A stretch of 64,000 bases of DNA from assembly GCA_937925685.1 (NCBI GenBank), contig CALAMI010000010.1, positions 310,001-374,000 on the forward strand, given 5' to 3'. This document shows, one piece after another, positions 1-64,000 of this stretch; position 1 is the first letter of the stretch, and every line of letters starts with the position of its first letter. The position numbers and the translations under genes are program-made. Source of the DNA: Candidatus Binatia bacterium. GTDB lineage: Bacteria; Desulfobacterota; Binatia; HRBIN30. The notes under the pieces are model-generated. The model was given only the letters and a program-made list of their open reading frames with translations, did no database searches and was not told where the DNA came from.

Positions 1-1
1 T

Positions 2-355
2 GACTTGCGGGGCTACGAGATAGCAGCCGACGAACCCGGCGATCTCGCTGCATTCGGACTGGACAAGCCGATGCTCTCTGTCCGTTTGGTCGGCGCGGAA
101 CAGCAGGAAATTGGCCTCATCCGCGTGGGTTCCGTGACGACCGAACAAGGGTCGAAAGAATACTTTGCCATGGGATCTAAAGCCGCAACGGTTTTCAAAG
201 TGCGAGACTATTTGGTCACCCGTTTGAACAAGTCCGCCCATGACTTTATTGAGCAGCCTACTCCCACGCCGGGCGGCCTCACTCCCACGCCGGAAGAGAG
301 CTTGGACAGCGAAGAAGAAGCTGACGAGCTCTTGGGGGACGAGGCGCTCGACTAA
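2..355 (+). CDS. DUF4340-like protein, C-terminal part (cut by left edge)
   Basis: The frame is open to the left edge, so this is the last ~117 residues of a longer protein. The visible part begins with a GLDKP segment followed by a beta-rich stretch (SVRLVG, IGLIRVGSV, KEYFAM, TVFKVRDYLV), which resembles the repeating unit of DUF4340 proteins. These are often found next to gliding/ABC-type genes, but no such neighbour is visible. The last ~30 residues are a low-complexity tail: two Pro-Thr repeats and then a very acidic Glu/Asp-rich end. The stop overlaps the convergent hisC stop in the tetranucleotide CTAA. The family call is from memory of the motif pattern; the function is unknown. Confidence 0.55.
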   Translation, partial: DLRGYEIAADEPGDLAAFGLDKPMLSVRLVGAEQQEIGLIRVGSVTTEQGSKEYFAMGSKAATVFKVRDYLVTRLNKSAHDFIEQPTPTPGGLTPTPEESLDSEEEADELLGDEALD

Positions 356-1407
356 CTTCCTGCCTTTTCTACGGCACGAAGCAACAGGTCGATCTCTTCG
401 TCCGTCCCGACGGTGATGCGCAGGGCATCATGAAGCTCTGGGGTGTCGAAGTAGCGCACAAGGATGCGCTGCTGTTTGAGTGCTCGGTAAAGCCCTTCTA
501 GGCGCTCGCCCGGCCGCCGGGCCAAAACAAAGTTGGCCTCGCTCGGGGGCACTTCGAAGCCAAGCTTGCCAAGTTCCTCCACCAAGCGGGTCCGCGTGGC
601 ACAAATCCGCTGCACATTTCGCTGCATCCACTCATAATCATCCAAGGCGGCGCAAGCGCCAACGATGCTCAGTCGATCGACGTTATATGAGTCTTTCACT
701 TTCGCTAACTCGCCTATCGTTTCCGGCGCGGCAAACGCGAGCCCAACCCTTAACCCTGCTAGCGAAAAGGATTTGGAGAGTGTGCGCAGAACAATGATGT
801 TCGTAAACGCGTCGACCAACGGGAGCGAGCTCTCCCGGGCAAAATCTACATAGGCTTCGTCAACGACTACCAGCGTTTCCGGTAAGTTCGCGACCAAGTC
901 GCGGATGCAATCGATGTCGACAGGTGTGCCCGAGGGCGAATTCGGGTGACAAATGAAGATCAGCTTGGGACGGACCTTTTTCAGTGCAGCCGCAGGTAAG
1001 ACAAAGCTCTTTGGATACGGAATTTGCTGCGCTCTCCCTCTCTGGAACGCTACCAGGGTATCGTACAGGCTGTAGGTCGGATAAGCATAGGCAACGACAT
1101 CCTCAGGATCGACACAAGCACGCACAATCAGCGACAACAGCTCGTCAGAGCCATTGCCCACCAACACTTGGTCGGGACGCAGCCGGTATCGTCGGGCTGC
1201 GGCTTCTCTCACCTCGTACGCCATGGGATCAGGGTAAAGGCGCAAATCCTCGTTGGCGCCATTACGAATGGCCTCGAGCACTCGTGGCGATGGGGGGTAA
1301 GGATTCTCATTTGTATTAAGCTTGATGAAACCAAGTTCTTGCGGTTGCTCACCCGGAACGTAGGGCCGAGTGGTACGTACGACAGTTCGAATCCAGGGGA
1401 GATCCAT
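352..1407 (-). CDS. hisC: Histidinol-phosphate aminotransferase
   Basis: PLP-dependent class I/II aminotransferase that converts imidazole-acetol phosphate and glutamate to histidinol phosphate in histidine synthesis (cytosolic). The N-terminal LNTNENPYPPSP segment is typical of HisC. Also visible are HPNSPSGTP (PLP phosphate/aspartate region), VVDEAYVDF, the Schiff-base lysine in TLSKSFSLAGLRVG, and a C-terminal RITVG segment. About 351 residues, normal for the family. The frame extends 12 codons further to 1443, but the ATG at 1407 (MDLPWIRT) matches the usual HisC beginning. No other his genes are adjacent, so it appears detached from a his operon. Related enzymes acting on aromatic substrates cannot be fully excluded. 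Confidence 0.9.
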   Translation of the reverse strand: MDLPWIRTVVRTTRPYVPGEQPQELGFIKLNTNENPYPPSPRVLEAIRNGANEDLRLYPDPMAYEVREAAARRYRLRPDQVLVGNGSDELLSLIVRACVDPEDVVAYAYPTYSLYDTLVAFQRGRAQQIPYPKSFVLPAAALKKVRPKLIFICHPNSPSGTPVDIDCIRDLVANLPETLVVVDEAYVDFARESSLPLVDAFTNIIVLRTLSKSFSLAGLRVGLAFAAPETIGELAKVKDSYNVDRLSIVGACAALDDYEWMQRNVQRICATRTRLVEELGKLGFEVPPSEANFVLARRPGERLEGLYRALKQQRILVRYFDTPELHDALRITVGTDEEIDLLLRAVEKAGS

Positions 1408-1518
1408 GCGAACACCAGCTAGCAAAGCTCCACACCCGCGCAAAGGAATCGGCCTGTCCGCGATACCGTCCCCTTGCGACGCCGCCGCATTACCCTACAT
1501 ACTCACATACTGAAGGTC

Positions 1519-2316
1519 ATGGATATTGAGACCCTGTTGGGCTTGCAGCAGGCGCACGCAGACCTGAGTCGGGCACTCGACGACGCCCGCATGCTTGCCC
1601 CCCTTCAGGACTGGATCGATCGCGAACTGACTCCGCTAACCCACGAGCTTGGTCGGCGCCTACGACATGCCCAGCGGCACGGCGCAACCGATTTTGAGAT
1701 AGCCCGTTTCGCTCAAGTGTTGCAAAGTCTGCAGGAGCAAATTCGCCAGCGGGTTGACGAGGTTTGCGCGACAGCGTGTTATGCCTCCGCCGTCGCGGCG
1801 TGGTGCGCAGCAGAATTCGGCGAAGTCGAGCGTATGCTGCCTCATTTGCTGAGCGACGTCGCGCCGGCGACGCGTCCGCCACGCCTCCTGATCCCGTTCG
1901 ATCTTCACAAGCAGCGGCTCGAGCCAGGCGGGTTCGCCTTCCCGGCCCCCTCCCGGGTGGCCGAGCGCATCGCTCACGTGGCTCGTGAAGGCCTCGCTGT
2001 CCCCGTGGAAACGGAACCGCCTTGGCTTGCACCGTTTCCCTACGTTGTGGCAAGCCCTCGGGCTGAGGATCTTGCAACTCCAGTGTGGTTGATTTTCGAT
2101 GGCCCTAGCCTTCCTGCCGCTGTCCTTGCCAACAAAAGCGAACCGGGCACCTTCCGCATTTATGCGCCACGCCTAAAAGGGCTCAGCGCGGTTGGCATTG
2201 CCAAGCGCGTCGATGACGAGTGGTGGCTTTCCCAGGAACCAGCCTTCGCGGAGTACCGCCTCCTTCTTGCCCAAGGGTTGCGCGAGCATGGTGTAAAGGT
2301 TGAGGGTGTGGACTAA
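1519..2316 (+). CDS. Unknown protein, alpha-helical N-terminus
   Basis: I do not recognise this ~265-residue protein. The first ~110 residues are predicted-looking helix rich in Leu, Glu, Gln and Arg (DLSRALDDARML, RFAQVLQSLQEQIRQRV). The C-terminal part is more mixed, with Trp/Pro-containing segments (PPWLAPFPYVVASP, PVWLIFDGPS, DDEWWLSQEP). There is no signal peptide or membrane segment. The frame starts at a TTG at 1474, but the ATG at 1519 has an AAGG-type ribosome site and begins MDIETLLGLQQ. It lies between hisC (opposite strand) and gltX (same strand, 132 bases on). Confidence 0.6.
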   Translation: MDIETLLGLQQAHADLSRALDDARMLAPLQDWIDRELTPLTHELGRRLRHAQRHGATDFEIARFAQVLQSLQEQIRQRVDEVCATACYASAVAAWCAAEFGEVERMLPHLLSDVAPATRPPRLLIPFDLHKQRLEPGGFAFPAPSRVAERIAHVAREGLAVPVETEPPWLAPFPYVVASPRAEDLATPVWLIFDGPSLPAAVLANKSEPGTFRIYAPRLKGLSAVGIAKRVDDEWWLSQEPAFAEYRLLLAQGLREHGVKVEGVD

Positions 2317-2407
2317 GGCTGCATCTCTGGCGTTGGCGTTTTATTGCTTCCGTAGTTTCTCTTGAGCGCTCGCTCAGCCGGCTCTTGCGAGGGCTGCCAA
2401 GGTTGCG

Positions 2408-2436
2408 TTGACACCCCCGTAATTCGCTGTTAGGCG
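2408..2436 (+). promoter_or_regulatory. Possible sigma70-type promoter of gltX
   Basis: A perfect TTGACA (2408-2413) lies 35 bases before the gltX ATG and is followed after 17 bases by TAGGCG, a poor -10. The position suits the gltX promoter, but the -10 match is weak. Confidence 0.3.
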
Positions 2437-2448
2437 CGGGCCGTTCTT

Positions 2449-3882
2449 ATGAGTGAAGTTCGCACCCGGTTTGCGCCCAGTCCGACCGGTTACCTTCATC
2501 TGGGGGGGGCGCGTACGGCTCTTTTTAACTACTTATTTGCGCGGCACCACAACGGGCAGTTCGTTCTTCGCATTGAAGACACCGATCGCGAGCGCTCGAC
2601 GGCCGAATCGATCCAGGCAATTCTGGACGCCATGGTTTGGCTCAAACTCGACTGGGACGAGGGACCGTATTACCAAAGCCAGAGGGTTGCTTTTTACCTC
2701 GAGCACGCAGAGCGTCTGCTTGCATCCGGGCATGCCTATCGCTGCTACTGCACACAAGAGGAACTCGAGGCCAAGCGAGAGCAAGCACTGAGGGCGGGCC
2801 GCAAGCCAATGTATGACCGGACTTGCCGGCAACGGAACGAACAGCCTGGCGGTCGACCTTACGCCGTACGCTTCAAAACACCTGTCGATGGGGTCACTGT
2901 TGTGGAGGATTTGGTCAAAGGACACGTGGCGTTCGAAAATTGCGAGCTGGATGATTTGATCATTGTGCGCTCCGACGGCAGCCCCACCTACAATCTTTGC
3001 GTTGTCGTCGATGATGCGATGATGCGCATCACCCACGTGATCCGTGGCGATGACCACCTCACGAACACGCCAAAGCAAATCTTGATGTACCGTGCTCTGG
3101 ACTACCCTCTCCCCGCGTTCGCTCACCTCCCGCAAATCTTGGGACCCGACCGTACCCGCCTGAGCAAGCGCCACGGTGCGACTTCTGTGTTGGCATATAG
3201 AGAGATGGGATATCTTCCCGACGCCCTGGTTAACTATCTGGCACGCTTGGGATGGTCGCACGGCGATCAGGAGATTTTTACCCGCGAGGAGCTGATCGAG
3301 AAGTTCTCCCTTGACCACGTCGGAAAATCCGCTGGAATTTACAACGCGGAAAAGCTGGAATGGGTGAACTTCCATTACATGAAGACCACGCCGCCACCCG
3401 AACTGGCGCGTGCCGTGAAGCCCTTTATTGCGGCTCGGGGCTACGATTTGCCCGGAGACGACTCGTGGCTCGCCAAAATGGTCGCTACGTTGCAAGAACG
3501 AGCCAAGACACTCGTCGAGCTGGTCGAACTGGGCCGCTTTTACTTGATCGATACCGTCGAGATCCCCCCAGACTTAGTCCACAAGCACTTCAAGCGAGAA
3601 ATTCTACCTGCCCTCGAGCGACTGCGTGAACTTTTTGCAACCGTCGACCCCTGGTGCCCCGAAGCTATCCAGCGCGCCTTTGAGCGCGTGATGAGCGAAT
3701 TCCATCTTGGCCTCGGCAAGATTGCCCAGCCTGTAAGAATCGCGGTAACGGGGGGGACAGTGAGCCCAGGAATCTTCGAGGTCCTCGATGTTCTCGGGCA
3801 AGCACGGACGCTACGTCGCTTCGACAGTGCTTTGACTCTGGCTAGGCAACTTGTCGCTTTGGAGGCGACGGGAACAACTTGA
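2449..3882 (+). CDS. gltX: Glutamyl-tRNA synthetase
   Basis: Class I aminoacyl-tRNA synthetase that charges glutamate onto tRNA(Glu) using ATP. The HIGH-type motif is in FAPSPTGYLHLGGAR near residue 8, and the KMSKS-type loop is RLSKRHG (~residue 240). IRGDDHLTNTPKQ and the zinc-like Cys pair in YRCYCTQEE are also typical. At 477 residues the length is normal. ATG start. The gene is followed at once by tRNA-Gln(CTG) and tRNA-Glu(CTC), so the enzyme and probable substrates lie together. Whether it is discriminating or also charges tRNA(Gln) cannot be told by eye; gatCAB is not in the window. Confidence 0.95.
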   Translation: MSEVRTRFAPSPTGYLHLGGARTALFNYLFARHHNGQFVLRIEDTDRERSTAESIQAILDAMVWLKLDWDEGPYYQSQRVAFYLEHAERLLASGHAYRCYCTQEELEAKREQALRAGRKPMYDRTCRQRNEQPGGRPYAVRFKTPVDGVTVVEDLVKGHVAFENCELDDLIIVRSDGSPTYNLCVVVDDAMMRITHVIRGDDHLTNTPKQILMYRALDYPLPAFAHLPQILGPDRTRLSKRHGATSVLAYREMGYLPDALVNYLARLGWSHGDQEIFTREELIEKFSLDHVGKSAGIYNAEKLEWVNFHYMKTTPPPELARAVKPFIAARGYDLPGDDSWLAKMVATLQERAKTLVELVELGRFYLIDTVEIPPDLVHKHFKREILPALERLRELFATVDPWCPEAIQRAFERVMSEFHLGLGKIAQPVRIAVTGGTVSPGIFEVLDVLGQARTLRRFDSALTLARQLVALEATGTT

Positions 3883-3895
3883 CTCACCGTGAGTC
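3881..3895. other. Short perfect hairpin overlapping the gltX stop
   Basis: GACTCA-CCG-TGAGTC, a 6-bp stem with a 3-base loop, begins inside the gltX stop codon. No T-run follows, so it is not a classical terminator. It may protect the 3' end or separate gltX from the tRNA genes. Confidence 0.35.
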
Positions 3896-3925
3896 TCCGC
3901 TTAATTGAAGGTTCGCGGACATTGT

Positions 3926-3998
3926 TGAGGAGTCGGCTAATTGGCAAGCCACCTGACTCTGGATCAGGCGATTGTAGGTTCGAGTCCTACCTCCTCAG
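3926..3998 (+). tRNA. tRNA-Gln (anticodon CTG)
   Basis: Complete cloverleaf: acceptor TGAGGAG/CTCCTCA, D-arm GGCTAATTGGCAAGCC, anticodon stem CCTGA/TCAGG with loop CTCTGGA (anticodon CTG, reads CAG), T-arm GTAGG-TTCGAGT-CCTAC, discriminator G. CCA is not encoded. It lies 43 bases after gltX. Confidence 0.95.
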
Positions 3999-4056
3999 CT
4001 CCGCAGCCAGCGGCCGGGCGGTGGCCTGCCGCCTGGCCGTGTGGTTGCAAACAATG

Positions 4057-4131
4057 GGTCCCATCGTCTAGCGGTTAGGACGCCGGCCTCTCACGTCGGT
4101 AACAGGGGTTCGAATCCCCTTGGGACCACCA
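4057..4131 (+). tRNA. tRNA-Glu (anticodon CTC)
   Basis: Cloverleaf: acceptor GGTCCCA/TGGGACC, anticodon stem CCGGC/GTCGG with loop CTCTCAC (anticodon CTC, reads GAG), T-arm AGGGG-TTCGAAT-CCCCT. Unlike the other tRNAs in the window, CCA is encoded (4129-4131). It follows tRNA-Gln by 58 bases. Confidence 0.95.
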
Positions 4132-4765
4132 ACCTCTTCTTCGTACCCTTGGCGTTCCCGCTGTAGCTTGCAAGCACACATTCGATCTAAAGCGTGCCTG
4201 CGGCCACGAAGGGCGTGGCTGCACCAGGAATAAGAGCAAGGCACTGAAGGCGACGAGAACCACCGTCTGGCGCTTCACTGGGCGTAGTTCAGGGAGGCAT
4301 CGCCTCAACCTTTGCGGCAACAAGCCAGCCACAACCTACAAACAATCCTTCCTGCACCGCGCAGGCAGCGAGATCGGCCCGGAGGGAAGTTTCGACTGCT
4401 AGGCGCCTCGGGGCCCCTCGACACCATGCTCGCGATATGCGCCCCCAGGATCAACGAAGCAACCGGGATCTCCCATAAAGCAGTCCGTTCAAAGCGCTAG
4501 CTGAATTTACGAGGGATCGAAGGCAACGAGACATGACGACTCCGGCAACCCGATCAATAGCGGTCGGTGGCGGCAGTCGCGGCACCGAGCGCCCCATTGG
4601 GGCAAACTTCCCATCCCGGGAGGAACGCCGTAGCACGATCACCCGCCTGCGACGAGCACGCTAGCGTCCTCTTCAACGGCGCTGGCTGCGTACGCGGCAG
4701 CCATCCCGTACTGCGCAGGAGCAATCTCGAGGCCCTTGGCCTGGCGTACGCTAAAAAAAGCCGCC
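4132..4765. other. Gene-free stretch
   Basis: I see no supported gene or RNA here. Only short open frames without ribosome sites or family-like composition occur. A run of seven A (4753-4759) would be a T-run just past the stop of the following minus-strand gene, but the preceding stem is too weak to call a terminator. Confidence 0.4.
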
Positions 4766-6343
4766 TCAGCTGCGCGTAGACCGCCCCCGCTCCCAAACTT
4801 CTCTCAGTGCTCTTTTGTCGGCTTTGAACATTGGGGTCTGAGGTATCTCGTCAACGATGGTTACACCATCAGGGCGCTTAAAACTTGCCAACTCCTTCCC
4901 AACAAACTCACGCAGCTCCTCGAGCGTGGGCGCATCGTCGTGCCGCCTAGGTACGATAAATGCCCAACCAATTTCGCCTAGACGTGGATCAGGAATACCT
5001 ACCACGGCCACGCGCGCGACCTTAGGATGCTGAAGCAAGAGGTTTTCCACTTCCATAGGGTACACGTTGAAACCACCGCGGATGTACATTTCACTGAGGC
5101 GTCCCCGGAGATGCAGGTAACCGGCTGCATCCAAAAACCCGAGGTCGCCCGTGTGCACCCAACCTTCGCGGTCGATTGTCCGGGCAGTCGCCTCCGGATC
5201 GTTCCAGTAACCCACCATCGTTGCTGGGGAGCGCACCACCACCTCCCCTACTTCGCCCACCGGCAACGGAATGTTGTTTTCATTCACGATCCGCAGCTGC
5301 ACGCCAGGAGTAGGTTTTCCCACCGTGGTGTAAAGCGTTTCTGGCGGGTCGCTCGGTAGGGAGGCCGTTGCGATGCCAATTTCCGTAGACGAATATCGCA
5401 CACTGACCGTTGCTCCTAATTCTTGTTGCACCCTCTGGACGAGTTCCGGGGAAACTGGCGCACCGCCCAATAACACGCTTTGTAAGGAGCTGAGATCGTA
5501 TTTCTGCCGGCCCGGATGATCGAGTAACGCGATCATCTGCGTTGGGAACGCGCCCAGGTGGGAAAGCTTCTCCGCATCAATGGTAGCTAGCACGAGCGTC
5601 GGGTCGAAGCGGTCGTGAATAATCGACATGCTCCTTTGGGTGATTTGCACCGCAATGCGAGCCATCGTTCCCAAGTGAGCGAACGACACCCCGGCCGCCA
5701 AATGTTTGCGCACTACCGGTAAGCCGGCCGCATAGCGGCGATTTTCAATTTCGGCCAAGGCCAGTACACTGCGATGGAGATAACAAGCGCCCTTGGGAGC
5801 ACCTGTGGTCCCGCTCGTGAACACGATCGCTGCTGGTGCACTGCCATCCACTTGCACTGGGGGAGCAGGATTTACTCCTTGGCAAAGCTGTTCAATTAGC
5901 CGCCGAGAATCACTAAAGTCTCCCTCCTCGAGCCAAAAGCAGCGACGGAGTGCTGGAATAGCAGCTCGCTCCTTTTCCACCAAAGCTTGGAAGTCCATCC
6001 CTTGATGGCCGTGCCGTACCGCCAGGAGGATGCGCGCTTGACTACGAGCGAGAATCGATAAGATTTCGCGACGACGATAGCGGAGATTGATCCCAGCCGT
6101 GACCAGCCCGAGTCGTGCCGCACCCAGATAGGCAGCAAGGTAAAACGGGGTTGAGGGCAAGAGTAACGCCACGACATCGCCAGGTCTGAGCCCCTGAGAC
6201 CAATAAAAGGCCGCTAGACTGTCAGCCCAGACCGACCAGTCGGCGTAGGTCACCGTCTCGCTCCCGTACCGGAACGCGATCACCTCAGGGCTGGCCGTTG
6301 CCGCTTCTCGCAAAAGGTCACCAAGATTTCCTGCTGCTACCAT
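4766..6343 (-). CDS. Acyl-CoA synthetase (AMP-forming, class I adenylating)
   Basis: 525-residue ANL-superfamily ligase that would activate a carboxylic acid to its CoA thioester via an acyl-adenylate. Visible motifs: P-loop IVFTSGTTGAPKGA (~residue 170), YSSTEIG (~residue 315), GWVHTGDLG (~residue 400), hinge GRLSEMYIRGGFNVYPMEVE, and a C-terminal lysine region (FKADKRALRE). The substrate is not predictable; the layout is closest to medium/long-chain and aryl acyl-CoA ligases. It is divergent from the class III CoA-transferase pair with only ~100 bases between, so the two units probably act on related acyl-CoA chemistry and may share control. Confidence 0.88.
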   Translation of the reverse strand: MVAAGNLGDLLREAATASPEVIAFRYGSETVTYADWSVWADSLAAFYWSQGLRPGDVVALLLPSTPFYLAAYLGAARLGLVTAGINLRYRRREILSILARSQARILLAVRHGHQGMDFQALVEKERAAIPALRRCFWLEEGDFSDSRRLIEQLCQGVNPAPPVQVDGSAPAAIVFTSGTTGAPKGACYLHRSVLALAEIENRRYAAGLPVVRKHLAAGVSFAHLGTMARIAVQITQRSMSIIHDRFDPTLVLATIDAEKLSHLGAFPTQMIALLDHPGRQKYDLSSLQSVLLGGAPVSPELVQRVQQELGATVSVRYSSTEIGIATASLPSDPPETLYTTVGKPTPGVQLRIVNENNIPLPVGEVGEVVVRSPATMVGYWNDPEATARTIDREGWVHTGDLGFLDAAGYLHLRGRLSEMYIRGGFNVYPMEVENLLLQHPKVARVAVVGIPDPRLGEIGWAFIVPRRHDDAPTLEELREFVGKELASFKRPDGVTIVDEIPQTPMFKADKRALREVWERGRSTRS

Positions 6344-6445
6344 GGTTGGTATCTTACTACGCTGTCCGAGATCTCACTATTGCCCTGAGCTTGCTTGAAA
6401 ATAGTCTACCTTGGTATGTGGCAAGACGTGCACGCTGCCGGTAGC

Positions 6446-7654
6446 ATGAATTTAGCTGGTTTTCGCATCCTCGACTGTACGGAAGAATGCGGCTACCTTG
6501 CGGGAAAGCTTTTGGCGGAACTGGGTGCGGAGGTCATCAAGGTAGAGCCACCTCAAGGGGATCCTGGCCGTTACCAACCCCCATTTATTGGCGACTCCCC
6601 CGATCCGGAACTTTCCGTGCCGTGGCTTGCACTCAACACCAGCAAGTTTAGCGTGACTTTAGACCTGGCCGACGGCAAGGATCGAAGTACGTTCCTCCGG
6701 TTAGTTGGCACCGCTGACGCTGTTTTGGAGACGGCAGGTAACGGTGCACGTCTTGGACCGCTGGCTCACGGCATTGACGATGCCGAATTACGCAAGGCAA
6801 ATCCCCGAATTATCGTCTGTCGTCTCAGTCCTTTTGGCACCACTGGGCCGTATGCTCACCGTCGCGGCTCGGACCTTACGGTGCTGGCGCTAGGTGGAAA
6901 CTTATACCCAACGGGTAACCCCGATCGTGCGCCTGTCCGGTGCAGCCTTCCCGTGACTCACTTCCATGGCGGCATCGAGCTCGCCACTGCCACAGTTTTT
7001 GCCCTGTGGGGACGGCTGCAAACGGGCTTAGCCGAAACAGTTGATGTGTCTCAACAAGAGTGCCTGACCATGCCAAACATGACCGCGCCGCTGCAATATC
7101 CGTTCACCGGTTTTACGGGAAAGCGCGTCGGCGGTGGTTTTCGTGGCGCTAAGGCATTCTTTCGCGAGCTTTGGCCCTGTAAGGACGGCTGGATTTCCTT
7201 TGCGTTACGTGGGGGACCAGCTCGTAATCCTGGAATTCAGGCGCTTGTCGCTTATATTCGCGAGTGCGGTATGGCCGCCCCAGCCTTGGAGCGTGACTGG
7301 CAAAATTACAATCACAACACCATCTCGCAACACGAGGTAGATGCCATTCAAGACGCCCTTGCGGCTTTCTTCCAAACCAAGACCATGGAAGAACTTTTCC
7401 GGGTTGCCTGCGAGAGAAACCTACTTCTCGCACCGGCTTTTAGTGCTCGAGAGATCGTCGCTTCGAGACAACTCGCGGCGCGAGGGTTTTTCCTCGATGT
7501 CGAAGACCCGGGGCGGCAGCTGGTCCTACGCTACCCAGGGTACTTTGCGCAGACCAGCCTTGGCCCAGCGTGTGTTCGTCGTCCGGCTCCGCGCATCGGG
7601 GAACACAACGACCTGTTCCTCTCGTCTCTGTCCGCACCGCTTCACGAAACCTAG
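6446..7654 (+). CDS. Class III CoA-transferase (CaiB/BaiF type), catalytic-Asp subunit
   Basis: Family III CoA-transferase, which moves CoA between carboxylic acids through an enzyme-bound anhydride and thioester on one Asp. The N-terminus (LAGFRILDCTEECGYLAGKL) and GAEVIKVEPPQGDPGR are typical. The catalytic Asp is in RRGSDLTVLALGG (Asp143 from this start). The frame could begin at TTG 6395 or ATG 6416; ATG 6446 gives the usual family N-terminus. About 402 residues. It is followed after six bases by a second, paralogous subunit that lacks the Asp, which points to a heteromeric enzyme like benzylsuccinate CoA-transferase BbsEF. Substrate unknown. Confidence 0.85.
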   Translation: MNLAGFRILDCTEECGYLAGKLLAELGAEVIKVEPPQGDPGRYQPPFIGDSPDPELSVPWLALNTSKFSVTLDLADGKDRSTFLRLVGTADAVLETAGNGARLGPLAHGIDDAELRKANPRIIVCRLSPFGTTGPYAHRRGSDLTVLALGGNLYPTGNPDRAPVRCSLPVTHFHGGIELATATVFALWGRLQTGLAETVDVSQQECLTMPNMTAPLQYPFTGFTGKRVGGGFRGAKAFFRELWPCKDGWISFALRGGPARNPGIQALVAYIRECGMAAPALERDWQNYNHNTISQHEVDAIQDALAAFFQTKTMEELFRVACERNLLLAPAFSAREIVASRQLAARGFFLDVEDPGRQLVLRYPGYFAQTSLGPACVRRPAPRIGEHNDLFLSSLSAPLHET

Positions 7655-7660
7655 GGGCTT

Positions 7661-8887
7661 ATGGCGCAACCACTGTTCGCCAACTTGCGGATTCTCGAGT
7701 TTGGTGGAGGCGCGGCCGGTCCGCTAGCTACCCGCTATTTCGCCGACCACGGGGCCACCGTGGTTCGGGTGGAATCCCGGGTGAGGCCCGATTTCATTCG
7801 CCTGCTACGTCACGTTCCTGGCGATCCAGCAGGGTTGGACGGCAGCCACATGTTTGCCATGGTCAACGTGAATAAACTGGGGATCGCACTCGACATGTCG
7901 CACCCACGAGCGGGAGAGGTCGCCGCGCGGCTGGTAGATTGGTGCGATGTCCTCGCTGAGAATTTCGCCCCAGGGACACTGGCAAAATGGGGGTTGGAGT
8001 ACACCACCCTCGCTGCGCGCAAGCCAAGCCTTATCATGGTCAGCACCTGTCTGAACGGTCAGACAGGTCCCGACCGGCATTACCCTGGATTTGGCGGTCA
8101 AGGATCGGCGCTAGCCGGCTTTAATCATCTCACCGGATGGCCCGACCGGGAACCCCTTGGTCCTTATGGAACCATTACGGACTCGCTCTCGCCGCGATTT
8201 GTGGCGCTGTTGATTGCGTCGGCGTTACTTCATCGGCAGCGTACCGGCCAAGGACAGTACATCGACCTGTCGCAGGTGGAAGCCGGCATTGTGTGCTTAA
8301 GCGAAAACATTTTGAATTTTACCGCTCGAGGGCAGGTGCTGGAACGCTGTGGAAATCGCTCTCGGGTTGCAGCTCCCCACGGCGTATTCCGCTGCGCGCC
8401 GGAAAGCACTGACGACGATCGATGGATCGCGCTCGCCGTCCATGATGATCACGACTGGCATACGTTACGAGCCGTTATGGGCGATCCACGTTGGGCAAAG
8501 GACCCTCGCTTCGACACCATGGCCGGACGTCTTGCCCACGTGGACGAGCTGGAACGTCACATTGAAAGCTGGACGGTGAATTTTCGAGCGCGCGAGCTTG
8601 CTGATCGGTTGGTTCACGCGGGTATCGACGCTGCAGTCGTGTGGAATTTTGCGGAACTCCTCGTAGACCCGCAGCTGAACTGGCGGCAGCATTTTCGCGA
8701 AGTGGAGCACCCTGTTATTGGGCGTCATTTATGCGAAACTAATGCCTTGCGTTTTTCGCACTTCTCTGAAACGGACTTCCGCCCTGCCCCCCGCCTAGGA
8801 GAACATACCGAGTACGTGTGTCGAGAACTCCTCAGCATGAGTGCACAAGAGTACCAAAACCTAGCTGAGGCTGGGGTGTTTCGATGA
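7661..8887 (+). CDS. Class III CoA-transferase paralogue lacking the catalytic Asp
   Basis: 408 residues, ATG with a good AGGGG ribosome site in the six-base gap after the partner gene. The CaiB/BaiF fold is clear (LRILEFGGGAAGPLATRYFADHGATVVRVES near the start; LDMSHPRAGEVAARLVDWCDVLAENF; GQYIDLSQVEAG). At the position of the catalytic Asp the sequence is PGFGGQGSALAG, with Gly145 where family members have Asp (PGFD...). By itself it should not form the acyl-CoA intermediate, so I infer a structural/partner subunit. Its stop overlaps the next start as ATGA, so the three genes are probably translated together. Confidence 0.85.
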   Translation: MAQPLFANLRILEFGGGAAGPLATRYFADHGATVVRVESRVRPDFIRLLRHVPGDPAGLDGSHMFAMVNVNKLGIALDMSHPRAGEVAARLVDWCDVLAENFAPGTLAKWGLEYTTLAARKPSLIMVSTCLNGQTGPDRHYPGFGGQGSALAGFNHLTGWPDREPLGPYGTITDSLSPRFVALLIASALLHRQRTGQGQYIDLSQVEAGIVCLSENILNFTARGQVLERCGNRSRVAAPHGVFRCAPESTDDDRWIALAVHDDHDWHTLRAVMGDPRWAKDPRFDTMAGRLAHVDELERHIESWTVNFRARELADRLVHAGIDAAVVWNFAELLVDPQLNWRQHFREVEHPVIGRHLCETNALRFSHFSETDFRPAPRLGEHTEYVCRELLSMSAQEYQNLAEAGVFR

Positions 8888-9528
8888 CCCACGACACGAC
8901 GGGCAACGGCTGGCAGCTCGATCGGGCACGCTGTGCCCTTTGCATTGTAGAAATGCAGAACGACATCGTGCACGAGTCGAACATCGGAACCAGGGGCATC
9001 AGTGGTGTGCTGGCCGAAGCAGTCTCTCGTCGAGGCGTGGTCCTGCGCTTACGTGAAGTTCTCAACGCTTGTCGCGAGGCCAACATTCCAGTGATGTTCA
9101 TCAACGTGGTCAACAAAGCAAACATGCCGAAACCAGCAACCCCGCTTCACCGCCTTGCCGGTCGCCGGCCGTTGCTCCTAGAGGGAACCTGGGGTGCCCT
9201 GGTGCACGAAGCCCTTGCTCCATCGCCCGCCGACTTTGTGCTCGAGCGCTGCGTAGGTATCGATGGTTCCTACGGGACGCAGCTGTACCCACTTCTCCGC
9301 CTTTTAGGCAAATCTGTGTTGCTCGTTGCCGGAGTATCGACAAACTTTGCCGTGGAGGGCTTGGTGCGGGGATCGGTGAACCGCGGCTTTGAGGTCGTTG
9401 TTCTCGAAGACTGCTGCGCCAGCTACCCCGACGAATGGCACCGCTTCTCCGTGGAAAATATCTTGCCACTACTTGCAACGGTAACCACATCGGCCCAAGT
9501 GGTCGCTCAGCTCCAAAAACCTACCTAG
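8884..9528 (+). CDS. Isochorismatase-like hydrolase with altered triad
   Basis: 214-residue protein of the isochorismatase/cysteine-hydrolase fold. EMQNDIV carries the usual Asp (Asp27), IPVMFINVV is the second strand, and LLVAGVSTNFAVEG is the motif that normally holds the Cys nucleophile as TNxCV. Here it is TNFAV, with Ala156 in place of Cys, and the usual Lys appears as Arg122 (VLERCVG). It therefore should not work as an ordinary cysteine amidase. A cysteine-independent reaction, as in true isochorismatases, or a non-catalytic role are alternatives. It is coupled to the CoA-transferase pair by an ATGA overlap. Confidence 0.75.
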   Translation: MTHDTTGNGWQLDRARCALCIVEMQNDIVHESNIGTRGISGVLAEAVSRRGVVLRLREVLNACREANIPVMFINVVNKANMPKPATPLHRLAGRRPLLLEGTWGALVHEALAPSPADFVLERCVGIDGSYGTQLYPLLRLLGKSVLLVAGVSTNFAVEGLVRGSVNRGFEVVVLEDCCASYPDEWHRFSVENILPLLATVTTSAQVVAQLQKPT

Positions 9529-9604
9529 ACACCGTAAGAACCGCGTGCGCGGCACTGGTTCGTTTAACCGTTGAAACCGCAGCCCACCCTTGGGGCGACG
9601 AGAC

Positions 9605-10030
9605 TCACTCCTCGTAGATGAATCGTCCACCCTCGCTCTCAAATTTCCAGACTCCTCCCGCACCCTGAACGTGGCGCGCTGTTCCAACGAACGACGTGGT
9701 TGTAGCATCGATAGCTAACTGCACTCCCGAATCTGACTTCGTGTAACCGTGCAACTTCGACTGACAATCAGCTGCCGAAGTACAACTGATGTACGATCCA
9801 TTGGCGGAAAAGTAGGCTTCCTCAGCAGTTACGGCGTTGCGTAAGTCTCCTTGCGCTAAGCCATCGAAGGCGTGTTGCCGATACAGTACAAACTGGGGAA
9901 TAGCGATCGCCGCCAACACACCCACGATCGCAATGACGGTCAGTAGCTCGATCAATGTAAACCCTCTTTCGGAAGCCTCGCAACGCATACGCACGCGCTT
10001 ATGTGCCAGCAATCCTCGTACCGCGACCAT
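9605..10030 (-). CDS. Type IV pilin / pseudopilin-like protein
   Basis: Contains a class III signal peptide: RG|FTLIELLTVIAIVGVLAAIAIPQF, with cleavage expected after Gly and N-methylation of Phe by a prepilin peptidase. A ~90-residue globular part follows with two cysteines (SCTSAADC) that may form a disulfide. The size fits a minor pilin or type II secretion pseudopilin. The frame gives a 23-residue leader from the ATG at 10030; an internal ATG at 9988 would give a more typical 9-residue leader, so the start is unsettled. No pilus assembly genes are adjacent. Confidence 0.85.
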   Translation of the reverse strand: MVAVRGLLAHKRVRMRCEASERGFTLIELLTVIAIVGVLAAIAIPQFVLYRQHAFDGLAQGDLRNAVTAEEAYFSANGSYISCTSAADCQSKLHGYTKSDSGVQLAIDATTTSFVGTARHVQGAGGVWKFESEGGRFIYEE

Positions 10031-10277
10031 TCACATCAAGCAAGCAGAATTTTTCGCGTTGTAAGGGCGCGTTTCGGCCCTCCTCCTAGGGGAGGCTAGC
10101 TTCGAGAAGGTGTCAAATCTGACGGGAATGACAATTTTTGTCGGGTCACCGACGGCCAACCGTACGGTCGCTTCGGAGCGAGTGCTTTGCACCCTTTGTT
10201 CCACGTACGCCTTAGGTCAGCCGGCCCATTAACGCGTAGACAAAGCGCTCTCCACTTGCTACGCGTTAGCCGGGACC

Positions 10278-10697
10278 ATGGCGAGCCAATGCGGAGTCCG
10301 GGTGAAGCCGGGGAGAAAGTCAGGGGAATTTGTCGTGGAGTTGCCCCCTGCTTGGGAACTGCGCTTGCGGCGGATTTTACGTCAACATCTTGCTTCACAG
10401 ATGCCGGATCCATACGAGCCCGGTATTTCGGCACAGCAACGGCAAGCCCGCCAAGCCCTGCGGCGGCGCAAGCTTCAAGCATCGATTTGCCAGTTCCTCT
10501 CAGAGCTAGTCATGGCCGATATCGTAGGCAGGGAGCTGGCCTTGGCTAGCCGTTCTTACTTCGGTACCCGAAGAGGAACCTTAAGGGAGCAAGTGGAACG
10601 TGTACTCCAGGAAGTTACGGGCAGCGGCATCGGACCCGGCCCCACGACTTTTCCTTTGGGCTTTGCCCCGGTGGTTGGCGCAAAGCACAAAGGATAA
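10278..10697 (+). CDS. Unknown small basic protein
   Basis: 139-residue open frame from ATG 10278 without a clear ribosome site. It is rich in Arg/Gln/Leu (RQQRQARQALRRRKLQ-like middle) and has no signal peptide. The following lipoprotein gene probably starts inside its 3' end. I do not recognise a family. The frame could be spurious; its support is length and position only. Confidence 0.4.
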   Translation: MASQCGVRVKPGRKSGEFVVELPPAWELRLRRILRQHLASQMPDPYEPGISAQQRQARQALRRRKLQASICQFLSELVMADIVGRELALASRSYFGTRRGTLREQVERVLQEVTGSGIGPGPTTFPLGFAPVVGAKHKG

Positions 10698-11154
10698 TAA
10701 GTCGCTCGCCTCGCTACCTCTCAACCACCTTCTAACGTTGGTCGTGTTAGCTCTGCTGGGTGCCTCGTGCGCGACTGCCCACCCAGTGCTTTACCCGAAT
10801 GACCACTACCTCCGTGTGGGTGACCACCAGGCCCAACGTGATATTGAGGAATGCATGACTCGGGCACGAGCCTTCGTGCGAACCGGTCGGCCCGCGGAAG
10901 CTAAGGCCCGGCAAGTTGCGCGTAGTACGGCGACAGGCGCGGCTGCGGGTGCGGCAGTGGGCGCCGTGGGCGGCGCAGTGAGCGGAGGCAATGCCGGCCG
11001 CGCAGCTGCAGTCGGTGCTGCCACTGGGGCCACCGGCGGCTTCCTGGCCAGTATTTTACACCCCTTCGAGTCACGCGGCGCCGATCCGGTGTTCGCCAAC
11101 TTCGTGGAACGCTGTCTGCTAGACAGAGGCTACGAGCCCATTGGTTGGCGCTAG
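10675..11154 (+). CDS. Glycine-zipper lipoprotein
   Basis: Probable outer-membrane-associated small lipoprotein. A hydrophobic stretch (LLTLVVLALLGASC) ends in a lipobox with the acylated Cys, and the middle has a glycine-zipper block (ATGAAAGAAVGAVGGAVSGG ...) of the kind seen in envelope-stress and osmotically induced lipoproteins. A C-terminal Cys (FVERCLLDRGYEPIGW) is also typical of small zipper proteins. No ATG lies before the lipobox; a TTG at 10675 gives a reasonable signal peptide, so the start is provisional. Confidence 0.65.
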   Translation: MAQSTKDNKSLASLPLNHLLTLVVLALLGASCATAHPVLYPNDHYLRVGDHQAQRDIEECMTRARAFVRTGRPAEAKARQVARSTATGAAAGAAVGAVGGAVSGGNAGRAAAVGAATGATGGFLASILHPFESRGADPVFANFVERCLLDRGYEPIGWR

Positions 11155-11172
11155 TAGAAGGCGGAGTAAGCG

Positions 11173-12828
11173 ATGAAGCGGGTGCTGATCGTGGGGGGAG
11201 TGGCAGGCGGTGCTTCCTGTGCCGCCCGCCTGCGGCGACTGGACGAGACTTGTGAGATCGTCGTGTTCGACCGCGGCCCATACGTCTCCTTCGCCAATTG
11301 TGGTCTTCCGTATTACGTGGGCAATGTGATCGCCGACGAAAGGCAGCTCCTGGTCGCTTCTCGGGAACTGTTTCAGCAACGATTCAACATTGACGTACAA
11401 ACCATGACGGAAGTGCGCTCGATCAATCGCGAGGAGCGCACTATAACGGTTTGTGACCTACAAACTGGGGTCGAGCGCGTGGAACGCTACGACGCCCTGG
11501 TGTTGGCTCCAGGCGCATCACCGATTCGTCCCGACTGTCCAGGGGTTGAGCTCCCCGGGGTCTTTTCGGTTCGCAGTATTCCCGATTCGCGAGCAATCCG
11601 CTCTTGGATCGAACAAAACAATCCGCAGCGGGCGGTCGTCGTTGGTGGAGGCTTTATTGGCCTGGAGATGGTCGAGAACCTTACCGAGCGCGGCCTTCGG
11701 GTCTCACTCCTTGAAAAGCTGCACCAAATCCTCCCACCGCTCGACCCTGAGATGTGCTCATGGGTCGTGGAACACCTCCAAGCACGCGGGGTCGAGGTAC
11801 ATGTCGGTGACGGGCTCGATCATATCGAGAGCGAAGGATCAACATTTTTTGTGGTGACGGAGAAAGGACATCGTCACTCCGCCGGCTTGGTGATCTTAGC
11901 GTTAGGGGTCAGGCCTGAAGTCCACTTGGCTCGTCAAGCCGGGCTCACCATCGGCCCTAAGGGTGGCATCATTGTAGATTCGCAGATGCGCACCAGCGAT
12001 CCCCACATTTGGGCGGTGGGCGATGCCGTCGAGGTGCAGAATCTAGTGACCGGGCAAGAAACGATCCTTCCCCTAGCCGGACCAGCGAACCGCCAAGGTC
12101 GGGTTGCTGCCGACTCCATTGCCGGGCGGCCGAGCAAGTTCCGCGGAGTTCAGGGCACAGCAGTGGTTGGTATTTTTGGGCTTACCGTGGCATGTACCGG
12201 AGCCACCGAAAAGGGGCTTCGCCGCACCGGCAATACCAGCTTTGCCGCTATCTACCTACATCCCGGACACCACGCCAGCTACTTCCCAGGCGCAAAGCCA
12301 ATTCACTTGAAGCTCTTGTTTTCACTTACCGATGGAAAGGTGCTCGGCGCTCAAGCCGTGGGCCAGGAGGGGGTCGATAAACGAATCGACGTAATTGCAA
12401 CCGCCATTCAGTTCGGAGCGACGGTGGAAGACTTGGCGGAGGCTGAGCTTTGTTACGCCCCACAGTATGGAGCCGCTAAGGACCCTGTGAACTTGGCCGG
12501 CATGATTGCTCAGAACGTTCTCCGTGGAGACGTAGAACTGGCGGACTGGAACAACCTCGACGACAAAAGCGTGTTCCTCCTCGATGTCCGAGAAGCGGAT
12601 GAGTTTGCCGCCGGACACATCCCCCGCGCGAACTCAATTCCGCTTTCCCAACTGCGTACCCGCTATGCCACGCTGCCTCGGGAACGACAAATCTTTGTCT
12701 ATTGCGGAGTGGGCCAGCGGGCATACTTCGCTGCTCGTTTCCTTGGCCAACAAGGATTCCGCGTAGCTAATTTGTCGGGTGGGTACACCACGTACTTAGC
12801 GATGCGCCGTGCGGGTCTGGTGCCATGA
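11173..12828 (+). CDS. CoA-disulfide reductase/NADH oxidase-type flavoprotein fused to rhodanese
   Basis: 551 residues. Residues 1-~445 form a pyridine-nucleotide disulfide oxidoreductase: FAD site VLIVGGVAGGASCAARLRR at the start, single redox Cys in SFANCGLPYYVG (Cys43), NAD site VVVGGGFIGLEMVENL, and the second FAD motif IWAVGDAVE. The last ~100 residues are a rhodanese domain (FLLDVREADEFAAGHIPRA) with the loop Cys in VYCGVGQRA. This matches CoA-disulfide reductase isoforms that reduce CoA disulfides or CoA/cysteine persulfides with NAD(P)H. ATG with a GGAGT ribosome site. It is convergent with glk. Confidence 0.88.
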   Translation: MKRVLIVGGVAGGASCAARLRRLDETCEIVVFDRGPYVSFANCGLPYYVGNVIADERQLLVASRELFQQRFNIDVQTMTEVRSINREERTITVCDLQTGVERVERYDALVLAPGASPIRPDCPGVELPGVFSVRSIPDSRAIRSWIEQNNPQRAVVVGGGFIGLEMVENLTERGLRVSLLEKLHQILPPLDPEMCSWVVEHLQARGVEVHVGDGLDHIESEGSTFFVVTEKGHRHSAGLVILALGVRPEVHLARQAGLTIGPKGGIIVDSQMRTSDPHIWAVGDAVEVQNLVTGQETILPLAGPANRQGRVAADSIAGRPSKFRGVQGTAVVGIFGLTVACTGATEKGLRRTGNTSFAAIYLHPGHHASYFPGAKPIHLKLLFSLTDGKVLGAQAVGQEGVDKRIDVIATAIQFGATVEDLAEAELCYAPQYGAAKDPVNLAGMIAQNVLRGDVELADWNNLDDKSVFLLDVREADEFAAGHIPRANSIPLSQLRTRYATLPRERQIFVYCGVGQRAYFAARFLGQQGFRVANLSGGYTTYLAMRRAGLVP

Positions 12829-12844
12829 TGCTTGGGAACTGATT

Positions 12845-13822
12845 TTACGCAACGAGCGACGCGTAACGCGCAGCGCCTAGTAAGACGAGCTGCTCGACAA
12901 GAACCACACGGACGGGGATAGCCTCCAGCAAAGGCCGCATGCGCCCCTTGGCTCGGAACGCCCGAATAAAGTCCCCTTGCTGCAAAAAAGCCAGATTTTT
13001 TACCGCGATGCTGCCGGCGACGAACACACCACCGGTCGCCATCATTTTGAGGGACAGGTTACTGGCTTCGGCTCCGTAGAGGCGACAAAAGATTCGCAGC
13101 GCGGCTTGGCAAACTGGGTCACCCCGCAGCGCCGCTGAAGAAATCGCTTCAGGCGACAAGGCTGCGTCATCGCTCGCGCCGTAGTCGCTGGGTGCCTGGG
13201 GCAGTTCTCTTTCATCGCGCCGCAGAAAGCGATAAATATTGACCAATCCTGGCCCCGACAACACTCGCTCCCAACTCACATGGCCAAATTGTTGTTGCAG
13301 CCAGACGAGTAGCGCAACCTCGGTGTCGTTCGATGGAGCAAAAGTCGTATGCCCTCCTTCCGTCGAAAACGGATGATGCTTCGAGCCATCCCAGTATAGC
13401 CCGGCTTCGCCTAGGCCGGTGCCAGCGGCGAGCACAGCTTGATTGCCCTTCGCCCCTGGAACACCGGGCTGCAGGGTAACCCAGTCGGTCTCATCCAACA
13501 CGCCGATACCATGTGCTGCGGCTTCCAGGTCGTTCAACACAGCCACCCGTGGAATCCCCAGAATTTTCCTGAGCTCCTCTGCATCGACGATCCACGGAAG
13601 ATTCACCGTCATGCTGCTGCCCCCCACCACCGGACCAGCAACGGCTATCCCAACGGTCGAAGGCTGGCAGCCCATGCGTTTTATAGATTCGCTCAGCAAT
13701 TCTCCCAGCGCTTCGATCTCAGTCGTGAGGTACTCTCGCACTTCGAGGAGATGCCGCAGCCGCTCAGGGTGGAACCAGCCAACTCTCGTTCGGGTGCCGC
13801 CAACGTCAGCAGCCAAAATCAC
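12845..13822 (-). CDS. glk: Glucokinase
   Basis: ATP-dependent glucose phosphorylation to glucose 6-phosphate in the cytosol. The N-terminal ADVGGTRTRVGWF phosphate motif, the NDLEAAAHG segment with the catalytic Asp, AAGTGLGEAGL and TEGGHTTFAP are those of the Glk (non-ROK) family. 325 residues, usual length. It lies nine bases downstream of pgm on the same strand, so the two form an operon linking glucose, glucose 6-phosphate and glucose 1-phosphate. Confidence 0.9.
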   Translation of the reverse strand: MILAADVGGTRTRVGWFHPERLRHLLEVREYLTTEIEALGELLSESIKRMGCQPSTVGIAVAGPVVGGSSMTVNLPWIVDAEELRKILGIPRVAVLNDLEAAAHGIGVLDETDWVTLQPGVPGAKGNQAVLAAGTGLGEAGLYWDGSKHHPFSTEGGHTTFAPSNDTEVALLVWLQQQFGHVSWERVLSGPGLVNIYRFLRRDERELPQAPSDYGASDDAALSPEAISSAALRGDPVCQAALRIFCRLYGAEASNLSLKMMATGGVFVAGSIAVKNLAFLQQGDFIRAFRAKGRMRPLLEAIPVRVVLVEQLVLLGAARYASLVA

Positions 13823-13831
13823 AGAATTACC

Positions 13832-15490
13832 TCACGGCGCAACTGGCAAAGAGGAAAGTGCTTGCTGGAGAAACGCTCGCGCCACCGCCTGCACCTCGCG
13901 TAGGTGCTCCTGCCCAAGAAAACTCTCCGCATAAAGCTTGTAGACGTCTTCCGTGCCAGACGGACGTGCCGCAAACCAAGCATCTTGCGCCACAACTTTG
14001 ATGCCCCCTATAGGGGCGCCGTTCCCTGGCGCCTGGTCCAGCACAGCGACAACCGGCGAGCCAGCAAGATCTGTAAGTTTTACGTCCGCCGCCCGTAGTC
14101 GAGATAGAGCTTGTTTCTCCTCTCGAGTGGCCGGCGCGTCGGTTCGAGCGTACGCTGGTGCGCCATGCTCTCCCGTAAGCCGGCGATACAGTTCTCCGGG
14201 GTCGACGCCCGTTACCGCAAAAATCTCCGCCGCAAGCAACGCGAGGGCAATGCCGTCTTTATCCGTCGTCCACACTCGGCCGGCGCGCGTCAGCAAGGTG
14301 GCACCCGCACTTTCTTCTCCCGCAAACAGGATCGATCCCGCACACAAACCTTGGACGAACCACTTAAAGCCTACTGGGGTTTCGAAAATCCGCCGTCCGA
14401 GAACCGCAGCAATCCGATCGATGAGATGAGTCGTCACTACAGTTTTGCCGACCTGGCCCTCCTTTGGCCACCGCTGCCGGTGCTGCAACAGGTACCAAAC
14501 CGCTACGCTCAAGTAGTGGTTCGGATTCAAAAGCCCGCCTTGCCGAGTCACCACCCCATGCCGGTCTGCGTCGGTGTCGTTCCCGAAGGCGATGTCAAAG
14601 CGGTTGCGCAAATCAACAAGCTTGCGCATGGCATACGGCGATGAACAATCCATCCGAATGCGACCATCCCAGTCCGCAGGCATGAAGCGAAACGTCGGGT
14701 CAACCTGGTCGTTCACCACCGCCAAGTTGAGCCGGTAAGCTTCAGCAATACGCGGCCAATAATTCACTGAGGCGCCGCCTAGCGGATCAACACCAAGGAC
14801 CAGTTGTCGCTGAGCGACCACTAGGAGATCGACAACTTCTTCCAAGCTAGTCACGTATTCTTTTGAGTAGCCATGGCGGTGGACCGTTGCGGCATTCTTC
14901 GCCCGACTCCAAGGCACACGGCGAATGTCTTGTGGCGACCGCAGCAAGCTATTGGCGCGACCCTCGATCCACCGGGTTGCTTCCGTATCGGCTGGACCCC
15001 CGTGAGCCTGGTTGTACTTGAAACCGCCGTCTTCTGGGGGATTGTGGGACGGCGTAATCACGACACCATCAGCACGTCGGCTCTGACCAGAAGCATTGTG
15101 CCGCACAATGGCGTGGGAAATCACCGGCGTTGGCGTATAGCCGTCGTCCGCGTCGACGATGACGTCGACGTCGTTGGCCGCAAGAACCTCCAGCGTCGTG
15201 ATATATGCTGGCAACGAAAGGGCATGCGTATCGCGTCCGAGGAACAGTGGCCCGTCGATGCCGTGCGCCCTGCGGTAATCGCAAACCGCTTGGGCAATCG
15301 CAGCGATGTGAGCGTCATTGAAACTGCACCGCAGCGAACTACCGCGGTGCCCGGAGGTACCAAAACTAACGCGTTGCGATGGTTCAGACGGATCCGGGGC
15401 GTCAGCGTAATAGGCGCTGACTAAGCGCCCTACGTCAACCAGCTCATTGGCGGGAAGAGGTTCCCCTGGCGTTTTGCTTTGCGCCTGCAT
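13832..15490 (-). CDS. pgm: Phosphoglucomutase (alpha-D-glucose-specific)
   Basis: Interconverts glucose 1-phosphate and glucose 6-phosphate. FGTSGHRG near the N-terminus, the phosphoserine loop ITPSHNPPEDGGFKYN, the metal loop FGNDTDADRHG, the sugar loop GEESAGA and the phosphate loop ARPSGTEDVYKLYAE are all present. About 552 residues, matching the bacterial Pgm class. The ATG at 15490 has a consensus AGGAGG five bases before it; a GTG two codons upstream lies within that region and is less likely. First gene of the pgm-glk operon, divergent from gpmA. Confidence 0.95.
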   Translation of the reverse strand: MQAQSKTPGEPLPANELVDVGRLVSAYYADAPDPSEPSQRVSFGTSGHRGSSLRCSFNDAHIAAIAQAVCDYRRAHGIDGPLFLGRDTHALSLPAYITTLEVLAANDVDVIVDADDGYTPTPVISHAIVRHNASGQSRRADGVVITPSHNPPEDGGFKYNQAHGGPADTEATRWIEGRANSLLRSPQDIRRVPWSRAKNAATVHRHGYSKEYVTSLEEVVDLLVVAQRQLVLGVDPLGGASVNYWPRIAEAYRLNLAVVNDQVDPTFRFMPADWDGRIRMDCSSPYAMRKLVDLRNRFDIAFGNDTDADRHGVVTRQGGLLNPNHYLSVAVWYLLQHRQRWPKEGQVGKTVVTTHLIDRIAAVLGRRIFETPVGFKWFVQGLCAGSILFAGEESAGATLLTRAGRVWTTDKDGIALALLAAEIFAVTGVDPGELYRRLTGEHGAPAYARTDAPATREEKQALSRLRAADVKLTDLAGSPVVAVLDQAPGNGAPIGGIKVVAQDAWFAARPSGTEDVYKLYAESFLGQEHLREVQAVARAFLQQALSSLPVAP

Positions 15491-15660
15491 GATCACCTCC
15501 TGCGCTCTTTCCCCGAACCGACAATGGGGCTTTCCGCACGCCGTTCCTCTTTTCTTCGCTCACGGGGGACTGGTTGTCCAGCTACGGAACGACCGCATGC
15601 CCTTTTTCTCTCTGGCTCGACGTTTTTTCCTTTGGTAGCACAAAGAGCGGAAACTCGATC

Positions 15661-17477
<1,817 letters not shown>

Positions 17478-17587
17478 TTACGGGGACAATAGGAAGTACG
17501 CCGAATCTGTGCAACATCGGCAACGGCCGTTTCCTGTGGCCGACGACCTTGCACAAGGGTGCGACTTGGTCTTTTAAGTCTGCGTGC

Positions 17588-17662
17588 GCGCCCGTAGCTC
17601 AGTTGGACTAGAGCGGCTGGCTTCGAACCAGTAGGTCGGGAGTTCGAATCTCTCCGGGCGCG
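17588..17662 (+). tRNA. tRNA-Arg (anticodon TCG)
   Basis: Acceptor GCGCCCG/CGGGCGC, D-arm GCTCAGTTGGACTAGAGC, anticodon stem GCTGG/CCAGT with loop CTTCGAA (anticodon TCG), T-arm GGGAG-TTCGAAT-CTCTC, discriminator G. CCA is not encoded. It stands alone, on the strand opposite to the flanking gap and cysS. Confidence 0.93.
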
Positions 17663-18166
17663 CTCTGCTCTCTCGCTGTACGGAGCGGATACTGTAAGCG
17701 GCTCTTGCCCCTTCTCCAACCCTAATACTTCCATGCGGGAAGCTCCAAAGCAGAGCTAAGGTGTCATCCACGGCTACGGCAGCGTACTCGCTCCCCCTCG
17801 ACCCGATCGTCCAACTTGCTTGCCGGCGCCCAGGGCGCGTCGAGGCATCTGAAAACCTCGGATTCGTTCTCCCTCCGCCGATCTCTTCTTCAGTCGCGGG
17901 GAAATTTCTATCTGCCGGCAGCGGGCAAGCCAATGATCCGAGATTCGCAGGCTCAACCTGAGAGCCTGTTCTCCTTTTGGAGAAGTGCGTACTTCGTGAG
18001 ACAAATCGAAGCAGCGAAACGCTTCGGCGACGCCTCCTCCCGCTTGCATGGACTGCAGTTACCAAAAGGAAGCAGCGCCCCGCCTCTCTCCTGCCAGCTT
18101 TCCGGCGAGGTAATTCACGGTAGCGACTGGCATGTGGCCGCTGTTCCCCGGGTAGGTAGCGACGCG
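17663..18166. other. Gene-free stretch between tRNA-Arg and cysS
   Basis: No convincing gene. Two abutting inverted repeats lie at 17948-17968 (CAGGCTC/GAGCCTG, 7 bp) and 17969-17984 (TTCTCC/GGAGAA, 6 bp), about 190 bases past the end of cysS. No T-run follows on either strand. Confidence 0.4.
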
Positions 18167-19579
18167 TTAGCGCGCCACTTTCCAGACTGTGCCTTCAGCG
18201 GTATCTTCGACGACGATCCCTAGATTGCGAAGCTCGTCGCGGATACTGTCTGCAGTCGCAAAGTCTTTTCGACGGCGCGCCTCGGCCCTTTCCCCTAGCT
18301 TTGCCACGACATATTCTCGGGTCACCCCTCGAGAGCGCAAGTGTCGTTCCCTCTCCTCCTCTAGGACTGTGCTCGGGTCGTTGCTCCCGACTCCCAACAC
18401 AGCGCTTAGCTCGCGTACCGTCGAACGTAGCGCGCTTAGATTCGCGGTGCGTTTCTCGTCCATGACTCGGTTAAGCTCGCGGATGGTATCGAACAGCACC
18501 GCCAGGGCGCGAGCGGTGTTGAAGTCATCGTCCATGGCCGCGCGAAATTCTTCCATGCGCCCAGAATCGGGCGTGGCGTTTGCCAACGCACCCGCCGCGT
18601 CGGCCCGAGCGAGCGTGTCGTAAAGTCGGCCAAGCGCTCGTGCTGCGTCGTCGAGGCGCTCGGGTGCGAAGTCCAAGGGACTGCGATAATGCGTTCCCAG
18701 AACGAAGAGCCGGAGCGCTTCCCCTCCGACTCGAGCCACCGCCTCGGCAACTGTCATGAAGTTGCCGAGAGATTTCGACATTTTCTCCGTCCCAATCGTT
18801 ACTAGCCCGTTATGCAGCCAATAGCGGGCGAATTCGCACCCGTGTGCTCCTTCGGACTGTGCGATTTCGTTTTCGTGATGAGGAAAAACGAGATCTGCGC
18901 CACCGCCGTGGATATCGAACGGTTGCCCCAGATACTTTGTCGCCATGGCAGAACATTCGATGTGCCAACCTGGGCGCCCCTCGCCCCAAGGACTCGGCCA
19001 TTTCGGCTCACCAGGCTTACTGGCCTTCCAGAGCGCAAAATCCATTGGATGCCGCTTTCGCTCATCCACGTCGACGCGCGCGCCGGCAATCATGTCTTCC
19101 AGTCGCCGTTTGGAAAGTTTACCGTACCCAGGAAACTTTTCCACGCAAAAGTAGACGTCACCATCGGTTACGTAAGCCAGCCCACGCTCGATGAGTTTTT
19201 CAATCAGTGCGATCATCTCGGGAATGTGCTCCGTGGCACGGGGTTCCCGGGTCGGCCGCAAGCAACCCAAAGCACGAACATCCTCTTCAAAGGCTGCCAA
19301 ATTGGTGGCCACCAGCTCTGCAGTGGAGATCCCGGCCTGTTGCGCCCGGGCGATGATTTTGTCGTCAACATCGGTGAAATTACGGACAAAGTTCACGTCG
19401 TAGCCACACCATTGCAGATACCTGAAGACCACGTCAAAAGTCACCAGCGCTCGCGCATGTCCGACATGGGAACGGTCGTACACGGTCACGCCGCATACGT
19501 ACATGCCGACTTTCGGTGGGCGAAGCGGAACGAACACCTCCATTCTTCCTGAGAGCGTATTGTGCACGCGAAGAGCCAC
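18167..19579 (-). CDS. cysS: Cysteinyl-tRNA synthetase
   Basis: Class I synthetase charging cysteine onto tRNA(Cys). HIGH-type motif in YVCGVTVYDRSHVGHARA, with the first zinc Cys; remaining zinc ligands in GWHIECSAM and HHENEIAQSE; KMSKS loop as TEKMSKSLGNF. About 470 residues. The frame extends to a TTG at 19615, but the GTG at 19579 (ALRVHNTLSGR) fits the family N-terminus and has an AGG seven bases before it. It lies downstream of acs on the same strand, with 58 bases between. Confidence 0.93.
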   Translation of the reverse strand: MALRVHNTLSGRMEVFVPLRPPKVGMYVCGVTVYDRSHVGHARALVTFDVVFRYLQWCGYDVNFVRNFTDVDDKIIARAQQAGISTAELVATNLAAFEEDVRALGCLRPTREPRATEHIPEMIALIEKLIERGLAYVTDGDVYFCVEKFPGYGKLSKRRLEDMIAGARVDVDERKRHPMDFALWKASKPGEPKWPSPWGEGRPGWHIECSAMATKYLGQPFDIHGGGADLVFPHHENEIAQSEGAHGCEFARYWLHNGLVTIGTEKMSKSLGNFMTVAEAVARVGGEALRLFVLGTHYRSPLDFAPERLDDAARALGRLYDTLARADAAGALANATPDSGRMEEFRAAMDDDFNTARALAVLFDTIRELNRVMDEKRTANLSALRSTVRELSAVLGVGSNDPSTVLEEERERHLRSRGVTREYVVAKLGERAEARRRKDFATADSIRDELRNLGIVVEDTAEGTVWKVAR

Positions 19580-19637
19580 TGTCACACCTGAGAGCGTCCC
19601 CCAGAGATAAGACAACCGGACGTCTGAGACGCGGCTC

Positions 19638-21587
19638 TCATTCTTCTTCCTCCCTCAGACGCTCCAAGACACTGAAATCTTCCAGCGTCGTCGTATCGCC
19701 TAAGGATTCACTGCCCGCAGCAATTTCCCGCAGCAAGCGGCGCATGATCTTGCCCGAGCGTGTTTTCGGCAGTGCATCCGCGAACCGAATCTCTTCCGGA
19801 CGAGCAAAACTACCGATTTCCTTCATCACGTGTTCGCGAAGCTCGAGTCGCAGTTCTTCTGTGGGCTTGTAACCCGGATCTAATGTCACAAAGGCTACAA
19901 TTGCCTGCCCTTTGATGGGGTCTGAGCGCCCAACCACGGCAGCTTCGGCGACCGCAGGGTGGCTGACCAAAGCGCTTTCGATCTCCATGGTACCCAAGCG
20001 ATGACCAGCAACGTTCACCACGTCATCGATTCGTCCCATAATCCAAAAATAGCCGTCGGCGTCACGGCGGGCGCCGTCTCCGGTAAAGTACACCCCTGGG
20101 ATTTGGCTCCAGTACTGCTGCACATAACGATCTGGATCGCCATGAATGGTTCGCAACATGCCCGGCCAGGGTTGGCGGATCACAAGATATCCACCTTGGC
20201 CTGCTTGAACAGGGGCACCTTCCCGGGTAACCACGTCGGCCACGATCCCCGGAAAGGGAAGCGTGGCCGATCCAGGCTTTGTTGCTGTGATTCCAGGCAA
20301 AGGAGTGATGAGAATCCCACCAGTTTCTGTCTGCCACCACGTGTCCACGATCGGGCAGCGTCCCCTACCAATTTCCTCATGGTACCAAATCCACGCCTCG
20401 GGGTTGATCGGCTCCCCCACCGTGCCGAGCAACCTCAGGCTCGACAAGCGATGCTTGCGCGGCCATTCACGACCCCATTTCATAAAACTGCGAATGGCTG
20501 TGGGCGCAGTGTAGAGAATTGTCACCCCGTACCTATCGATGATGCGCCAGAACCGGTCGGGTTCAGGGTAGTTGGGAGCACCCTCGTACATTACGGTGGT
20601 CGCGCCGTTGGTTAAAATACCATACACTACGTAACTGTGCCCGGTCACCCAGCCCACATCTGCGGTGCACCAGTAAGTGTCTTCGTCCTTGAGGTCGAAC
20701 ACCCACTTTGCGGTGATATAGGTGTGCACGAGGTAGCCACCCGTCGTATGCACCACGCCCTTCGGCTTACCCGTCGTCCCGCTCGTATAAAGGATAAACA
20801 GCGGCTGTTCGGCGTCCAACGGTTCCGCCGGGCACTCGTCGGGTACTTTCTCCACGAGTTCTTGCCACCAACGGTCCCGGCCTCCCTTCATGGCCACGGT
20901 TTCTCCAGTGCGGCGAAGAACAATGACGTTTTCCACTGAAGGAGCATCGCGCAAAGCCTCGTCAGCGTTTGCCTTGAGCGGCACGATCCCGCCGCGTCGA
21001 TATCCACCATCGGCAGTGACCAAAACCTTCGCTTGCGCGTCCACCAGCCGGCTCCGTAACGCATCGGCACTGAAGCCGCCAAACACCACGCTGTGCACAG
21101 CACCGATGCGCGCACAGGCCAACATCGCGATTGCTGCCTCAGGCACCATGGGCAAATAAATGCCCACACGGTCTCCCCGCCCCACACCCAAGGACTTCAA
21201 GACGTTGGCAAAACGGCAAACCTCACGGAAGAGGTCGTGGTAGGTGAGCACTCGACTCTCCCCAGGCTCGCCTTCCCAAATGATTGCGGCTTTGTTGCGC
21301 CGCCACGTTTTGAGGTGACGGTCCAAGCAATTGTATGTCACGTTTGTTTTACCACCAACGAACCACTTGGCGAATGGGGCTTTCCACTCAAGAACCTTCT
21401 CCCAGCGGGCAAACCATTCAAGCTCGCCCGCCACGCTGGACCAGAACCCCTCGGGGTCTTGCTGGGCCTGTCGAGCGCGGACCTCGTACTCTGCACGACT
21501 GAGGTTTGCCCGGGCACTGAACTCCGCTGGTGGGTGAAACAGCCGCTGTTCGCGCAAGAGCGATTCAATCTCCACGTCGGCTCCCAT
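19638..21587 (-). CDS. acs: Acetyl-CoA synthetase
   Basis: AMP-forming ligase converting acetate, ATP and CoA to acetyl-CoA. N-terminal ACAS domain ([11 protein letters not shown]-like [18 protein letters not shown]), P-loop [53 protein letters not shown], and the acetylatable Lys in [15 protein letters not shown] near the C-terminus. About 649 residues, typical. The ATG at 21587 has a GAGAGG site eight bases away, preferred over the GTG at 21596. Propionyl-CoA synthetase is an alternative that the by-eye motifs do not exclude. Confidence 0.92.
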
Positions 21588-21687
21588 TGTTGTCACCTCT
21601 CACGAAAACTCTCGTCACCGCTTCAGCCTTCGCACATTCGCTGGTCAGGAGCAGCCTTTGATGCCCCAGGCGCGTGCCGGCGTCAAG

Positions 21688-24105
21688 CTAACCTCCGCTT
21701 CTCCGCTCCCATATAGTCGCGGAAAAACCTAAAACCTCCCCTAGACGTCGCAGCGCCGCCACTGAGACCCCAGCCCCTGCCGTCTTCTTTTCTTGCGCCA
21801 GTTTGAAGAACAAATTTTGCGCCCACCTTGTCTCCACCGTAACCCTGAGGCGCTGTCCCGCCTCTAATATTGCAGAAGCCCGCCGGTAACAACGGTCGCC
21901 CTCGCCACTCCAAATGCAGGCAACAGCGTCCGCTAAGGCTCTTCCGAGCACTTGGGCGGCGGTCTCTCGATCGAGCTCTACTCCCCAACGGCGCGCATCA
22001 TCGGCCACGGCCACGACTTCATCCAGCTCGGCCGACCCGGCAGCAAACTCCCGCACTCGTCTGTCCCAATTTTGCCGCACCACGAAGCGCATGGCGATGC
22101 GCAGTTCCTCCGGTACTTCCAGTTCGTTGTGAACCAGAAACTCAATGAGTCTTCGGTTATCGTTCACGATGCGGTGATAAACGCGACTGGCTCGATCGAG
22201 AACGTCGCCAGTGACTCGATCGAGAATCCGCTTTCGCTCAGCGGGAAACATGTCGGATAGGGTGAAGTGACCGTCCGCAAACTTTGCCTCGAGCTCTCGC
22301 AGTAACCATGCGATTGGCTGGGTGCGAAACGTTTCTAGCAAGCGCTGTAACCAAGCAGCGTCACGGCCTGGATCGGCCCGGTCCACAACGCAAAAAAAAT
22401 CATGACCACCAAGGTGCACCGCAGCGTAGTCTAGCAGGCAACTCTCCGCTGTGGTCTGCTCATAGACCTGAACTCTTCCCGCGGTAAACGCTGGGGTGCC
22501 CGCAATATCGAACACCCGCTCCTGGGAAGCAAAGCGGTAGGCATACATTTTCTGTACGTTGGGAGGGGGATCGAACAATGCGTTCATGGCATAGTGAGCC
22601 ACGACCCGCCGATGGTCACTCATCCGGGGCCGCACCAAGCGCTCGAACACATCGACGCCGTCGCGATACTGGGGGAGGTTGCTTCGCATTGGGCGGAGTC
22701 GTTGCAGGAAGGGCTCAACCAAAGCCCGGCCGAAGTCGGAAGCCAGTTGCATGGCCCGCGCCGCGTAAGCGAGAACTTGGGTGGCCTCCAAACCACTTGG
22801 ATCGTCGAAAAACCAGCCACAACTGGTGAACATCAGCAGCGCGTAGCGTTCCATTTCGAGGAGTTTCCACACCTGAACGCGCTCGGCAGGTTGCAATACA
22901 CGTCGTGATTGTTGCTCTAAAAAGGTTTCACGGCGTTCCTGGGTATCCTCCAGCAGTACCCGTATGTACCCGTTGCGTGCCTCCCATGGGTCAACCAAAT
23001 ACCGACCTGCTTCCTGTTCGAACAGCTTGTCGAGTTCGGCCTTCAGCCAGTCCAGCGACTCTCGCAATGGCCCCCTCCACTCGTGTTGCCACGAGGGATG
23101 ACCAGCGTGGCAAGGACACCCCGATCGCCATCGCTCAATCCCGTGCGCGCAACTCCACGAGGTCCACGCGCGGATTTCTACGCGATCGCGGACCTCAACA
23201 TGGCGCAAGTAAGCGCCATAGTTCGTTAGGGTCACCCGCCCGTCGTGTTCCAACGCGTCCAAGGCTGCCGCAAGAGCCATTTCGCCAAAGCGATGATGAT
23301 GACCATAAGTTTCGCCGTCGCTGGCAACATGAATCAGCCCGTTGTCTTGCACAGTCGCAGCGCGTGCAATCAGCTTTGCGGCTAATGCGCGACCATCTCG
23401 CAACCAGCCTTCGAAGGCAATCCCCCGTGACAACGGGCCGTCGTAAAAAAAAAGGATGATCGATCGCCCGGCGCCAAGATCGCAGAGGTACGGTCGCGAT
23501 GGGTCGATCCCTTCTCCGTGGGTGTCTTGCCACGCTCCCGAACCATAGCAGACGCGCTTGGCCTGATGGGGCGCCAAGATGGTGAAACGAATTCCCTCGT
23601 CAGCCAAGACAGCGAGTGAACGTTCATCCACGGCAGTCTCCGGCAACCACATACCCTCCGGAGCCCGGCCATAGCGAAAGCGAAAGTCCTCAATCCCCCA
23701 ACGCACTTGCGTCACTTGGTCCCGAGCTGCAGCTAAAGGCAAGATCGCGTGCCCATAGACCTGAGCAATCGCGTTGCCGCAGCCGTAGCGATCTTTCCCT
23801 TCTGCATCGGCCCGCAACACCTCCGCGTAGAGATCGGGGTGCGCCTGCTGCAGCCAAGCAAGCAGTGTCGGACCGAAGTTGAAACTAATCGCGCTGTAAT
23901 TGTTTCGCAGGGAAACGATTCTTCCATACGCGTCAAGCACGCGAGCCGAAGCGTTTGGCTCGTAACACTCTGCAGTCACCCGCTCGTTCCAATCGTGATA
24001 GGGGGAAGCGGACTCTTGGGTCTCAATGGTTTGCAGCCACGGATTTTCACGCGGAGGCTGGTAGAAGTGACCGTGGATACAGATGTACCGCCTTGGCACA
24101 CTCAT
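21688..24105 (-). CDS. GH57-family glycoside hydrolase with DUF3536-type C-terminus
   Basis: 805 residues. The opening ICIHGHFYQPPRENPW and the GMWLPETAVDERSL segment (Glu as likely nucleophile) identify glycoside hydrolase family 57. ASDGETYGHHHRFGEMAL is also characteristic. The long C-terminal half (from ~residue 330) matches in layout the DUF3536-containing GH57 proteins found in many bacteria, whose substrates (alpha-glucans are likely) are not established. No signal peptide, so cytosolic. Proximity to pgm, glk and gap fits glycogen or alpha-glucan turnover, which is inference. Confidence 0.82.
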   Translation of the reverse strand: MSVPRRYICIHGHFYQPPRENPWLQTIETQESASPYHDWNERVTAECYEPNASARVLDAYGRIVSLRNNYSAISFNFGPTLLAWLQQAHPDLYAEVLRADAEGKDRYGCGNAIAQVYGHAILPLAAARDQVTQVRWGIEDFRFRYGRAPEGMWLPETAVDERSLAVLADEGIRFTILAPHQAKRVCYGSGAWQDTHGEGIDPSRPYLCDLGAGRSIILFFYDGPLSRGIAFEGWLRDGRALAAKLIARAATVQDNGLIHVASDGETYGHHHRFGEMALAAALDALEHDGRVTLTNYGAYLRHVEVRDRVEIRAWTSWSCAHGIERWRSGCPCHAGHPSWQHEWRGPLRESLDWLKAELDKLFEQEAGRYLVDPWEARNGYIRVLLEDTQERRETFLEQQSRRVLQPAERVQVWKLLEMERYALLMFTSCGWFFDDPSGLEATQVLAYAARAMQLASDFGRALVEPFLQRLRPMRSNLPQYRDGVDVFERLVRPRMSDHRRVVAHYAMNALFDPPPNVQKMYAYRFASQERVFDIAGTPAFTAGRVQVYEQTTAESCLLDYAAVHLGGHDFFCVVDRADPGRDAAWLQRLLETFRTQPIAWLLRELEAKFADGHFTLSDMFPAERKRILDRVTGDVLDRASRVYHRIVNDNRRLIEFLVHNELEVPEELRIAMRFVVRQNWDRRVREFAAGSAELDEVVAVADDARRWGVELDRETAAQVLGRALADAVACIWSGEGDRCYRRASAILEAGQRLRVTVETRWAQNLFFKLAQEKKTAGAGVSVAALRRLGEVLGFSATIWERRSGG

Positions 24106-25099
24106 GGGGCAACAACTCGGCGCCCTCTTTTAGGGGATCGTCATCACCATGGTCAATGAGTGAAGCAAAACCGCTTACGGCCTTAGCCGCTTTGCAACCT
24201 AGTCGGCCTTACAAGCCCAAGCCGGTAAGCAAACATTTTTCCTGGCGAGGGTGTCGCAAAATGAGTTATTCCCCTCTCGCAGAGGCCAAGCGAGTCGAGG
24301 GCTGTGGTTTAGAGTTCCCGTTGGATGGCAAGCGTAACGCCTTGGCCTGCGCCTTGTCAGCCGCCCCGGGCACAACTTCTTGGCAGTGCGCCGCATTCAG
24401 TAGGAGAGTTCGAACTCTTCGTGCCTCTCAACACACCCGAGAAAACCGCACGGATAGGTTCGCCTTCACTGCCCGGCCTCCCGCTCGGTCCCGGCCTGGT
24501 GTCCACGACTACGGGTCGCGGCCTACGTCAGGAACCTAACCGAGGCGCTACGTAGCTTTGAGGACATCTCCCTCATGCTTTTGTATCTCTCCTTCAGAAG
24601 CCCTTCGGCAAGCCGCGGTGAGTGTTGCCCCGGTCTAAAATCTGAACATGCTTCTCCATCCACGGCACTTTCTTCTGTGCGCGTTTCGAGTCACTTCCTC
24701 GGCGTTCGGTTCGGACAGGAGCCGGATTCGTTGCTCACCCCGTTTGCGGTTGGCTGTCCGCGCTTGTTCTTCGCCCCAGTAGGTTCAAATTCCTCAAGAG
24801 AACTTGGGCTGCTGTTGAGCCATGTGGCAAACACGGTTTTTTCAGGCGGCATTGCCGTCGCACCGAAAAGGCTCAACTTCCCCCTGCAAAGGCGCAACCC
24901 TCGTCCTGAAGAGGCTTGATCGGCCAGCGGCTGCGTCAGCAGAACAGTTCTTCGTCAGGGAGCGCTACCGAAAGGCTCGCGGGGCTGGCGTCCGTTTAAA
25001 GCGGCCACCGGGCAGGGTGTAATTGCCTTGGCAGAAGCGGATCAAGCTAACTGCAGATTTTAGTTGACCAGCTGCGAAGCTCCAAGTAGTTTGCTCTCC
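24106..25099. other. Long gene-free stretch
   Basis: About 1 kb without a supported gene between the divergent GH57 gene and the lytic transglycosylase. Short open frames lack ribosome sites and have odd composition. I looked for tRNA, SRP RNA, tmRNA, RNase P RNA and riboswitch consensus segments and saw none. A degraded gene or an unrecognised RNA could be present. Confidence 0.4.
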
Positions 25100-25732
25100 A
25101 TGCAGGGTTCGGGTTTGAGGTGGTTCGGCTTCCTGCTCGGTGCGTCCGCGCTGTTGGTGACTCAGGCGGCAGCCGATATTTATGCCTACCGCGACTCGCG
25201 CGGCGTGCTGCATTTTTCCAACGCTCCGGCGGAGCCGCGGTATCGGTTTTACCGGTCGGAAGCACATTCTTGGCGAGCGGTGCGGTGGACCAGCTGGGGC
25301 CGCAGATATGCTGACCCAAACCGATATAAGGCTTATGAGATGATCGTTCGTGATGCAGCAGAACGGCATCAGGTAGACGTAGCGTTGGTCAAAGCAGTGA
25401 TCCGAGCGGAGTCCGATTTTGTTCCCGACGCCGTGTCGCCGAAAGGAGCTTTGGGGCTCATGCAACTCATGCCGGCAACAGCGCGACGCCATGGCGTCCT
25501 GCGTGTCTTCGATCCCCATGAAAACATCGACGGAGGAGTGCGGCACTTACGGTATTTACTTGACCGCTTTAACGGCAATCTCCGCTTGGCTCTAGCGGCT
25601 TACAATGCGGGTGAAGCAGCAGTGGATCGGCACGGTGGCATTCCGCCGTATCCCGAAACTTGGGAGTATGTTGCCCGGGTGTTGAGCTTCCGTGATCGGT
25701 ACCTCCGCGACCGATACGCTCAGCGCAACTGA
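25100..25732 (+). CDS. Lytic transglycosylase (SLT domain) with DUF4124 N-terminus
   Basis: Periplasmic peptidoglycan-cleaving enzyme. Signal peptide in residues 1-26 (WFGFLLGASALLVTQAAA), then a short DUF4124-like beta unit (IYAYRDSRGVLHFSN), then an SLT domain from ~residue 80: catalytic Glu104 in IRAESDF, GALGLMQLMPATA, and LALAAYNAGEAAV. About 210 residues. The ATG at 25100 is preferred to an upstream TTG (25064) because it gives the signal peptide. Followed eight bases later by pgsA, so probably co-transcribed. Confidence 0.88.
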   Translation: MQGSGLRWFGFLLGASALLVTQAAADIYAYRDSRGVLHFSNAPAEPRYRFYRSEAHSWRAVRWTSWGRRYADPNRYKAYEMIVRDAAERHQVDVALVKAVIRAESDFVPDAVSPKGALGLMQLMPATARRHGVLRVFDPHENIDGGVRHLRYLLDRFNGNLRLALAAYNAGEAAVDRHGGIPPYPETWEYVARVLSFRDRYLRDRYAQRN

Positions 25733-25740
25733 CCGCGCGT

Positions 25741-26337
25741 GTGGGTCCGTTTTGGAAAGAACTGGCCAACTGGCCTAATTTTTTTACTCTTCTGCGGATT
25801 TTGCTCATCCCCGTCGTGGTCGCTTTTCTTACCGACCCTGGGCCACGAGCCGCTGTGGCAGCGACAGTGACGTTTTTCCTCGCCTCGGTCTCTGACTTCT
25901 TGGATGGTTACCTTGCTCGCCGCTACGGTCTCTCCACCACGCTCGGAAAGTTGCTCGATCCTCTAGCCGATAAGCTCATGGTCGCTGCGGTCCTGGTCAT
26001 GCTAGTGGCCATGGAGCGCCAGCCTCAGGTTCCGGGGTGGGCAGTTGCCATCGTGATTTCCCGAGAGATCGCGGTCACCGGCTTACGTGCAGTAGCCCTG
26101 GCGCATGGAGTCATCGTCGAGGCGGAGAGGCTTGGAAAATACAAGATGGGTCTGCAGATGTTCGCCCTCCACGGATTGCTCTTACATTATCCCTTCCTTG
26201 GCATCGATTTTTTCGCCGTGGGAATGTATTTCTTTTGGCTGGCACTCGGCGTCGGCGTGTGGTCTGGTGCGGAATATTTCCGTCACGTCCTGCCCAAGCT
26301 CTGGAACAGCGGAGCCGCGGATCCGGCAGCGCGCTGA
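25741..26337 (+). CDS. pgsA: CDP-diacylglycerol-glycerol-3-phosphate phosphatidyltransferase
   Basis: Membrane enzyme making phosphatidylglycerol phosphate from CDP-diacylglycerol and glycerol 3-phosphate. The CDP-alcohol phosphotransferase signature is complete (DGYLARR, then LGKLLDPLADK, residues ~55-80). The N-terminal NWPNFFTLLRILLIP is typical of PgsA, and about five hydrophobic segments are visible. 198 residues. GTG start. The gene follows the lytic transglycosylase by eight bases. Confidence 0.9.
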   Translation: MGPFWKELANWPNFFTLLRILLIPVVVAFLTDPGPRAAVAATVTFFLASVSDFLDGYLARRYGLSTTLGKLLDPLADKLMVAAVLVMLVAMERQPQVPGWAVAIVISREIAVTGLRAVALAHGVIVEAERLGKYKMGLQMFALHGLLLHYPFLGIDFFAVGMYFFWLALGVGVWSGAEYFRHVLPKLWNSGAADPAAR

Positions 26338-26442
26338 AACCAAAGCGTTGCGACTAACCCTTGGAGTTGCAGTGGTCACTCGGTTGGCTTGCAGGTACGT
26401 TATGTCGGTGTTACCAAGGCGCCCGCATTCACCTCGTTCCAT

Positions 26443-26516
26443 GCGCCCTTAGCTCAGCTGGATAGAGCACAAGACTACGAATCTTGGGGTCGGCCGTTCG
26501 AATCGGCCAGGGCGCG
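26443..26516 (+). tRNA. tRNA-Arg (anticodon ACG)
   Basis: Acceptor GCGCCCT/AGGGCGC, D-arm GCTCAGCTGGATAGAGC, anticodon stem CAAGA/TCTTG with loop CTACGAA (anticodon ACG, expected to be deaminated to ICG), T-arm GGCCG-TTCGAAT-CGGCC, discriminator G, no encoded CCA. About 105 bases after pgsA. Confidence 0.94.
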
Positions 26517-26955
26517 TTCTCGAGAGTATGTTGGGCAAGCCAAGGTCCGCGCGATCCTACTCCCTCAAAACCGCGGACCAGCGGCTGGGGTTGGCTCCTG
26601 GGTTGCGTGCGCAACAGAGCTCGAGCCGCAGGGCAGCCTGGAGTTCCCAGAGCTAACAGCAAATCGTTTGGCACCAAGCGCACAGATCCTGCTGACACCG
26701 CGTGCTTTTACGGTAAAGTCTGCTAGCGGTAGGCTAATGTTTTCAGCCTGCTCTCTCGCTGTTGCAGAAGGACAAAGGAAACCAGTGCGTGATCGTAACT
26801 TCGCGCCGGGGCCTCGCTGCCCGCGGCATCAAGGTGCTAATGACAGAGTCGCGTCCGCAATGCGGCAACGATGCGATCGATTGACATAAGGCCCAGGAAT
26901 GCAACGGATTCATGGTTGCGCGGCCGCGCCTGGTGAAGGAGCGACGGAGGTCGCC
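26517..26955. other. Gene-free stretch before a small gene
   Basis: No supported gene. A perfect TTGACA is at 26881-26886, 75 bases before the start of the next small gene, but no good -10 box stands at the right distance. Confidence 0.35.
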
Positions 26956-27201
26956 ATGGTGAGCAGCAAAACACAGGATCTCTCCGATCGCATCGAGCAG
27001 GTAGATGCTTTGGAGCAGATGATTGAGGTGCAACTGCAAGGCCTGTATGCGTTAGCGGCACCGGGCGGGGACAATTACACGATACCTATTAACGGCCAGT
27101 TGTATCGTGGCGGCAATGTGATGAGTTTAGGCGCCCTGGATGTCGTGGCTGCGGTCTACGATTCCCGCAGACGCGTGGTGGGGTCGCCAAGACGCATCTA
27201 G
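26956..27201 (+). CDS. Small unknown protein
   Basis: 81 residues from an ATG with a strong GGAGG site five bases upstream. The first ~35 residues look helical and acidic (DLSDRIEQVDALEQMIEVQLQGLYAL), and the rest is beta-like (YTIPINGQLYRGGNVMSLGALDVVAAVY). No signal peptide or membrane segment. I do not recognise a family. The good ribosome site and ordinary composition argue that it is real. Confidence 0.55.
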   Translation: MVSSKTQDLSDRIEQVDALEQMIEVQLQGLYALAAPGGDNYTIPINGQLYRGGNVMSLGALDVVAAVYDSRRRVVGSPRRI

Positions 27202-27326
27202 GGAAGATTCCCTATTGTGACGTTTTTTTCCCATTATCCTTCAGGAACCAACACTATCAGCCAAGCTTTGAGTGTTTCCTGCGGCTTCCTCGCCGCAGCT
27301 AGATCAAAGGAAATCCGCTCGGCTCT

Positions 27327-28877
27327 TCAAATCTGCCGTTCCTTACCCGCCCAATAGGGGTCGCGCAGTTTGCGCTTATAAAGCTTTCCGTTCGGGTCGC
27401 GGGGCATTTGGTCGATGAAATCAATCGTCCTCGGGCATTTGTAACGCGCCAGTCGTTCGCGGCAAAACCCCAAAAGTTCCTCTGCAAGTTCTGGTCCTGG
27501 GGTGACATCCGGCGCCGGTTCAATTACCGCCTTGACCTCTTCGCCCCAATCCTCATTGGGGATACCAAACACTGCGGCATCGGCAACCTTGGCGTGGGTC
27601 AGCAACACCGACTCGACTTCCGCGGGGTAAATGTTCGCTCCGCCAGAAATAATCATGTCGATTTTACGATCACAGAGAAACAGGTAACCCTCTTCGTTGA
27701 CATATCCAACATCGCCAACCGTAAAGAAGCCATGACGGCGATTGGCCTCCGTTTTCGCTCTGTCTTTATGATACTCGAAGTCCGCCTGTCCGAGCTTCAT
27801 GTACACGGTGCCCGGAACACCGGGGGGACAGTCTTGCCCTTGATCATCGAGGATGCGGATCTCCGCCCCTGGCCATGGGCGACCAACGGTGCCTGGGTAG
27901 CGCAGCCACTCCTCCGGGGTCACGATCGTGCCGCCTCCCTCGCTCGCGGCGTAATACTCGTAAATGACTGGCCCCCACCATTCCAACATTCGGCGCTTAA
28001 CCTCGACTGGGCACGGAGCTGCTGCATGGATGACGTGCCGCCACGATGAAACATCGTACAGCTGCTTCACTTTCTCAGGTAACGCTAACAGGCGGTGAAA
28101 CTGCGTCGGGACCATGTGCGTCGTCGTGGTGCGATAACGTTGCACTAGATCCAAGCAACCCTCAGGGGTCCACTTGTCCATTAACACCACCGCGTGCCCA
28201 AAGTGCAACGAAGCGCCAGCGAATAGGAGCACCGCGGTATGGTATAAAGGCGACCCCGTAAGATGCACATTGTCATTTTCTGCCTCGATACCAAACATTG
28301 CCAGAAACCAGGCATACATGGAAAAAACCGTATCCGGGTCATACGGTGACAGCGGTCTTCTTACCCCTTTGGGCTTGCCTGTGGTGCCGCTCGTGTAGTT
28401 CATCACTTGTCCGGCCACTCGATCAGCGGGAAGCGAATCGGGCTGACCGTCTTCAAGTTCTGCAAGCGCGCGGAAACCGGGAATGGAACCCCGAGCAAAG
28501 CACTGTCGCTTTTGCAAGCCGGCTCCCCTGGCCGCATCGGAGCAAGCAGCAGCGAAGCGCTCTGCAGCAAGGAACACCTTTGCCTCACAGTCTTGCAAGA
28601 TGTAGGCGATCTCTGGACCCGTCAGGTGAGTGTTAATGGGGACGAGATACCAGCCAGCTTGCCCGGCGGCCAGGTATGTGGCGATCATGTCAGCGCTGTT
28701 GGGCAGCACCACAGCCAAGCAATCACCTCTCTCCATGCCCTCTTTCCGCAGCCCATGAACCAGCCGATTCGCTCGAGCCAGGAGCTCGCCGGCAGTCCAG
28801 CTCCTTCCATTCGGCTCCACTAACACCAATCGCTCTGGTCGTCGCTGGGCGAATTGCCAAAAGCCATATTCTGACAC
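27327..28877 (-). CDS. Acyl-CoA synthetase (FadD-like)
   Basis: AMP-forming ligase activating a fatty or related acid. P-loop [72 protein letters not shown], and the C-terminal Lys in PNGKLYKRKLRD. About 516 residues. The GTG at 28877 (SEYGFWQFAQRRPERL) has GGAGG eight bases upstream and is preferred to the GTG at 28892. It lies 26 bases after the acyl-CoA dehydrogenase gene, so activation and first oxidation of the same acid are probably co-expressed, under the palindrome upstream of that gene. Confidence 0.88.
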   Translation of the reverse strand: MSEYGFWQFAQRRPERLVLVEPNGRSWTAGELLARANRLVHGLRKEGMERGDCLAVVLPNSADMIATYLAAGQAGWYLVPINTHLTGPEIAYILQDCEAKVFLAAERFAAACSDAARGAGLQKRQCFARGSIPGFRALAELEDGQPDSLPADRVAGQVMNYTSGTTGKPKGVRRPLSPYDPDTVFSMYAWFLAMFGIEAENDNVHLTGSPLYHTAVLLFAGASLHFGHAVVLMDKWTPEGCLDLVQRYRTTTTHMVPTQFHRLLALPEKVKQLYDVSSWRHVIHAAAPCPVEVKRRMLEWWGPVIYEYYAASEGGGTIVTPEEWLRYPGTVGRPWPGAEIRILDDQGQDCPPGVPGTVYMKLGQADFEYHKDRAKTEANRRHGFFTVGDVGYVNEEGYLFLCDRKIDMIISGGANIYPAEVESVLLTHAKVADAAVFGIPNEDWGEEVKAVIEPAPDVTPGPELAEELLGFCRERLARYKCPRTIDFIDQMPRDPNGKLYKRKLRDPYWAGKERQI

Positions 28878-28903
28878 TGTTCGAGCCTCCACTGATTGTT
28901 CTT

Positions 28904-30085
28904 TTAAGACCGTGGCAAACCAAGAATCCGCTGGGCAATTAGGTTCCGTTGAATTTCGGATGTCCCCCCCATGATGGTCTCACTGCGCGCGTAGAGGTAG
29001 TCGTGCGCGATCCGCTGCCAGGTGCCTTCCCAACCCGCTACAGCACCTAGCGCCAAGGGGCCTAGGAGCCTAACCGTCGTTTCTTGGAGTCGCTGATCCG
29101 TCTCACTTCCCAAAACCTTCTCTATCGAGCTCTCGGGCCCGGGCTGCCCGGTTTTCTTGAGTTTCGTCAGACTGCGATACCCCATCAGTTCCAACAGTTT
29201 GACCTCGATCCAAGATTGGGCAAGCTGTTGCCGCGTGATCCGCTCTTTGCAGAGAGCCCTTTTTCCAGCCACGTCAAGCGCGTGAGCTAGGCTTCGGCGA
29301 ATCTTCCTTTGGAAGGTGAACGTCCACACTGGCCCGCGCTCGTGGGCTAGAATACCCATTGCAATCTCCCATCCGCGACCTGGCGTCCCCACGAGGAGAT
29401 CCGCCGCAACACGGACGTCGGAGAAGAACACCTCGCAAAATTCCGACTCGCCAGTCATTTGTCGCAAGGGCCGCACGGAGACTCCTGGAGCACGCATGTC
29501 CACGAGGAGAAGACTAAGCCCGCGATGGCGGGGCTGGTCCAATTCGGTTCGGCACAACAAGAAGCACCAGTCCGCAATGTCGGCATGACTCGTCCACACT
29601 TTCTGGCCGTTGACGATGAACGCTTCGCCGTCCCGCTCTGCTCGTGTGCGCAGGGAAGCAAGGTCGGAGCCAGCGTCCGGCTCTGAAAAACCCTGGCACC
29701 AAAGCTCCTTTCCCGAGAGCAAGGGTTTGAGAAAGCGTTGCTTTTGTCCCTCGGTTCCGTACCGTAAAATCGCTGTCCCTATGAGGTCCACCGCGCCGCT
29801 GCTGGCGATCGGCCGCGGTGCCCCAGCGCGATCGAGCTCCTCCTCAAATAGCCAGCGTTCGACGACCGTCGCCCCTCGCCCGCCCAGCTCTCGCGGCCAA
29901 CTAATCGCTGCCCACCCACCCTCGTAGAGCAACCGCTGCCAGTCTCGGGCAATCTGCACCCAGAGGGGGTCATCCGCTCGAGTCCACAAATGATTTTTCC
30001 GCCACGACTTCGGCAGGGTCTTCTCCAGCCAACGGCGCGCTTCGGCGGCAAAGGCAAGCTCCTCATGCGAGAACGCAAAATCCAT
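28904..30085 (-). CDS. Acyl-CoA dehydrogenase
   Basis: FAD enzyme introducing the 2,3 double bond into an acyl-CoA. Fold landmarks: N-terminal helical part (FSHEELAFAAEARRWLEKTLP), CQGFSEPDAGSDLASLRTRAERDG (FAD/substrate loop), VWTSHADIADWCFLLCRT, and the C-terminal ETIMGGTSEIQRNLIAQRILGLP. 393 residues. It is the first gene of a two-gene operon with an acyl-CoA synthetase. A -35 box followed at once by a 14-base palindrome lies 19-38 bases upstream. The chain specificity is unknown. Confidence 0.9.
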   Translation of the reverse strand: MDFAFSHEELAFAAEARRWLEKTLPKSWRKNHLWTRADDPLWVQIARDWQRLLYEGGWAAISWPRELGGRGATVVERWLFEEELDRAGAPRPIASSGAVDLIGTAILRYGTEGQKQRFLKPLLSGKELWCQGFSEPDAGSDLASLRTRAERDGEAFIVNGQKVWTSHADIADWCFLLCRTELDQPRHRGLSLLLVDMRAPGVSVRPLRQMTGESEFCEVFFSDVRVAADLLVGTPGRGWEIAMGILAHERGPVWTFTFQRKIRRSLAHALDVAGKRALCKERITRQQLAQSWIEVKLLELMGYRSLTKLKKTGQPGPESSIEKVLGSETDQRLQETTVRLLGPLALGAVAGWEGTWQRIAHDYLYARSETIMGGTSEIQRNLIAQRILGLPRS

Positions 30086-30094
30086 CGCCTTGCT

Positions 30095-30123
30095 TGATTC
30101 CCAACGAACGTTTGTTTGTCAAG
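30095..30123 (-). promoter_or_regulatory. Promoter with palindromic operator before the acyl-CoA dehydrogenase
   Basis: On the minus strand a perfect TTGACA (30118-30123) is followed directly by the palindrome AACAAACGTTCGTT (30104-30117; 12 of 14 bases symmetric) and then by AATCAA as a weak -10 after a 17-base spacer. The same palindrome precedes the tetR gene at 46732-46745, so I infer a TetR-type operator in the promoter spacer. Confidence 0.6.
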
Positions 30124-30218
30124 AAGCCGCTGCAGTTTCCTTCGGCCTGGCTGCGCCTGCCCCTGCGCTGTCGAATAACCCGTATTGGCCTCTGTCGAGC
30201 TCCCCCGGGCGGGTCCCT

Positions 30219-30686
30219 TTAGCTCTCGTCGACTAAGAATGGAACGGGTTCAAACTCGCGACGTTCGGCGTTCCACGCGAACGCTTTGGCGTCTACCACT
30301 TTCCTGCTCCGCACCGACACCACAACCTGCGTCGCGCGGGCATAGTTGGGGTCGTCCAGCCAGCCCTCTGCAGCGGCACGATCTTCAGCAGAAAAGTACG
30401 CCTCGTGTTCTGGATGCGAATGGTAAAACGCCACGAGTTCGACTTCCCCGCGATACGCCTCCTCCAAGAGCGGGGCCACCTCCTCGTAAGACATCGTGTA
30501 CGCCGTCTGCGCCGTTCGTGGGAAGGCTACCGGATCGCGGGCGTGCAACATGTTTTGTACGTTGGTAATCTGAACAACCTCGTGCTGCCCGGAACGCGCG
30601 ACGACAACGCCACAGCATTCCTCTGGGTAAAGAGCCTCAGCATGTGCGACAATCTGTTGCCAAGCCCCAATGGGTAGTTTGAGCAT
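30219..30686 (-). CDS. M67/JAMM-type zinc metallopeptidase-like protein
   Basis: 155-residue JAB1/MPN domain protein. The metal site reads HSHPEHEAYFSAED (His89, His91, Ser99, Asp102), with the upstream Glu in YPEECCGVV (residues 22-23). This is a complete JAMM motif. Bacterial relatives remove C-terminal residues from ubiquitin-like sulfur carriers (Mec/CysO) or have unknown targets; no ThiS/MoaD-like gene is adjacent. The frame extends far upstream into panE, but ATG 30686 gives the normal domain start and a GGAG-like site. 26 bases after panE on the same strand. Confidence 0.85.
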   Translation of the reverse strand: MLKLPIGAWQQIVAHAEALYPEECCGVVVARSGQHEVVQITNVQNMLHARDPVAFPRTAQTAYTMSYEEVAPLLEEAYRGEVELVAFYHSHPEHEAYFSAEDRAAAEGWLDDPNYARATQVVVSVRSRKVVDAKAFAWNAERREFEPVPFLVDES

Positions 30687-30712
30687 CGGCCTCGAAACTC
30701 CTCTGCCAGTGT

Positions 30713-31657
30713 TCACCAGCGCGACGTTGCTGCGCGAATCAAGCGAGTGAGCAACGCGTTGAACGGCGTGCATAGTCCATGCTGCTCCCCACGTCTCCAT
30801 ACCTCCCCATTGATCGCATCCACTTCGGTGCGCTTGCCCTGTTCCAAATCTTGCAGCATCGAGGAACGATGGGCAGCCGTGCGTGGGACGAGCGATGAGT
30901 AAAACTCCTCCAGGTACTCCTCTACGTGCTGCCAACGCAACGGAACGCCCTCGGCAAGAGCAACCGCGAACGCTTCGTCGATCACACGGTCCATAATGGC
31001 ACGCGTATCCGCATTTTTAGCCAAGGATCCATAGGGGCACCGCAACAAGGCTCCAAGAGGATTGAGTGCCGCATTGTAGAAAACCTTGCCCCACAGCTCT
31101 GCTTCGATGGAGTCACACACTTCCGCCGGAATCCCAGCTTCAGCGAACATCGACGCCCATCGGTGAGCTGCAAGCTTTGCTGCGGCGGCGGTTGCCACAT
31201 AGCCGCCGACCCGCACCGGCTCCGCGCACACGGTTACCTCCACAATCCCCGGCTCGAGCACACGTGCACCAAAGATCACGCGACCACCCAAGAGTCTCGT
31301 AGGCTCATGATACTTTGCGAGAATTTCAAGATTTCCAAGGCCATTTTGCAGGGAAATCATGCAGCCACGGTCGTGAACTTTCTCGGCGACAATGCCCGCG
31401 ATTGTGGCGGTATCGTAACTTTTCACGGTTACCAGAACTGCATCAAAGCCTTTGCCACAATCCGCAGGCGAACTCGCCACCTCGAGTGAGTGGCAATAGT
31501 GGTCGCCCCAGATGCCCTGGATCAGCAGTCCTTTAAGCTTGATCGCCTTCATGTGGTTTGCTCGACCCCACAACGTGACGGCGTGACCGGATCGGGCCAA
31601 AAGCCCTCCGAAAACCGAACCAATTGCGCCGGCCCCGGCCACCAACACACGTGCCAT
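30713..31657 (-). CDS. panE: 2-dehydropantoate 2-reductase family protein
   Basis: NADPH-dependent ketopantoate reductase fold, the pantothenate/CoA pathway enzyme. Rossmann motif VLVAGAGAIGSVFGGLLA, VTVKSYDT, and the catalytic Lys in LWGKVFYNAALNPLGAL. The C-terminal LEQGKRTEVDAINGEV segment is diagnostic of the ApbA/PanE family. 314 residues. Many genomes carry several paralogues, some acting on other 2-keto acids, so the panE symbol is by family. Followed by the JAMM peptidase gene. Confidence 0.8.
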   Translation of the reverse strand: MARVLVAGAGAIGSVFGGLLARSGHAVTLWGRANHMKAIKLKGLLIQGIWGDHYCHSLEVASSPADCGKGFDAVLVTVKSYDTATIAGIVAEKVHDRGCMISLQNGLGNLEILAKYHEPTRLLGGRVIFGARVLEPGIVEVTVCAEPVRVGGYVATAAAAKLAAHRWASMFAEAGIPAEVCDSIEAELWGKVFYNAALNPLGALLRCPYGSLAKNADTRAIMDRVIDEAFAVALAEGVPLRWQHVEEYLEEFYSSLVPRTAAHRSSMLQDLEQGKRTEVDAINGEVWRRGEQHGLCTPFNALLTRLIRAATSRW

Positions 31658-31989
31658 GGTTGGTGCATTAACAAAGCTCCGTTAGCCTTGTCACCCAAAA
31701 GGCCGAACACGCTCCAAAGCTCGGTTGCGTGCTCTAGCGTTCCTCTCCAGCCGCAGATCGTCTACCTTTTTCCAGAGTTAGATTGGGACGGGCGCGGGTG
31801 TGGGGACGTCGCCCTAAGCTAACGCCTTCAGCGGCCACGAAGTTGAGAACTCTCTTGACTTTGCCGCCCTGGACCGCCCGGAGAGTTTGCGCTTTTCCGG
31901 TGTTTCCCCTTGGTCCCCCGGGCCAACTGATGCGAGGGCGACCTTGGGCAGTTGTGTCATGGACGTGCGACGCCTACAAGCCGTCGGCC
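31658..31989. other. Intergenic region before the membrane glycosyltransferase-like gene
   Basis: Divergent promoter region of the panE-like and membrane protein genes. The plus-strand reading frame is open from 31783, but that part lacks family features and a good start. I see no clear promoter or RNA. Confidence 0.35.
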
Positions 31990-33702
31990 ATGGCGAAGCG
32001 CCGGAAGCCATCGGCCTCTTTCCGAAAATCGCTTGCTCACGCTGTCGCCCTGACTGCGGTCTTCGCGGCTGCTTTATGCCTGCGCCTCGTGTACATCGAC
32101 TCGATCCACACCAGCCCAAGCGCTCGGGTGCTGCAGACAAATGCGCTCCGCTACCATCTTTGGGCGCAGGCAATTCTTGATGGGAACGCCCCACCTCCAC
32201 CCTTCGATCAGCCGCCAGCATACGCGTATTTCCTAGCTGCAGCGTACTGGTTCGCTGGCAACGCAAGTCCAGAAGTGGTTCGGCCGATCCAAGCGGTTCT
32301 CGATGCAGTCCACTGCGTGCTTCTGGCTAACCTGGTCGCCCGCAGCGGCCTGCCCCTCGCCTCGGTGTGGTTCACAGGTTTGCTAGCTGCCGTCTATGGG
32401 CCGTTTATCTTTTTCACCGGGGAAATCCTGCCCGCCTCCATCTCGCTCCTGCTGCTCGCTACTGCCGTAAACGCCTGTTCCGAACAACGCTGGCTTGCGG
32501 CCAGCGTCCTGTGGCTGTTAGCAACCTTATTTCGTGCCGAGCTTTTACTTCCCTTAAGCCTCTACGTCGCTTGGCTCTTTTTCCGCGGGAACGGCTCCAC
32601 TGCCAGGCAACTCGGCACTGTCGTTGTTGTCGGGTGGCTGGTGGCCACCGTCGCGGTCAGCATCGCGGCGCGCCGGATCGTACCATACACGAGTGGTCTC
32701 GGTCTTAACCTCTGGCTGGGCAACAACCCTTATGCCGACGGTGTCAACCCATTTCCGCCAGCACCCCTACAGGCTGCAGTCGAGCGCGCCCGCACAGCCT
32801 TGGCGAACGACGTGGTGAAACTTGACCGGTGGTTCTTGAGTCAGGCTATCGGGTTTTGGAGAGAATACCCATGGGAAGCGTTGCGGCTGACCTGGAAAAA
32901 GTTCCGCTGGACCCTAGTTGATCGCGAACTCCCGAATACCGGGGATGTGACTTGGCAGCAAGGTCACAGCTGGCTCTTCCGGCTCCCTTTCTTCCCACTT
33001 TCTTTTGGAGCTTTGCTTTGTCTTGGTTCGGGGGGTCTTGCCGTCAGCTTGCGGCGGTACCCGTGGTCGCGCACCTTTGGCCTTCTGGGGATTGTCGCGC
33101 TCAGTACCCTTCTTACGTGTACCATGTTTTTCACCAACGGCCGTTTTCGCTTACCTCTCGCACCGTTTCTCTTGTTCGCGGCGGCTCATCTTCCTGCCTT
33201 GCTCACAGGGGAACGCTGGGCTCGGAACTTACGTCCACATCTACCGACGGTTCTAGCAAGTATCGCTTTTGCATCGTGGATTGCGTTTGCCAATCCCTTC
33301 AACGTAAAAAATTACTACGTTCCGGCCCTTGTCACAAACGCTGGAATTGCCGAACGCCTCGCCGGTCGACCTGACAAAGCCATTGCTCTCCTCGAACGGG
33401 CGCTCGCGTCCGCCCGCGAAGACGATTTGGCATGGAGCCATCTAGCCTTGGCACGAGAGCAAGCCGGAGACCTTGCTGGTGCCGCCAATGCGTATCTAGA
33501 CGCTCTCACCTTCGCACCGCACTCCTCCGACCTACGTGCCCTCGCTAAAGACTTTTGCGCGCGACACGGCATAGACGACCACTGGATCGATCACTGGACC
33601 GCGAGTCCTTCTCCCACGGAGCGGCTAGCCACCCGCGTGCGCATTCTCCAAAGTTTCCACGCCCCGCGCGGCGCAACCGATTCCTCGCGAAGCGTCGACT
33701 GA
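31990..33702 (+). CDS. Membrane glycosyltransferase-like protein with C-terminal TPR
   Basis: About 570 residues. A basic N-terminus (MAKRRKPSASFRKS) leads into ~9-10 hydrophobic segments up to residue ~450. The first periplasmic loop has YHLWAQAILDGNAPPPPFDQPPAYAYFLAAAYW, a layout typical of GT-C glycosyltransferases of the ArnT/PMT (GT39/GT83) type, which use lipid-linked sugars. The last ~110 residues contain TPR-like helices (AIALLERALASAREDD, AANAYLDALTFAP). Donor and acceptor are unknown. ATG 31990 was chosen because it places the charged residues directly before the first membrane segment; longer starts exist. Confidence 0.65.
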   Translation: MAKRRKPSASFRKSLAHAVALTAVFAAALCLRLVYIDSIHTSPSARVLQTNALRYHLWAQAILDGNAPPPPFDQPPAYAYFLAAAYWFAGNASPEVVRPIQAVLDAVHCVLLANLVARSGLPLASVWFTGLLAAVYGPFIFFTGEILPASISLLLLATAVNACSEQRWLAASVLWLLATLFRAELLLPLSLYVAWLFFRGNGSTARQLGTVVVVGWLVATVAVSIAARRIVPYTSGLGLNLWLGNNPYADGVNPFPPAPLQAAVERARTALANDVVKLDRWFLSQAIGFWREYPWEALRLTWKKFRWTLVDRELPNTGDVTWQQGHSWLFRLPFFPLSFGALLCLGSGGLAVSLRRYPWSRTFGLLGIVALSTLLTCTMFFTNGRFRLPLAPFLLFAAAHLPALLTGERWARNLRPHLPTVLASIAFASWIAFANPFNVKNYYVPALVTNAGIAERLAGRPDKAIALLERALASAREDDLAWSHLALAREQAGDLAGAANAYLDALTFAPHSSDLRALAKDFCARHGIDDHWIDHWTASPSPTERLATRVRILQSFHAPRGATDSSRSVD

Positions 33703-33875
33703 ATCAAGCCGTCGACTGGTGTCGGGGCTCGACTCGTTCCTGGACCTCTCCCATCGTAGTCAGTGGAGTCCGTTCCTAAACGGGAGCGTAAAATCCCCCT
33801 TGCCAAGAAGTCGCCACTTGCGATATGGCCAAGCCGTAGTGCTCTAAGAGCAAAAACTGGGGAGGGACGAGAGGC

Positions 33876-34805
33876 GTGAAACACGCACGAAAAGTGGTGA
33901 GCATTTTCGTTGTTGCGGCTTTGTGGATGGTAGCGTTTCAGCGGATTCACGCAGAGCCTTGTGACCCCAATGACCCTCGTCTGTTGAAACCGGATCTGCA
34001 AGCACTGCCCCCAACGCGTGCTCGAGTGGTAGAACGCCAGGGTGCACGGCGACTTTACTTCACGACCAGAATTGGCAATTTTGGGAAGGGCCCACTGATC
34101 GTTGAAGGGAAAACCATCAATACCCCGTTCGGCCCAGTAACCAAGGCCACGCAAATCGTACAACGGAGCGACGGAACGACTTGCAGCAAAGACGCCGGTA
34201 GCTTCGAGTTTCACAAGAGCCACAATCATTTCCACGTCAATGACTTTGCTGAATACCTGCTTCGCAAAGACGATCCTTACAACGGACCCATCGTAGCGCG
34301 AGCGAGCAAGATTTCCTTTTGCCTTTCTGACATCGAGCCCCTTCGCGGCTTGTTCGATGGAACCCGTCAGGTATTCGCTAATTGCGGAGTGCAGGAAGGG
34401 ATTCAGGGTATTTCGCGGGGCTGGGCTGATGTCTACGACGACTTCTACCCCGAGCAATTAATCGAGTTAGACGTTTGCCGCACCGACGGCGGTGTGCCGC
34501 CCGGCCAATATTACCTCGTTAACGTCGCCGATCCCTATGACCTCTTGCTCGAGGAACGTGAAGATTACGCTTCCAACGCTGGCTTCGTCCCGGTGACGGT
34601 TCCCCCGCGCACCGGAAATTTCCCGGTACCTCGAGACCCGAGCTGCCCTGAGCCCCCGGCGCCGACTTCGACTCCAACTGGTATTCGACCCACTCCCACA
34701 GCGACGCCGCCTCCGGTGATCAATCCGCGCCCGACACGAGCACCGCGACCTGCTAGGCCAACTCGGCCACCACGCCCTCCGCGGCGCCCTGGTCCGCACG
34801 GTTGA
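33876..34805 (+). CDS. Secreted lysyl oxidase-like copper amine oxidase
   Basis: 309 residues: signal peptide (1-~26, VVSIFVVAALWMVAFQRIHA), a lysyl oxidase domain (~35-235), and a Pro/Thr- then Pro/Arg-rich tail (~250-309). The copper motif is HKSHNHFH (His113, 116, 118, 120), aligned with the HSCHQHYH of animal LOX. Lys145 in SKISFCLSD and Tyr187 in WADVYDDF fall where LOX has the Lys and Tyr that form the lysyl-tyrosylquinone cofactor. It should therefore be an active amine oxidase exported from the cell; the target is unknown. GTG start with GAGG nearby. The basic proline-rich tail could bind the cell surface. Confidence 0.8.
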   Translation: MKHARKVVSIFVVAALWMVAFQRIHAEPCDPNDPRLLKPDLQALPPTRARVVERQGARRLYFTTRIGNFGKGPLIVEGKTINTPFGPVTKATQIVQRSDGTTCSKDAGSFEFHKSHNHFHVNDFAEYLLRKDDPYNGPIVARASKISFCLSDIEPLRGLFDGTRQVFANCGVQEGIQGISRGWADVYDDFYPEQLIELDVCRTDGGVPPGQYYLVNVADPYDLLLEEREDYASNAGFVPVTVPPRTGNFPVPRDPSCPEPPAPTSTPTGIRPTPTATPPPVINPRPTRAPRPARPTRPPRPPRRPGPHG

Positions 34806-34897
34806 GCTAGCTCGAGCACCTCGAGCTGGTGTTTCTCCTTCAGCGAGGGGCGTGCAAATGGGTTGTCTCACCGGAAACAGACCCTAAGCTGCTGACG

Positions 34898-35635
34898 GTG
34901 ACTGCCGTTATCTTAGCTGCTGGCAAGGGAAGGCGTTTAGGACCACTCACGAAGAACTGCCCCAAACCACTTCTGCCCGTTCGCTCCAGGCCTGTCATCG
35001 AGCACATTCTCCTAGGCATCCGTGCTGCTGGTATCGAGAAAGCTGTCATTGTGGTGGGTTATTTGGGTGAACAAATTGTTGCCACTCTGGGCTCTGGCGG
35101 CAGAATCGGAATGGAGTTGGCTTACGTATGGCAAAACGAGCCCCGCGGCACGGCAGACGCGGTGCTTTCCGTGCGGGGTTTTGTTTCCGAACCATTTCTG
35201 CTCTCGTGGGGTGACGTGCTTATGTCCACGAAAAACTACCCGGCACTCCGGGAAGCGTTTGCGGCAATGCCGGCTGCCGCGTGGATTGCCGTGAATCAAA
35301 CCGACGACCCGGCGGCCGGAGCCGCAGTGTACTTCGATGCAACAGGAAGAGTGCAGCAAATCGTCGAGAAGCCCCCGCCAGGGACCTCAACGACGCATTG
35401 GAACAACGCAGGGGTGGGAATTTACTCTCCAAGCGTTTTTGCGTACGCGGAACGAACCCCGACGTCCCCACGTGGCGAGCGAGAACTCACCTCTGCGCTG
35501 AACGCCATGGTTGCCGACGGGCACCTGGTTTACGCGCTGCCAGTAGTAGGATTTTGGAGCGACGTAGGCACGCCAGAAGCCCTTGCCTGGGCAGAACAGC
35601 ACTTTGACGATCCATCTTCATGTACCCTGATCTGA
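34898..35635 (+). CDS. Sugar-phosphate nucleotidyltransferase
   Basis: NTP-transferase of the RmlA/GlmU-N type, making an NDP-sugar from a sugar 1-phosphate. VTAVILAAGKGRRLGPLTKNCPKPLLPV is the nucleotide-binding signature. Also visible: LLSWGDVLM (metal Asp), NNAGVGIYSPSVF, and FWSDVGTPEAL. About 245 residues, no C-terminal acyltransferase repeat. The GTG at 34898 gives the canonical N-terminus; the frame is open further upstream. Its last 16 bases overlap the galactokinase-like gene, so the kinase product may be its substrate. Confidence 0.82.
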   Translation: MTAVILAAGKGRRLGPLTKNCPKPLLPVRSRPVIEHILLGIRAAGIEKAVIVVGYLGEQIVATLGSGGRIGMELAYVWQNEPRGTADAVLSVRGFVSEPFLLSWGDVLMSTKNYPALREAFAAMPAAAWIAVNQTDDPAAGAAVYFDATGRVQQIVEKPPPGTSTTHWNNAGVGIYSPSVFAYAERTPTSPRGERELTSALNAMVADGHLVYALPVVGFWSDVGTPEALAWAEQHFDDPSSCTLI

Positions 35636-37005
35636 ACCCTATATCGTGGCGCAGCCTTTTGGATCGCGAACGCGAGCGAGTGGCTACTCTGGTAAAACAG
35701 TTTCGCATGCAATTTTGCCAGCCTCCGCAGTTCGTCGTTTTGGCTCCCGGACGAATCAACTTGATCGGCGAGCATACGGACTATAACGGTTATCCTGTAC
35801 TCCCAGCTGCAATCGACCGTCACGTGGCCGTCGCAGTTGGCTCGCGAGCTGATTCCATCGTGCAAGCTCGTACGTCTGCCCCGGGGTTAGCTCCTTGCAC
35901 GTTCGTCCTCGAAGGACGCCTGCAGCCAGGCCCGAGCGGCGACTGGGGAAACTATGTCAAAGCAGCCGCACAGTTACTGTGCGCCCGCGTCAGTGCCCCC
36001 AAAGGAGCCGACATCCTCGTGGACGGCACGGTTCCAGTTGGTGCAGGCCTTTCCTCGTCTTCTGCCCTCGTTGTGGGTACTGGCCTAGCGCTCTTGCTAT
36101 CAGCTGGGATCTCCGACCTTTCGCGCTTTGCCCTTGCAGAAGAATTTGCCAGCGCCGAGCAATTTGTGGGAACCCTGAGCGGTGGGATGGATCAAGCCTG
36201 TTGCCTCCTGGCGGAGGAACAAGCAGCTTTACGCATCGATTTCTTTCCTCTTCGGGTTCGATCGGTGCCTTTCCCTTCCGACTACCATATCGCCGTTTGC
36301 CATAGCCTGGTCAGAGCGGAAAAAGCCGGTGCTGCCCGCACAGCCTACAACCTACGGGTGTGGGAATGCAGCGTGGCGGCACGCGCTGTCGCTTTTCTTC
36401 TCGGTGACCACGAACAAGCCTTGTCGATCGATCGTCTAGCGGATCTTGAGCGTCATTTTCCCTCACAGCCCCGGGCATCATTCCTCGACCTGCTAACGTA
36501 TCACCTCCCGGATCGCCCCATGCCTATCGACGAAATCGCAAGGCTGCTGAACGCAAACGTGGAGTCTTTGATGCCTCGGTCCCGAAAATACGCCCCGCCG
36601 CTTGACACTCCGCTGCAGCTCCTACGGCGTGCCCGCCACGTATTCTCGGAAGCCGATCGTGTAGAGAGCGCCGAAGCAGCTCTCCGTCTCGGGCAAGTAG
36701 ACAGCCTGCACCGTGCCATGCGGGCGTCGCACGGGAGTTGTCGGGACGACTACGAAGTCAGCTGTCCCGAACTCGAAACCCTAGTCGATGCAGCGATCAC
36801 GTGCGGCGCCGTGGGTTCGCGTCTCACCGGGGCTGGCTTCGGTGGGTCTACCGTCCAACTCGTGCCCACGAACAAACTGCCGGAGTTTTTTGAAAGGATC
36901 GACCAACTCTTCTATGCGAGGCAGTTGCCAGGCGAACGAAACTTTGCTGACTATCGCTTCGCGTTTCGACCAAGCAGTGGTGCCAAGGTTATCGCGATCG
37001 ATTGA
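35620..37005 (+). CDS. galK: Galactokinase-like GHMP sugar kinase
   Basis: ATP-dependent C1 sugar kinase of the GHMP superfamily. The galactokinase signature GRINLIGEHTDYNGYPVLP (~residue 45) is followed by VPVGAGLSSSSAL (ATP loop), GGMDQACCLLAE (catalytic Asp region), and GSRLTGAGFGGSTV (motif 3). 461 residues, longer than E. coli GalK (~380). ATG overlaps the nucleotidyltransferase end. Galactose, or an acidic or deoxy sugar handled by related kinases, could be the substrate; no Leloir galT or galE is in the window. Confidence 0.82.
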   Translation: MYPDLNPISWRSLLDRERERVATLVKQFRMQFCQPPQFVVLAPGRINLIGEHTDYNGYPVLPAAIDRHVAVAVGSRADSIVQARTSAPGLAPCTFVLEGRLQPGPSGDWGNYVKAAAQLLCARVSAPKGADILVDGTVPVGAGLSSSSALVVGTGLALLLSAGISDLSRFALAEEFASAEQFVGTLSGGMDQACCLLAEEQAALRIDFFPLRVRSVPFPSDYHIAVCHSLVRAEKAGAARTAYNLRVWECSVAARAVAFLLGDHEQALSIDRLADLERHFPSQPRASFLDLLTYHLPDRPMPIDEIARLLNANVESLMPRSRKYAPPLDTPLQLLRRARHVFSEADRVESAEAALRLGQVDSLHRAMRASHGSCRDDYEVSCPELETLVDAAITCGAVGSRLTGAGFGGSTVQLVPTNKLPEFFERIDQLFYARQLPGERNFADYRFAFRPSSGAKVIAID

Positions 37006-37086
37006 TGGTTTTGGCTCGGCCACTTTGTCTGTCATTGTTTACGAGGTTTGCCGAGCGAGATTGCCACACTAAGCAGTGTCGCTGTC

Positions 37087-38115
37087 GTGGAACGAAGTCA
37101 GTTAGCAACCCAGCTCGGGGCCTACATCGCGGAGAAGACGGGGGCAACACGGGTAGAGATTTTGCGCCTGGAGCAGCTCCCTGGCGGTGCATCCAGGGAA
37201 ACCTGGAGGTTGGACGTAAAACTTGTTACGGATGGAGAAGAAAAGCGTCAATCGCTCATCCTCAGACGCGACCCACCGAACGTGCACTTGCCTGGCCAGC
37301 GCTGGCAGGAGTTTGAGCTGCTTCGTGTCGCGTACGACGCTGGCGTACCGGTACCACGTGTTCACTGGTGCGAATCAGACCCCCGCTACCTGGGCGCACC
37401 TTTCTTGATCATGGAACACATAACCGGGGAAACCATCCCTCGCCGGTTACTTCGCGACGACATTTACCGGCAGGCTCGCCAGGTACTACCGAAGCAGCTC
37501 GCACAGGCTTTGGCGGCCATTCATCGCATTGACTGGCGCGCATCAGCGCTCGCGAACTTACCGGCGCCGCCGGGAAATCAACCAGCTTCGCTCTTCGAAC
37601 TCGATCGTCTCGAACAACTTTACCGCGGTCTCAGCCCCGACCCCCATCCCGTTTTTGAACTTGCCTTCCGTTTCCTGCGCCACCATGCCATGTGGGAAGA
37701 GCGTCGAACCCTGGTGCACGGCGACTTCCGGCTGGGCAACGTCATCTGTGGTCCTGAGGGCTTGCGTGCGGTTCTTGACTGGGAACTTGCCCATGTCGGC
37801 GATCCCCTCGAGGATGTGGGATGGTTATGTATCCGTTCTTGGCGGTTTGGTCGTGACCATTTGCCCGTGGCAGGGCTGGCGGGGCGGGAAGAATTCTATT
37901 CGGCTTACGAAGAGGCCAGTGGCTGGAAGATTGATCGGCAACGTGCCCACTACTGGGAGGTGCTTGGGAACTTAAAGTGGGGAGTCATTACCATTATCCA
38001 ACTTCGCGGTTACCTTGACGGGGACGTTGCTGACGTAGAGCGAGCGAGTTTGGGTCGGCGAACCGCGGAGGTGGAGCTGGAACTTTTGTGTGGAATGAAA
38101 GGAGCGAGCTCTTGA
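37087..38115 (+). CDS. APH-family phosphotransferase (COG3173-like)
   Basis: Kinase-like protein of the aminoglycoside phosphotransferase/choline kinase superfamily. LPGGASRETWRL near the N-terminus, LVHGDFRLGNVI (catalytic Asp) and AVLDWELAHVGDPLEDVGWLC (metal Asp) are characteristic of the subgroup that accompanies acyl-CoA dehydrogenases in lipid-degrading bacteria. About 343 residues. Start is uncertain: GTG 37087 is used, and a TTG at 37048 is in frame. It is not evidence of antibiotic resistance. Its TGA overlaps the next gene's TTG, so the two are coupled. Confidence 0.78.
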   Translation: MERSQLATQLGAYIAEKTGATRVEILRLEQLPGGASRETWRLDVKLVTDGEEKRQSLILRRDPPNVHLPGQRWQEFELLRVAYDAGVPVPRVHWCESDPRYLGAPFLIMEHITGETIPRRLLRDDIYRQARQVLPKQLAQALAAIHRIDWRASALANLPAPPGNQPASLFELDRLEQLYRGLSPDPHPVFELAFRFLRHHAMWEERRTLVHGDFRLGNVICGPEGLRAVLDWELAHVGDPLEDVGWLCIRSWRFGRDHLPVAGLAGREEFYSAYEEASGWKIDRQRAHYWEVLGNLKWGVITIIQLRGYLDGDVADVERASLGRRTAEVELELLCGMKGASS

Positions 38116-38840
38116 GAAGTGGGATTTTCTCCTCCCTCACCGCTGCTGTCGTGGTCGTACTTTCAGCGGGTTGTGGGCCCGTGCAAACAAAACCGTTGTT
38201 TGCGCGCTCCCTCGCGGAACTCGTACCCCATAACCATCGGGATCACTTTGTCTTTGTGGTCGAAAGGCCAGGCCCCGAGGGCTTTCGGGCCACCGGCCTT
38301 CAGGTCGAACATATAACGAAACTTCCCGAAGCCAACGAATACGAGGTGAGCTTAGCCGAGGACGGCATGGCCACTGGACGGGTCATTCTCCGCGACGATG
38401 GCTCTACGCTTTGGATTCTTCTGGAGGAAGATTTCACCCGGGGGCTGCGCTTGTCGTACGATCCACCCATTCCGTACGTATCGGTTCCGTTGTACCCTGG
38501 CGAAACCACGGTTACGAGTAGCGCCGACCTCCGTCAGCTGGGGACGAACCAAGCCGCTGGCCGCCTGTTGGTGACGCAAAAGACCCGGGCTAGGCACGAA
38601 CCTCCAGGCCAGTGGCTTGCGGGAACCTATGCCACGGCCATCCGCCTGGAAGTGCAACGCTCTTACGACGGGCCAGATGGACCGGCCCAACTCACCAGTA
38701 CGACGGTTTTGGTCCCCGGCATTGGAGAGGTCCGCTCCGAGGGAGCCGCCTCGGGAAGTCCTGTGATGCGCCGCCAACTTGCTTGTGCCATTGTGGCTAA
38801 TCGCCGCATCGGCAATTGCGAAGTCCTCTTCCGGCGCTAG
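38112..38840 (+). CDS. Putative lipoprotein of unknown function
   Basis: About 242 residues. A TTG start overlapping the previous stop, with GGAG seven bases upstream, gives the signal peptide RSGIFSSLTAAVVVVLSAGC, ending in a lipobox Cys. The mature part is beta-rich, with Asp/Gly turns (RVILRDDGSTLWILLEED, RLSYDPPIPYVSVPLYPGE) and a conserved-looking end (TTVLVPGIGEVRSEG). This looks like the 'LppX/solute-carrier' type of periplasmic lipoprotein, but I do not identify a family. Sits between a phosphotransferase and DUF6285 gene that usually adjoin directly. Confidence 0.6.
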   Translation: MRSGIFSSLTAAVVVVLSAGCGPVQTKPLFARSLAELVPHNHRDHFVFVVERPGPEGFRATGLQVEHITKLPEANEYEVSLAEDGMATGRVILRDDGSTLWILLEEDFTRGLRLSYDPPIPYVSVPLYPGETTVTSSADLRQLGTNQAAGRLLVTQKTRARHEPPGQWLAGTYATAIRLEVQRSYDGPDGPAQLTSTTVLVPGIGEVRSEGAASGSPVMRRQLACAIVANRRIGNCEVLFRR

Positions 38841-38871
38841 CAGACAGCGGCATCCAGAAGGCACTAACTAC

Positions 38872-39291
38872 ATGCAAGATCGTCCAACGGTCAACGAACT
38901 GCTAATTGCCGTCCAAACTTTTCTCGAACGGGAGATCGTTCCGATCTTGAACGGTCGGCTGCAGTTTCACACGAGGGTTGCCGCGAACCTCCTTGCCATC
39001 GTTCGGCGGGAGCTGCAATTACGCCCTGCACAAGCCGCACAAGAGTGGTACCGCCTCGCTGCACTTCTTTCCAAACAGCATGACACGCCCCCTGCCACGC
39101 CCGAGGTGGTCGCGCAAGAAATACGGCAGTGGACCGAAGAGCTTTGTGAATGGATACGCCTGGCACCAATCGAAACTCTCCAGTCCAGCGAAGAATTATG
39201 GCGTCACCTCGAGCTGACAACGCAAGAGAAACTAGCGGTCGCAAATCCGCGGCTTCTGGAGTCTAGCGAAATTAAGACAAGCGCAGTCTGA
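38872..39291 (+). CDS. DUF6285-type protein
   Basis: 139 residues beginning MQDRPTVNELLIAVQTFLEREI, followed by LQFHTRVAANLLAIVRREL, the pattern of DUF6285 proteins. These are small helical proteins that commonly neighbour COG3173 phosphotransferases and acyl-CoA dehydrogenases; their role is not known. ATG with AGAAGG upstream, 31 bases after the lipoprotein. The presence of the phosphotransferase two genes upstream supports the family call. Confidence 0.75.
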   Translation: MQDRPTVNELLIAVQTFLEREIVPILNGRLQFHTRVAANLLAIVRRELQLRPAQAAQEWYRLAALLSKQHDTPPATPEVVAQEIRQWTEELCEWIRLAPIETLQSSEELWRHLELTTQEKLAVANPRLLESSEIKTSAV

Positions 39292-39339
39292 TCAGGGTCT
39301 GCTTGACCCGATCGGCGAACATTTGTTAACTCGAGGCTC

Positions 39340-40626
39340 ATGGTATGGCCCGACAGCCCAGCGGAGTTCAGCCGGTTGCTTGCCACCCTACGCTGGGCGG
39401 CGGAACATAGCCCGTATTATCAACGCACGTTTGCATCAGCCGACGTGCACGTAGACGATATTCGTGATTATGAGGCATTTCGCCAGAGGGTACCCATTCT
39501 TCGCAAGGGAGAACTAGTCGCAAACCAACGGCTCCATCCCCCGTTTGGCGAATTTCTCACCGTTCCCAGAGACCGTTTTGGTAGCCTACATACATCGCCG
39601 GGACCGATTTTTCTGCCGCGCCTGCCCGAGGAAAATCAGGGCATAGAGACGCTCCGCCAAGCCATTCACACCATGGGGATTAGGCCCGGCGAGGTGGTCC
39701 ACGTGACGTTGTCGTACCACATCATGCCCGGAGGGTTACGCCTTCACCGTGCCTTTGAAGCTGCAGGCTGCCTGGTCATCAACGGCGGCACCGGCTCGAG
39801 CCGATTGCAAGTCGAGCTTGCTCGTGCCTGGCAAGCGACGGTGTACGCCGGCACTCCGAGTTTTCTTGCTCATCTCCTCGACACTGCCCGCTCCATGAAT
39901 TTGGATCCGCGACGCGACTTATTCTATCGCGTTGGCTTTTCTACCGCGGAGAAGCTCACGCCCCAGTTGCGGCACGAGCTGGAAAGCGCCCTTGGGATCG
40001 AGTTATTCGACCACTGCGGGGAGGCACAGATTGGGCCACTTGCCGGAGAGTGCCGCGTGCATGAAGGAATGCACTTGCATGCCCGGGATTTGTTCTGCGA
40101 GTTTTTGGACCCCGCCGCGCACCAGCCAGCCGAACCTGGCCAGGTCGGCGAGCTCGTGGCAACTCAACTCGGGCGGCGGGCGCTTCCGCTGATCCGCTAC
40201 GCTCCCGGCGACGCTTTCGAAATTCTTCCCGGGGCCTGCCCTTGTGGGCATCCTGCTCCACGAGTCCGATTCGTGGGGCAAGTGGGAGCAATTCGCAAGA
40301 TCAAAGGCGTGCTCGTCCATCCCCAACAAGTCCATGAAGCGCTGCGGCAGTTCCCCGAGGTGCGGCGGTTCGAAATCGTTATCGACCAGGCTCCGGGCGA
40401 ACGCTATGAGCGGGTGCGATTACGCCTCGGAACCGCCTCGCCCGAAGCAGCCTCGGCCCGCCTGGCAGCCGCCATCGCCACTGCGGTCCAATCCGCCGTG
40501 CTGCTAAAGATGGAGATCGAGTTTGTGCATGAGGGGGAAATTCCTGAGGAAGCGGGTCTTCCCCCGTACGTCACGACGATCCGCGACCTCCGTCCCGGCA
40601 AGAGTGTCTCTGCCCAACGGGAATGA
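39340..40626 (+). CDS. PaaK-like protein with lost ATP-binding loop
   Basis: 428 residues with the phenylacetate-CoA ligase layout: N-terminal HSPYYQRTFASA, middle YHIMPGGLRLHRAFEAAGC, HCGEAQIGPLAGECRVHEGMHLHA, LIRYAPGDAFEIL, PCPCG-like CPCGHPAPRVRFVGQVG (zinc-like Cys and acyl-binding region), and a C-terminal domain. Where active PaaK enzymes have an SSGTTGKPT phosphate loop, this one reads TSPGPIFLPRL (residues 85-95). It is unlikely to bind ATP in the usual way, so a partner or scaffold role is plausible. Followed 19 bases later by an intact paralogue. Confidence 0.75.
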   Translation: MVWPDSPAEFSRLLATLRWAAEHSPYYQRTFASADVHVDDIRDYEAFRQRVPILRKGELVANQRLHPPFGEFLTVPRDRFGSLHTSPGPIFLPRLPEENQGIETLRQAIHTMGIRPGEVVHVTLSYHIMPGGLRLHRAFEAAGCLVINGGTGSSRLQVELARAWQATVYAGTPSFLAHLLDTARSMNLDPRRDLFYRVGFSTAEKLTPQLRHELESALGIELFDHCGEAQIGPLAGECRVHEGMHLHARDLFCEFLDPAAHQPAEPGQVGELVATQLGRRALPLIRYAPGDAFEILPGACPCGHPAPRVRFVGQVGAIRKIKGVLVHPQQVHEALRQFPEVRRFEIVIDQAPGERYERVRLRLGTASPEAASARLAAAIATAVQSAVLLKMEIEFVHEGEIPEEAGLPPYVTTIRDLRPGKSVSAQRE

Positions 40627-40645
40627 AGATTTTAGAAGTGCGGAC

Positions 40646-41968
40646 ATGATTGCCTCTGACACCGAGCGGTCACACCGACGGCATTCTCCTTTCTACGAAC
40701 CGAAGATTCAAACCCTCCCACGTGAGCAATTGACCCAACTCCAGTGGCAACGCTTACTGCGGCAGTGGCAACGGATCTGGGATACGCCCATCCCATTCTT
40801 CAAGAGAAAGTTGGAAAGAGCCGGGGTAACACGCGGCGACTTACGCTCGCTCAGCGATCTTTCACTGCTCCCCGCCACCACCAAAGGAGAGCTTCGCGAC
40901 AGTGAAGCCGAGCATCCGCCGTTTGGCGATTACCGCGGCGCACCCCCTGAGCGCGCGGTCCGTTTGGGTGCATCCACAGGCACCAGTGGTCGACCAACGT
41001 TTATCTTATGGACGCCGAAAGACCTAGAAGTGGACTACCGTGCCTCTTTTCGCGCCAGATGGCGCTGGGGTATCCGCCCAGGAATGTGTTTGGCAAATGC
41101 GCATCCCTTTGGGATCAACGCTGGTGGCTGGCATTTTAGCCACGGAATCGAAGGATTGGGGATCCTCAATGTACCTAGCGGCCCACCTGGCTCGGAAGAA
41201 GAAATTCGCGACGTTCTCGAAGTTTGGCGCCGCTTACGCCCGGACACCTACCGCTTATTCGGTAACGTAGCGACGCGCTTCGTCGAGGTGGCTGAGGCGT
41301 ACGGGCTAGATCCAGCCCGAGACCTGAATTTAACGCTACCCGGCGATCACCCCCGAGAACAGTACGCCATGGTCAGCAGCGGTCTCGAGGCCCTCCCTCT
41401 ACTCGGTAGCGCATGTGAGGAACGCGATGGGGCGCACGTGGCGGAGGACTTGGCGATCGTCGAGGTAGTAAACTCTGAAACCGGGCGGCTCTGCGGCCAC
41501 AATGAACGCGGTAACCTGGTGGTCACGGTATTAGAGAAAGACAACTTTTTGTTTCGCTACGACCTCGAAGACATTGTCCGCTGGAACGAACGCCCCTGCC
41601 CGTGCGGGGAGACACATCGACGACTGTTTTACGAAGGGCGTGCTCGGGATATCGTAAAAGTAGAGGGCAAAGCCTTGCTCCCGATCGATGTCGCGCTCGT
41701 TCTGTACGAGTTTCCCGAGATCTCTACGCCCTCGGCGGAGTACCAGATCTTGCGACCAAGCCCTCCACTGCAGTCACTGCACATCCAAGTAGAATGCCCG
41801 TCATCTCTGGACACCGTCACGCTTGCCGAAAGGCTTTCCGAGCGCTTCCGCGCTTGCCATGGCATTGATACCACGTGGTCCTTTGTCCCTCGCGGAGTAG
41901 TCCCGCGCTTTGCTTATAAGGCAACACGGGTCGTGGATGTTCCCGCCGCTCAACTCGCGGCTAAGTGA
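40646..41968 (+). CDS. PaaK-like acyl-CoA ligase
   Basis: About 440 residues. Here the loop is intact: ASTGTSGRPTF (residues 109-119). Other features are SFRARWRWGIRPGM, the Gly/Trp-rich HPFGINAGGWHFSHGIEGLG, LFRYDLEDIVRWNERPCPCGETHRRLFYEGRARD and the C-terminal mini-domain with VPRFAYKATRV. It probably adenylates an aryl or fatty acid and transfers it to CoA. ATG 40646 follows the previous stop by 19 bases; an in-frame upstream start would overlap the partner. Substrate unknown. Confidence 0.78.
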   Translation: MIASDTERSHRRHSPFYEPKIQTLPREQLTQLQWQRLLRQWQRIWDTPIPFFKRKLERAGVTRGDLRSLSDLSLLPATTKGELRDSEAEHPPFGDYRGAPPERAVRLGASTGTSGRPTFILWTPKDLEVDYRASFRARWRWGIRPGMCLANAHPFGINAGGWHFSHGIEGLGILNVPSGPPGSEEEIRDVLEVWRRLRPDTYRLFGNVATRFVEVAEAYGLDPARDLNLTLPGDHPREQYAMVSSGLEALPLLGSACEERDGAHVAEDLAIVEVVNSETGRLCGHNERGNLVVTVLEKDNFLFRYDLEDIVRWNERPCPCGETHRRLFYEGRARDIVKVEGKALLPIDVALVLYEFPEISTPSAEYQILRPSPPLQSLHIQVECPSSLDTVTLAERLSERFRACHGIDTTWSFVPRGVVPRFAYKATRVVDVPAAQLAAK

Positions 41969-42066
41969 ATGGTCGCCTGCGGCCATCTTGCCGGACCCCG
42001 GCGGCGGCCAGAAGTCCCGAGTCCCCCTCGGATCGGCCCAGATGGGAAACCGCCTGCGCGCAAGCG

Positions 42067-42912
42067 TCACAGGCACAGGTGGTTCAAAAAATCTTCCACC
42101 GACTCATTAAACTTTTCTGGCCGCTCGAAATAAGCTGAGTGACCAGCTTGTGGAATGGTAACCAGCGTTGCATTGCGGAAGTACGTCGCGGCAACCTGGC
42201 CCACCTCGACGGGAATCACCTCGTCTTCTTCACCCCAGATGAACAGCACGGGACACGACACGCGACCAACCTCCTCTGGGGTGGGACTGCCTGCCGTAGC
42301 AAGCAACTCGGCCAACTCATCCAGCGAGTGTTCAGAATTGAGCCCCGCAATCTGCATATAGAGGAAATATTTTGCCGGTTGCTCCCGTGTCATCCGTGCA
42401 CCGGCTGCTGGGTGGTAGGTGTAGGTGTCTGCGCGGAGTCGTTGGAACGCCGTTGCCCATGCATGCGAGACAGCCTCTGAGGTGAGCCCTCCGTGGGTGT
42501 CCGCGAGCACGAGCGCTTGCACCCTTGTGGGGTGTTGCACCGCGAATCCCAAGCTTGTCCAACCGCCCATCGACTGTCCGATCAACACCGCCGCTTCGAT
42601 GCCGAGGTGGTCGAGGAGCGTCTGTAGATCGCTAACGAAAGCCGCTCCGCCTGGGCTGTCGTCGCCCTCGGCAGACAAGCCGAAGCCACGGTGATCGAAC
42701 GTGACACATGTGTAGCGACGCACGAAGTGGGGGATTTGTTGCCACCAGGACAAGTGGTTGCCCCCGGCCCCGTGAGCCCATACGAGGACCGGCGCCTCGC
42801 CAAGAGGGGGACCATGAACCTCGTAGTACAATCGCGCATGGCGGTGCGAAAAGAACGGCACGACCTTTCCATACCTAAGGTTCTCCTCGCCGTGCAACGG
42901 GTAAAACCTCAT
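42067..42912 (-). CDS. Alpha/beta hydrolase
   Basis: 281 residues with all parts of the fold: oxyanion region WAHGAGGNHLSW, nucleophile elbow GQSMGGW, acid Asp in WGEEDEVIP, and His in QAGHSAYFERPEKF. Related to esterases, haloperoxidase-like and C-C hydrolases; the substrate cannot be given. No signal peptide. It is convergent with the PaaK pair, ending ~100 bases from it. Confidence 0.85.
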   Translation of the reverse strand: MRFYPLHGEENLRYGKVVPFFSHRHARLYYEVHGPPLGEAPVLVWAHGAGGNHLSWWQQIPHFVRRYTCVTFDHRGFGLSAEGDDSPGGAAFVSDLQTLLDHLGIEAAVLIGQSMGGWTSLGFAVQHPTRVQALVLADTHGGLTSEAVSHAWATAFQRLRADTYTYHPAAGARMTREQPAKYFLYMQIAGLNSEHSLDELAELLATAGSPTPEEVGRVSCPVLFIWGEEDEVIPVEVGQVAATYFRNATLVTIPQAGHSAYFERPEKFNESVEDFLNHLCL

Positions 42913-43531
42913 GGGCCCCGTTCAGAAACCAAACCCGAGTGAGATCGAGCCCAACCACCAAAACTCTGAGGAGCAGCGGGCAGCCCACCGGTGCGGTGAT
43001 TGACGAAGATCTTCCGACCGCAGGCCTAGGACCAAGAATCAGCAAGCTTAGTGGCCACCTGACCCGCCCTGACATTCACAGGATAACGCTTGCACCGCCT
43101 TCTCTCCTCCACGTTCTAGAAATCGCAATACGCGTGCTGTCCGCGTCGTGCCATCGGCAGCCTTGGACGTGGCTTCGATCTAGGCGCTCGACAGGGGAAA
43201 CTACCCGACGTCGCCAGCTAACTCACGATGAGATGCGCCGCCAACGGAAAACCCATGCCTGTCGCCTATAGCAACGTTGTTGCTGCGTACGCCCTGTGCT
43301 CGGAAGCGGTTCGCCGCCTCTTCATCCCGTGCGAGACGAGAGAGAACCAGGTCTCTTGCGGGTTCTCTCAAAGGCTCGCCCCGTGGACGCTTCCAAGAAA
43401 GTTGCAGCTCTCGCCAGCCTCTGCCCCGTGGGCCATCGGCACCTACTCCGGCGCCTGCGCCAGCGGACAAGCACCGTTGCCACCCTGCTTCATTGCGCTG
43501 ATCCTACGATTGTGACAACCAGCATCCAGCG
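42913..43531. other. Intergenic region with alternative hairpins
   Basis: No supported gene. A 9-bp inverted repeat, GAGAGAACC (43340-43348) with GGTTCTCTC (43361-43369), is mutually exclusive with a 5-bp repeat GAGAC (43333-43337) with GTCTC (43351-43355). The RDD gene starts 160 bases further on. No T-run follows, so attenuation is only a possibility. Confidence 0.4.
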
Positions 43532-44596
43532 ATGGCTCTCACTCCGCAAGTAAGTCCTGCCACCCAGCATGTTCCCGCAATGGTGGTGGCTCAACCCTTT
43601 GCCCCAACGATCCGGCGCCTGGCGGCTGCCCTCATTGATCTCGCCCTACTCTGGTTCGTCACGGAGCTACTCGCCGCTTTCTACGAGGAGGAATTTATCG
43701 CCCTAGGCCGCGGTGGCAGGTTCATTGGTGCCCTTTTCTTCCTTGCTTACATCGGGGGGCAAAACAGTACGTTTACGAATGGGAGGACGTTCGGGAAGAG
43801 AATCTGCGGCTTGCGTGCGGTCACCCTGAAGGGAGAAGCCCTCACGCTGGAACGAAGCATTGCCCGCGCGGCACTTGTTCTGATTCCCTTCATGACCCAG
43901 GGGATTTTTGCGTTTCCCGTGGATCGCCTGTCTGCCCTGGCACTCCATGTGTCGCTCGCCCTGGCAAGTGTGGGCTACGGGGCCATTCTCGTTGCCAGCT
44001 ATATCTTCAGCGGACGCGGCGGCCAGGCGATTCACGACCGGCTGATGGGAACCGTCGTCGTCCTGCAAGAGGAGAACATCCTGGATCCGCTAAAGCCTTC
44101 CCCCCAATATGTCTGGCGTCGCGCCGCCGCACTGGTCTGGCTCACCCTGTGTGGAGCCGTAGCAGGTGCTCAATGGTGGTGGTGGGGGGGCTCCCGATGG
44201 AACGATATCGTAGCATTCCGCTCGCCTCTTCTCGCTCTCGAGGGGGTTCAGCGCGCGGACATATTCATGGGAAGCTTTTATTTCCGCAACTCAGCCGGAG
44301 GCCGCGAACACACGAAGTACTTAGAGGTACGGGTATTCTTCCACCATAAGCTAGAGGACTTCGAGCGTGAAAGCGCGCGCATTGCCACTGTGCTGTTTGA
44401 TTCCGCTAACCCTACCGCGTTCGATGCGATCAGGATTACGGTCGGCTATGAATTCGACTTGTTGCTGGCCCGCCGGCGCTGGCAACAATCGTGGGTGCGC
44501 ACGCCCTCCGCTTGGCGTGACTTTCTACTCGCACGGGAGAGCCAGTCGCAAGCCCAACATAATTTCAGGCTAAGCCATAAAGCTTTACCGCGTTGA
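43532..44596 (+). CDS. RDD-family membrane protein with extra C-terminal domain
   Basis: 354 residues. RDD domain at ~25-180: RRLAAALIDLALLWF (first membrane segment with the Arg-Asp pair), GRTFGKRICGLRAVT, then QAIHDRLMGTVVV (the second R/D motif). A fourth hydrophobic segment follows at ~195-215 (AALVWLTLCGAVAG), and then a ~130-residue soluble part not usual for small RDD proteins (RADIFMGSFYFRNSAGGREHTKYLEVRVFF). Function unknown; some relatives are proposed Na+/H+ antiporters. Its 3' end overlaps the convergent amidohydrolase by 32 bases. Confidence 0.72.
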   Translation: MALTPQVSPATQHVPAMVVAQPFAPTIRRLAAALIDLALLWFVTELLAAFYEEEFIALGRGGRFIGALFFLAYIGGQNSTFTNGRTFGKRICGLRAVTLKGEALTLERSIARAALVLIPFMTQGIFAFPVDRLSALALHVSLALASVGYGAILVASYIFSGRGGQAIHDRLMGTVVVLQEENILDPLKPSPQYVWRRAAALVWLTLCGAVAGAQWWWWGGSRWNDIVAFRSPLLALEGVQRADIFMGSFYFRNSAGGREHTKYLEVRVFFHHKLEDFERESARIATVLFDSANPTAFDAIRITVGYEFDLLLARRRWQQSWVRTPSAWRDFLLARESQSQAQHNFRLSHKALPR

Positions 44597-45686
44597 GGGC
44601 GCACATTTTGCGCCTTTCCTCCTCCGGTACGCCTCGAAACATTTCTTCCACGACCCGCCGTGTCTCTGGCCAATCGCACCCATGGTGAGGATAATCTGTC
44701 GACCACATCATGTTGTCGACGCCAATATCATAGCGGTTTCGCACGGCGTAGTGGTCGATCATGAAGGCGATTCGCCAGTTTCTACGAAAGTAAACTGAAG
44801 GCGGGTGTTTGAGTTTCACCGGCAACCACGAGCGATTCCGCCACCAGCGGTCGTCCATCTGCTCCAAGATGTAGGGCACCCAACCGGCGCCCGTCTCTAC
44901 CGCGACCCAAATCAGGTCAGGAAATCGATCGTGAACCCCCGAACTGATAATCTCGGGCATGTCGACTATCATGCTAGCGGCGCCCACGGTGGCAAGCCCG
45001 GTCAGGTCATCCCCCCGAACCCCTTTGGGCTTTGGCCTTTGCACTTGCCGCATGACTCTAACGTGGAAGTGGACCGGGACGCCCAGCGCCTGGCATGCGT
45101 CCCAAAACAGATCGTCCTCGGGTCGAATCGTTGGGCCAACGCTTGGCATGGTGTTCAGCCATACGCCTCTCATCCCAAGCTTGAGACAACGTTCCATTTC
45201 CCGGATGCAATGTTCCACGCCGAGTGCTGGCATGCAGGCAAGGCCGATAAATCGGTCCGGTGCTACCTTAACGAACTCTTCTGCGAGCCAATTGTTGTAC
45301 GCTTGCACCCCTGCCATTTGAAATTCTGGGTCGGGGTCGGAGAAAAAGTGGCTCATCATACGCGCCGAGCCGTAAAGCACCTCAGCGTCGATTCCATCAA
45401 TGTCCTGCTCTTGAATCCGAGGCACGGCATGGAAGTTCCCTTGATTTGCCTCGGAAAATTTCACTCCGGTCCAGCGAATGTCTTCGTGCTTTCGGCCGGC
45501 CGACGCGTATATGCCGATCGGCGCTGGTGGGATGTCCGGTGCAAATTGCCACGCCTCGCCGCCATCTCCATCGGGCACGACTTTCGGGGCCTTTTCGTGA
45601 AATTTCTTCGGCATGTAGTCCGTCCAGATGTGCGGCGGCTCGAGGATATGGGAGTCTGCCGAAATCAGCCGATATTCCCGCTTCAT
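44565..45686 (-). CDS. Amidohydrolase-2 family protein
   Basis: 373-residue TIM-barrel metal-dependent hydrolase or decarboxylase. SADSHILEPP (first metal motif, D-x-H), FHVRVMRQ (middle His), LIWVAVETGAGWVPYILEQMDDRW, and MWSTDYPHHGCDWPETR with the C-terminal metal Asp region are typical of the ACMS-decarboxylase-like group. This type is common in degradation gene clusters. ATG with a GAGG site. A palindrome like the TetR sites lies 47-60 bases upstream. Substrate unknown; also common as a large paralogous family. Confidence 0.85.
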   Translation of the reverse strand: MKREYRLISADSHILEPPHIWTDYMPKKFHEKAPKVVPDGDGGEAWQFAPDIPPAPIGIYASAGRKHEDIRWTGVKFSEANQGNFHAVPRIQEQDIDGIDAEVLYGSARMMSHFFSDPDPEFQMAGVQAYNNWLAEEFVKVAPDRFIGLACMPALGVEHCIREMERCLKLGMRGVWLNTMPSVGPTIRPEDDLFWDACQALGVPVHFHVRVMRQVQRPKPKGVRGDDLTGLATVGAASMIVDMPEIISSGVHDRFPDLIWVAVETGAGWVPYILEQMDDRWWRNRSWLPVKLKHPPSVYFRRNWRIAFMIDHYAVRNRYDIGVDNMMWSTDYPHHGCDWPETRRVVEEMFRGVPEEERRKMCALNAVKLYGLA

Positions 45687-45732
45687 GCTCTTGCCTCCTC
45701 GCTTTGGCCAGTCCGGCCAAAACCAGCTTCCG

Positions 45733-45746
45733 AACTAACGATCGTT
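45733..45746. promoter_or_regulatory. Possible TetR-type operator
   Basis: AACTAACGATCGTT, one mismatch from the AACnAACGTTnGTT pattern at 30104-30117 and 46732-46745, between the divergent amidohydrolase and crotonase-like genes. The match is weaker (10 of 14 symmetric) and no -35 box abuts it. Confidence 0.4.
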
Positions 45747-45949
45747 CATATCCGGAAACGGCCAGTATGGCAATAGCTTGTAAGGCACAGAACGCCCACG
45801 GTGTCCCCGTGGTGCAGCGGAGCCCGCTCTCTTCCCCGGGGTACATTCCGCCTTCGACGCACAACCTCACCGCCCCCCTCTAGTGCCCATCCTGGCTCTG
45901 GTACTTTGCCGAAACAACAGGTAGAGGCTTGGGAAACGGAGGCAGCGTT

Positions 45950-46729
45950 ATGATGCGTCAGCCGCTGGACTTAGGGAGTCAGTACTTACGTGCATCCGTG
46001 TGCGACGGTGTGTTGCGCGTCACCATCGCTCGTCCCGCACGTCGTAACGCACTCACGGTGGAAATGTATCATGGGCTTAAGCGGGCTGCGGTCCTGGCGG
46101 AGAAATCGCGAGAAATATCCATCCTACTGATCACCGGCACCGAAGGGGTTTTCTGCGTCGGGGGGGAGATGGCGGAGCGTCACGAGGGCACCGTGCGGGC
46201 CGATCGGGAGACGGACCGTTTCGATCTATTACCTTTTGCCGAGTTCGAGCGTTGCCCGAAAATGGTTGTTACAGCGGTCAATGGCCTTTGCCATGGTGGC
46301 GGCTTAAACCTCGTGTTGTTCAGCGACCTCAGCATTGCCTCGGATCAAGCCCGCTTCCGTGCTCCCGAGCTTCTCCGTGGCGTCGCCGATTGCTTTCTGG
46401 GGGCTCGCTTGGCGAGCCGCATCGGAGTTGCGCGCGCCAAGGAACTACTGTTCACCGCCCGCGAGATCACTGCTAGCGAAGCACACGCCATCGGACTCAT
46501 CAGCCGCACGGCACCAGCAGAAGCGTTCGACGAGGCGGTCGAGCGCTTGCTGCATGAAGTTCACCAAACCGCCCCCAGGGCGCGAACTTTGCTCAAACGC
46601 GACATAAACCGCCATCTGCCACCAATCGATTATGCAATGTTCGCCGAGTCACTTGCCTCCGAAGAGGTACACGAGGGCTTCGCGGCTTTTGCGGAGAGAC
46701 GCGCACCACGCTGGGTCAAGGGATGTTGA
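45950..46729 (+). CDS. Crotonase-superfamily protein lacking one catalytic Glu
   Basis: Enoyl-CoA hydratase/isomerase fold, ~259 residues: VTIARPARRNALTVEMY, EGVFCVGGEM (oxyanion), NGLCHGGGLNLVLFSDLSIAS and FRAPELLRGVADCFLGARLA. Of the two catalytic Glu of hydratases (E144/E164 in rat numbering), the first is Asn120 here (GGGLN instead of GGGxE) and the second is Glu140. That suggests an isomerase, hydrolase or other crotonase activity rather than hydration. ATG 45950 has GGAGG seven bases upstream. Its stop overlaps the -35 box of the next gene. Confidence 0.78.
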   Translation: MMRQPLDLGSQYLRASVCDGVLRVTIARPARRNALTVEMYHGLKRAAVLAEKSREISILLITGTEGVFCVGGEMAERHEGTVRADRETDRFDLLPFAEFERCPKMVVTAVNGLCHGGGLNLVLFSDLSIASDQARFRAPELLRGVADCFLGARLASRIGVARAKELLFTAREITASEAHAIGLISRTAPAEAFDEAVERLLHEVHQTAPRARTLLKRDINRHLPPIDYAMFAESLASEEVHEGFAAFAERRAPRWVKGC

Positions 46730-46745
46730 CGAACGAACGTTAGTT
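46726..46745 (+). promoter_or_regulatory. Promoter element and palindromic operator before tetR
   Basis: TTGACG (46726-46731, overlapping the crotonase stop) is followed at once by AACGAACGTTAGTT (46732-46745; 12 of 14 bases symmetric) and then by TATACG. The geometry is the same as before the acyl-CoA dehydrogenase. It suggests autoregulation of the TetR repressor. Confidence 0.6.
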
Positions 46746-46759
46746 TTATACGGAGTGCC

Positions 46760-47434
46760 ATGGTGACAAAAATGGCCAGTAAAGTTCGTGGTGCAAAATC
46801 GGTCGTCGAGGCTTCGCAGCCCACGCGCGAACTTATCCTCGACGCTGCCGAGCGGCTCTTTGCTACTCATGGCGTGGATGCAGTGGCCGTGCGCGATCTT
46901 GCGCGGGAACTCGGCTTAACGGCCCCGAGTTTGTACAACCACTTTGCCAGCAAACAAGCGCTCTACGATGCTGTGTTAGAGCGTGGGCTGCGCCCGATTT
47001 TGGATTTGATTCGGGAATCGTGGAAAGGGGGCCAGCTGCGTCCGGAGGAAACCTTGGATCGACTTCTTCGCCACCTCGCGCAGCATCCGCACCTCGCGCA
47101 ACTGCTGCAGCGCGCACTACTTGACGAAAGCAGCGGAGGAGCAGCCACGCTCGCCAAGTGGCTCGGCCCGATGTACCAAGAAGGGGTCCGGGTGCTGGGT
47201 GCGGCCGCTGAAACGGCTGGGTGGGATCGAGAGGAGTTGCCCCATTTAGCGATGGCCTTGTTTGGGATGGTTTTCTCCTATTTCACCAACTTAAATGCTG
47301 TGCGCGCTTTGGCACCACGTCACCAGCCGCTAGCTCCCCGTCAATTAGAGTTGCAGCGGCAGGTGCTAGAAAAAGCAGTTTACCGACTGCTGGGCCCGCA
47401 AAGGATAAGCTCGAAGAAGGGACGTGAACGCTGA
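46760..47434 (+). CDS. TetR-family transcriptional regulator
   Basis: 224 residues. N-terminal TetR DNA-binding domain at ~20-70: RELILDAAERLFATHGVDAVAVRDLARELGLTAPSLYNHFASKQALYDAVL, with the helix-turn-helix SLYNHF typical of the family. The C-terminal ligand domain is unspecific. ATG with GGAG four bases off. A palindrome directly upstream (46732-46745) is probably its own operator, also present before the acyl-CoA dehydrogenase operon. Repression relieved by an acyl-CoA is a plausible reading from the neighbours, not shown. Confidence 0.87.
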   Translation: MVTKMASKVRGAKSVVEASQPTRELILDAAERLFATHGVDAVAVRDLARELGLTAPSLYNHFASKQALYDAVLERGLRPILDLIRESWKGGQLRPEETLDRLLRHLAQHPHLAQLLQRALLDESSGGAATLAKWLGPMYQEGVRVLGAAAETAGWDREELPHLAMALFGMVFSYFTNLNAVRALAPRHQPLAPRQLELQRQVLEKAVYRLLGPQRISSKKGRER

Positions 47435-47464
47435 TCTTTTGCCGCCGACGCACAGGGGAAGGCT

Positions 47465-48592
47465 ATGAGCGAATCCACGTATGGACGGATTACCGAGGAG
47501 GGACTGGCGCGAATTCGAGCGCGCATTGGTCAGGGCTTTCCTGGCCGCCGCCCTTGGCGAACCGAGGTCACTCGTGATGCAATCTATCACTTGGCTTTGG
47601 CCATTGGTGACCTTAGCCCTTTGTACCTGGACGAGGAGTACGCGCGCCAGACCCGCTGGGGTACTCTCCTCGCTCCACCGATCATTGTCCAGACCATGGA
47701 TACATTACGGGCGGTTGGCCACAGTGGCTTGCCCGAGGGGCTCCCAGGAGTCCACTCGATCTGGACGGGCTCCTACTATGAATGGCAGCGTCCCCCAATG
47801 TTGGGCGACCGCATTCGCGCCGACGCCTACTTGAAAGATGTTCGCGAACGGGAAAGCACGTTCGGCGGCGGGCGGGCTGTTTATCAAACATACGAGGCGA
47901 AGTACTACGACCAAAGCGGCACCTACATCGGCTTGCGGCAAGATACTTGGATTCGAGTGGAACGTGACAAAACGGCGGAGCGAAGAAAATACGGGAACAT
48001 TCAGTTAGCGAAGTGGACACCGCTAGATATCGAACGCTTTATGGAGGAGTACCGGAGCGAGCAACGAACGGCTGAACGTTATTGGGAAGACGTGCAAATT
48101 GGAGAGCCGACGCATACCCTGATCAAGGGTCCACTTACGCCCACTGCCGAAATCGCCTTTGAATCTTACTTTGGCATTTACCTTGTGGGTAACAAGGTTG
48201 CGGCGCAATTGTATGAGAAGCACCCTGCTCTGATGATCCCTAACGAGCAGGGCGTGCCTGAGCCCCCACAACGGGTACATTGGGACAATGCCTTCACTCA
48301 GCGGCTACTTGGACTACCCGGGGCGTACGATCTCGGCCCGGAGCGATGTTCCTGGCTCATTCAGGGAGTCACGAATTGGATTGGTGACAACGCTTTCATC
48401 ACTAAGATCGATGCCCGCTATCACCGCTTCAACTTCATGGGAGACGTGACTTGGATTAAAGGAAAGGTCACGGACAAGTATGAACGCAATGGTAAAGGCT
48501 ATGTGCGATTCGCCTTGGAATGCGTGAACCATCGCAACGAGGTCACGGCTTCAGCTGACGCTGAAGCACAGCTGCCGAAGCGGCGCACCTAA
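47465..48592 (+). CDS. MaoC/FAS1-like double hot-dog protein
   Basis: 375 residues, two hot-dog domains. N-terminal domain: AIGDLSPLYLDEEYARQTRWGTLLAPPII, the place where hydratases have D-x(n)-H; here Asp is present but the His is replaced (Tyr). C-terminal domain: VHWDNAFTQRLLGLPGAYDLGPERCSW, and TWIKGKVTDKYERNGKG. The FAS1-like dehydratase group is often involved in acyl-CoA metabolism. ATG with a GGGGAAGG site, 30 bases after tetR on the same strand, so probably co-regulated. Confidence 0.78.
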   Translation: MSESTYGRITEEGLARIRARIGQGFPGRRPWRTEVTRDAIYHLALAIGDLSPLYLDEEYARQTRWGTLLAPPIIVQTMDTLRAVGHSGLPEGLPGVHSIWTGSYYEWQRPPMLGDRIRADAYLKDVRERESTFGGGRAVYQTYEAKYYDQSGTYIGLRQDTWIRVERDKTAERRKYGNIQLAKWTPLDIERFMEEYRSEQRTAERYWEDVQIGEPTHTLIKGPLTPTAEIAFESYFGIYLVGNKVAAQLYEKHPALMIPNEQGVPEPPQRVHWDNAFTQRLLGLPGAYDLGPERCSWLIQGVTNWIGDNAFITKIDARYHRFNFMGDVTWIKGKVTDKYERNGKGYVRFALECVNHRNEVTASADAEAQLPKRRT

Positions 48593-48641
48593 AGCACCAG
48601 CAAAGGGCCTCCAACCCCCGCTGCGCCTGCAAATCTCCGGC

Positions 48642-51512
48642 TCAGTCGGCGTAAATGTCCAGGGTCAGGCTGGCAATGTTGTCCGTGGGATTGCGATCAC
48701 CCGAGGGTCCTAGCGCCTCCAAAACCAAGGTGCATCTGAAGGGGCTGCGGGAAGAAGCTGCACCAATGTCCTGTCGACGAATGACGATGGGTAACTTGGC
48801 AAAACGGCGGCGGCGGTTGGGAACAATAACCTTATTGACGGGCAAAACGCCTGGCCGGTGGAACCAGGGCAAGCCTGCGGTCCCAGTGGGACAGTCGCCG
48901 TCCGCAACTACGAGGGTGATGGCGTGACCCGCGACATCAAGCCGATCCGCATTGGCCACACCAACACGCACGTGTCGCGTTATGATGTCCTGACCGCCTC
49001 TTAGGCGCAGCCGTCTCGGCGGAACGGAGAGAGCCACCGACTGATGGCTCTGCTCGACCCAGGGCTCTGCGGCGTTCGTTACGTTCACCTCCATCACCGT
49101 GCTATTATTCCAAGGCGTGGGGTCCTGGTTGCCTGTCGTTTGCGCAGTCGCCGCCAACAAAACACGACACCGGTAAGGAGACAAGCCCGTGGCTGTGTTC
49201 GCAAGAGGCAGTGGGTCAACAACGACTTCGACAGTCGCGTGCAGCGCTTTGCCAATCGAAACGGATGTTCCCGCCTGATTCCCCGGCTGGCTAGGATCGA
49301 GATCCACCGCCACCGCTACCGAGCCCTGCAAACAATCCGATGCCAAAATAGCCAACTCAACGGGAACAGCGTCTTCGTCCGCCGTTTTTACCTGCCGAAC
49401 ACGCGTGGATGCTCTCACAGTCGCGGGAGTTTGGTCTTCGAGGCGAATGTTCACCGGGCGGATTGGGTCCAGAATGATGTCGACACGTGTTCGGGGCGTT
49501 GGTGTGACCGTTGGAGTGGCCGTTGGCGAGGGTGTCCACGTCGGGGTGCGCGAGCGTGTAGGGGTGGGGGTGAACGTTCGCGTTGCCGTGAAAGTTGCCG
49601 TCGGCGTGGTGGAGGGAGTCCTTGTTGGAGTCGGCGATGGTAACCAGGCCGTCCCTACGGGCGTGAGCGTGGGCGTCGGCGACACCTCTGGCGTCGGGCT
49701 CATGGTAGCGGTCGGAGAGCTCAACGGCGAACAGGAATCTTTAGGTTCCGGGGGGCAACCTAAGTCTGGTACACATGGTACGCAGTGGGCAGCCGGGTTG
49801 CACGATTCGATGCGGCACCGGGGAGAACAACCATCGCAGCCTAGCTGATTCCCGTCGTCACATTCCTCTGGGTAGCGTAGCTGGGCGTCTCCGCACTGGG
49901 TGCAGGGAGCGAGACACTCCACCGAATCTACGTCCTCGCACGCTGGGAGAGCTCGCAAGATCGGTAAGGGTAAAACACCACCAACGCGAATGCGAGGAGG
50001 AACCCCGTTCAAATGCGTGACAGTGACAGAGCCATCGACCCCCGCGGCCGTCGAACGCTGACAATTGACGGTACCATCGATCCTTACCGTCTCGTGACCA
50101 ACGATGTTGACTACCCCACCCCCTCCCCCACCACGGGCGAACACACGGCCCACCGAACCAATGTGCACCGCACAAGCACCGAACTTGACTTCTCCGCCCA
50201 CGCCACACTCCCCCGCCTCACAACCGCCACCAGATGCATCCACCGTCCCTGTGACGGTAAGGTTGGCCGTGGCCACTCTTCCGTCTGTTTCCTCCCCCAC
50301 CGTCAGCTTCACTTCACCACCGCTTCCCCCGGCCGACCGCCCGCGGCTATCGATTCCCCCGTTGATGACAATGCCCTTACTGCCCGTGAGTTCGACGTCT
50401 CCACCATTGGATCCACCACTTGCATCGATCAATGCGTCGCTTACCAGCTCCCAACCGGCAAAGATTCCTATGCTGCCGCCATTGCCATAAGCTCCTTGGG
50501 CGCGCGCCGACACGACCCGCGACACCCTCACCGACCCGGCGACGTCGGCCGTGACGTCTCCACCCACACCATCAGGCTCAGCTCCTTCCGCGAGAATAGA
50601 CCCGTCGATCACCAAGCCACCATAAGCCACATCGATCTCGACCTCTCCGCCGTCGCCGCCTTCGGCATATGCCAGGGAACTTCCCTGGGCACGAATTCCA
50701 CCGCTGATGTAAACTCCCCTGTAACCTTTTAACACAATCGAGCCTCCACCACCGGCCGCACCGGTTCCATTGGCACGCAGCCATGCAGCTGCCAACCACC
50801 CGCCTGCATCCAAGATGATACGGCCACCGTCGCTACCGTTGACCAAGATCTGTCCCTCGACCGAAACGTCCTCGCTCGCATCTAAAACAATCGTTCCCCC
50901 GCCGCTGGCAGACTGCGCTCCACCGGTCGCCGAAAGCTCGGCAGACGAGGAGAAGCGGATGCTGCCGCGACTCTCGATCCGGATGAACCCACCCCCGCCA
51001 CTGGAGGTAAGGTGACCCGCTAGGACGCGCCCCTGAACTTCGACCGAACCACGGGAAACGATCTCCACAGTCCCCCCTGACAAATTGCCCGAAGCATCGA
51101 TGCGTGCCCGCGGAGAGCCGCCCTCCACGACCACAGGGCCCCCAATTTGCAGGCGGATCGCCCCACCGCGATTCGTCGGCGGCTCCGACCCTTGCCCCCG
51201 TGCGTCAATCATGGTTCCACTGCGAAGAACGAGACTCCCCGCGATCACCTGCGCGCTGCGCCAGCCCACCACCAGCCGTGCCGTGCCCTCCAACACCACC
51301 GGGCGCGACCCAAAGTCCAACACGCACCGGTCTCCCACAAGGTGCGTGCCACGAATCACACATACCCCACTGAGCGTGCACGTGGGTTCGCGCATGGCGA
51401 CATCGTTCGCCGTACACGTGGTCTGGGATTGCACCGCTGCCGCAAGGAGCGTCGCAACGCACGCCGCGAACCAAAACAACATGCTATATTCTGCGATATA
51501 CAAGTTACACAT
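48642..51512 (-). CDS. Giant exported protein: beta-helix, Cys repeat, Pro/Thr linker
   Basis: About 956 residues. After a hydrophobic N-terminal segment ([16 protein letters not shown]) come ~450 residues of short Gly-rich repeats (GGxxxIDASGG, GGEVxxxVG types) that look like a right-handed beta-helix. Next is a Cys-rich module (~535-585) with [16 protein letters not shown], the 'myxo-disulfide' repeat, then a Pro/Thr-rich linker (~597-675) and a ~280-residue C-terminal domain. Start is uncertain: ATG 51512 or 51482, and the frame opens at 51647. Likely surface-exposed adhesin or matrix protein, by analogy. A paralogue lies at 59159-61756. Confidence 0.7.
49490..49725 (-). repeat. Pro/Thr low-complexity coding repeat
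   Basis: Encodes the linker of the giant exported protein ([18 protein letters not shown] types). On the plus strand it reads as GTxGGxGT-like runs. It is a degenerate repeat within a coding region, not a microsatellite. Confidence 0.75.
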
Positions 51513-51722
51513 GTCAAGCTGTTGTAAAGCCACTTTTGCCCTTCTCTGCGCCCGCCGACCATGTCGCTGCGCCGGCTGATTTCTAGCCACCGTGACAACA
51601 ACGGACCCGTCACAGCAAGGCGTGGCGCCAATCCATTTCCCTGACAACAGCTAGACATCGCACCACCGCTCGGCCGGCCAGGGCTACGGCCTGACGCTCT
51701 CTAAAACGTAACGCGACGCCAT
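51513..51722 (-). other. Upstream region of the giant exported protein
   Basis: An AT-rich island just at the likely start holds TTGACATGTG (-35-like) and TATATC. The spacing is 12 bases, too short for a standard promoter, so I do not call one. Otherwise nothing recognised. Confidence 0.3.
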
Positions 51723-52520
51723 TCACGCAGTGTGCAAAAAACGGCGCAAATACTTTACTGCACCTGCGGTGCGGGCACCGAACCACGTCAGGGCCTTTCC
51801 GTTTACGAAATAAACGCGACCGCTCCGGATCGCTGTCGTCTCGGAAAGAGGCATCATATCGCGCAGATCTCGCGGCGCGAATCGATAAGGCTCGTCGGGA
51901 AGTAAAATCACTTCGGGATTCTGCTCGGCGACGAAGTCAAGGTCGATCGTTGGGTAACGATTGCCCGCACCCGTGCAAACATTGCTTCCCCCCGCAAGCC
52001 GCAGTGCGTCATGAGCGTACGTATCGCTACCGAAACTCATCCAAGGGTTTTTCCAGATAGGGCAGAAAACCTTGACCTTTTCAGCACTGCGGCTTCCTAG
52101 GGTCCGTTCTATTGATGCGATCAGCTCCTGGCCCGTGGCGTACGCTCGTACCATTCGCGCAACTGCCCGAACCACGACCACAACGTCGGCCACAGAACGA
52201 GGGTAAGTAACCATTACTCGTAGCCCCATCGCCCGCAACTGTTCCACATCTTCCCGTCGATTTTCTTCCATGTTCGCCAACACTAACTCCGGCTCCAGCT
52301 GCCGCACCTTTTCCAGGTCGGGGTTCTTGGTGCCGCCGACCCTGGGCAAGCGGCCAACAGCGTCACTAGCCTCAATGCAGTATCGGGTCACTCCCACCAG
52401 TTTGGATCCCGCACCCAAGGCAACCACCAGCTCGGTCAAGCTCGGCACAAGGCTGACGATTCGGCCAGGCGGCGGCTCGAGTTCCAATGGGTGTCCCGTG
52501 GCGTCCCAAATCGGCGACAT
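51723..52520 (-). CDS. BtuF-like cobalamin-binding protein without signal peptide
   Basis: 265 residues of the periplasmic-binding-protein type for cobalamin or iron chelates (COG0614). PPPGRIVSLVPSLTELVVALG and GGTKNPDLEKVRQLEPELVLAN are the two common segments, and the C-terminal part has NPEVILLPDEPYRF. There is no signal peptide or lipobox, and no BtuC/BtuD genes are adjacent. It may be cytosolic or be exported by other means. Its closeness to a B12-dependent mutase (3 kb) is suggestive only. Confidence 0.78.
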   Translation of the reverse strand: MSPIWDATGHPLELEPPPGRIVSLVPSLTELVVALGAGSKLVGVTRYCIEASDAVGRLPRVGGTKNPDLEKVRQLEPELVLANMEENRREDVEQLRAMGLRVMVTYPRSVADVVVVVRAVARMVRAYATGQELIASIERTLGSRSAEKVKVFCPIWKNPWMSFGSDTYAHDALRLAGGSNVCTGAGNRYPTIDLDFVAEQNPEVILLPDEPYRFAPRDLRDMMPLSETTAIRSGRVYFVNGKALTWFGARTAGAVKYLRRFLHTA

Positions 52521-52749
52521 CGTATTGTCTCTAGCTTAAGAAAACGGGGTTCCTTACTCGGTGGCCAACCAAGGCTTGAAAAAAACGCAAGTGCTTATCG
52601 ACCACAAGCCTGTTCCGCAACCGTTTGCAGCTGTCCCCCTTCACGCTCCAGCTCACTACAAGCCCATGGGGCCCGAGCCCCAAGGGCAGGCGTCAGGGTG
52701 GCCCTCTCGACCGTCTTGGCCCCGCATTGCCGACGTTGCGAAGCTGCTG

Positions 52750-53742
52750 TCAGCGGACCAGCCGAGGGAGCACGTCGCGACAAAAACGGGGGAACATTTC
52801 CCAGGCGGCAAAGTTGCAGAAAAAGTACGTGACCCCGATCTCCTCCTGTCGTCGGTGGATCTCGTCCACGATTTGTTGCGCAGTGCCCACCAACGTGTTT
52901 GGCGAGCGGTAGACCGCCTCTACGTCGTCTACCCCCAGGGCCTGCGCCATCGCCTCCGCGAACGATCGCGCCTGAGACGCATTCTCCGCAATCACCACGT
53001 AGACCATCGCGGAAAGCTCGATGTCCTCCGGGTTGCGCCCCACTTCCCCACATGCTGCTTTGAGGAACGCAACGCGTTCCGCAAATGCATTCAAATCAAA
53101 TTTTACAGTTTTTCCGATTACTATGCGGCCCAGCGCCCCACCGAATGGCGGGATGATATTGACCACGTCTGCTTCCCGCGCCGCAAGCCGTAACAATGGC
53201 TTTCCGCCACCTCCAAGCATAATCCGCGGTCTCGGCGCCGGCTTCGGGCTGTGCGGTGCCCTTTGCAACCGATAGTACTTGCCCTCGAACGTTACCTCAT
53301 CTTCCAACCACAGTTTTTTGATCACGAGTAACGCTTCGGCGAGTTGCGCTACGCGCTCGGCCGGTGGGAGGTACGGAAAGCCAAAAGCTTCATACTCCTC
53401 GCGGAACCAACCTGCACCCATCCCCAACTCCACACGTCCGCCGGTAATTTGATGTAACGAAGTCACAATTTTCGCCGTCAGGGCGGGGTGACGGAAGGAG
53501 TTGGCCGCAACTAACTGGGTCAATACCAGACGCCGCGTTAACGTGCTCAACGCACTGAGCACCGTGAAACACTCGAGCCGCGGGCTCGATCGATCGTGGC
53601 CCATGAGTCCAGTCATGAAGAAGTGGTCCTCCGCAGCCACAGCGTAAAAGCCACTTTCCTCAGCCTGTTGGGTCACTGCTTTTGCTACCGCGAAATCACC
53701 AAGCGGAAGGATCAGCCCAAACTTCAAAGCATGCGCCGCCAT
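52750..53742 (-). CDS. LLM-class F420/flavin-dependent oxidoreductase
   Basis: About 330 residues of the luciferase-like monooxygenase (bacterial luciferase/F420 methylene reductase) fold. FGLILPLGDFAVAKAVTQQAEESGFYAVAAEDHFF, LVLTQLVAANSFRHPALTAKIVTSLHQITGGRVELGMGAGWFREEYEAFGF, and IMLGGGGKPLLRLAAREADVVNII are characteristic. ATG 53742 (with GAGGAAGG upstream) is preferred over the upstream extension. Cofactor F420 or FMN cannot be told apart by eye. Last gene of the mutase operon, 26 bases after the geranylgeranyl-reductase-like gene. Confidence 0.85.
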   Translation of the reverse strand: MAAHALKFGLILPLGDFAVAKAVTQQAEESGFYAVAAEDHFFMTGLMGHDRSSPRLECFTVLSALSTLTRRLVLTQLVAANSFRHPALTAKIVTSLHQITGGRVELGMGAGWFREEYEAFGFPYLPPAERVAQLAEALLVIKKLWLEDEVTFEGKYYRLQRAPHSPKPAPRPRIMLGGGGKPLLRLAAREADVVNIIPPFGGALGRIVIGKTVKFDLNAFAERVAFLKAACGEVGRNPEDIELSAMVYVVIAENASQARSFAEAMAQALGVDDVEAVYRSPNTLVGTAQQIVDEIHRRQEEIGVTYFFCNFAAWEMFPRFCRDVLPRLVR

Positions 53743-53768
53743 ATGCCTTCCTCTGCTTCTTTTCTTAC

Positions 53769-54974
53769 CTAGCGGGACCATCGTCCCTGCCGACCGACAG
53801 CGAAGCTAGCTTCGCGCGCCAGTCGCAGCAGCGCCCGAGGAAAGGTCAAGCGGTCCCAGCCGCCCTCCCCGCTATACCAGCGCAACCCCAGTCGCCGGGC
53901 TTGTGTGCTCCATGTTGCCAACTGAAACCACACCCAGAAGGTGGGGCCGTACAACATACGCTCGAGCCACCCCAGGCGCCGTAATTTTCGACCAACCCAA
54001 CTTTGGTGCACCATTGCTTCGTAATCTGCCACAAGTCGGTCTCCCCGCTGCCACGCTTTCGCGATGCACTCTGCAGCCAGTCTCCCGTATTGCATCGCGT
54101 AGGAGATGCCTTCGCCCATCAGCGGGTCGACCCCCGCGGCATCGCCCACCAATAGCACCCGCCGGCTGGCCAACCTTGCGCGCGAGTCAAAGAGCCGGAT
54201 GGGATGGGCGTGAGGGCGAATGGAATAGTCACCGAGGTGAAACAGCGCTGGCTTTACAAACTCCCCGATTCGGCGCCCTTGTCCGTTAGCTCGACTCGAA
54301 TATACCCCGACGTTCCAGTGCGGTATTCCGTCGATGTAACACGGAAACATCCACATGTAGCCGCGCAGCCGTCGAGCGACGGGCCGAAAATCGAACTTAC
54401 ACGATGGCTCTTCGGGGAATCCTCTGCCTGAAGCATCTGCTGGGATGTCCACCATCGTTGCTCGGCCGACCGTTGCTTTCTCTGAGCCAAAAATTCGCCT
54501 TCGCACGACGCTACCCGAGCCATCAGCTCCGACCACGATGCTGGCACGGTAGCTCGCCCGTTCCGTCCTAACCTCGACGAAGTCGGGATGTTCGACAACA
54601 TCCGTCACTTTCTCGCCTTGGCGCAAGATCGCGCCGCGGAAGGTACAGTGACTGACCAACAAAGCATCGAAACAGTCCCTACGGACCACCGTGCAAAAGG
54701 CTCTACCCTCATCGTGCACTACCTCCCCAGTCGGTGTGAGAGCCACAGCTCGAGACACCTCCACGTAGGGAATCTCGAGTGGAATGCCTAATTCCTCTAG
54801 ACAATCTCGCGTCTGCCCAATAAGCCCACCCGCACACACCTTGAACCGCGGGTGGATCGCCTTCTCAAGGATAACGATCTGCCCCGCCAGCGCTGGCAGT
54901 CGACGGAGCAAAAATAGCGCGGTCGCCGCGCCCGCCGGCCCAGCCCCCACGATGACAATAGGCCACTGTTCCAC
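53769..54974 (-). CDS. Geranylgeranyl-reductase-like FAD oxidoreductase
   Basis: 401 residues. FAD-binding VIVGAGPAGAATALFLLRR, GADGSGSVVRRRIFG, and GDAAGVDPLMGEGISYAM (C-terminal FAD contact). The segment RGYMWMFPC carries the YxWxFP motif of the geranylgeranyl reductase family, which hydrogenates isoprenoid double bonds or acts on other unsaturated lipids. GTG start with GAGG upstream. It sits 24 bases after the B12-binding small subunit. Substrate unknown. Confidence 0.82.
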   Translation of the reverse strand: MEQWPIVIVGAGPAGAATALFLLRRLPALAGQIVILEKAIHPRFKVCAGGLIGQTRDCLEELGIPLEIPYVEVSRAVALTPTGEVVHDEGRAFCTVVRRDCFDALLVSHCTFRGAILRQGEKVTDVVEHPDFVEVRTERASYRASIVVGADGSGSVVRRRIFGSEKATVGRATMVDIPADASGRGFPEEPSCKFDFRPVARRLRGYMWMFPCYIDGIPHWNVGVYSSRANGQGRRIGEFVKPALFHLGDYSIRPHAHPIRLFDSRARLASRRVLLVGDAAGVDPLMGEGISYAMQYGRLAAECIAKAWQRGDRLVADYEAMVHQSWVGRKLRRLGWLERMLYGPTFWVWFQLATWSTQARRLGLRWYSGEGGWDRLTFPRALLRLAREASFAVGRQGRWSR

Positions 54975-54998
54975 CGTTAGGGTCCTCTGACCGCAGCC

Positions 54999-55406
54999 TC
55001 AATCACCGCGCGGGCGAATGTGCTCGCGGATCCAGCCGATGATCTCTTGTGCCGAGGCTCCCGGCGTGAAGATTTCTCTCACCCCGAGTTGTTTCAGCGC
55101 AGTGACGTCCTCAGGGGGGATAATCCCTCCGCCAAACACCGGAATGTCACTCGCCCCGCGCTCGCGCAACCGCTCCAAGACGTCGGGGAACAGCGTCATA
55201 TGGGCCCCCGACAGGATGCTCAGACCGATCGCATCCACGTCTTCTTGGATCGCCGTCTCTACGATCATCTCTGGCGTCTGGTGCAAGCCGGTATAAATCA
55301 CCTCGTAACCCGCATCCCGGAGCATGCGGGCAATAATCTTTGCACCCCGATCGTGGCCGTCGAGACCCGGCTTCGCAATCAAAATTCGCAACGGTCGTTC
55401 TGCCAT
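54999..55406 (-). CDS. Cobalamin-binding small subunit of acyl-CoA mutase
   Basis: 135 residues from ATG 55406: [23 protein letters not shown] has the B12 ligand motif DGHDRG (histidine that replaces the dimethylbenzimidazole base), followed by ADVVYTGL-like [30 protein letters not shown] and [11 protein letters not shown]. This is the separate C-terminal domain of a two-subunit acyl-CoA mutase. The frame continues upstream to 55466, but the family N-terminus fits the ATG. It follows the large subunit by 62 bases. Confidence 0.9.
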
Positions 55407-55468
55407 CACCAGTCCGCGCCCTGTTGGCCGGCTAGGCCAGCTACGAGTCCGTACCGGCAGCGCCACTG

Positions 55469-57109
55469 CTAAATGTACGCGGGGTCCCGGTAAATGCCAA
55501 ACACTTCGCGAAAAACATCGGAAATTTCCCCGACGGTCACTTCTCGCTTTACGGCTTCGATGATGGGGGGCATTAGGTTCGATCCCTCCCGCGCTGCGCG
55601 GCGTATTTTTTCCAGAGCGCGGGCGACCACGGCTGCATCGCGGGTTTGCTTACGCTGCCGTACGCGTTCCACTTGCTTACGCTCCACTTCCGGCGGAACG
55701 CGCAAGATCTCGATCGGCGGCTCCTCTTGCACCTGATACTTATTGACCCCGACCATCACCTTCTCTCCGCTTTCTAGCTGTCGTTGGTAGCGGTACGCTG
55801 CCTCGGAAATTTCCTTTTGCGGAAACCCCAGTTCTATGGCGCGGACGATACCCCCAAGCTCATCGATGCGGCGGATGTAGGCCCACGCTTCCGCTTCGAT
55901 CTGGTTGGTGAGTGCTTCGACAGCGTAACTTCCGCCGAGAGGGTCGATAAAATTGGCAACTCCGGTCTCCTCAGCAATGATCTGCTGCGTTCGCAGTGCC
56001 ACCAGCACTGCCTGCTCGCTCGGCAAGGCCAGAGTCTCGTCCATGGAATTGGTATGTAGCGACTGCGTACCGCCCAGAACGGCGGCAAGTGCTTGAATAG
56101 CTACCCTAACCACGTTGTTGAGGGGCTGTTGTGCCGTAAGGCTGCAGCCTGCGGTCTGGGCGTGTGTTCGCAACCGCCACGACTCTGGCTTACGGGCGCC
56201 AAAGCGCTCCCGCATGATCTTCGCCCACATGCGGCGAGCAGCACGAAACTTGGCAATTTCTTCGAAGAAATCGTTGTGCACGTTGAAAAAGAAGGAAAGT
56301 CGCGGAGCGAATGCATCGACATCGAGCCCACGGTCGACGGCTGCCTGAACATAGCCAATGCCGTCCGCAAGGGTGAACGCGAGTTCCTGCGCAGCCGTCG
56401 AGCCCGCTTCGCGAATGTGATACCCCGATATCGAAATCGGATGCCACCGAGGTGCCTCGCGGGTGCAAAACTCGATCATGTCCACGATGATTCGAACCGA
56501 GGGCTCTGGTGGGCAAATCCACTCCTTTTGTGCGATGAACTCCTTGAGCATATCGTTCTGGATCGTCCCACCGAGTTTCGACAGTGGAATTCCCCGTCTC
56601 TCGGCAACGGCAAAATACATCGCTAGCAGGATGCTCGCAGTGCAGTTGACCGTCATCGATGTCGTGACGCGGTCTAGAGGAATTCCGGCAAACAAAGCCT
56701 CCATATCCGCGATGCTGGATACCGCTACACCCTCTCGACCAACCTCGCCTCGGGCTCGTGGATGGTCGGCATCGTAACCCATTAGCGTGGGCATGTCGAA
56801 CGCGGTGGAAAGTCCCGTCTGCCCCTGCTCCAGCAAGAAGCGAAAGCGCTCATTGGTATCCTCAGGCGTTCCATATCCCGCGAACTGACGCATCGTCCAT
56901 AACTTGCCACGATACATACTCGGGTAGACGCCACGGGTGAACGGGTACTCGCCCGGGTAGCCTAGGTCGCGTTCGTAAGAAAAGTCGCCCACATCCTCTG
57001 GTGTATACAAGGGATCCACGACACTGTCGGAAATCGTGGTAAACCGGCCAATACGATCCTTGTCTTTCGGGTAACACTGCTCAAGCCATTCCCGCTTCGA
57101 CCTAGGCAC
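55469..57109 (-). CDS. Acyl-CoA mutase large subunit (methylmalonyl/isobutyryl-CoA mutase family)
   Basis: About 546 residues; catalytic TIM-barrel half of a B12-dependent carbon-skeleton mutase, with the B12-binding half in the next gene. [22 protein letters not shown] aligns with the substrate-binding region of methylmalonyl-CoA mutase (Tyr62 equals Tyr89 there). GYHIREAG has the catalytic His231 (His244). The Arg207 that binds the free carboxylate in methylmalonyl-CoA mutase is Gln194 here (FIAQKEW). That Gln occurs in isobutyryl- and 2-hydroxyisobutyryl-CoA mutases. GTG 57109 with GGAGG upstream. Substrate is therefore uncertain. Confidence 0.85.
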
Positions 57110-57356
57110 GATGACCCATCCTCCTCGCTGCCCTAGCTCCACTGCGGCGGGCAATCATTCCCCTCGCAGTCCCCAACCACTCCTCGGGCACCAACAGTTG
57201 CACCTCCCCCAACGCGCAAAAAGTCAGAGGCTGCAGGGCAAAACGATGGCTCGTCAGCACGCAGGGGATACCCTGATGTTCCAAGAAACCTTTGACCAAA
57301 TGAGCTTCAACCTCAAGCGGCGTTGCAAAACAAACTGCCCAACTCACCAATTGCAC
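57102..57356 (-). CDS. DUF2007-type small protein
   Basis: 84 residues: [27 protein letters not shown] and [23 protein letters not shown] resemble DUF2007 (a small domain proposed to bind ligands or partners). GTG start, with AAGG close by. It overlaps the mutase start by eight bases and begins six bases after the crotonase stop, so it belongs to the operon. No function known in this setting. Confidence 0.65.
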
Positions 57357-57362
57357 CGCCTT

Positions 57363-58139
57363 TCAAGCGAATTTTGCCTGCCGCTTTTCCAGGAAGGCTC
57401 GCAGCCCCTCCCGAGAGTCGGGATGGGCAAACGTGAGCGCAAACGCATCCGCCTCGCGCTCGCAGCCGCTTCGCAAATCCATATGTTCGGCCGCGCGCAA
57501 GACTGCCTTCGCTTGCTGCAAGGCAAAGGCCGGCTTACCCGCAAGTTCTCGCGCCAAGGTATCCACCACACTCAATAAGTCTCCAGCCGGCACAACGCGG
57601 TCCACTAACCCTATGCGCAGCGCCGCCTCGGCCGAGATGCGACTTCCCGAAAATACCAAGTAGCGCGCCATTCCCGGACCCACGCGGCGCAGGAGCCGCT
57701 GGGTCCCACCAAAGCCCGGGATGATCCCCAAGTTGATTTCCGGCTGCCCAAGCTGGGCATCGTCACTGGCCACAATGAGGTCACACGCGAGGGCAAGTTC
57801 CAACCCTCCACCTAACGCATAGCCATGGATGGCAGCGATCACCGGCGCAGGGAACTCTTCGATATTGTGAAAGAGAATTTGACCGCGCCGGGAGAAGGAC
57901 CGAGCCTCCGTCGGCGTCATCTTCTCCATTTCTCCAATATCTGCGCCGGCAACGAACGCTCGCTCTCCCGTGCCACGAACAACCACACAGCGAGGCGCTC
58001 GGTCCTGTAATTCCCCGAACACCTGCTCGAGCTCGGTCAGCACTTGCAAATTCAGAGCATTGAGTGCCTGTGGGCGTTGAATGACCACGTGGGCCACATG
58101 GTCCTCCATATCGCAGCGAACCAGTGCGTCTCCGCCCAT
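57363..58139 (-). CDS. Enoyl-CoA hydratase/crotonase
   Basis: 258 residues. Both catalytic Glu are present: Glu114 in GGGLELALACD and Glu134 in GQPEINLGIIPGFGGTQRL; oxyanion loop FVAGADIGEM. This is the full signature of a short-chain enoyl-CoA hydratase or 3-hydroxybutyryl-CoA dehydratase. ATG 58139 lies five bases after the glpX stop, with GGAG upstream. Co-transcription with the mutase fits a chain-degradation or assimilation pathway. Confidence 0.88.
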   Translation of the reverse strand: MGGDALVRCDMEDHVAHVVIQRPQALNALNLQVLTELEQVFGELQDRAPRCVVVRGTGERAFVAGADIGEMEKMTPTEARSFSRRGQILFHNIEEFPAPVIAAIHGYALGGGLELALACDLIVASDDAQLGQPEINLGIIPGFGGTQRLLRRVGPGMARYLVFSGSRISAEAALRIGLVDRVVPAGDLLSVVDTLARELAGKPAFALQQAKAVLRAAEHMDLRSGCEREADAFALTFAHPDSREGLRAFLEKRQAKFA

Positions 58140-58143
58140 CGGC

Positions 58144-59097
58144 TCAGTACTCCGGCTTAAAGTCAAAGCGATGGATCGCTTCAATATAACGAACTGTATG
58201 CGTGCGCGAGCGCATCACCAAAGAATTCGTTGTTGCACCGCCGCGGAAAAAACGAACGCCGCGCAACAAATCTCCGTTGGTGACCCCAGTGGCGGCAAAC
58301 ATCACACTGCCGCTCGCCATTTCGTCTGCAGTATACTTGTGGTTTGCATCTTCAATGCCAAGGGCATGGCAGCGGCGCAATTCTTCGTCATTTCGCGGGC
58401 GCAACCGAGCCTGCATCCCTCCACCGGCGCAGCGAATGGCCGCTGCCGTCAAGATTCCCTGGGTGGCACCGCCGACGCCCAGAAGCATGTCAATGCCTGC
58501 CTCGGGACGCACCGTTGCAATCCCGGCCGCGACATCGCCGTCGGGCAGCAACTTGATGCGCGCCCCAGCCTTGCGCACCTCGGCAATCAGTGCCGCATGG
58601 CGCGGTCGGTCGAGAATGGCCACGGTGAGGTCAGCAACGTACACGCCTTTAGCTTCTGCCAACGCCTTTAGATTCTCTGTCGGCGAGCGGTCGAGATCGA
58701 CGACATCTCGTCCTTCTGGACCGACAACGATTTTCTCCATATGCGTTTCTGGGCAACGCAAGAACCCATCCCGTTCCGCAAAGGCAATGATCGAAAGCGC
58801 GTTGTACCCGCCGGTGGCGCAAATCGACGCCCCTTCCAAGGCATCAAGGGCGACATCGATTTCTGGTCCCTCCCCACTCCCCACCACTTCACCTACATAG
58901 AGGACATCTGCCACATCCGGATCGCCTTCGCCCAACGCCACCCGGCCACGGATAGCAATGGAGCGAATGGCCTTCCGCATTGCCTCCGCCGCAGCACGGT
59001 CGGCACCGACTACGTCACCACGCCCCATCAGCCGCGCTGCAGCCAGCGCTGCCGCTTCAGTGACGCGGACTGCTTCGAGGGCCAGATTCCGATCCAT
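58144..59097 (-). CDS. glpX: Class II fructose-1,6-bisphosphatase
   Basis: 317 residues of the GlpX class: ADRAAAEAMRKAI, VALGEGDPDVADVLYVGEVVG, EIDVALDALEGAS (metal loop, normally DPLEGT; here DALEGA), and DMLLGVGGATQGILTAAAIRCAGG, GVTNGDLLRGV. Dephosphorylates fructose 1,6-bisphosphate in gluconeogenesis. First gene of the mutase operon, which would couple gluconeogenesis to growth on an organic or fatty acid substrate. The altered metal loop is noted but may still be functional. Confidence 0.88.
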   Translation of the reverse strand: MDRNLALEAVRVTEAAALAAARLMGRGDVVGADRAAAEAMRKAIRSIAIRGRVALGEGDPDVADVLYVGEVVGSGEGPEIDVALDALEGASICATGGYNALSIIAFAERDGFLRCPETHMEKIVVGPEGRDVVDLDRSPTENLKALAEAKGVYVADLTVAILDRPRHAALIAEVRKAGARIKLLPDGDVAAGIATVRPEAGIDMLLGVGGATQGILTAAAIRCAGGGMQARLRPRNDEELRRCHALGIEDANHKYTADEMASGSVMFAATGVTNGDLLRGVRFFRGGATTNSLVMRSRTHTVRYIEAIHRFDFKPEY

Positions 59098-59158
59098 CCC
59101 TTCACTCCCTGTGGGCTCTCCTTATCCAAGGTGAGAGCGACGGTCCAGCGGCTACCGC

Positions 59159-61756
59159 TCACGGCTCGCATGGCTGCAGGCCCAAAGCAACGCCGACCGC
59201 TCGGACGATCTCGTCGATGCTGATCTCACCATCGCCATTCGCATCCCCAGCCAAGCACTGGTCAACACCGACCACACCTAAAGCGATGTTGACCATTTGC
59301 ACCAACTCATCAATGGTAACCTCACCGTCCGATCCGCAGTCGCCCACGCACGTGCTCGACGCCGCAGTTGCCGTGGGACTCACCGTGGGCACCGGTGAAG
59401 GGGTTGGGCTCGGCGTTGCCGTATTGGTGTTGGTTTGGGTTGGCGTGATTGACGGGGTGCTACTGGCTGTCATGGTTGCAGTGGCAGTAGCGGCAGCGGT
59501 GGCAGTGGCCGTGGCCGTTACCGTGGCAGTCGCAGTCGTAGTGGCCGTAGCAGTGGCCGTACCGGTTGGGGTGGTGGTGAAACTTGCCGTCGGTGTTGCC
59601 GACGAACTTGGAGACGGCGTTGGCGTCATGCTGGGGGTCGGAGTGGGGGTCCATGTCGCGCTTGAGGTAAACGTTGCGGTGAGCGTGGGGGTTGCAGTAG
59701 CCGTAAGGGTGGGCGTAGCGGACGCGGAAAATGTCGGGCTCGGGGTCAGTGTGAACGTAAAGGTTGCTGTTATCGTTGGCGTCGGAGTTGGAGTAGCTGG
59801 CGGTGCGGGCGTTGGCGTGCTTGTAGGAGTGGGCGTCGGTGCGTCCGGGCAAACGGCACAGCCAATTTGCGCATCGCATGCCACGTTCCCGGGACAAAAC
59901 TCCGGCGGCGGGCAGCTTTCCTGCCGGCAGGCGAAGCTACAGCCATCGCAATTCAAAGCGTTGCCATCGTCGCACTCTTCGGGGAATTCTACCCTGCGAT
60001 CGCCGCAAGTAGGGCAAGGGAACAAACAATCTTCGCTCGGATCCAGCCTTGTACAGAGGGGGAGGGGATTCAGTATCGGGGTCGGTCGCACCGAGTTTGT
60101 CGCCAAGGTTGGCGGCGTTGAATTCGGGTAAAACAAGCTGACGCTGCCGTCCACCCCAGCAGCCGTGGTTTTTACCGCAGTCACGACGCCGCTCACCTGA
60201 AGTCTCTTGCGCGCCGTAAGCCGGTGCGCTCCCCCTGCTTCCGGCCCGTTGGAGTTGACCCGGCCGTTTGCGGCAACCACGAGCTCGCACGCTTCCAAAT
60301 CAGTCGTTCCTCCTTCGCCGCAGCCCTCCGGACCACATGGGCCTCCGGTGACGCTCAGTGTATTGGCAACGGTGAGATTTCCGATCCCTCCGTCGCCCGC
60401 GAGCATTTCCACGTCGCCACCAGTGGAAGCTCTGCCTCGCCCGCTGACATCGATCGGCGCATTCAGCACAATGTGGCGTCCGGCGACGACCTGAAGGCCA
60501 CCCCCCTCCAAGCCGCCGCTTGCATCGATCGCCACAGCCACCTGCGACGACGTGATGACGTCGCGCGTTGCTGAAAACGCAATCGTACCTCCAGTCGCAG
60601 CGCTGCCGTTTCCCCGCGCCGATACAGTCTTGCCCGCAGAAATCGTGATGTCACCGTTGGCGGAGACGTCAATGTCCCCTCCATCTCCGTCCGGTTCCCC
60701 GCCCTCGAGACGAACATTGGCGTCAAACACCACGTCACCCAATAACGTCTCCACCGAGAGCGAACCGCCTTCGCCTCCAACGGTCTGGCTTCCTGCCCCC
60801 ACTGCAGTAACGACGCCAGCAAAAGCGATTCGTCGCCCGGCCAAAACGCTAATCGTTCCGCCGCTGCCTGCATCGCTCCCTGCACCATTGGCGTTGATGC
60901 TCCCGAGAGCGATTTCGCCGCCCGCAACTACATCGAGCGTACCGCCGTTGCTTCCACGAACCTCGATCACGGTGTTCGAAGCTAAGGCGATGTTGCCCCT
61001 AGCCTCCAATGTGATTTCTCCCCCTCCCCGGGCACCTGAGCTGCCACCGGCAGCCAGAATCTCCGTCAACGGAATGCTGTTCGAGGACAGGTTCCTCCCA
61101 GCGGTTACCGTGATCTTTCCTCCGTCTGCCTCCGCCTTCAGATTACTCGCTGTCAACACTCCGTTGAGGCTCACATCGCCCGCAGCTTCGATGTGGATCA
61201 CCCCGGCGGCATTATTTCCTGAAGCATCGATGCGTGAACGGTTGTTGGACACACCTTGCAGATCCACAGAGCCGGAAGCACGAATTCGCACGGTTCCGCC
61301 GTTGACCCCTCGCCCCGAATTCCCCGTTCCCTTAGCGTCAATGGACGTACCAGGGACCATAGTGAAGTTTGCTGCCAAAATGGTCAGTTCACCCGAGGCC
61401 ACGACAAACTTACTGCCAGAGCCCAAGGTGACGTTTCGGCCAGAGAAGTCGAACGTACAAGGAGCTGCCGTAGGTACTTCGTACGTTTTCGTAATGATGC
61501 AATTGCCGCTTGGTCCGCAATTCGGTTCTTGCCCAATGATGTCGGTGGCGGAGCAAGCGGGAATTGCTTGCGCTTCCCAACTCGTCGCCACCATCGCTGC
61601 CACTGCGATGACCGCAGCGAGGAGCTGCCTAGCGGAAACCGATGGGCGTGCACCTTTCGCGCCAAGCACGGTGCCCCAAGACGGACCCGTGTCACCCAAC
61701 CCCGCAGAGACCCTTCGCCACGGGCTATCCTGTGGAGGCCCTTTTGCGAGGCTCAC
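59159..61756 (-). CDS. Giant exported protein: beta-helix, Cys repeat, Pro/Thr linker, EF-hand end
   Basis: 865 residues with the same order of parts as the 48.6-51.5 kb protein: signal peptide (~43-65, LLAAVIAVAAMVATSWEAQA), ~450 residues of Gly-rich beta repeats (IDASGxxxGG type), a Cys module with [16 protein letters not shown], and a long Pro/Thr-rich linker. Instead of the ~280-residue C-terminal domain it ends in a paired EF-hand, dockerin-like module (~805-862): GDCGSDGEVTIDEL and GDANGDGEISIDEI. GTG start overlaps the hom stop (GTGA); GTG 61669 is an alternative. Probably a calcium-dependent surface protein, by inference. Confidence 0.72.
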   Translation of the reverse strand: MSLAKGPPQDSPWRRVSAGLGDTGPSWGTVLGAKGARPSVSARQLLAAVIAVAAMVATSWEAQAIPACSATDIIGQEPNCGPSGNCIITKTYEVPTAAPCTFDFSGRNVTLGSGSKFVVASGELTILAANFTMVPGTSIDAKGTGNSGRGVNGGTVRIRASGSVDLQGVSNNRSRIDASGNNAAGVIHIEAAGDVSLNGVLTASNLKAEADGGKITVTAGRNLSSNSIPLTEILAAGGSSGARGGGEITLEARGNIALASNTVIEVRGSNGGTLDVVAGGEIALGSINANGAGSDAGSGGTISVLAGRRIAFAGVVTAVGAGSQTVGGEGGSLSVETLLGDVVFDANVRLEGGEPDGDGGDIDVSANGDITISAGKTVSARGNGSAATGGTIAFSATRDVITSSQVAVAIDASGGLEGGGLQVVAGRHIVLNAPIDVSGRGRASTGGDVEMLAGDGGIGNLTVANTLSVTGGPCGPEGCGEGGTTDLEACELVVAANGRVNSNGPEAGGAHRLTARKRLQVSGVVTAVKTTAAGVDGSVSLFYPNSTPPTLATNSVRPTPILNPLPLCTRLDPSEDCLFPCPTCGDRRVEFPEECDDGNALNCDGCSFACRQESCPPPEFCPGNVACDAQIGCAVCPDAPTPTPTSTPTPAPPATPTPTPTITATFTFTLTPSPTFSASATPTLTATATPTLTATFTSSATWTPTPTPSMTPTPSPSSSATPTASFTTTPTGTATATATTTATATVTATATATAAATATATMTASSTPSITPTQTNTNTATPSPTPSPVPTVSPTATAASSTCVGDCGSDGEVTIDELVQMVNIALGVVGVDQCLAGDANGDGEISIDEIVRAVGVALGLQPCEP
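59360..59850 (-). repeat. Pro/Thr low-complexity coding repeat
   Basis: Encodes the ~165-residue Pro/Thr/Ala-rich linker (TPTPTS, TATATATA types) of the EF-hand-ending protein. Codons alternate so that the plus strand reads as Val/Gly/Ala runs. Confidence 0.75.
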
Positions 61757-63078
61757 ACGCTTTCCTTCCCGAGTTCTTCTTCGATCGGCAAAGTCACTGG
61801 CGCGCCACGGACCATTCGCGTCCGCACGATCCGCTGTAAGGCGCGCTGCACTTGCCCGAACCGAGCCCGGTGGGTACGCATCACCACCGGCACCCAGCCG
61901 TTTTGTTGTTGTCCTTGTTGGACCACTGCTGCGATGGACACCTTCTCGCGACCCAAAATGCCGGCAACCTGAGCCAACACGCCGGGACGGTCGGCCAAGG
62001 AGAGGCGCAGGTAAAACTCGGACTCCACGGACTCCGGCGCCACCAGTTTCGCTTCCCGCTGTTGCGACCAGCGGTACCCAAGCGGATAAGGCGTTCTGCT
62101 CGCCTCGCCCAGCAAAAACCGGGCTGCATCCACGATATCTGCCAGCACCGCTGTGGCCGTCGGCATCATTCCCGCACCTAGCCCATAGTAAAATGTTTGT
62201 CCAAGAGCCTCGCCTTGCACCACGATTCCATTGTACGCACCGTTCACATCCGCCAAAACATGCTCTCGCCGAATCATCGTGGGTGCCACTCTCGCCTCTA
62301 TGTGTGTGCCAAGAAGCTTGGCAATTGCAAGCAATTTAATTGCGTAACCCAGCTCGGCGGCATACTGCATGTCCACAGCGGTGACGTGTCGAATTCCTTC
62401 CACCGGGATGGCGCGGAAGGGAACGCGTCGACCGAAGGCAAGCTGAATCAACAAACACAGCTTGTGAGCCGCATCGATGCCGTCGACATCGTACGTCGGA
62501 TCGGCCTCGGCAAGGCCCTGCGCCTGAGCTCGCGACAGAACCTCCTCGAACGACGCACGATTTCGGCTCATTTCGGTAAGAATGTAGTTCGAAGTCCCGT
62601 TCACAATTCCATAAATCGCCCGCACCCGATCACCGACGAGCCCATCTCTTAACGTGCGGATGATCGGAATTCCTCCACCGACGCTCGCCTCGAATCCTAG
62701 GGGGACGCCAGCCCGTTCGGCGGCTTGGAAGATCTCGCTTCCATGGACGGCTAGCAAGGCCTTGTTGGCGGTAACCACGCATTTGCCACGCCGCAAAGCG
62801 TCGAGAACGAAGGACCGCGCTGGCTCGTAGCCACCGATCAGCTCGACGACGATGTCCACATCCGCAGCGTCAATAAGCTCGGTTGCATCGCGCGTCATCA
62901 TGCCGTGCGGCAGCTCCACACCCCGGTCACGTTCCAAGTCGAGGTCGGCAACGCGAACCAGCCGCAACCACGCACCGAGCCGATCATGAAGCTTACGTTC
63001 TTGCGCCTGCAGAAGTCGAATCACCCCGGTACCAATTGTTCCAAACCCAATGACGCCAACACCGAGAACGCGCTTCAT
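61753..63078 (-). CDS. hom: Homoserine dehydrogenase
   Basis: 441 residues. NAD(P) site GVIGFGTIGTGVIRLL, TANKALLAVHG, GIVNGTSNYILTEMS, EADPTYDVDGIDAAHKLCLL with the catalytic Lys/Asp region, and a C-terminal ACT domain (LRLSLADRPGVLAQVAGILG) for allosteric threonine control. Reduces aspartate semialdehyde to homoserine. ATG 63078 with GGGG nearby is preferred to GTG 63087. Downstream of the aminotransferase gene, 55 bases apart, as in many related genomes. Confidence 0.93.
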   Translation of the reverse strand: MKRVLGVGVIGFGTIGTGVIRLLQAQERKLHDRLGAWLRLVRVADLDLERDRGVELPHGMMTRDATELIDAADVDIVVELIGGYEPARSFVLDALRRGKCVVTANKALLAVHGSEIFQAAERAGVPLGFEASVGGGIPIIRTLRDGLVGDRVRAIYGIVNGTSNYILTEMSRNRASFEEVLSRAQAQGLAEADPTYDVDGIDAAHKLCLLIQLAFGRRVPFRAIPVEGIRHVTAVDMQYAAELGYAIKLLAIAKLLGTHIEARVAPTMIRREHVLADVNGAYNGIVVQGEALGQTFYYGLGAGMMPTATAVLADIVDAARFLLGEASRTPYPLGYRWSQQREAKLVAPESVESEFYLRLSLADRPGVLAQVAGILGREKVSIAAVVQQGQQQNGWVPVVMRTHRARFGQVQRALQRIVRTRMVRGAPVTLPIEEELGKESV

Positions 63079-63133
63079 CTTCCCCACACCCTCTGCCGCT
63101 CGCAGGATTCAACCGCCCACGCCTAGCTCGTGC

Positions 63134-64000
63134 TCAGGAAACCCCCTGTAGCCGACTTTGCCCCCTACGCTCAAACGCCCGCCGAATTCCACGCAGGGCT
63201 TGTCGAATGCGGTGCTCATTTTCGATCAGCGCAAAACGCACAAAGCCGTCACCATGTTCTCCAAAGCCGACCCCGGGCGAGACGGCAACTTTCGCCTCAC
63301 GCAGCAAAAACTTCGCAAATTCTAGGGATCCCAAGTGAGCAAATGGCGCGGGAATCGGGGCCCACACGAACATGGTAGCTTGGGGCTTCTCCACAGCCCA
63401 ACCCAAGCGTTGTAGGCCCTCCACCAAAACGTTGCGTCTTGTCTCATAGCGTGATCGAATTTCCTCCACCCACTCTTGCGGCCCGTTCAACGCGTGGATG
63501 GCGGCAATTTGAATGGGCTGGAACATCCCATAATCCAAATAACTCTTGATGCGCGCCAGGGCATGGACCATTGCTGCGTTCCCAACGGCAAAGCCCACGC
63601 GCCATCCCGGCATGTTGTAGCTCTTCGACAGGGTGAAGAACTCAACGGCCAAGTCCTTTGCCCCTGGCACTTGCAGGATACTAGGTGCGCGGTAGCCATC
63701 GAAACAAAGATCAGCGTACGCCAAGTCATGGACGATCATGATCTCGTGCTCACGCGCCAAGGCCACCACCTTCTCGAAGAACTTGAGTTCCACCACTTGA
63801 GTGGTGGGATTGTGGGGAAAGTTAAGGACAATCATTTTCGGGCGCGGTCGGCACGAACGCGTGGCTTCGAGCAACTGGCTGAGAAAGTCTTGTCCTGGAA
63901 GCAATGGCACCGGGCGGACGTCTCCGCCGGCAATGATCACGGAATATTGGTGGATGGGGTATGTGGGACTCGGGCATAGCACTACGTCTCCGGGACCAAG
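63134..64000 (-). CDS. Class I aminotransferase, AlaC/LL-DAP type (5' end cut)
   Basis: Open to the right edge; ~289 residues of the C-terminal part are seen. [27 protein letters not shown] (PLP phosphate segment), [18 protein letters not shown], and the Schiff-base Lys in [19 protein letters not shown]. Closest to alanine/valine-pyruvate and LL-diaminopimelate aminotransferases. Adjacent hom suggests a role in amino acid biosynthesis. The exact amino donor/acceptor pair is not determinable. Confidence 0.85.

Follow-up and report, generated by a model that had tools for sequence, protein, structure and literature searches.

A lysyl oxidase-family protein with aligned copper and quinone-cofactor residues in an uncultured Binatia lineage

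Introduction

Lysyl oxidases (LOX) of prokaryotes have been reported since 2015, when a survey, in the part of its text drawn on here, described LOX in five bacterial groups (PMC4448552). In the case of the archaea, the available portion of the report on HTU-LOX presents this protein as an active amine oxidase whose activity is raised by Cu2+ and which is sensitive to BAPN (PMC6452851). Given these two reports on prokaryotic LOX proteins, finding a LOX in a bacterium is no novelty as such. The same part of the 2015 survey gives the first histidine of the copper motif (human H289) as absent from bacterial sequences, and cites work according to which copper binding does not need this residue (PMC4448552). 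For human LOXL2, the section of a review used here names H626, H628 and H630 as the copper ligands, and K653 and Y689 as the precursors of the lysyl-tyrosylquinone (LTQ) cofactor (PMC10532419). A literature search for lysyl oxidase together with Binatota or Binatia found no paper in the collection searched.

Here we analyse a LOX gene located in the window, a stretch of 64,000 nucleotides from a Candidatus Binatia bacterium, and thereby extend the prokaryotic lysyl oxidases to a further, uncultured lineage. Its features are collected in Table 1.

Table 1. Features of the LOX gene, its surroundings in the window and the copper-less LOX loci (window positions unless another genome is named)
Feature	Coordinates	Strand	Basis or remark
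Lysyl oxidase (PF01186) gene	33876-34805	+	309 aa, single open frame, GTG start
Hydrophobic export signal-like N-terminus, residues 1-26	33876-33953	+	model helix 2-24; predicted
Copper motif HKSHNHFH, residues 113-120	34212-34235	+	phmmer alignment to LOXL2
K145, opposite LTQ lysine (LOXL2 K653)	34308-34310	+	alignment
Y187, opposite LTQ tyrosine (LOXL2 Y689)	34434-34436	+	alignment
Pro/Thr then Pro/Arg-rich C-terminal tail, residues 247-309	34614-34802	+	composition
Hydrophobic, apparently polytopic protein with C-terminal TPR, upstream syntenic neighbour	31783-33702	+	Pfam TPR; synteny
Sugar-1-phosphate nucleotidyltransferase, downstream syntenic neighbour	34829-35635	+	domain matches; synteny
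Galactokinase-family GHMP kinase, downstream syntenic neighbour	35620-37005	+	domain matches; synteny
Two long Cys-rich-repeat, PT-linker proteins	48642-51647, 59159-61756	-	myxobacterial-type repeats
Copper-less LOX locus L045	7990-12018 (G003)		one protein, two LOX domains
Copper-less LOX locus L046	1894-4819 (G004)		one LOX domain

Results

An earlier note on this DNA had described the gene product as a lysyl oxidase-like protein, and had aligned its HxxHxHxH motif (113-120), K145 and Y187 with the corresponding residues of animal LOX. The family assignment is borne out by Pfam, by the alignment to LOXL2 and by the fold of an AlphaFold2 model, and phmmer reproduces the residue alignment; the protein is thus confirmed as a member of the lysyl oxidase family with its copper and LTQ residues aligned. 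Firstly, Lysyl_oxidase (PF01186) is its sole Pfam match (33.8 bits, cut-off 20.4, E 3.4e-8); Pfam found no SRCR domain, and NCBIfam gave no match at E <= 0.01. Secondly, a phmmer search against PDB sequences returned one relative at E <= 1, human LOXL2 (5ze3, E 0.0033). In this alignment, HKSHNHFH lies opposite HDCHRHYH, K145 opposite the lysine of KASFCL, and Y187 opposite the tyrosine of CWDMY. H116, H118 and H120 pair with 5ze3 chain positions 309, 311 and 313, K145 with 336 and Y187 with 372, positions that an offset of 317, inferred from the histidines, turns into H626, H628, H630, K653 and Y689. H113 is aligned to the extra first histidine of the motif. Given the histidine frequency of 16 window genes, HxxHxHxH is expected by chance 0.000135 times per 309 residues. 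The histidines of the protein are at positions 3, 25, 113, 116, 118, 120 and 308, and the four of the mature domain (27-246) all belong to the copper motif. The cysteine set of the LOXL2 catalytic domain is not matched: of the six cysteines that LOXL2 has in the aligned region, just two lie opposite a cysteine (C149 and C170), and the other four face S115, P155, W183 and E193. The two LOXL2 cysteines opposite C149 and C170 form a disulphide in that protein.

A GGAGGG box lies 9 nt 5' of the GTG start, as read from the sequence. No promoter-like site was found in 33500-35000, and at 34806-34830 there is one terminator-like site, against a mean of 1.8 in shuffled sequences, from which no conclusion on an operon is drawn. 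As for the signal peptide claimed in the earlier note, the hydrophobic N-terminus is there, with residues 2-24 forming a hydrophobic helix in the AlphaFold2 model, whereas export itself is predicted; the cut site is presumably before EPC. The LOX domain extends to about residue 246, and the 63 residues of the tail that follows it (247-309) include 24 prolines, 10 arginines, 8 threonines and no lysine.

The AlphaFold2 model, built from a 19-row alignment, has a mean pLDDT of 86.6 and a pTM of 0.73. At E <= 0.001, Foldseek matched it only to the two chains of 5ze3, a structure of the LOXL2 precursor (E 1.4e-8); the query-based TM-score, 0.41, is modest, and the rmsd is 5.1. In the VIA structural comparison, 5ze3 scored Z 15.3 with 2.4 A over 167 aligned residues at 26% identity, and the next row was a CARDB domain at Z 8.4; CARDB and factor XIII domains, which match as beta-sandwiches, were discarded as relatives. 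The predicted structure is that of a LOX catalytic domain. Whether a structure-based alignment would set K145 or Y187 away from the cofactor site had been named as a check; both residues are placed at the site by the sequence alignment together with the fold, and not by distances. We consider it likely that the window gene encodes a secreted and active amine oxidase of the Cu/LTQ type, irrespective of the amine on which it acts.

Of the relatives with a name, the protein of bacterium HR30 (L002, G002) is the closest. It is 84% identical in the alignment and 83% by tblastn, and it has the same tail end and the same neighbours up to the end of its contig, with no difference of note. NCBI taxonomy lists bacterium HR30 under unclassified Bacteria; we take it to belong to Binatota/Binatia. 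Orthologues are present in two genomes of the same genus, G001 (83%) and G002 (86%), and, as a partial sequence, in G004 (66%), and more distant LOX relatives at 45% were found in G003 and G007. The LOX frame on contig 152 of G004 is identical to L003, which is labelled Myxococcota in the tree; genome-search taxonomy puts G004 in the window's own family.

In what follows, "class" refers to the class assigned by genome search. PF01186 matched 4 of 395 genomes sampled across the phylum, all four in the window's class, and it found 19 of 58 relatives; both searches missed the genome of the window gene, G000, despite a match at 4.5e-8 in a separate search. Because PF01186 missed G000 and other divergent members, we used a 19-row profile (A2) for the counts. 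This profile has matches in 32 of 148 class genomes at E <= 1e-3, or in 29 when the weak partial matches of G010, G513 and G518 are set aside.

Comparison of the three orthologues within the genus gives 89-93% identity and dN of 0.042-0.075 for the domain; dS, at least 2.48 or saturated, is so high that dN/dS ratios are rough. The tail is 79-82% identical at the amino acid level, and the signal region 19-31%, a rough figure given that an ATG further upstream served as the start of the G001 frame. Within the genus, the LOX domain and the tail are clearly under strong purifying selection.

There is also a second LOX-like gene in G000 (L080, about 8330-8801 of contig 43), of which two frames match around the histidine motif, the rest of the domain being unmatched; an intact relative, with a frame of 347 aa, is present in G001.

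The residues were surveyed in 36 distinct class LOX domains that reach 70 bits or more against the 19-row profile. Five weak or partial hits (about 20-43 bits), including the broken second gene of G000, were left out, and a second match in G495 is not among the 36; L078 covers only the tyrosine region, so that histidine and lysine counts are out of 35. The lysine is kept in 35/35 domains and the tyrosine in 36/36, and the three copper histidines in 31/35. The four domains from which two of the three copper histidines are missing all retain both lysine and tyrosine. Since they are kept in copper-less domains, lysine and tyrosine alone are weaker evidence than the earlier note assumed, and their conservation may be partly structural. 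One of these proteins, L016 (G020), has the sequence GTGHVRPLV with two copper histidines lost and keeps the lysine and the tyrosine; it lies on a different branch of the tree from the three copper-less domains described below.

The first histidine, H113 in the window protein, is present in 7 of 35 domains, each of them from a member of the window's order. Since the window gene and its orthologues make up four of these, the seven are not independent cases. The window-order set is an exception to the absence of this residue from bacteria as published in the 2015 survey, and this histidine is thus not confined to animals and ichthyosporeans.

In the copper-less domains of G003 and G004 the motif reads GAHWRY, GGHWSY and GQHWAY, with only the H118 position kept, and the positions of the lysine, C149, C170, D185 and the tyrosine are kept in all three. 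These domains form a clade (100/96) in a tree of 35 domains, nested in a nine-row clade (99/99) together with the copper-type domains from G003 and G007 and with the window group. The copper-less clade and the window group join at a fork supported by 93/85, short of the tool's star, under a midpoint root. A haem c-like CxxxxCHG motif precedes each of the three domains. In the part before the LOX domains, Pfam found no significant cytochrome family (one match at E 0.29 in G004, none in G003), and by NCBIfam the G003 protein reaches a sub-threshold 17.7 bits against a dihaem cytochrome family whose cut-off is 313.3. Modelling of the G004 protein gave a structure of low overall confidence (mean pLDDT 57.9), with 10-residue means of 24-60 before residue 170 and better values in the LOX part.

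The next gene, 21 bp downstream in G003 and 13 bp in G004, encodes a hydrophobic Fer4_5 and 4Fe-4S protein with TPR repeats, the domain make-up of which could be read as NapH/NosR-like. The two iron-sulphur proteins are 57% identical, and with the G004 protein as query at E <= 1e-20, and at most ten candidates per genome scored, they were found in just G003 and G004 of 145 class genomes. Since these two genomes belong to one family, the link between the iron-sulphur gene and the copper-less LOX may reflect a single inheritance. A MauG-like partner beside the copper-less genes was also considered and rejected, the neighbour being the Fer4_5/4Fe-4S protein.

This arrangement suggests a putative redox unit, in which electrons would pass between a LOX-derived domain on one side and haem plus an iron-sulphur chain in the membrane on the other. 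Taken further, the copper-free proteins, each forming a two-gene unit with the iron-sulphur protein, might be quinohaem-type amine dehydrogenases that arose from the window subfamily, in which the Lys-Tyr quinone would form without copper at the usual site and electrons would pass to haem instead of O2, the window enzyme representing the copper-dependent ancestor type; we regard this scenario as unlikely. In these domains the lysine and the tyrosine may be kept for structure. Copper-less relatives that keep both residues are natural tests of their role without a copper site.

The same relatives bear on whether the window protein itself could be a metal-binding pseudo-oxidase of LOX fold, devoid of LTQ and with a structural or copper-binding role. 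The persistence of the lysine and the tyrosine in copper-less domains, which indicates that they may be kept for other reasons, is in line with such a role, as is the Pfam score of the window protein (33.8 bits, versus up to 130 in other members). However, the three copper ligands, the lysine and the tyrosine are all kept in the window protein, in G001, in G002 and in the partial G004 orthologue, and the strong purifying selection within the genus also argues against a pseudo-oxidase, which we consider unlikely.

In G000, G001 and G002 alike, the TPR-bearing hydrophobic protein is followed by LOX and then by the sugar-1-phosphate nucleotidyltransferase, whose gene is cut by the contig end in G002. 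In G004 the LOX frame meets contig ends: its start lies on one contig with JAB, ketopantoate-reductase-like and TPR-bearing genes, and its end on another with nucleotidyltransferase, galactokinase-like and APH-like genes, the two pieces presumably being halves of one gene. The LOX regions of G003 (contig 17) and G007 have 0 of 12 compared window neighbours in common. Because these regions share no window neighbour, the context gives no firm functional partner, and a fixed genetic partner of the LOX gene was rejected. The product of the upstream neighbour is, at a guess, glycosyltransferase-like, and that a nearby enzyme glycosylates the PT-rich tail is only an idea.

The earlier note had also likened the tail to the linkers of the giant surface proteins of the window. 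The likeness stands in so far as the LOX frame ranks third in the window for proline plus threonine per 60 residues (33, versus 39 and 38 in the two long PT-linker proteins), but it does not extend to the Arg-rich half, which is peculiar to the LOX protein. No other copy of the tail was found in G000 at E <= 0.001, and a shared sorting tail was rejected on this ground. Auto-cross-linking through the tail was likewise rejected for the window LOX, because the tail contains no lysine.

Fusion of LOX domains to linkers does occur elsewhere: in family f4 (L004-L007, from G009, G011, G012 and G013) the LOX domain is C-terminal in frames of 761-775 aa with repeated PTRTP-type linkers, and thus some LOX domains of the window's order are joined to linker-rich proteins. 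A different extension is seen in L044 (8538-10217, G003) and L048 (7013-8738, G007), where a Pro-rich stretch is followed by an extra C-terminal region with SQxRxTWYDxLGxD; the two regions are alike (39% over 129 aa), that of G007 lying partly in another frame.

Lysine-rich surface proteins had been proposed as the substrates to look for. In this respect the two long proteins with PT linkers disappoint: they contain 11 lysines in 1001 residues and 10 in 865 (1.1-1.2%), versus 2.41% over 16 window genes, LOX included, which makes them poor candidates for lysine-rich substrates, although their few lysines could be enough for cross-linking.

The question of the substrate leads to an alternative that overlaps with the explanation favoured here and differs from it in the substrate alone, namely that the enzyme, an active Cu/LTQ amine oxidase, has small amines or amine-bearing antibiotics or peptides as its targets, for nitrogen supply or detoxification, and not structural proteins. 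HTU-LOX is described as broad in its specificity, accepting taurine, glycine, aminoglycosides and polymyxin (PMC6452851), and the 12 compared neighbours include no obvious lysine-rich partner product, the long PT-linker proteins being lysine-poor. On the other hand, the conserved basic tail points to tethering, for which a scavenging enzyme would have no necessary use, and the genes that stay next to LOX in G000, G001, G002 and G004 include some for sugar activation, not for known amine metabolism. We see oxidation of small amines as possible but rather doubtful.

Discussion

The reading we prefer, an active secreted Cu/LTQ amine oxidase, would involve the following steps, in which we infer copper binding, LTQ formation and amine oxidation from the family. 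After export, H116, H118 and H120 would bind one copper ion; copper and O2 would then convert Y187 to a quinone, which would couple to K145 to give LTQ. The mature enzyme would oxidise primary amines to aldehydes, with release of H2O2 and ammonia. The amines oxidised would probably be those of lysine residues in proteins of the envelope or the extracellular space. The aldehydes could then condense into cross-links, and the basic Pro/Arg tail would probably tether the enzyme to the envelope or matrix; a lysyl substrate and tethering by the tail are put forward with less support than the chemistry. That the window LOX cross-links exported proteins, as the earlier note had suggested, is a possibility that we hold tentatively. 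If it does cross-link envelope proteins, LOX-based hardening of a matrix would have a bacterial example.

Comparison with the described systems places the window protein as follows. With human LOXL2 and LOX (PF01186; 5ze3) it has in common the fold, the HxxHxHxH motif, the LTQ lysine and tyrosine, and a cysteine pair. In contrast to LOXL2, to which it is 26% identical, it is without four of the six cysteines and without SRCR domains by Pfam, and, in a further difference, its Pro/Arg-rich stretch is C-terminal. HTU-LOX of Haloterrigena turkmenica, compared here by description and not by sequence, is likewise prokaryotic and is described as carrying the family residues and a signal peptide of hydrophobic nature; there, a segment before the domain lowers activity about fifteenfold (PMC6452851), whereas the N-terminus of the window LOX is short and its tail C-terminal. 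The bacterial LOX set of 2015, as far as the available text of that survey goes, shares with the window protein a simple architecture, the copper histidines and the LTQ residues, and is described as being without the first histidine, whereas the window LOX has H113 at this position (PMC4448552).
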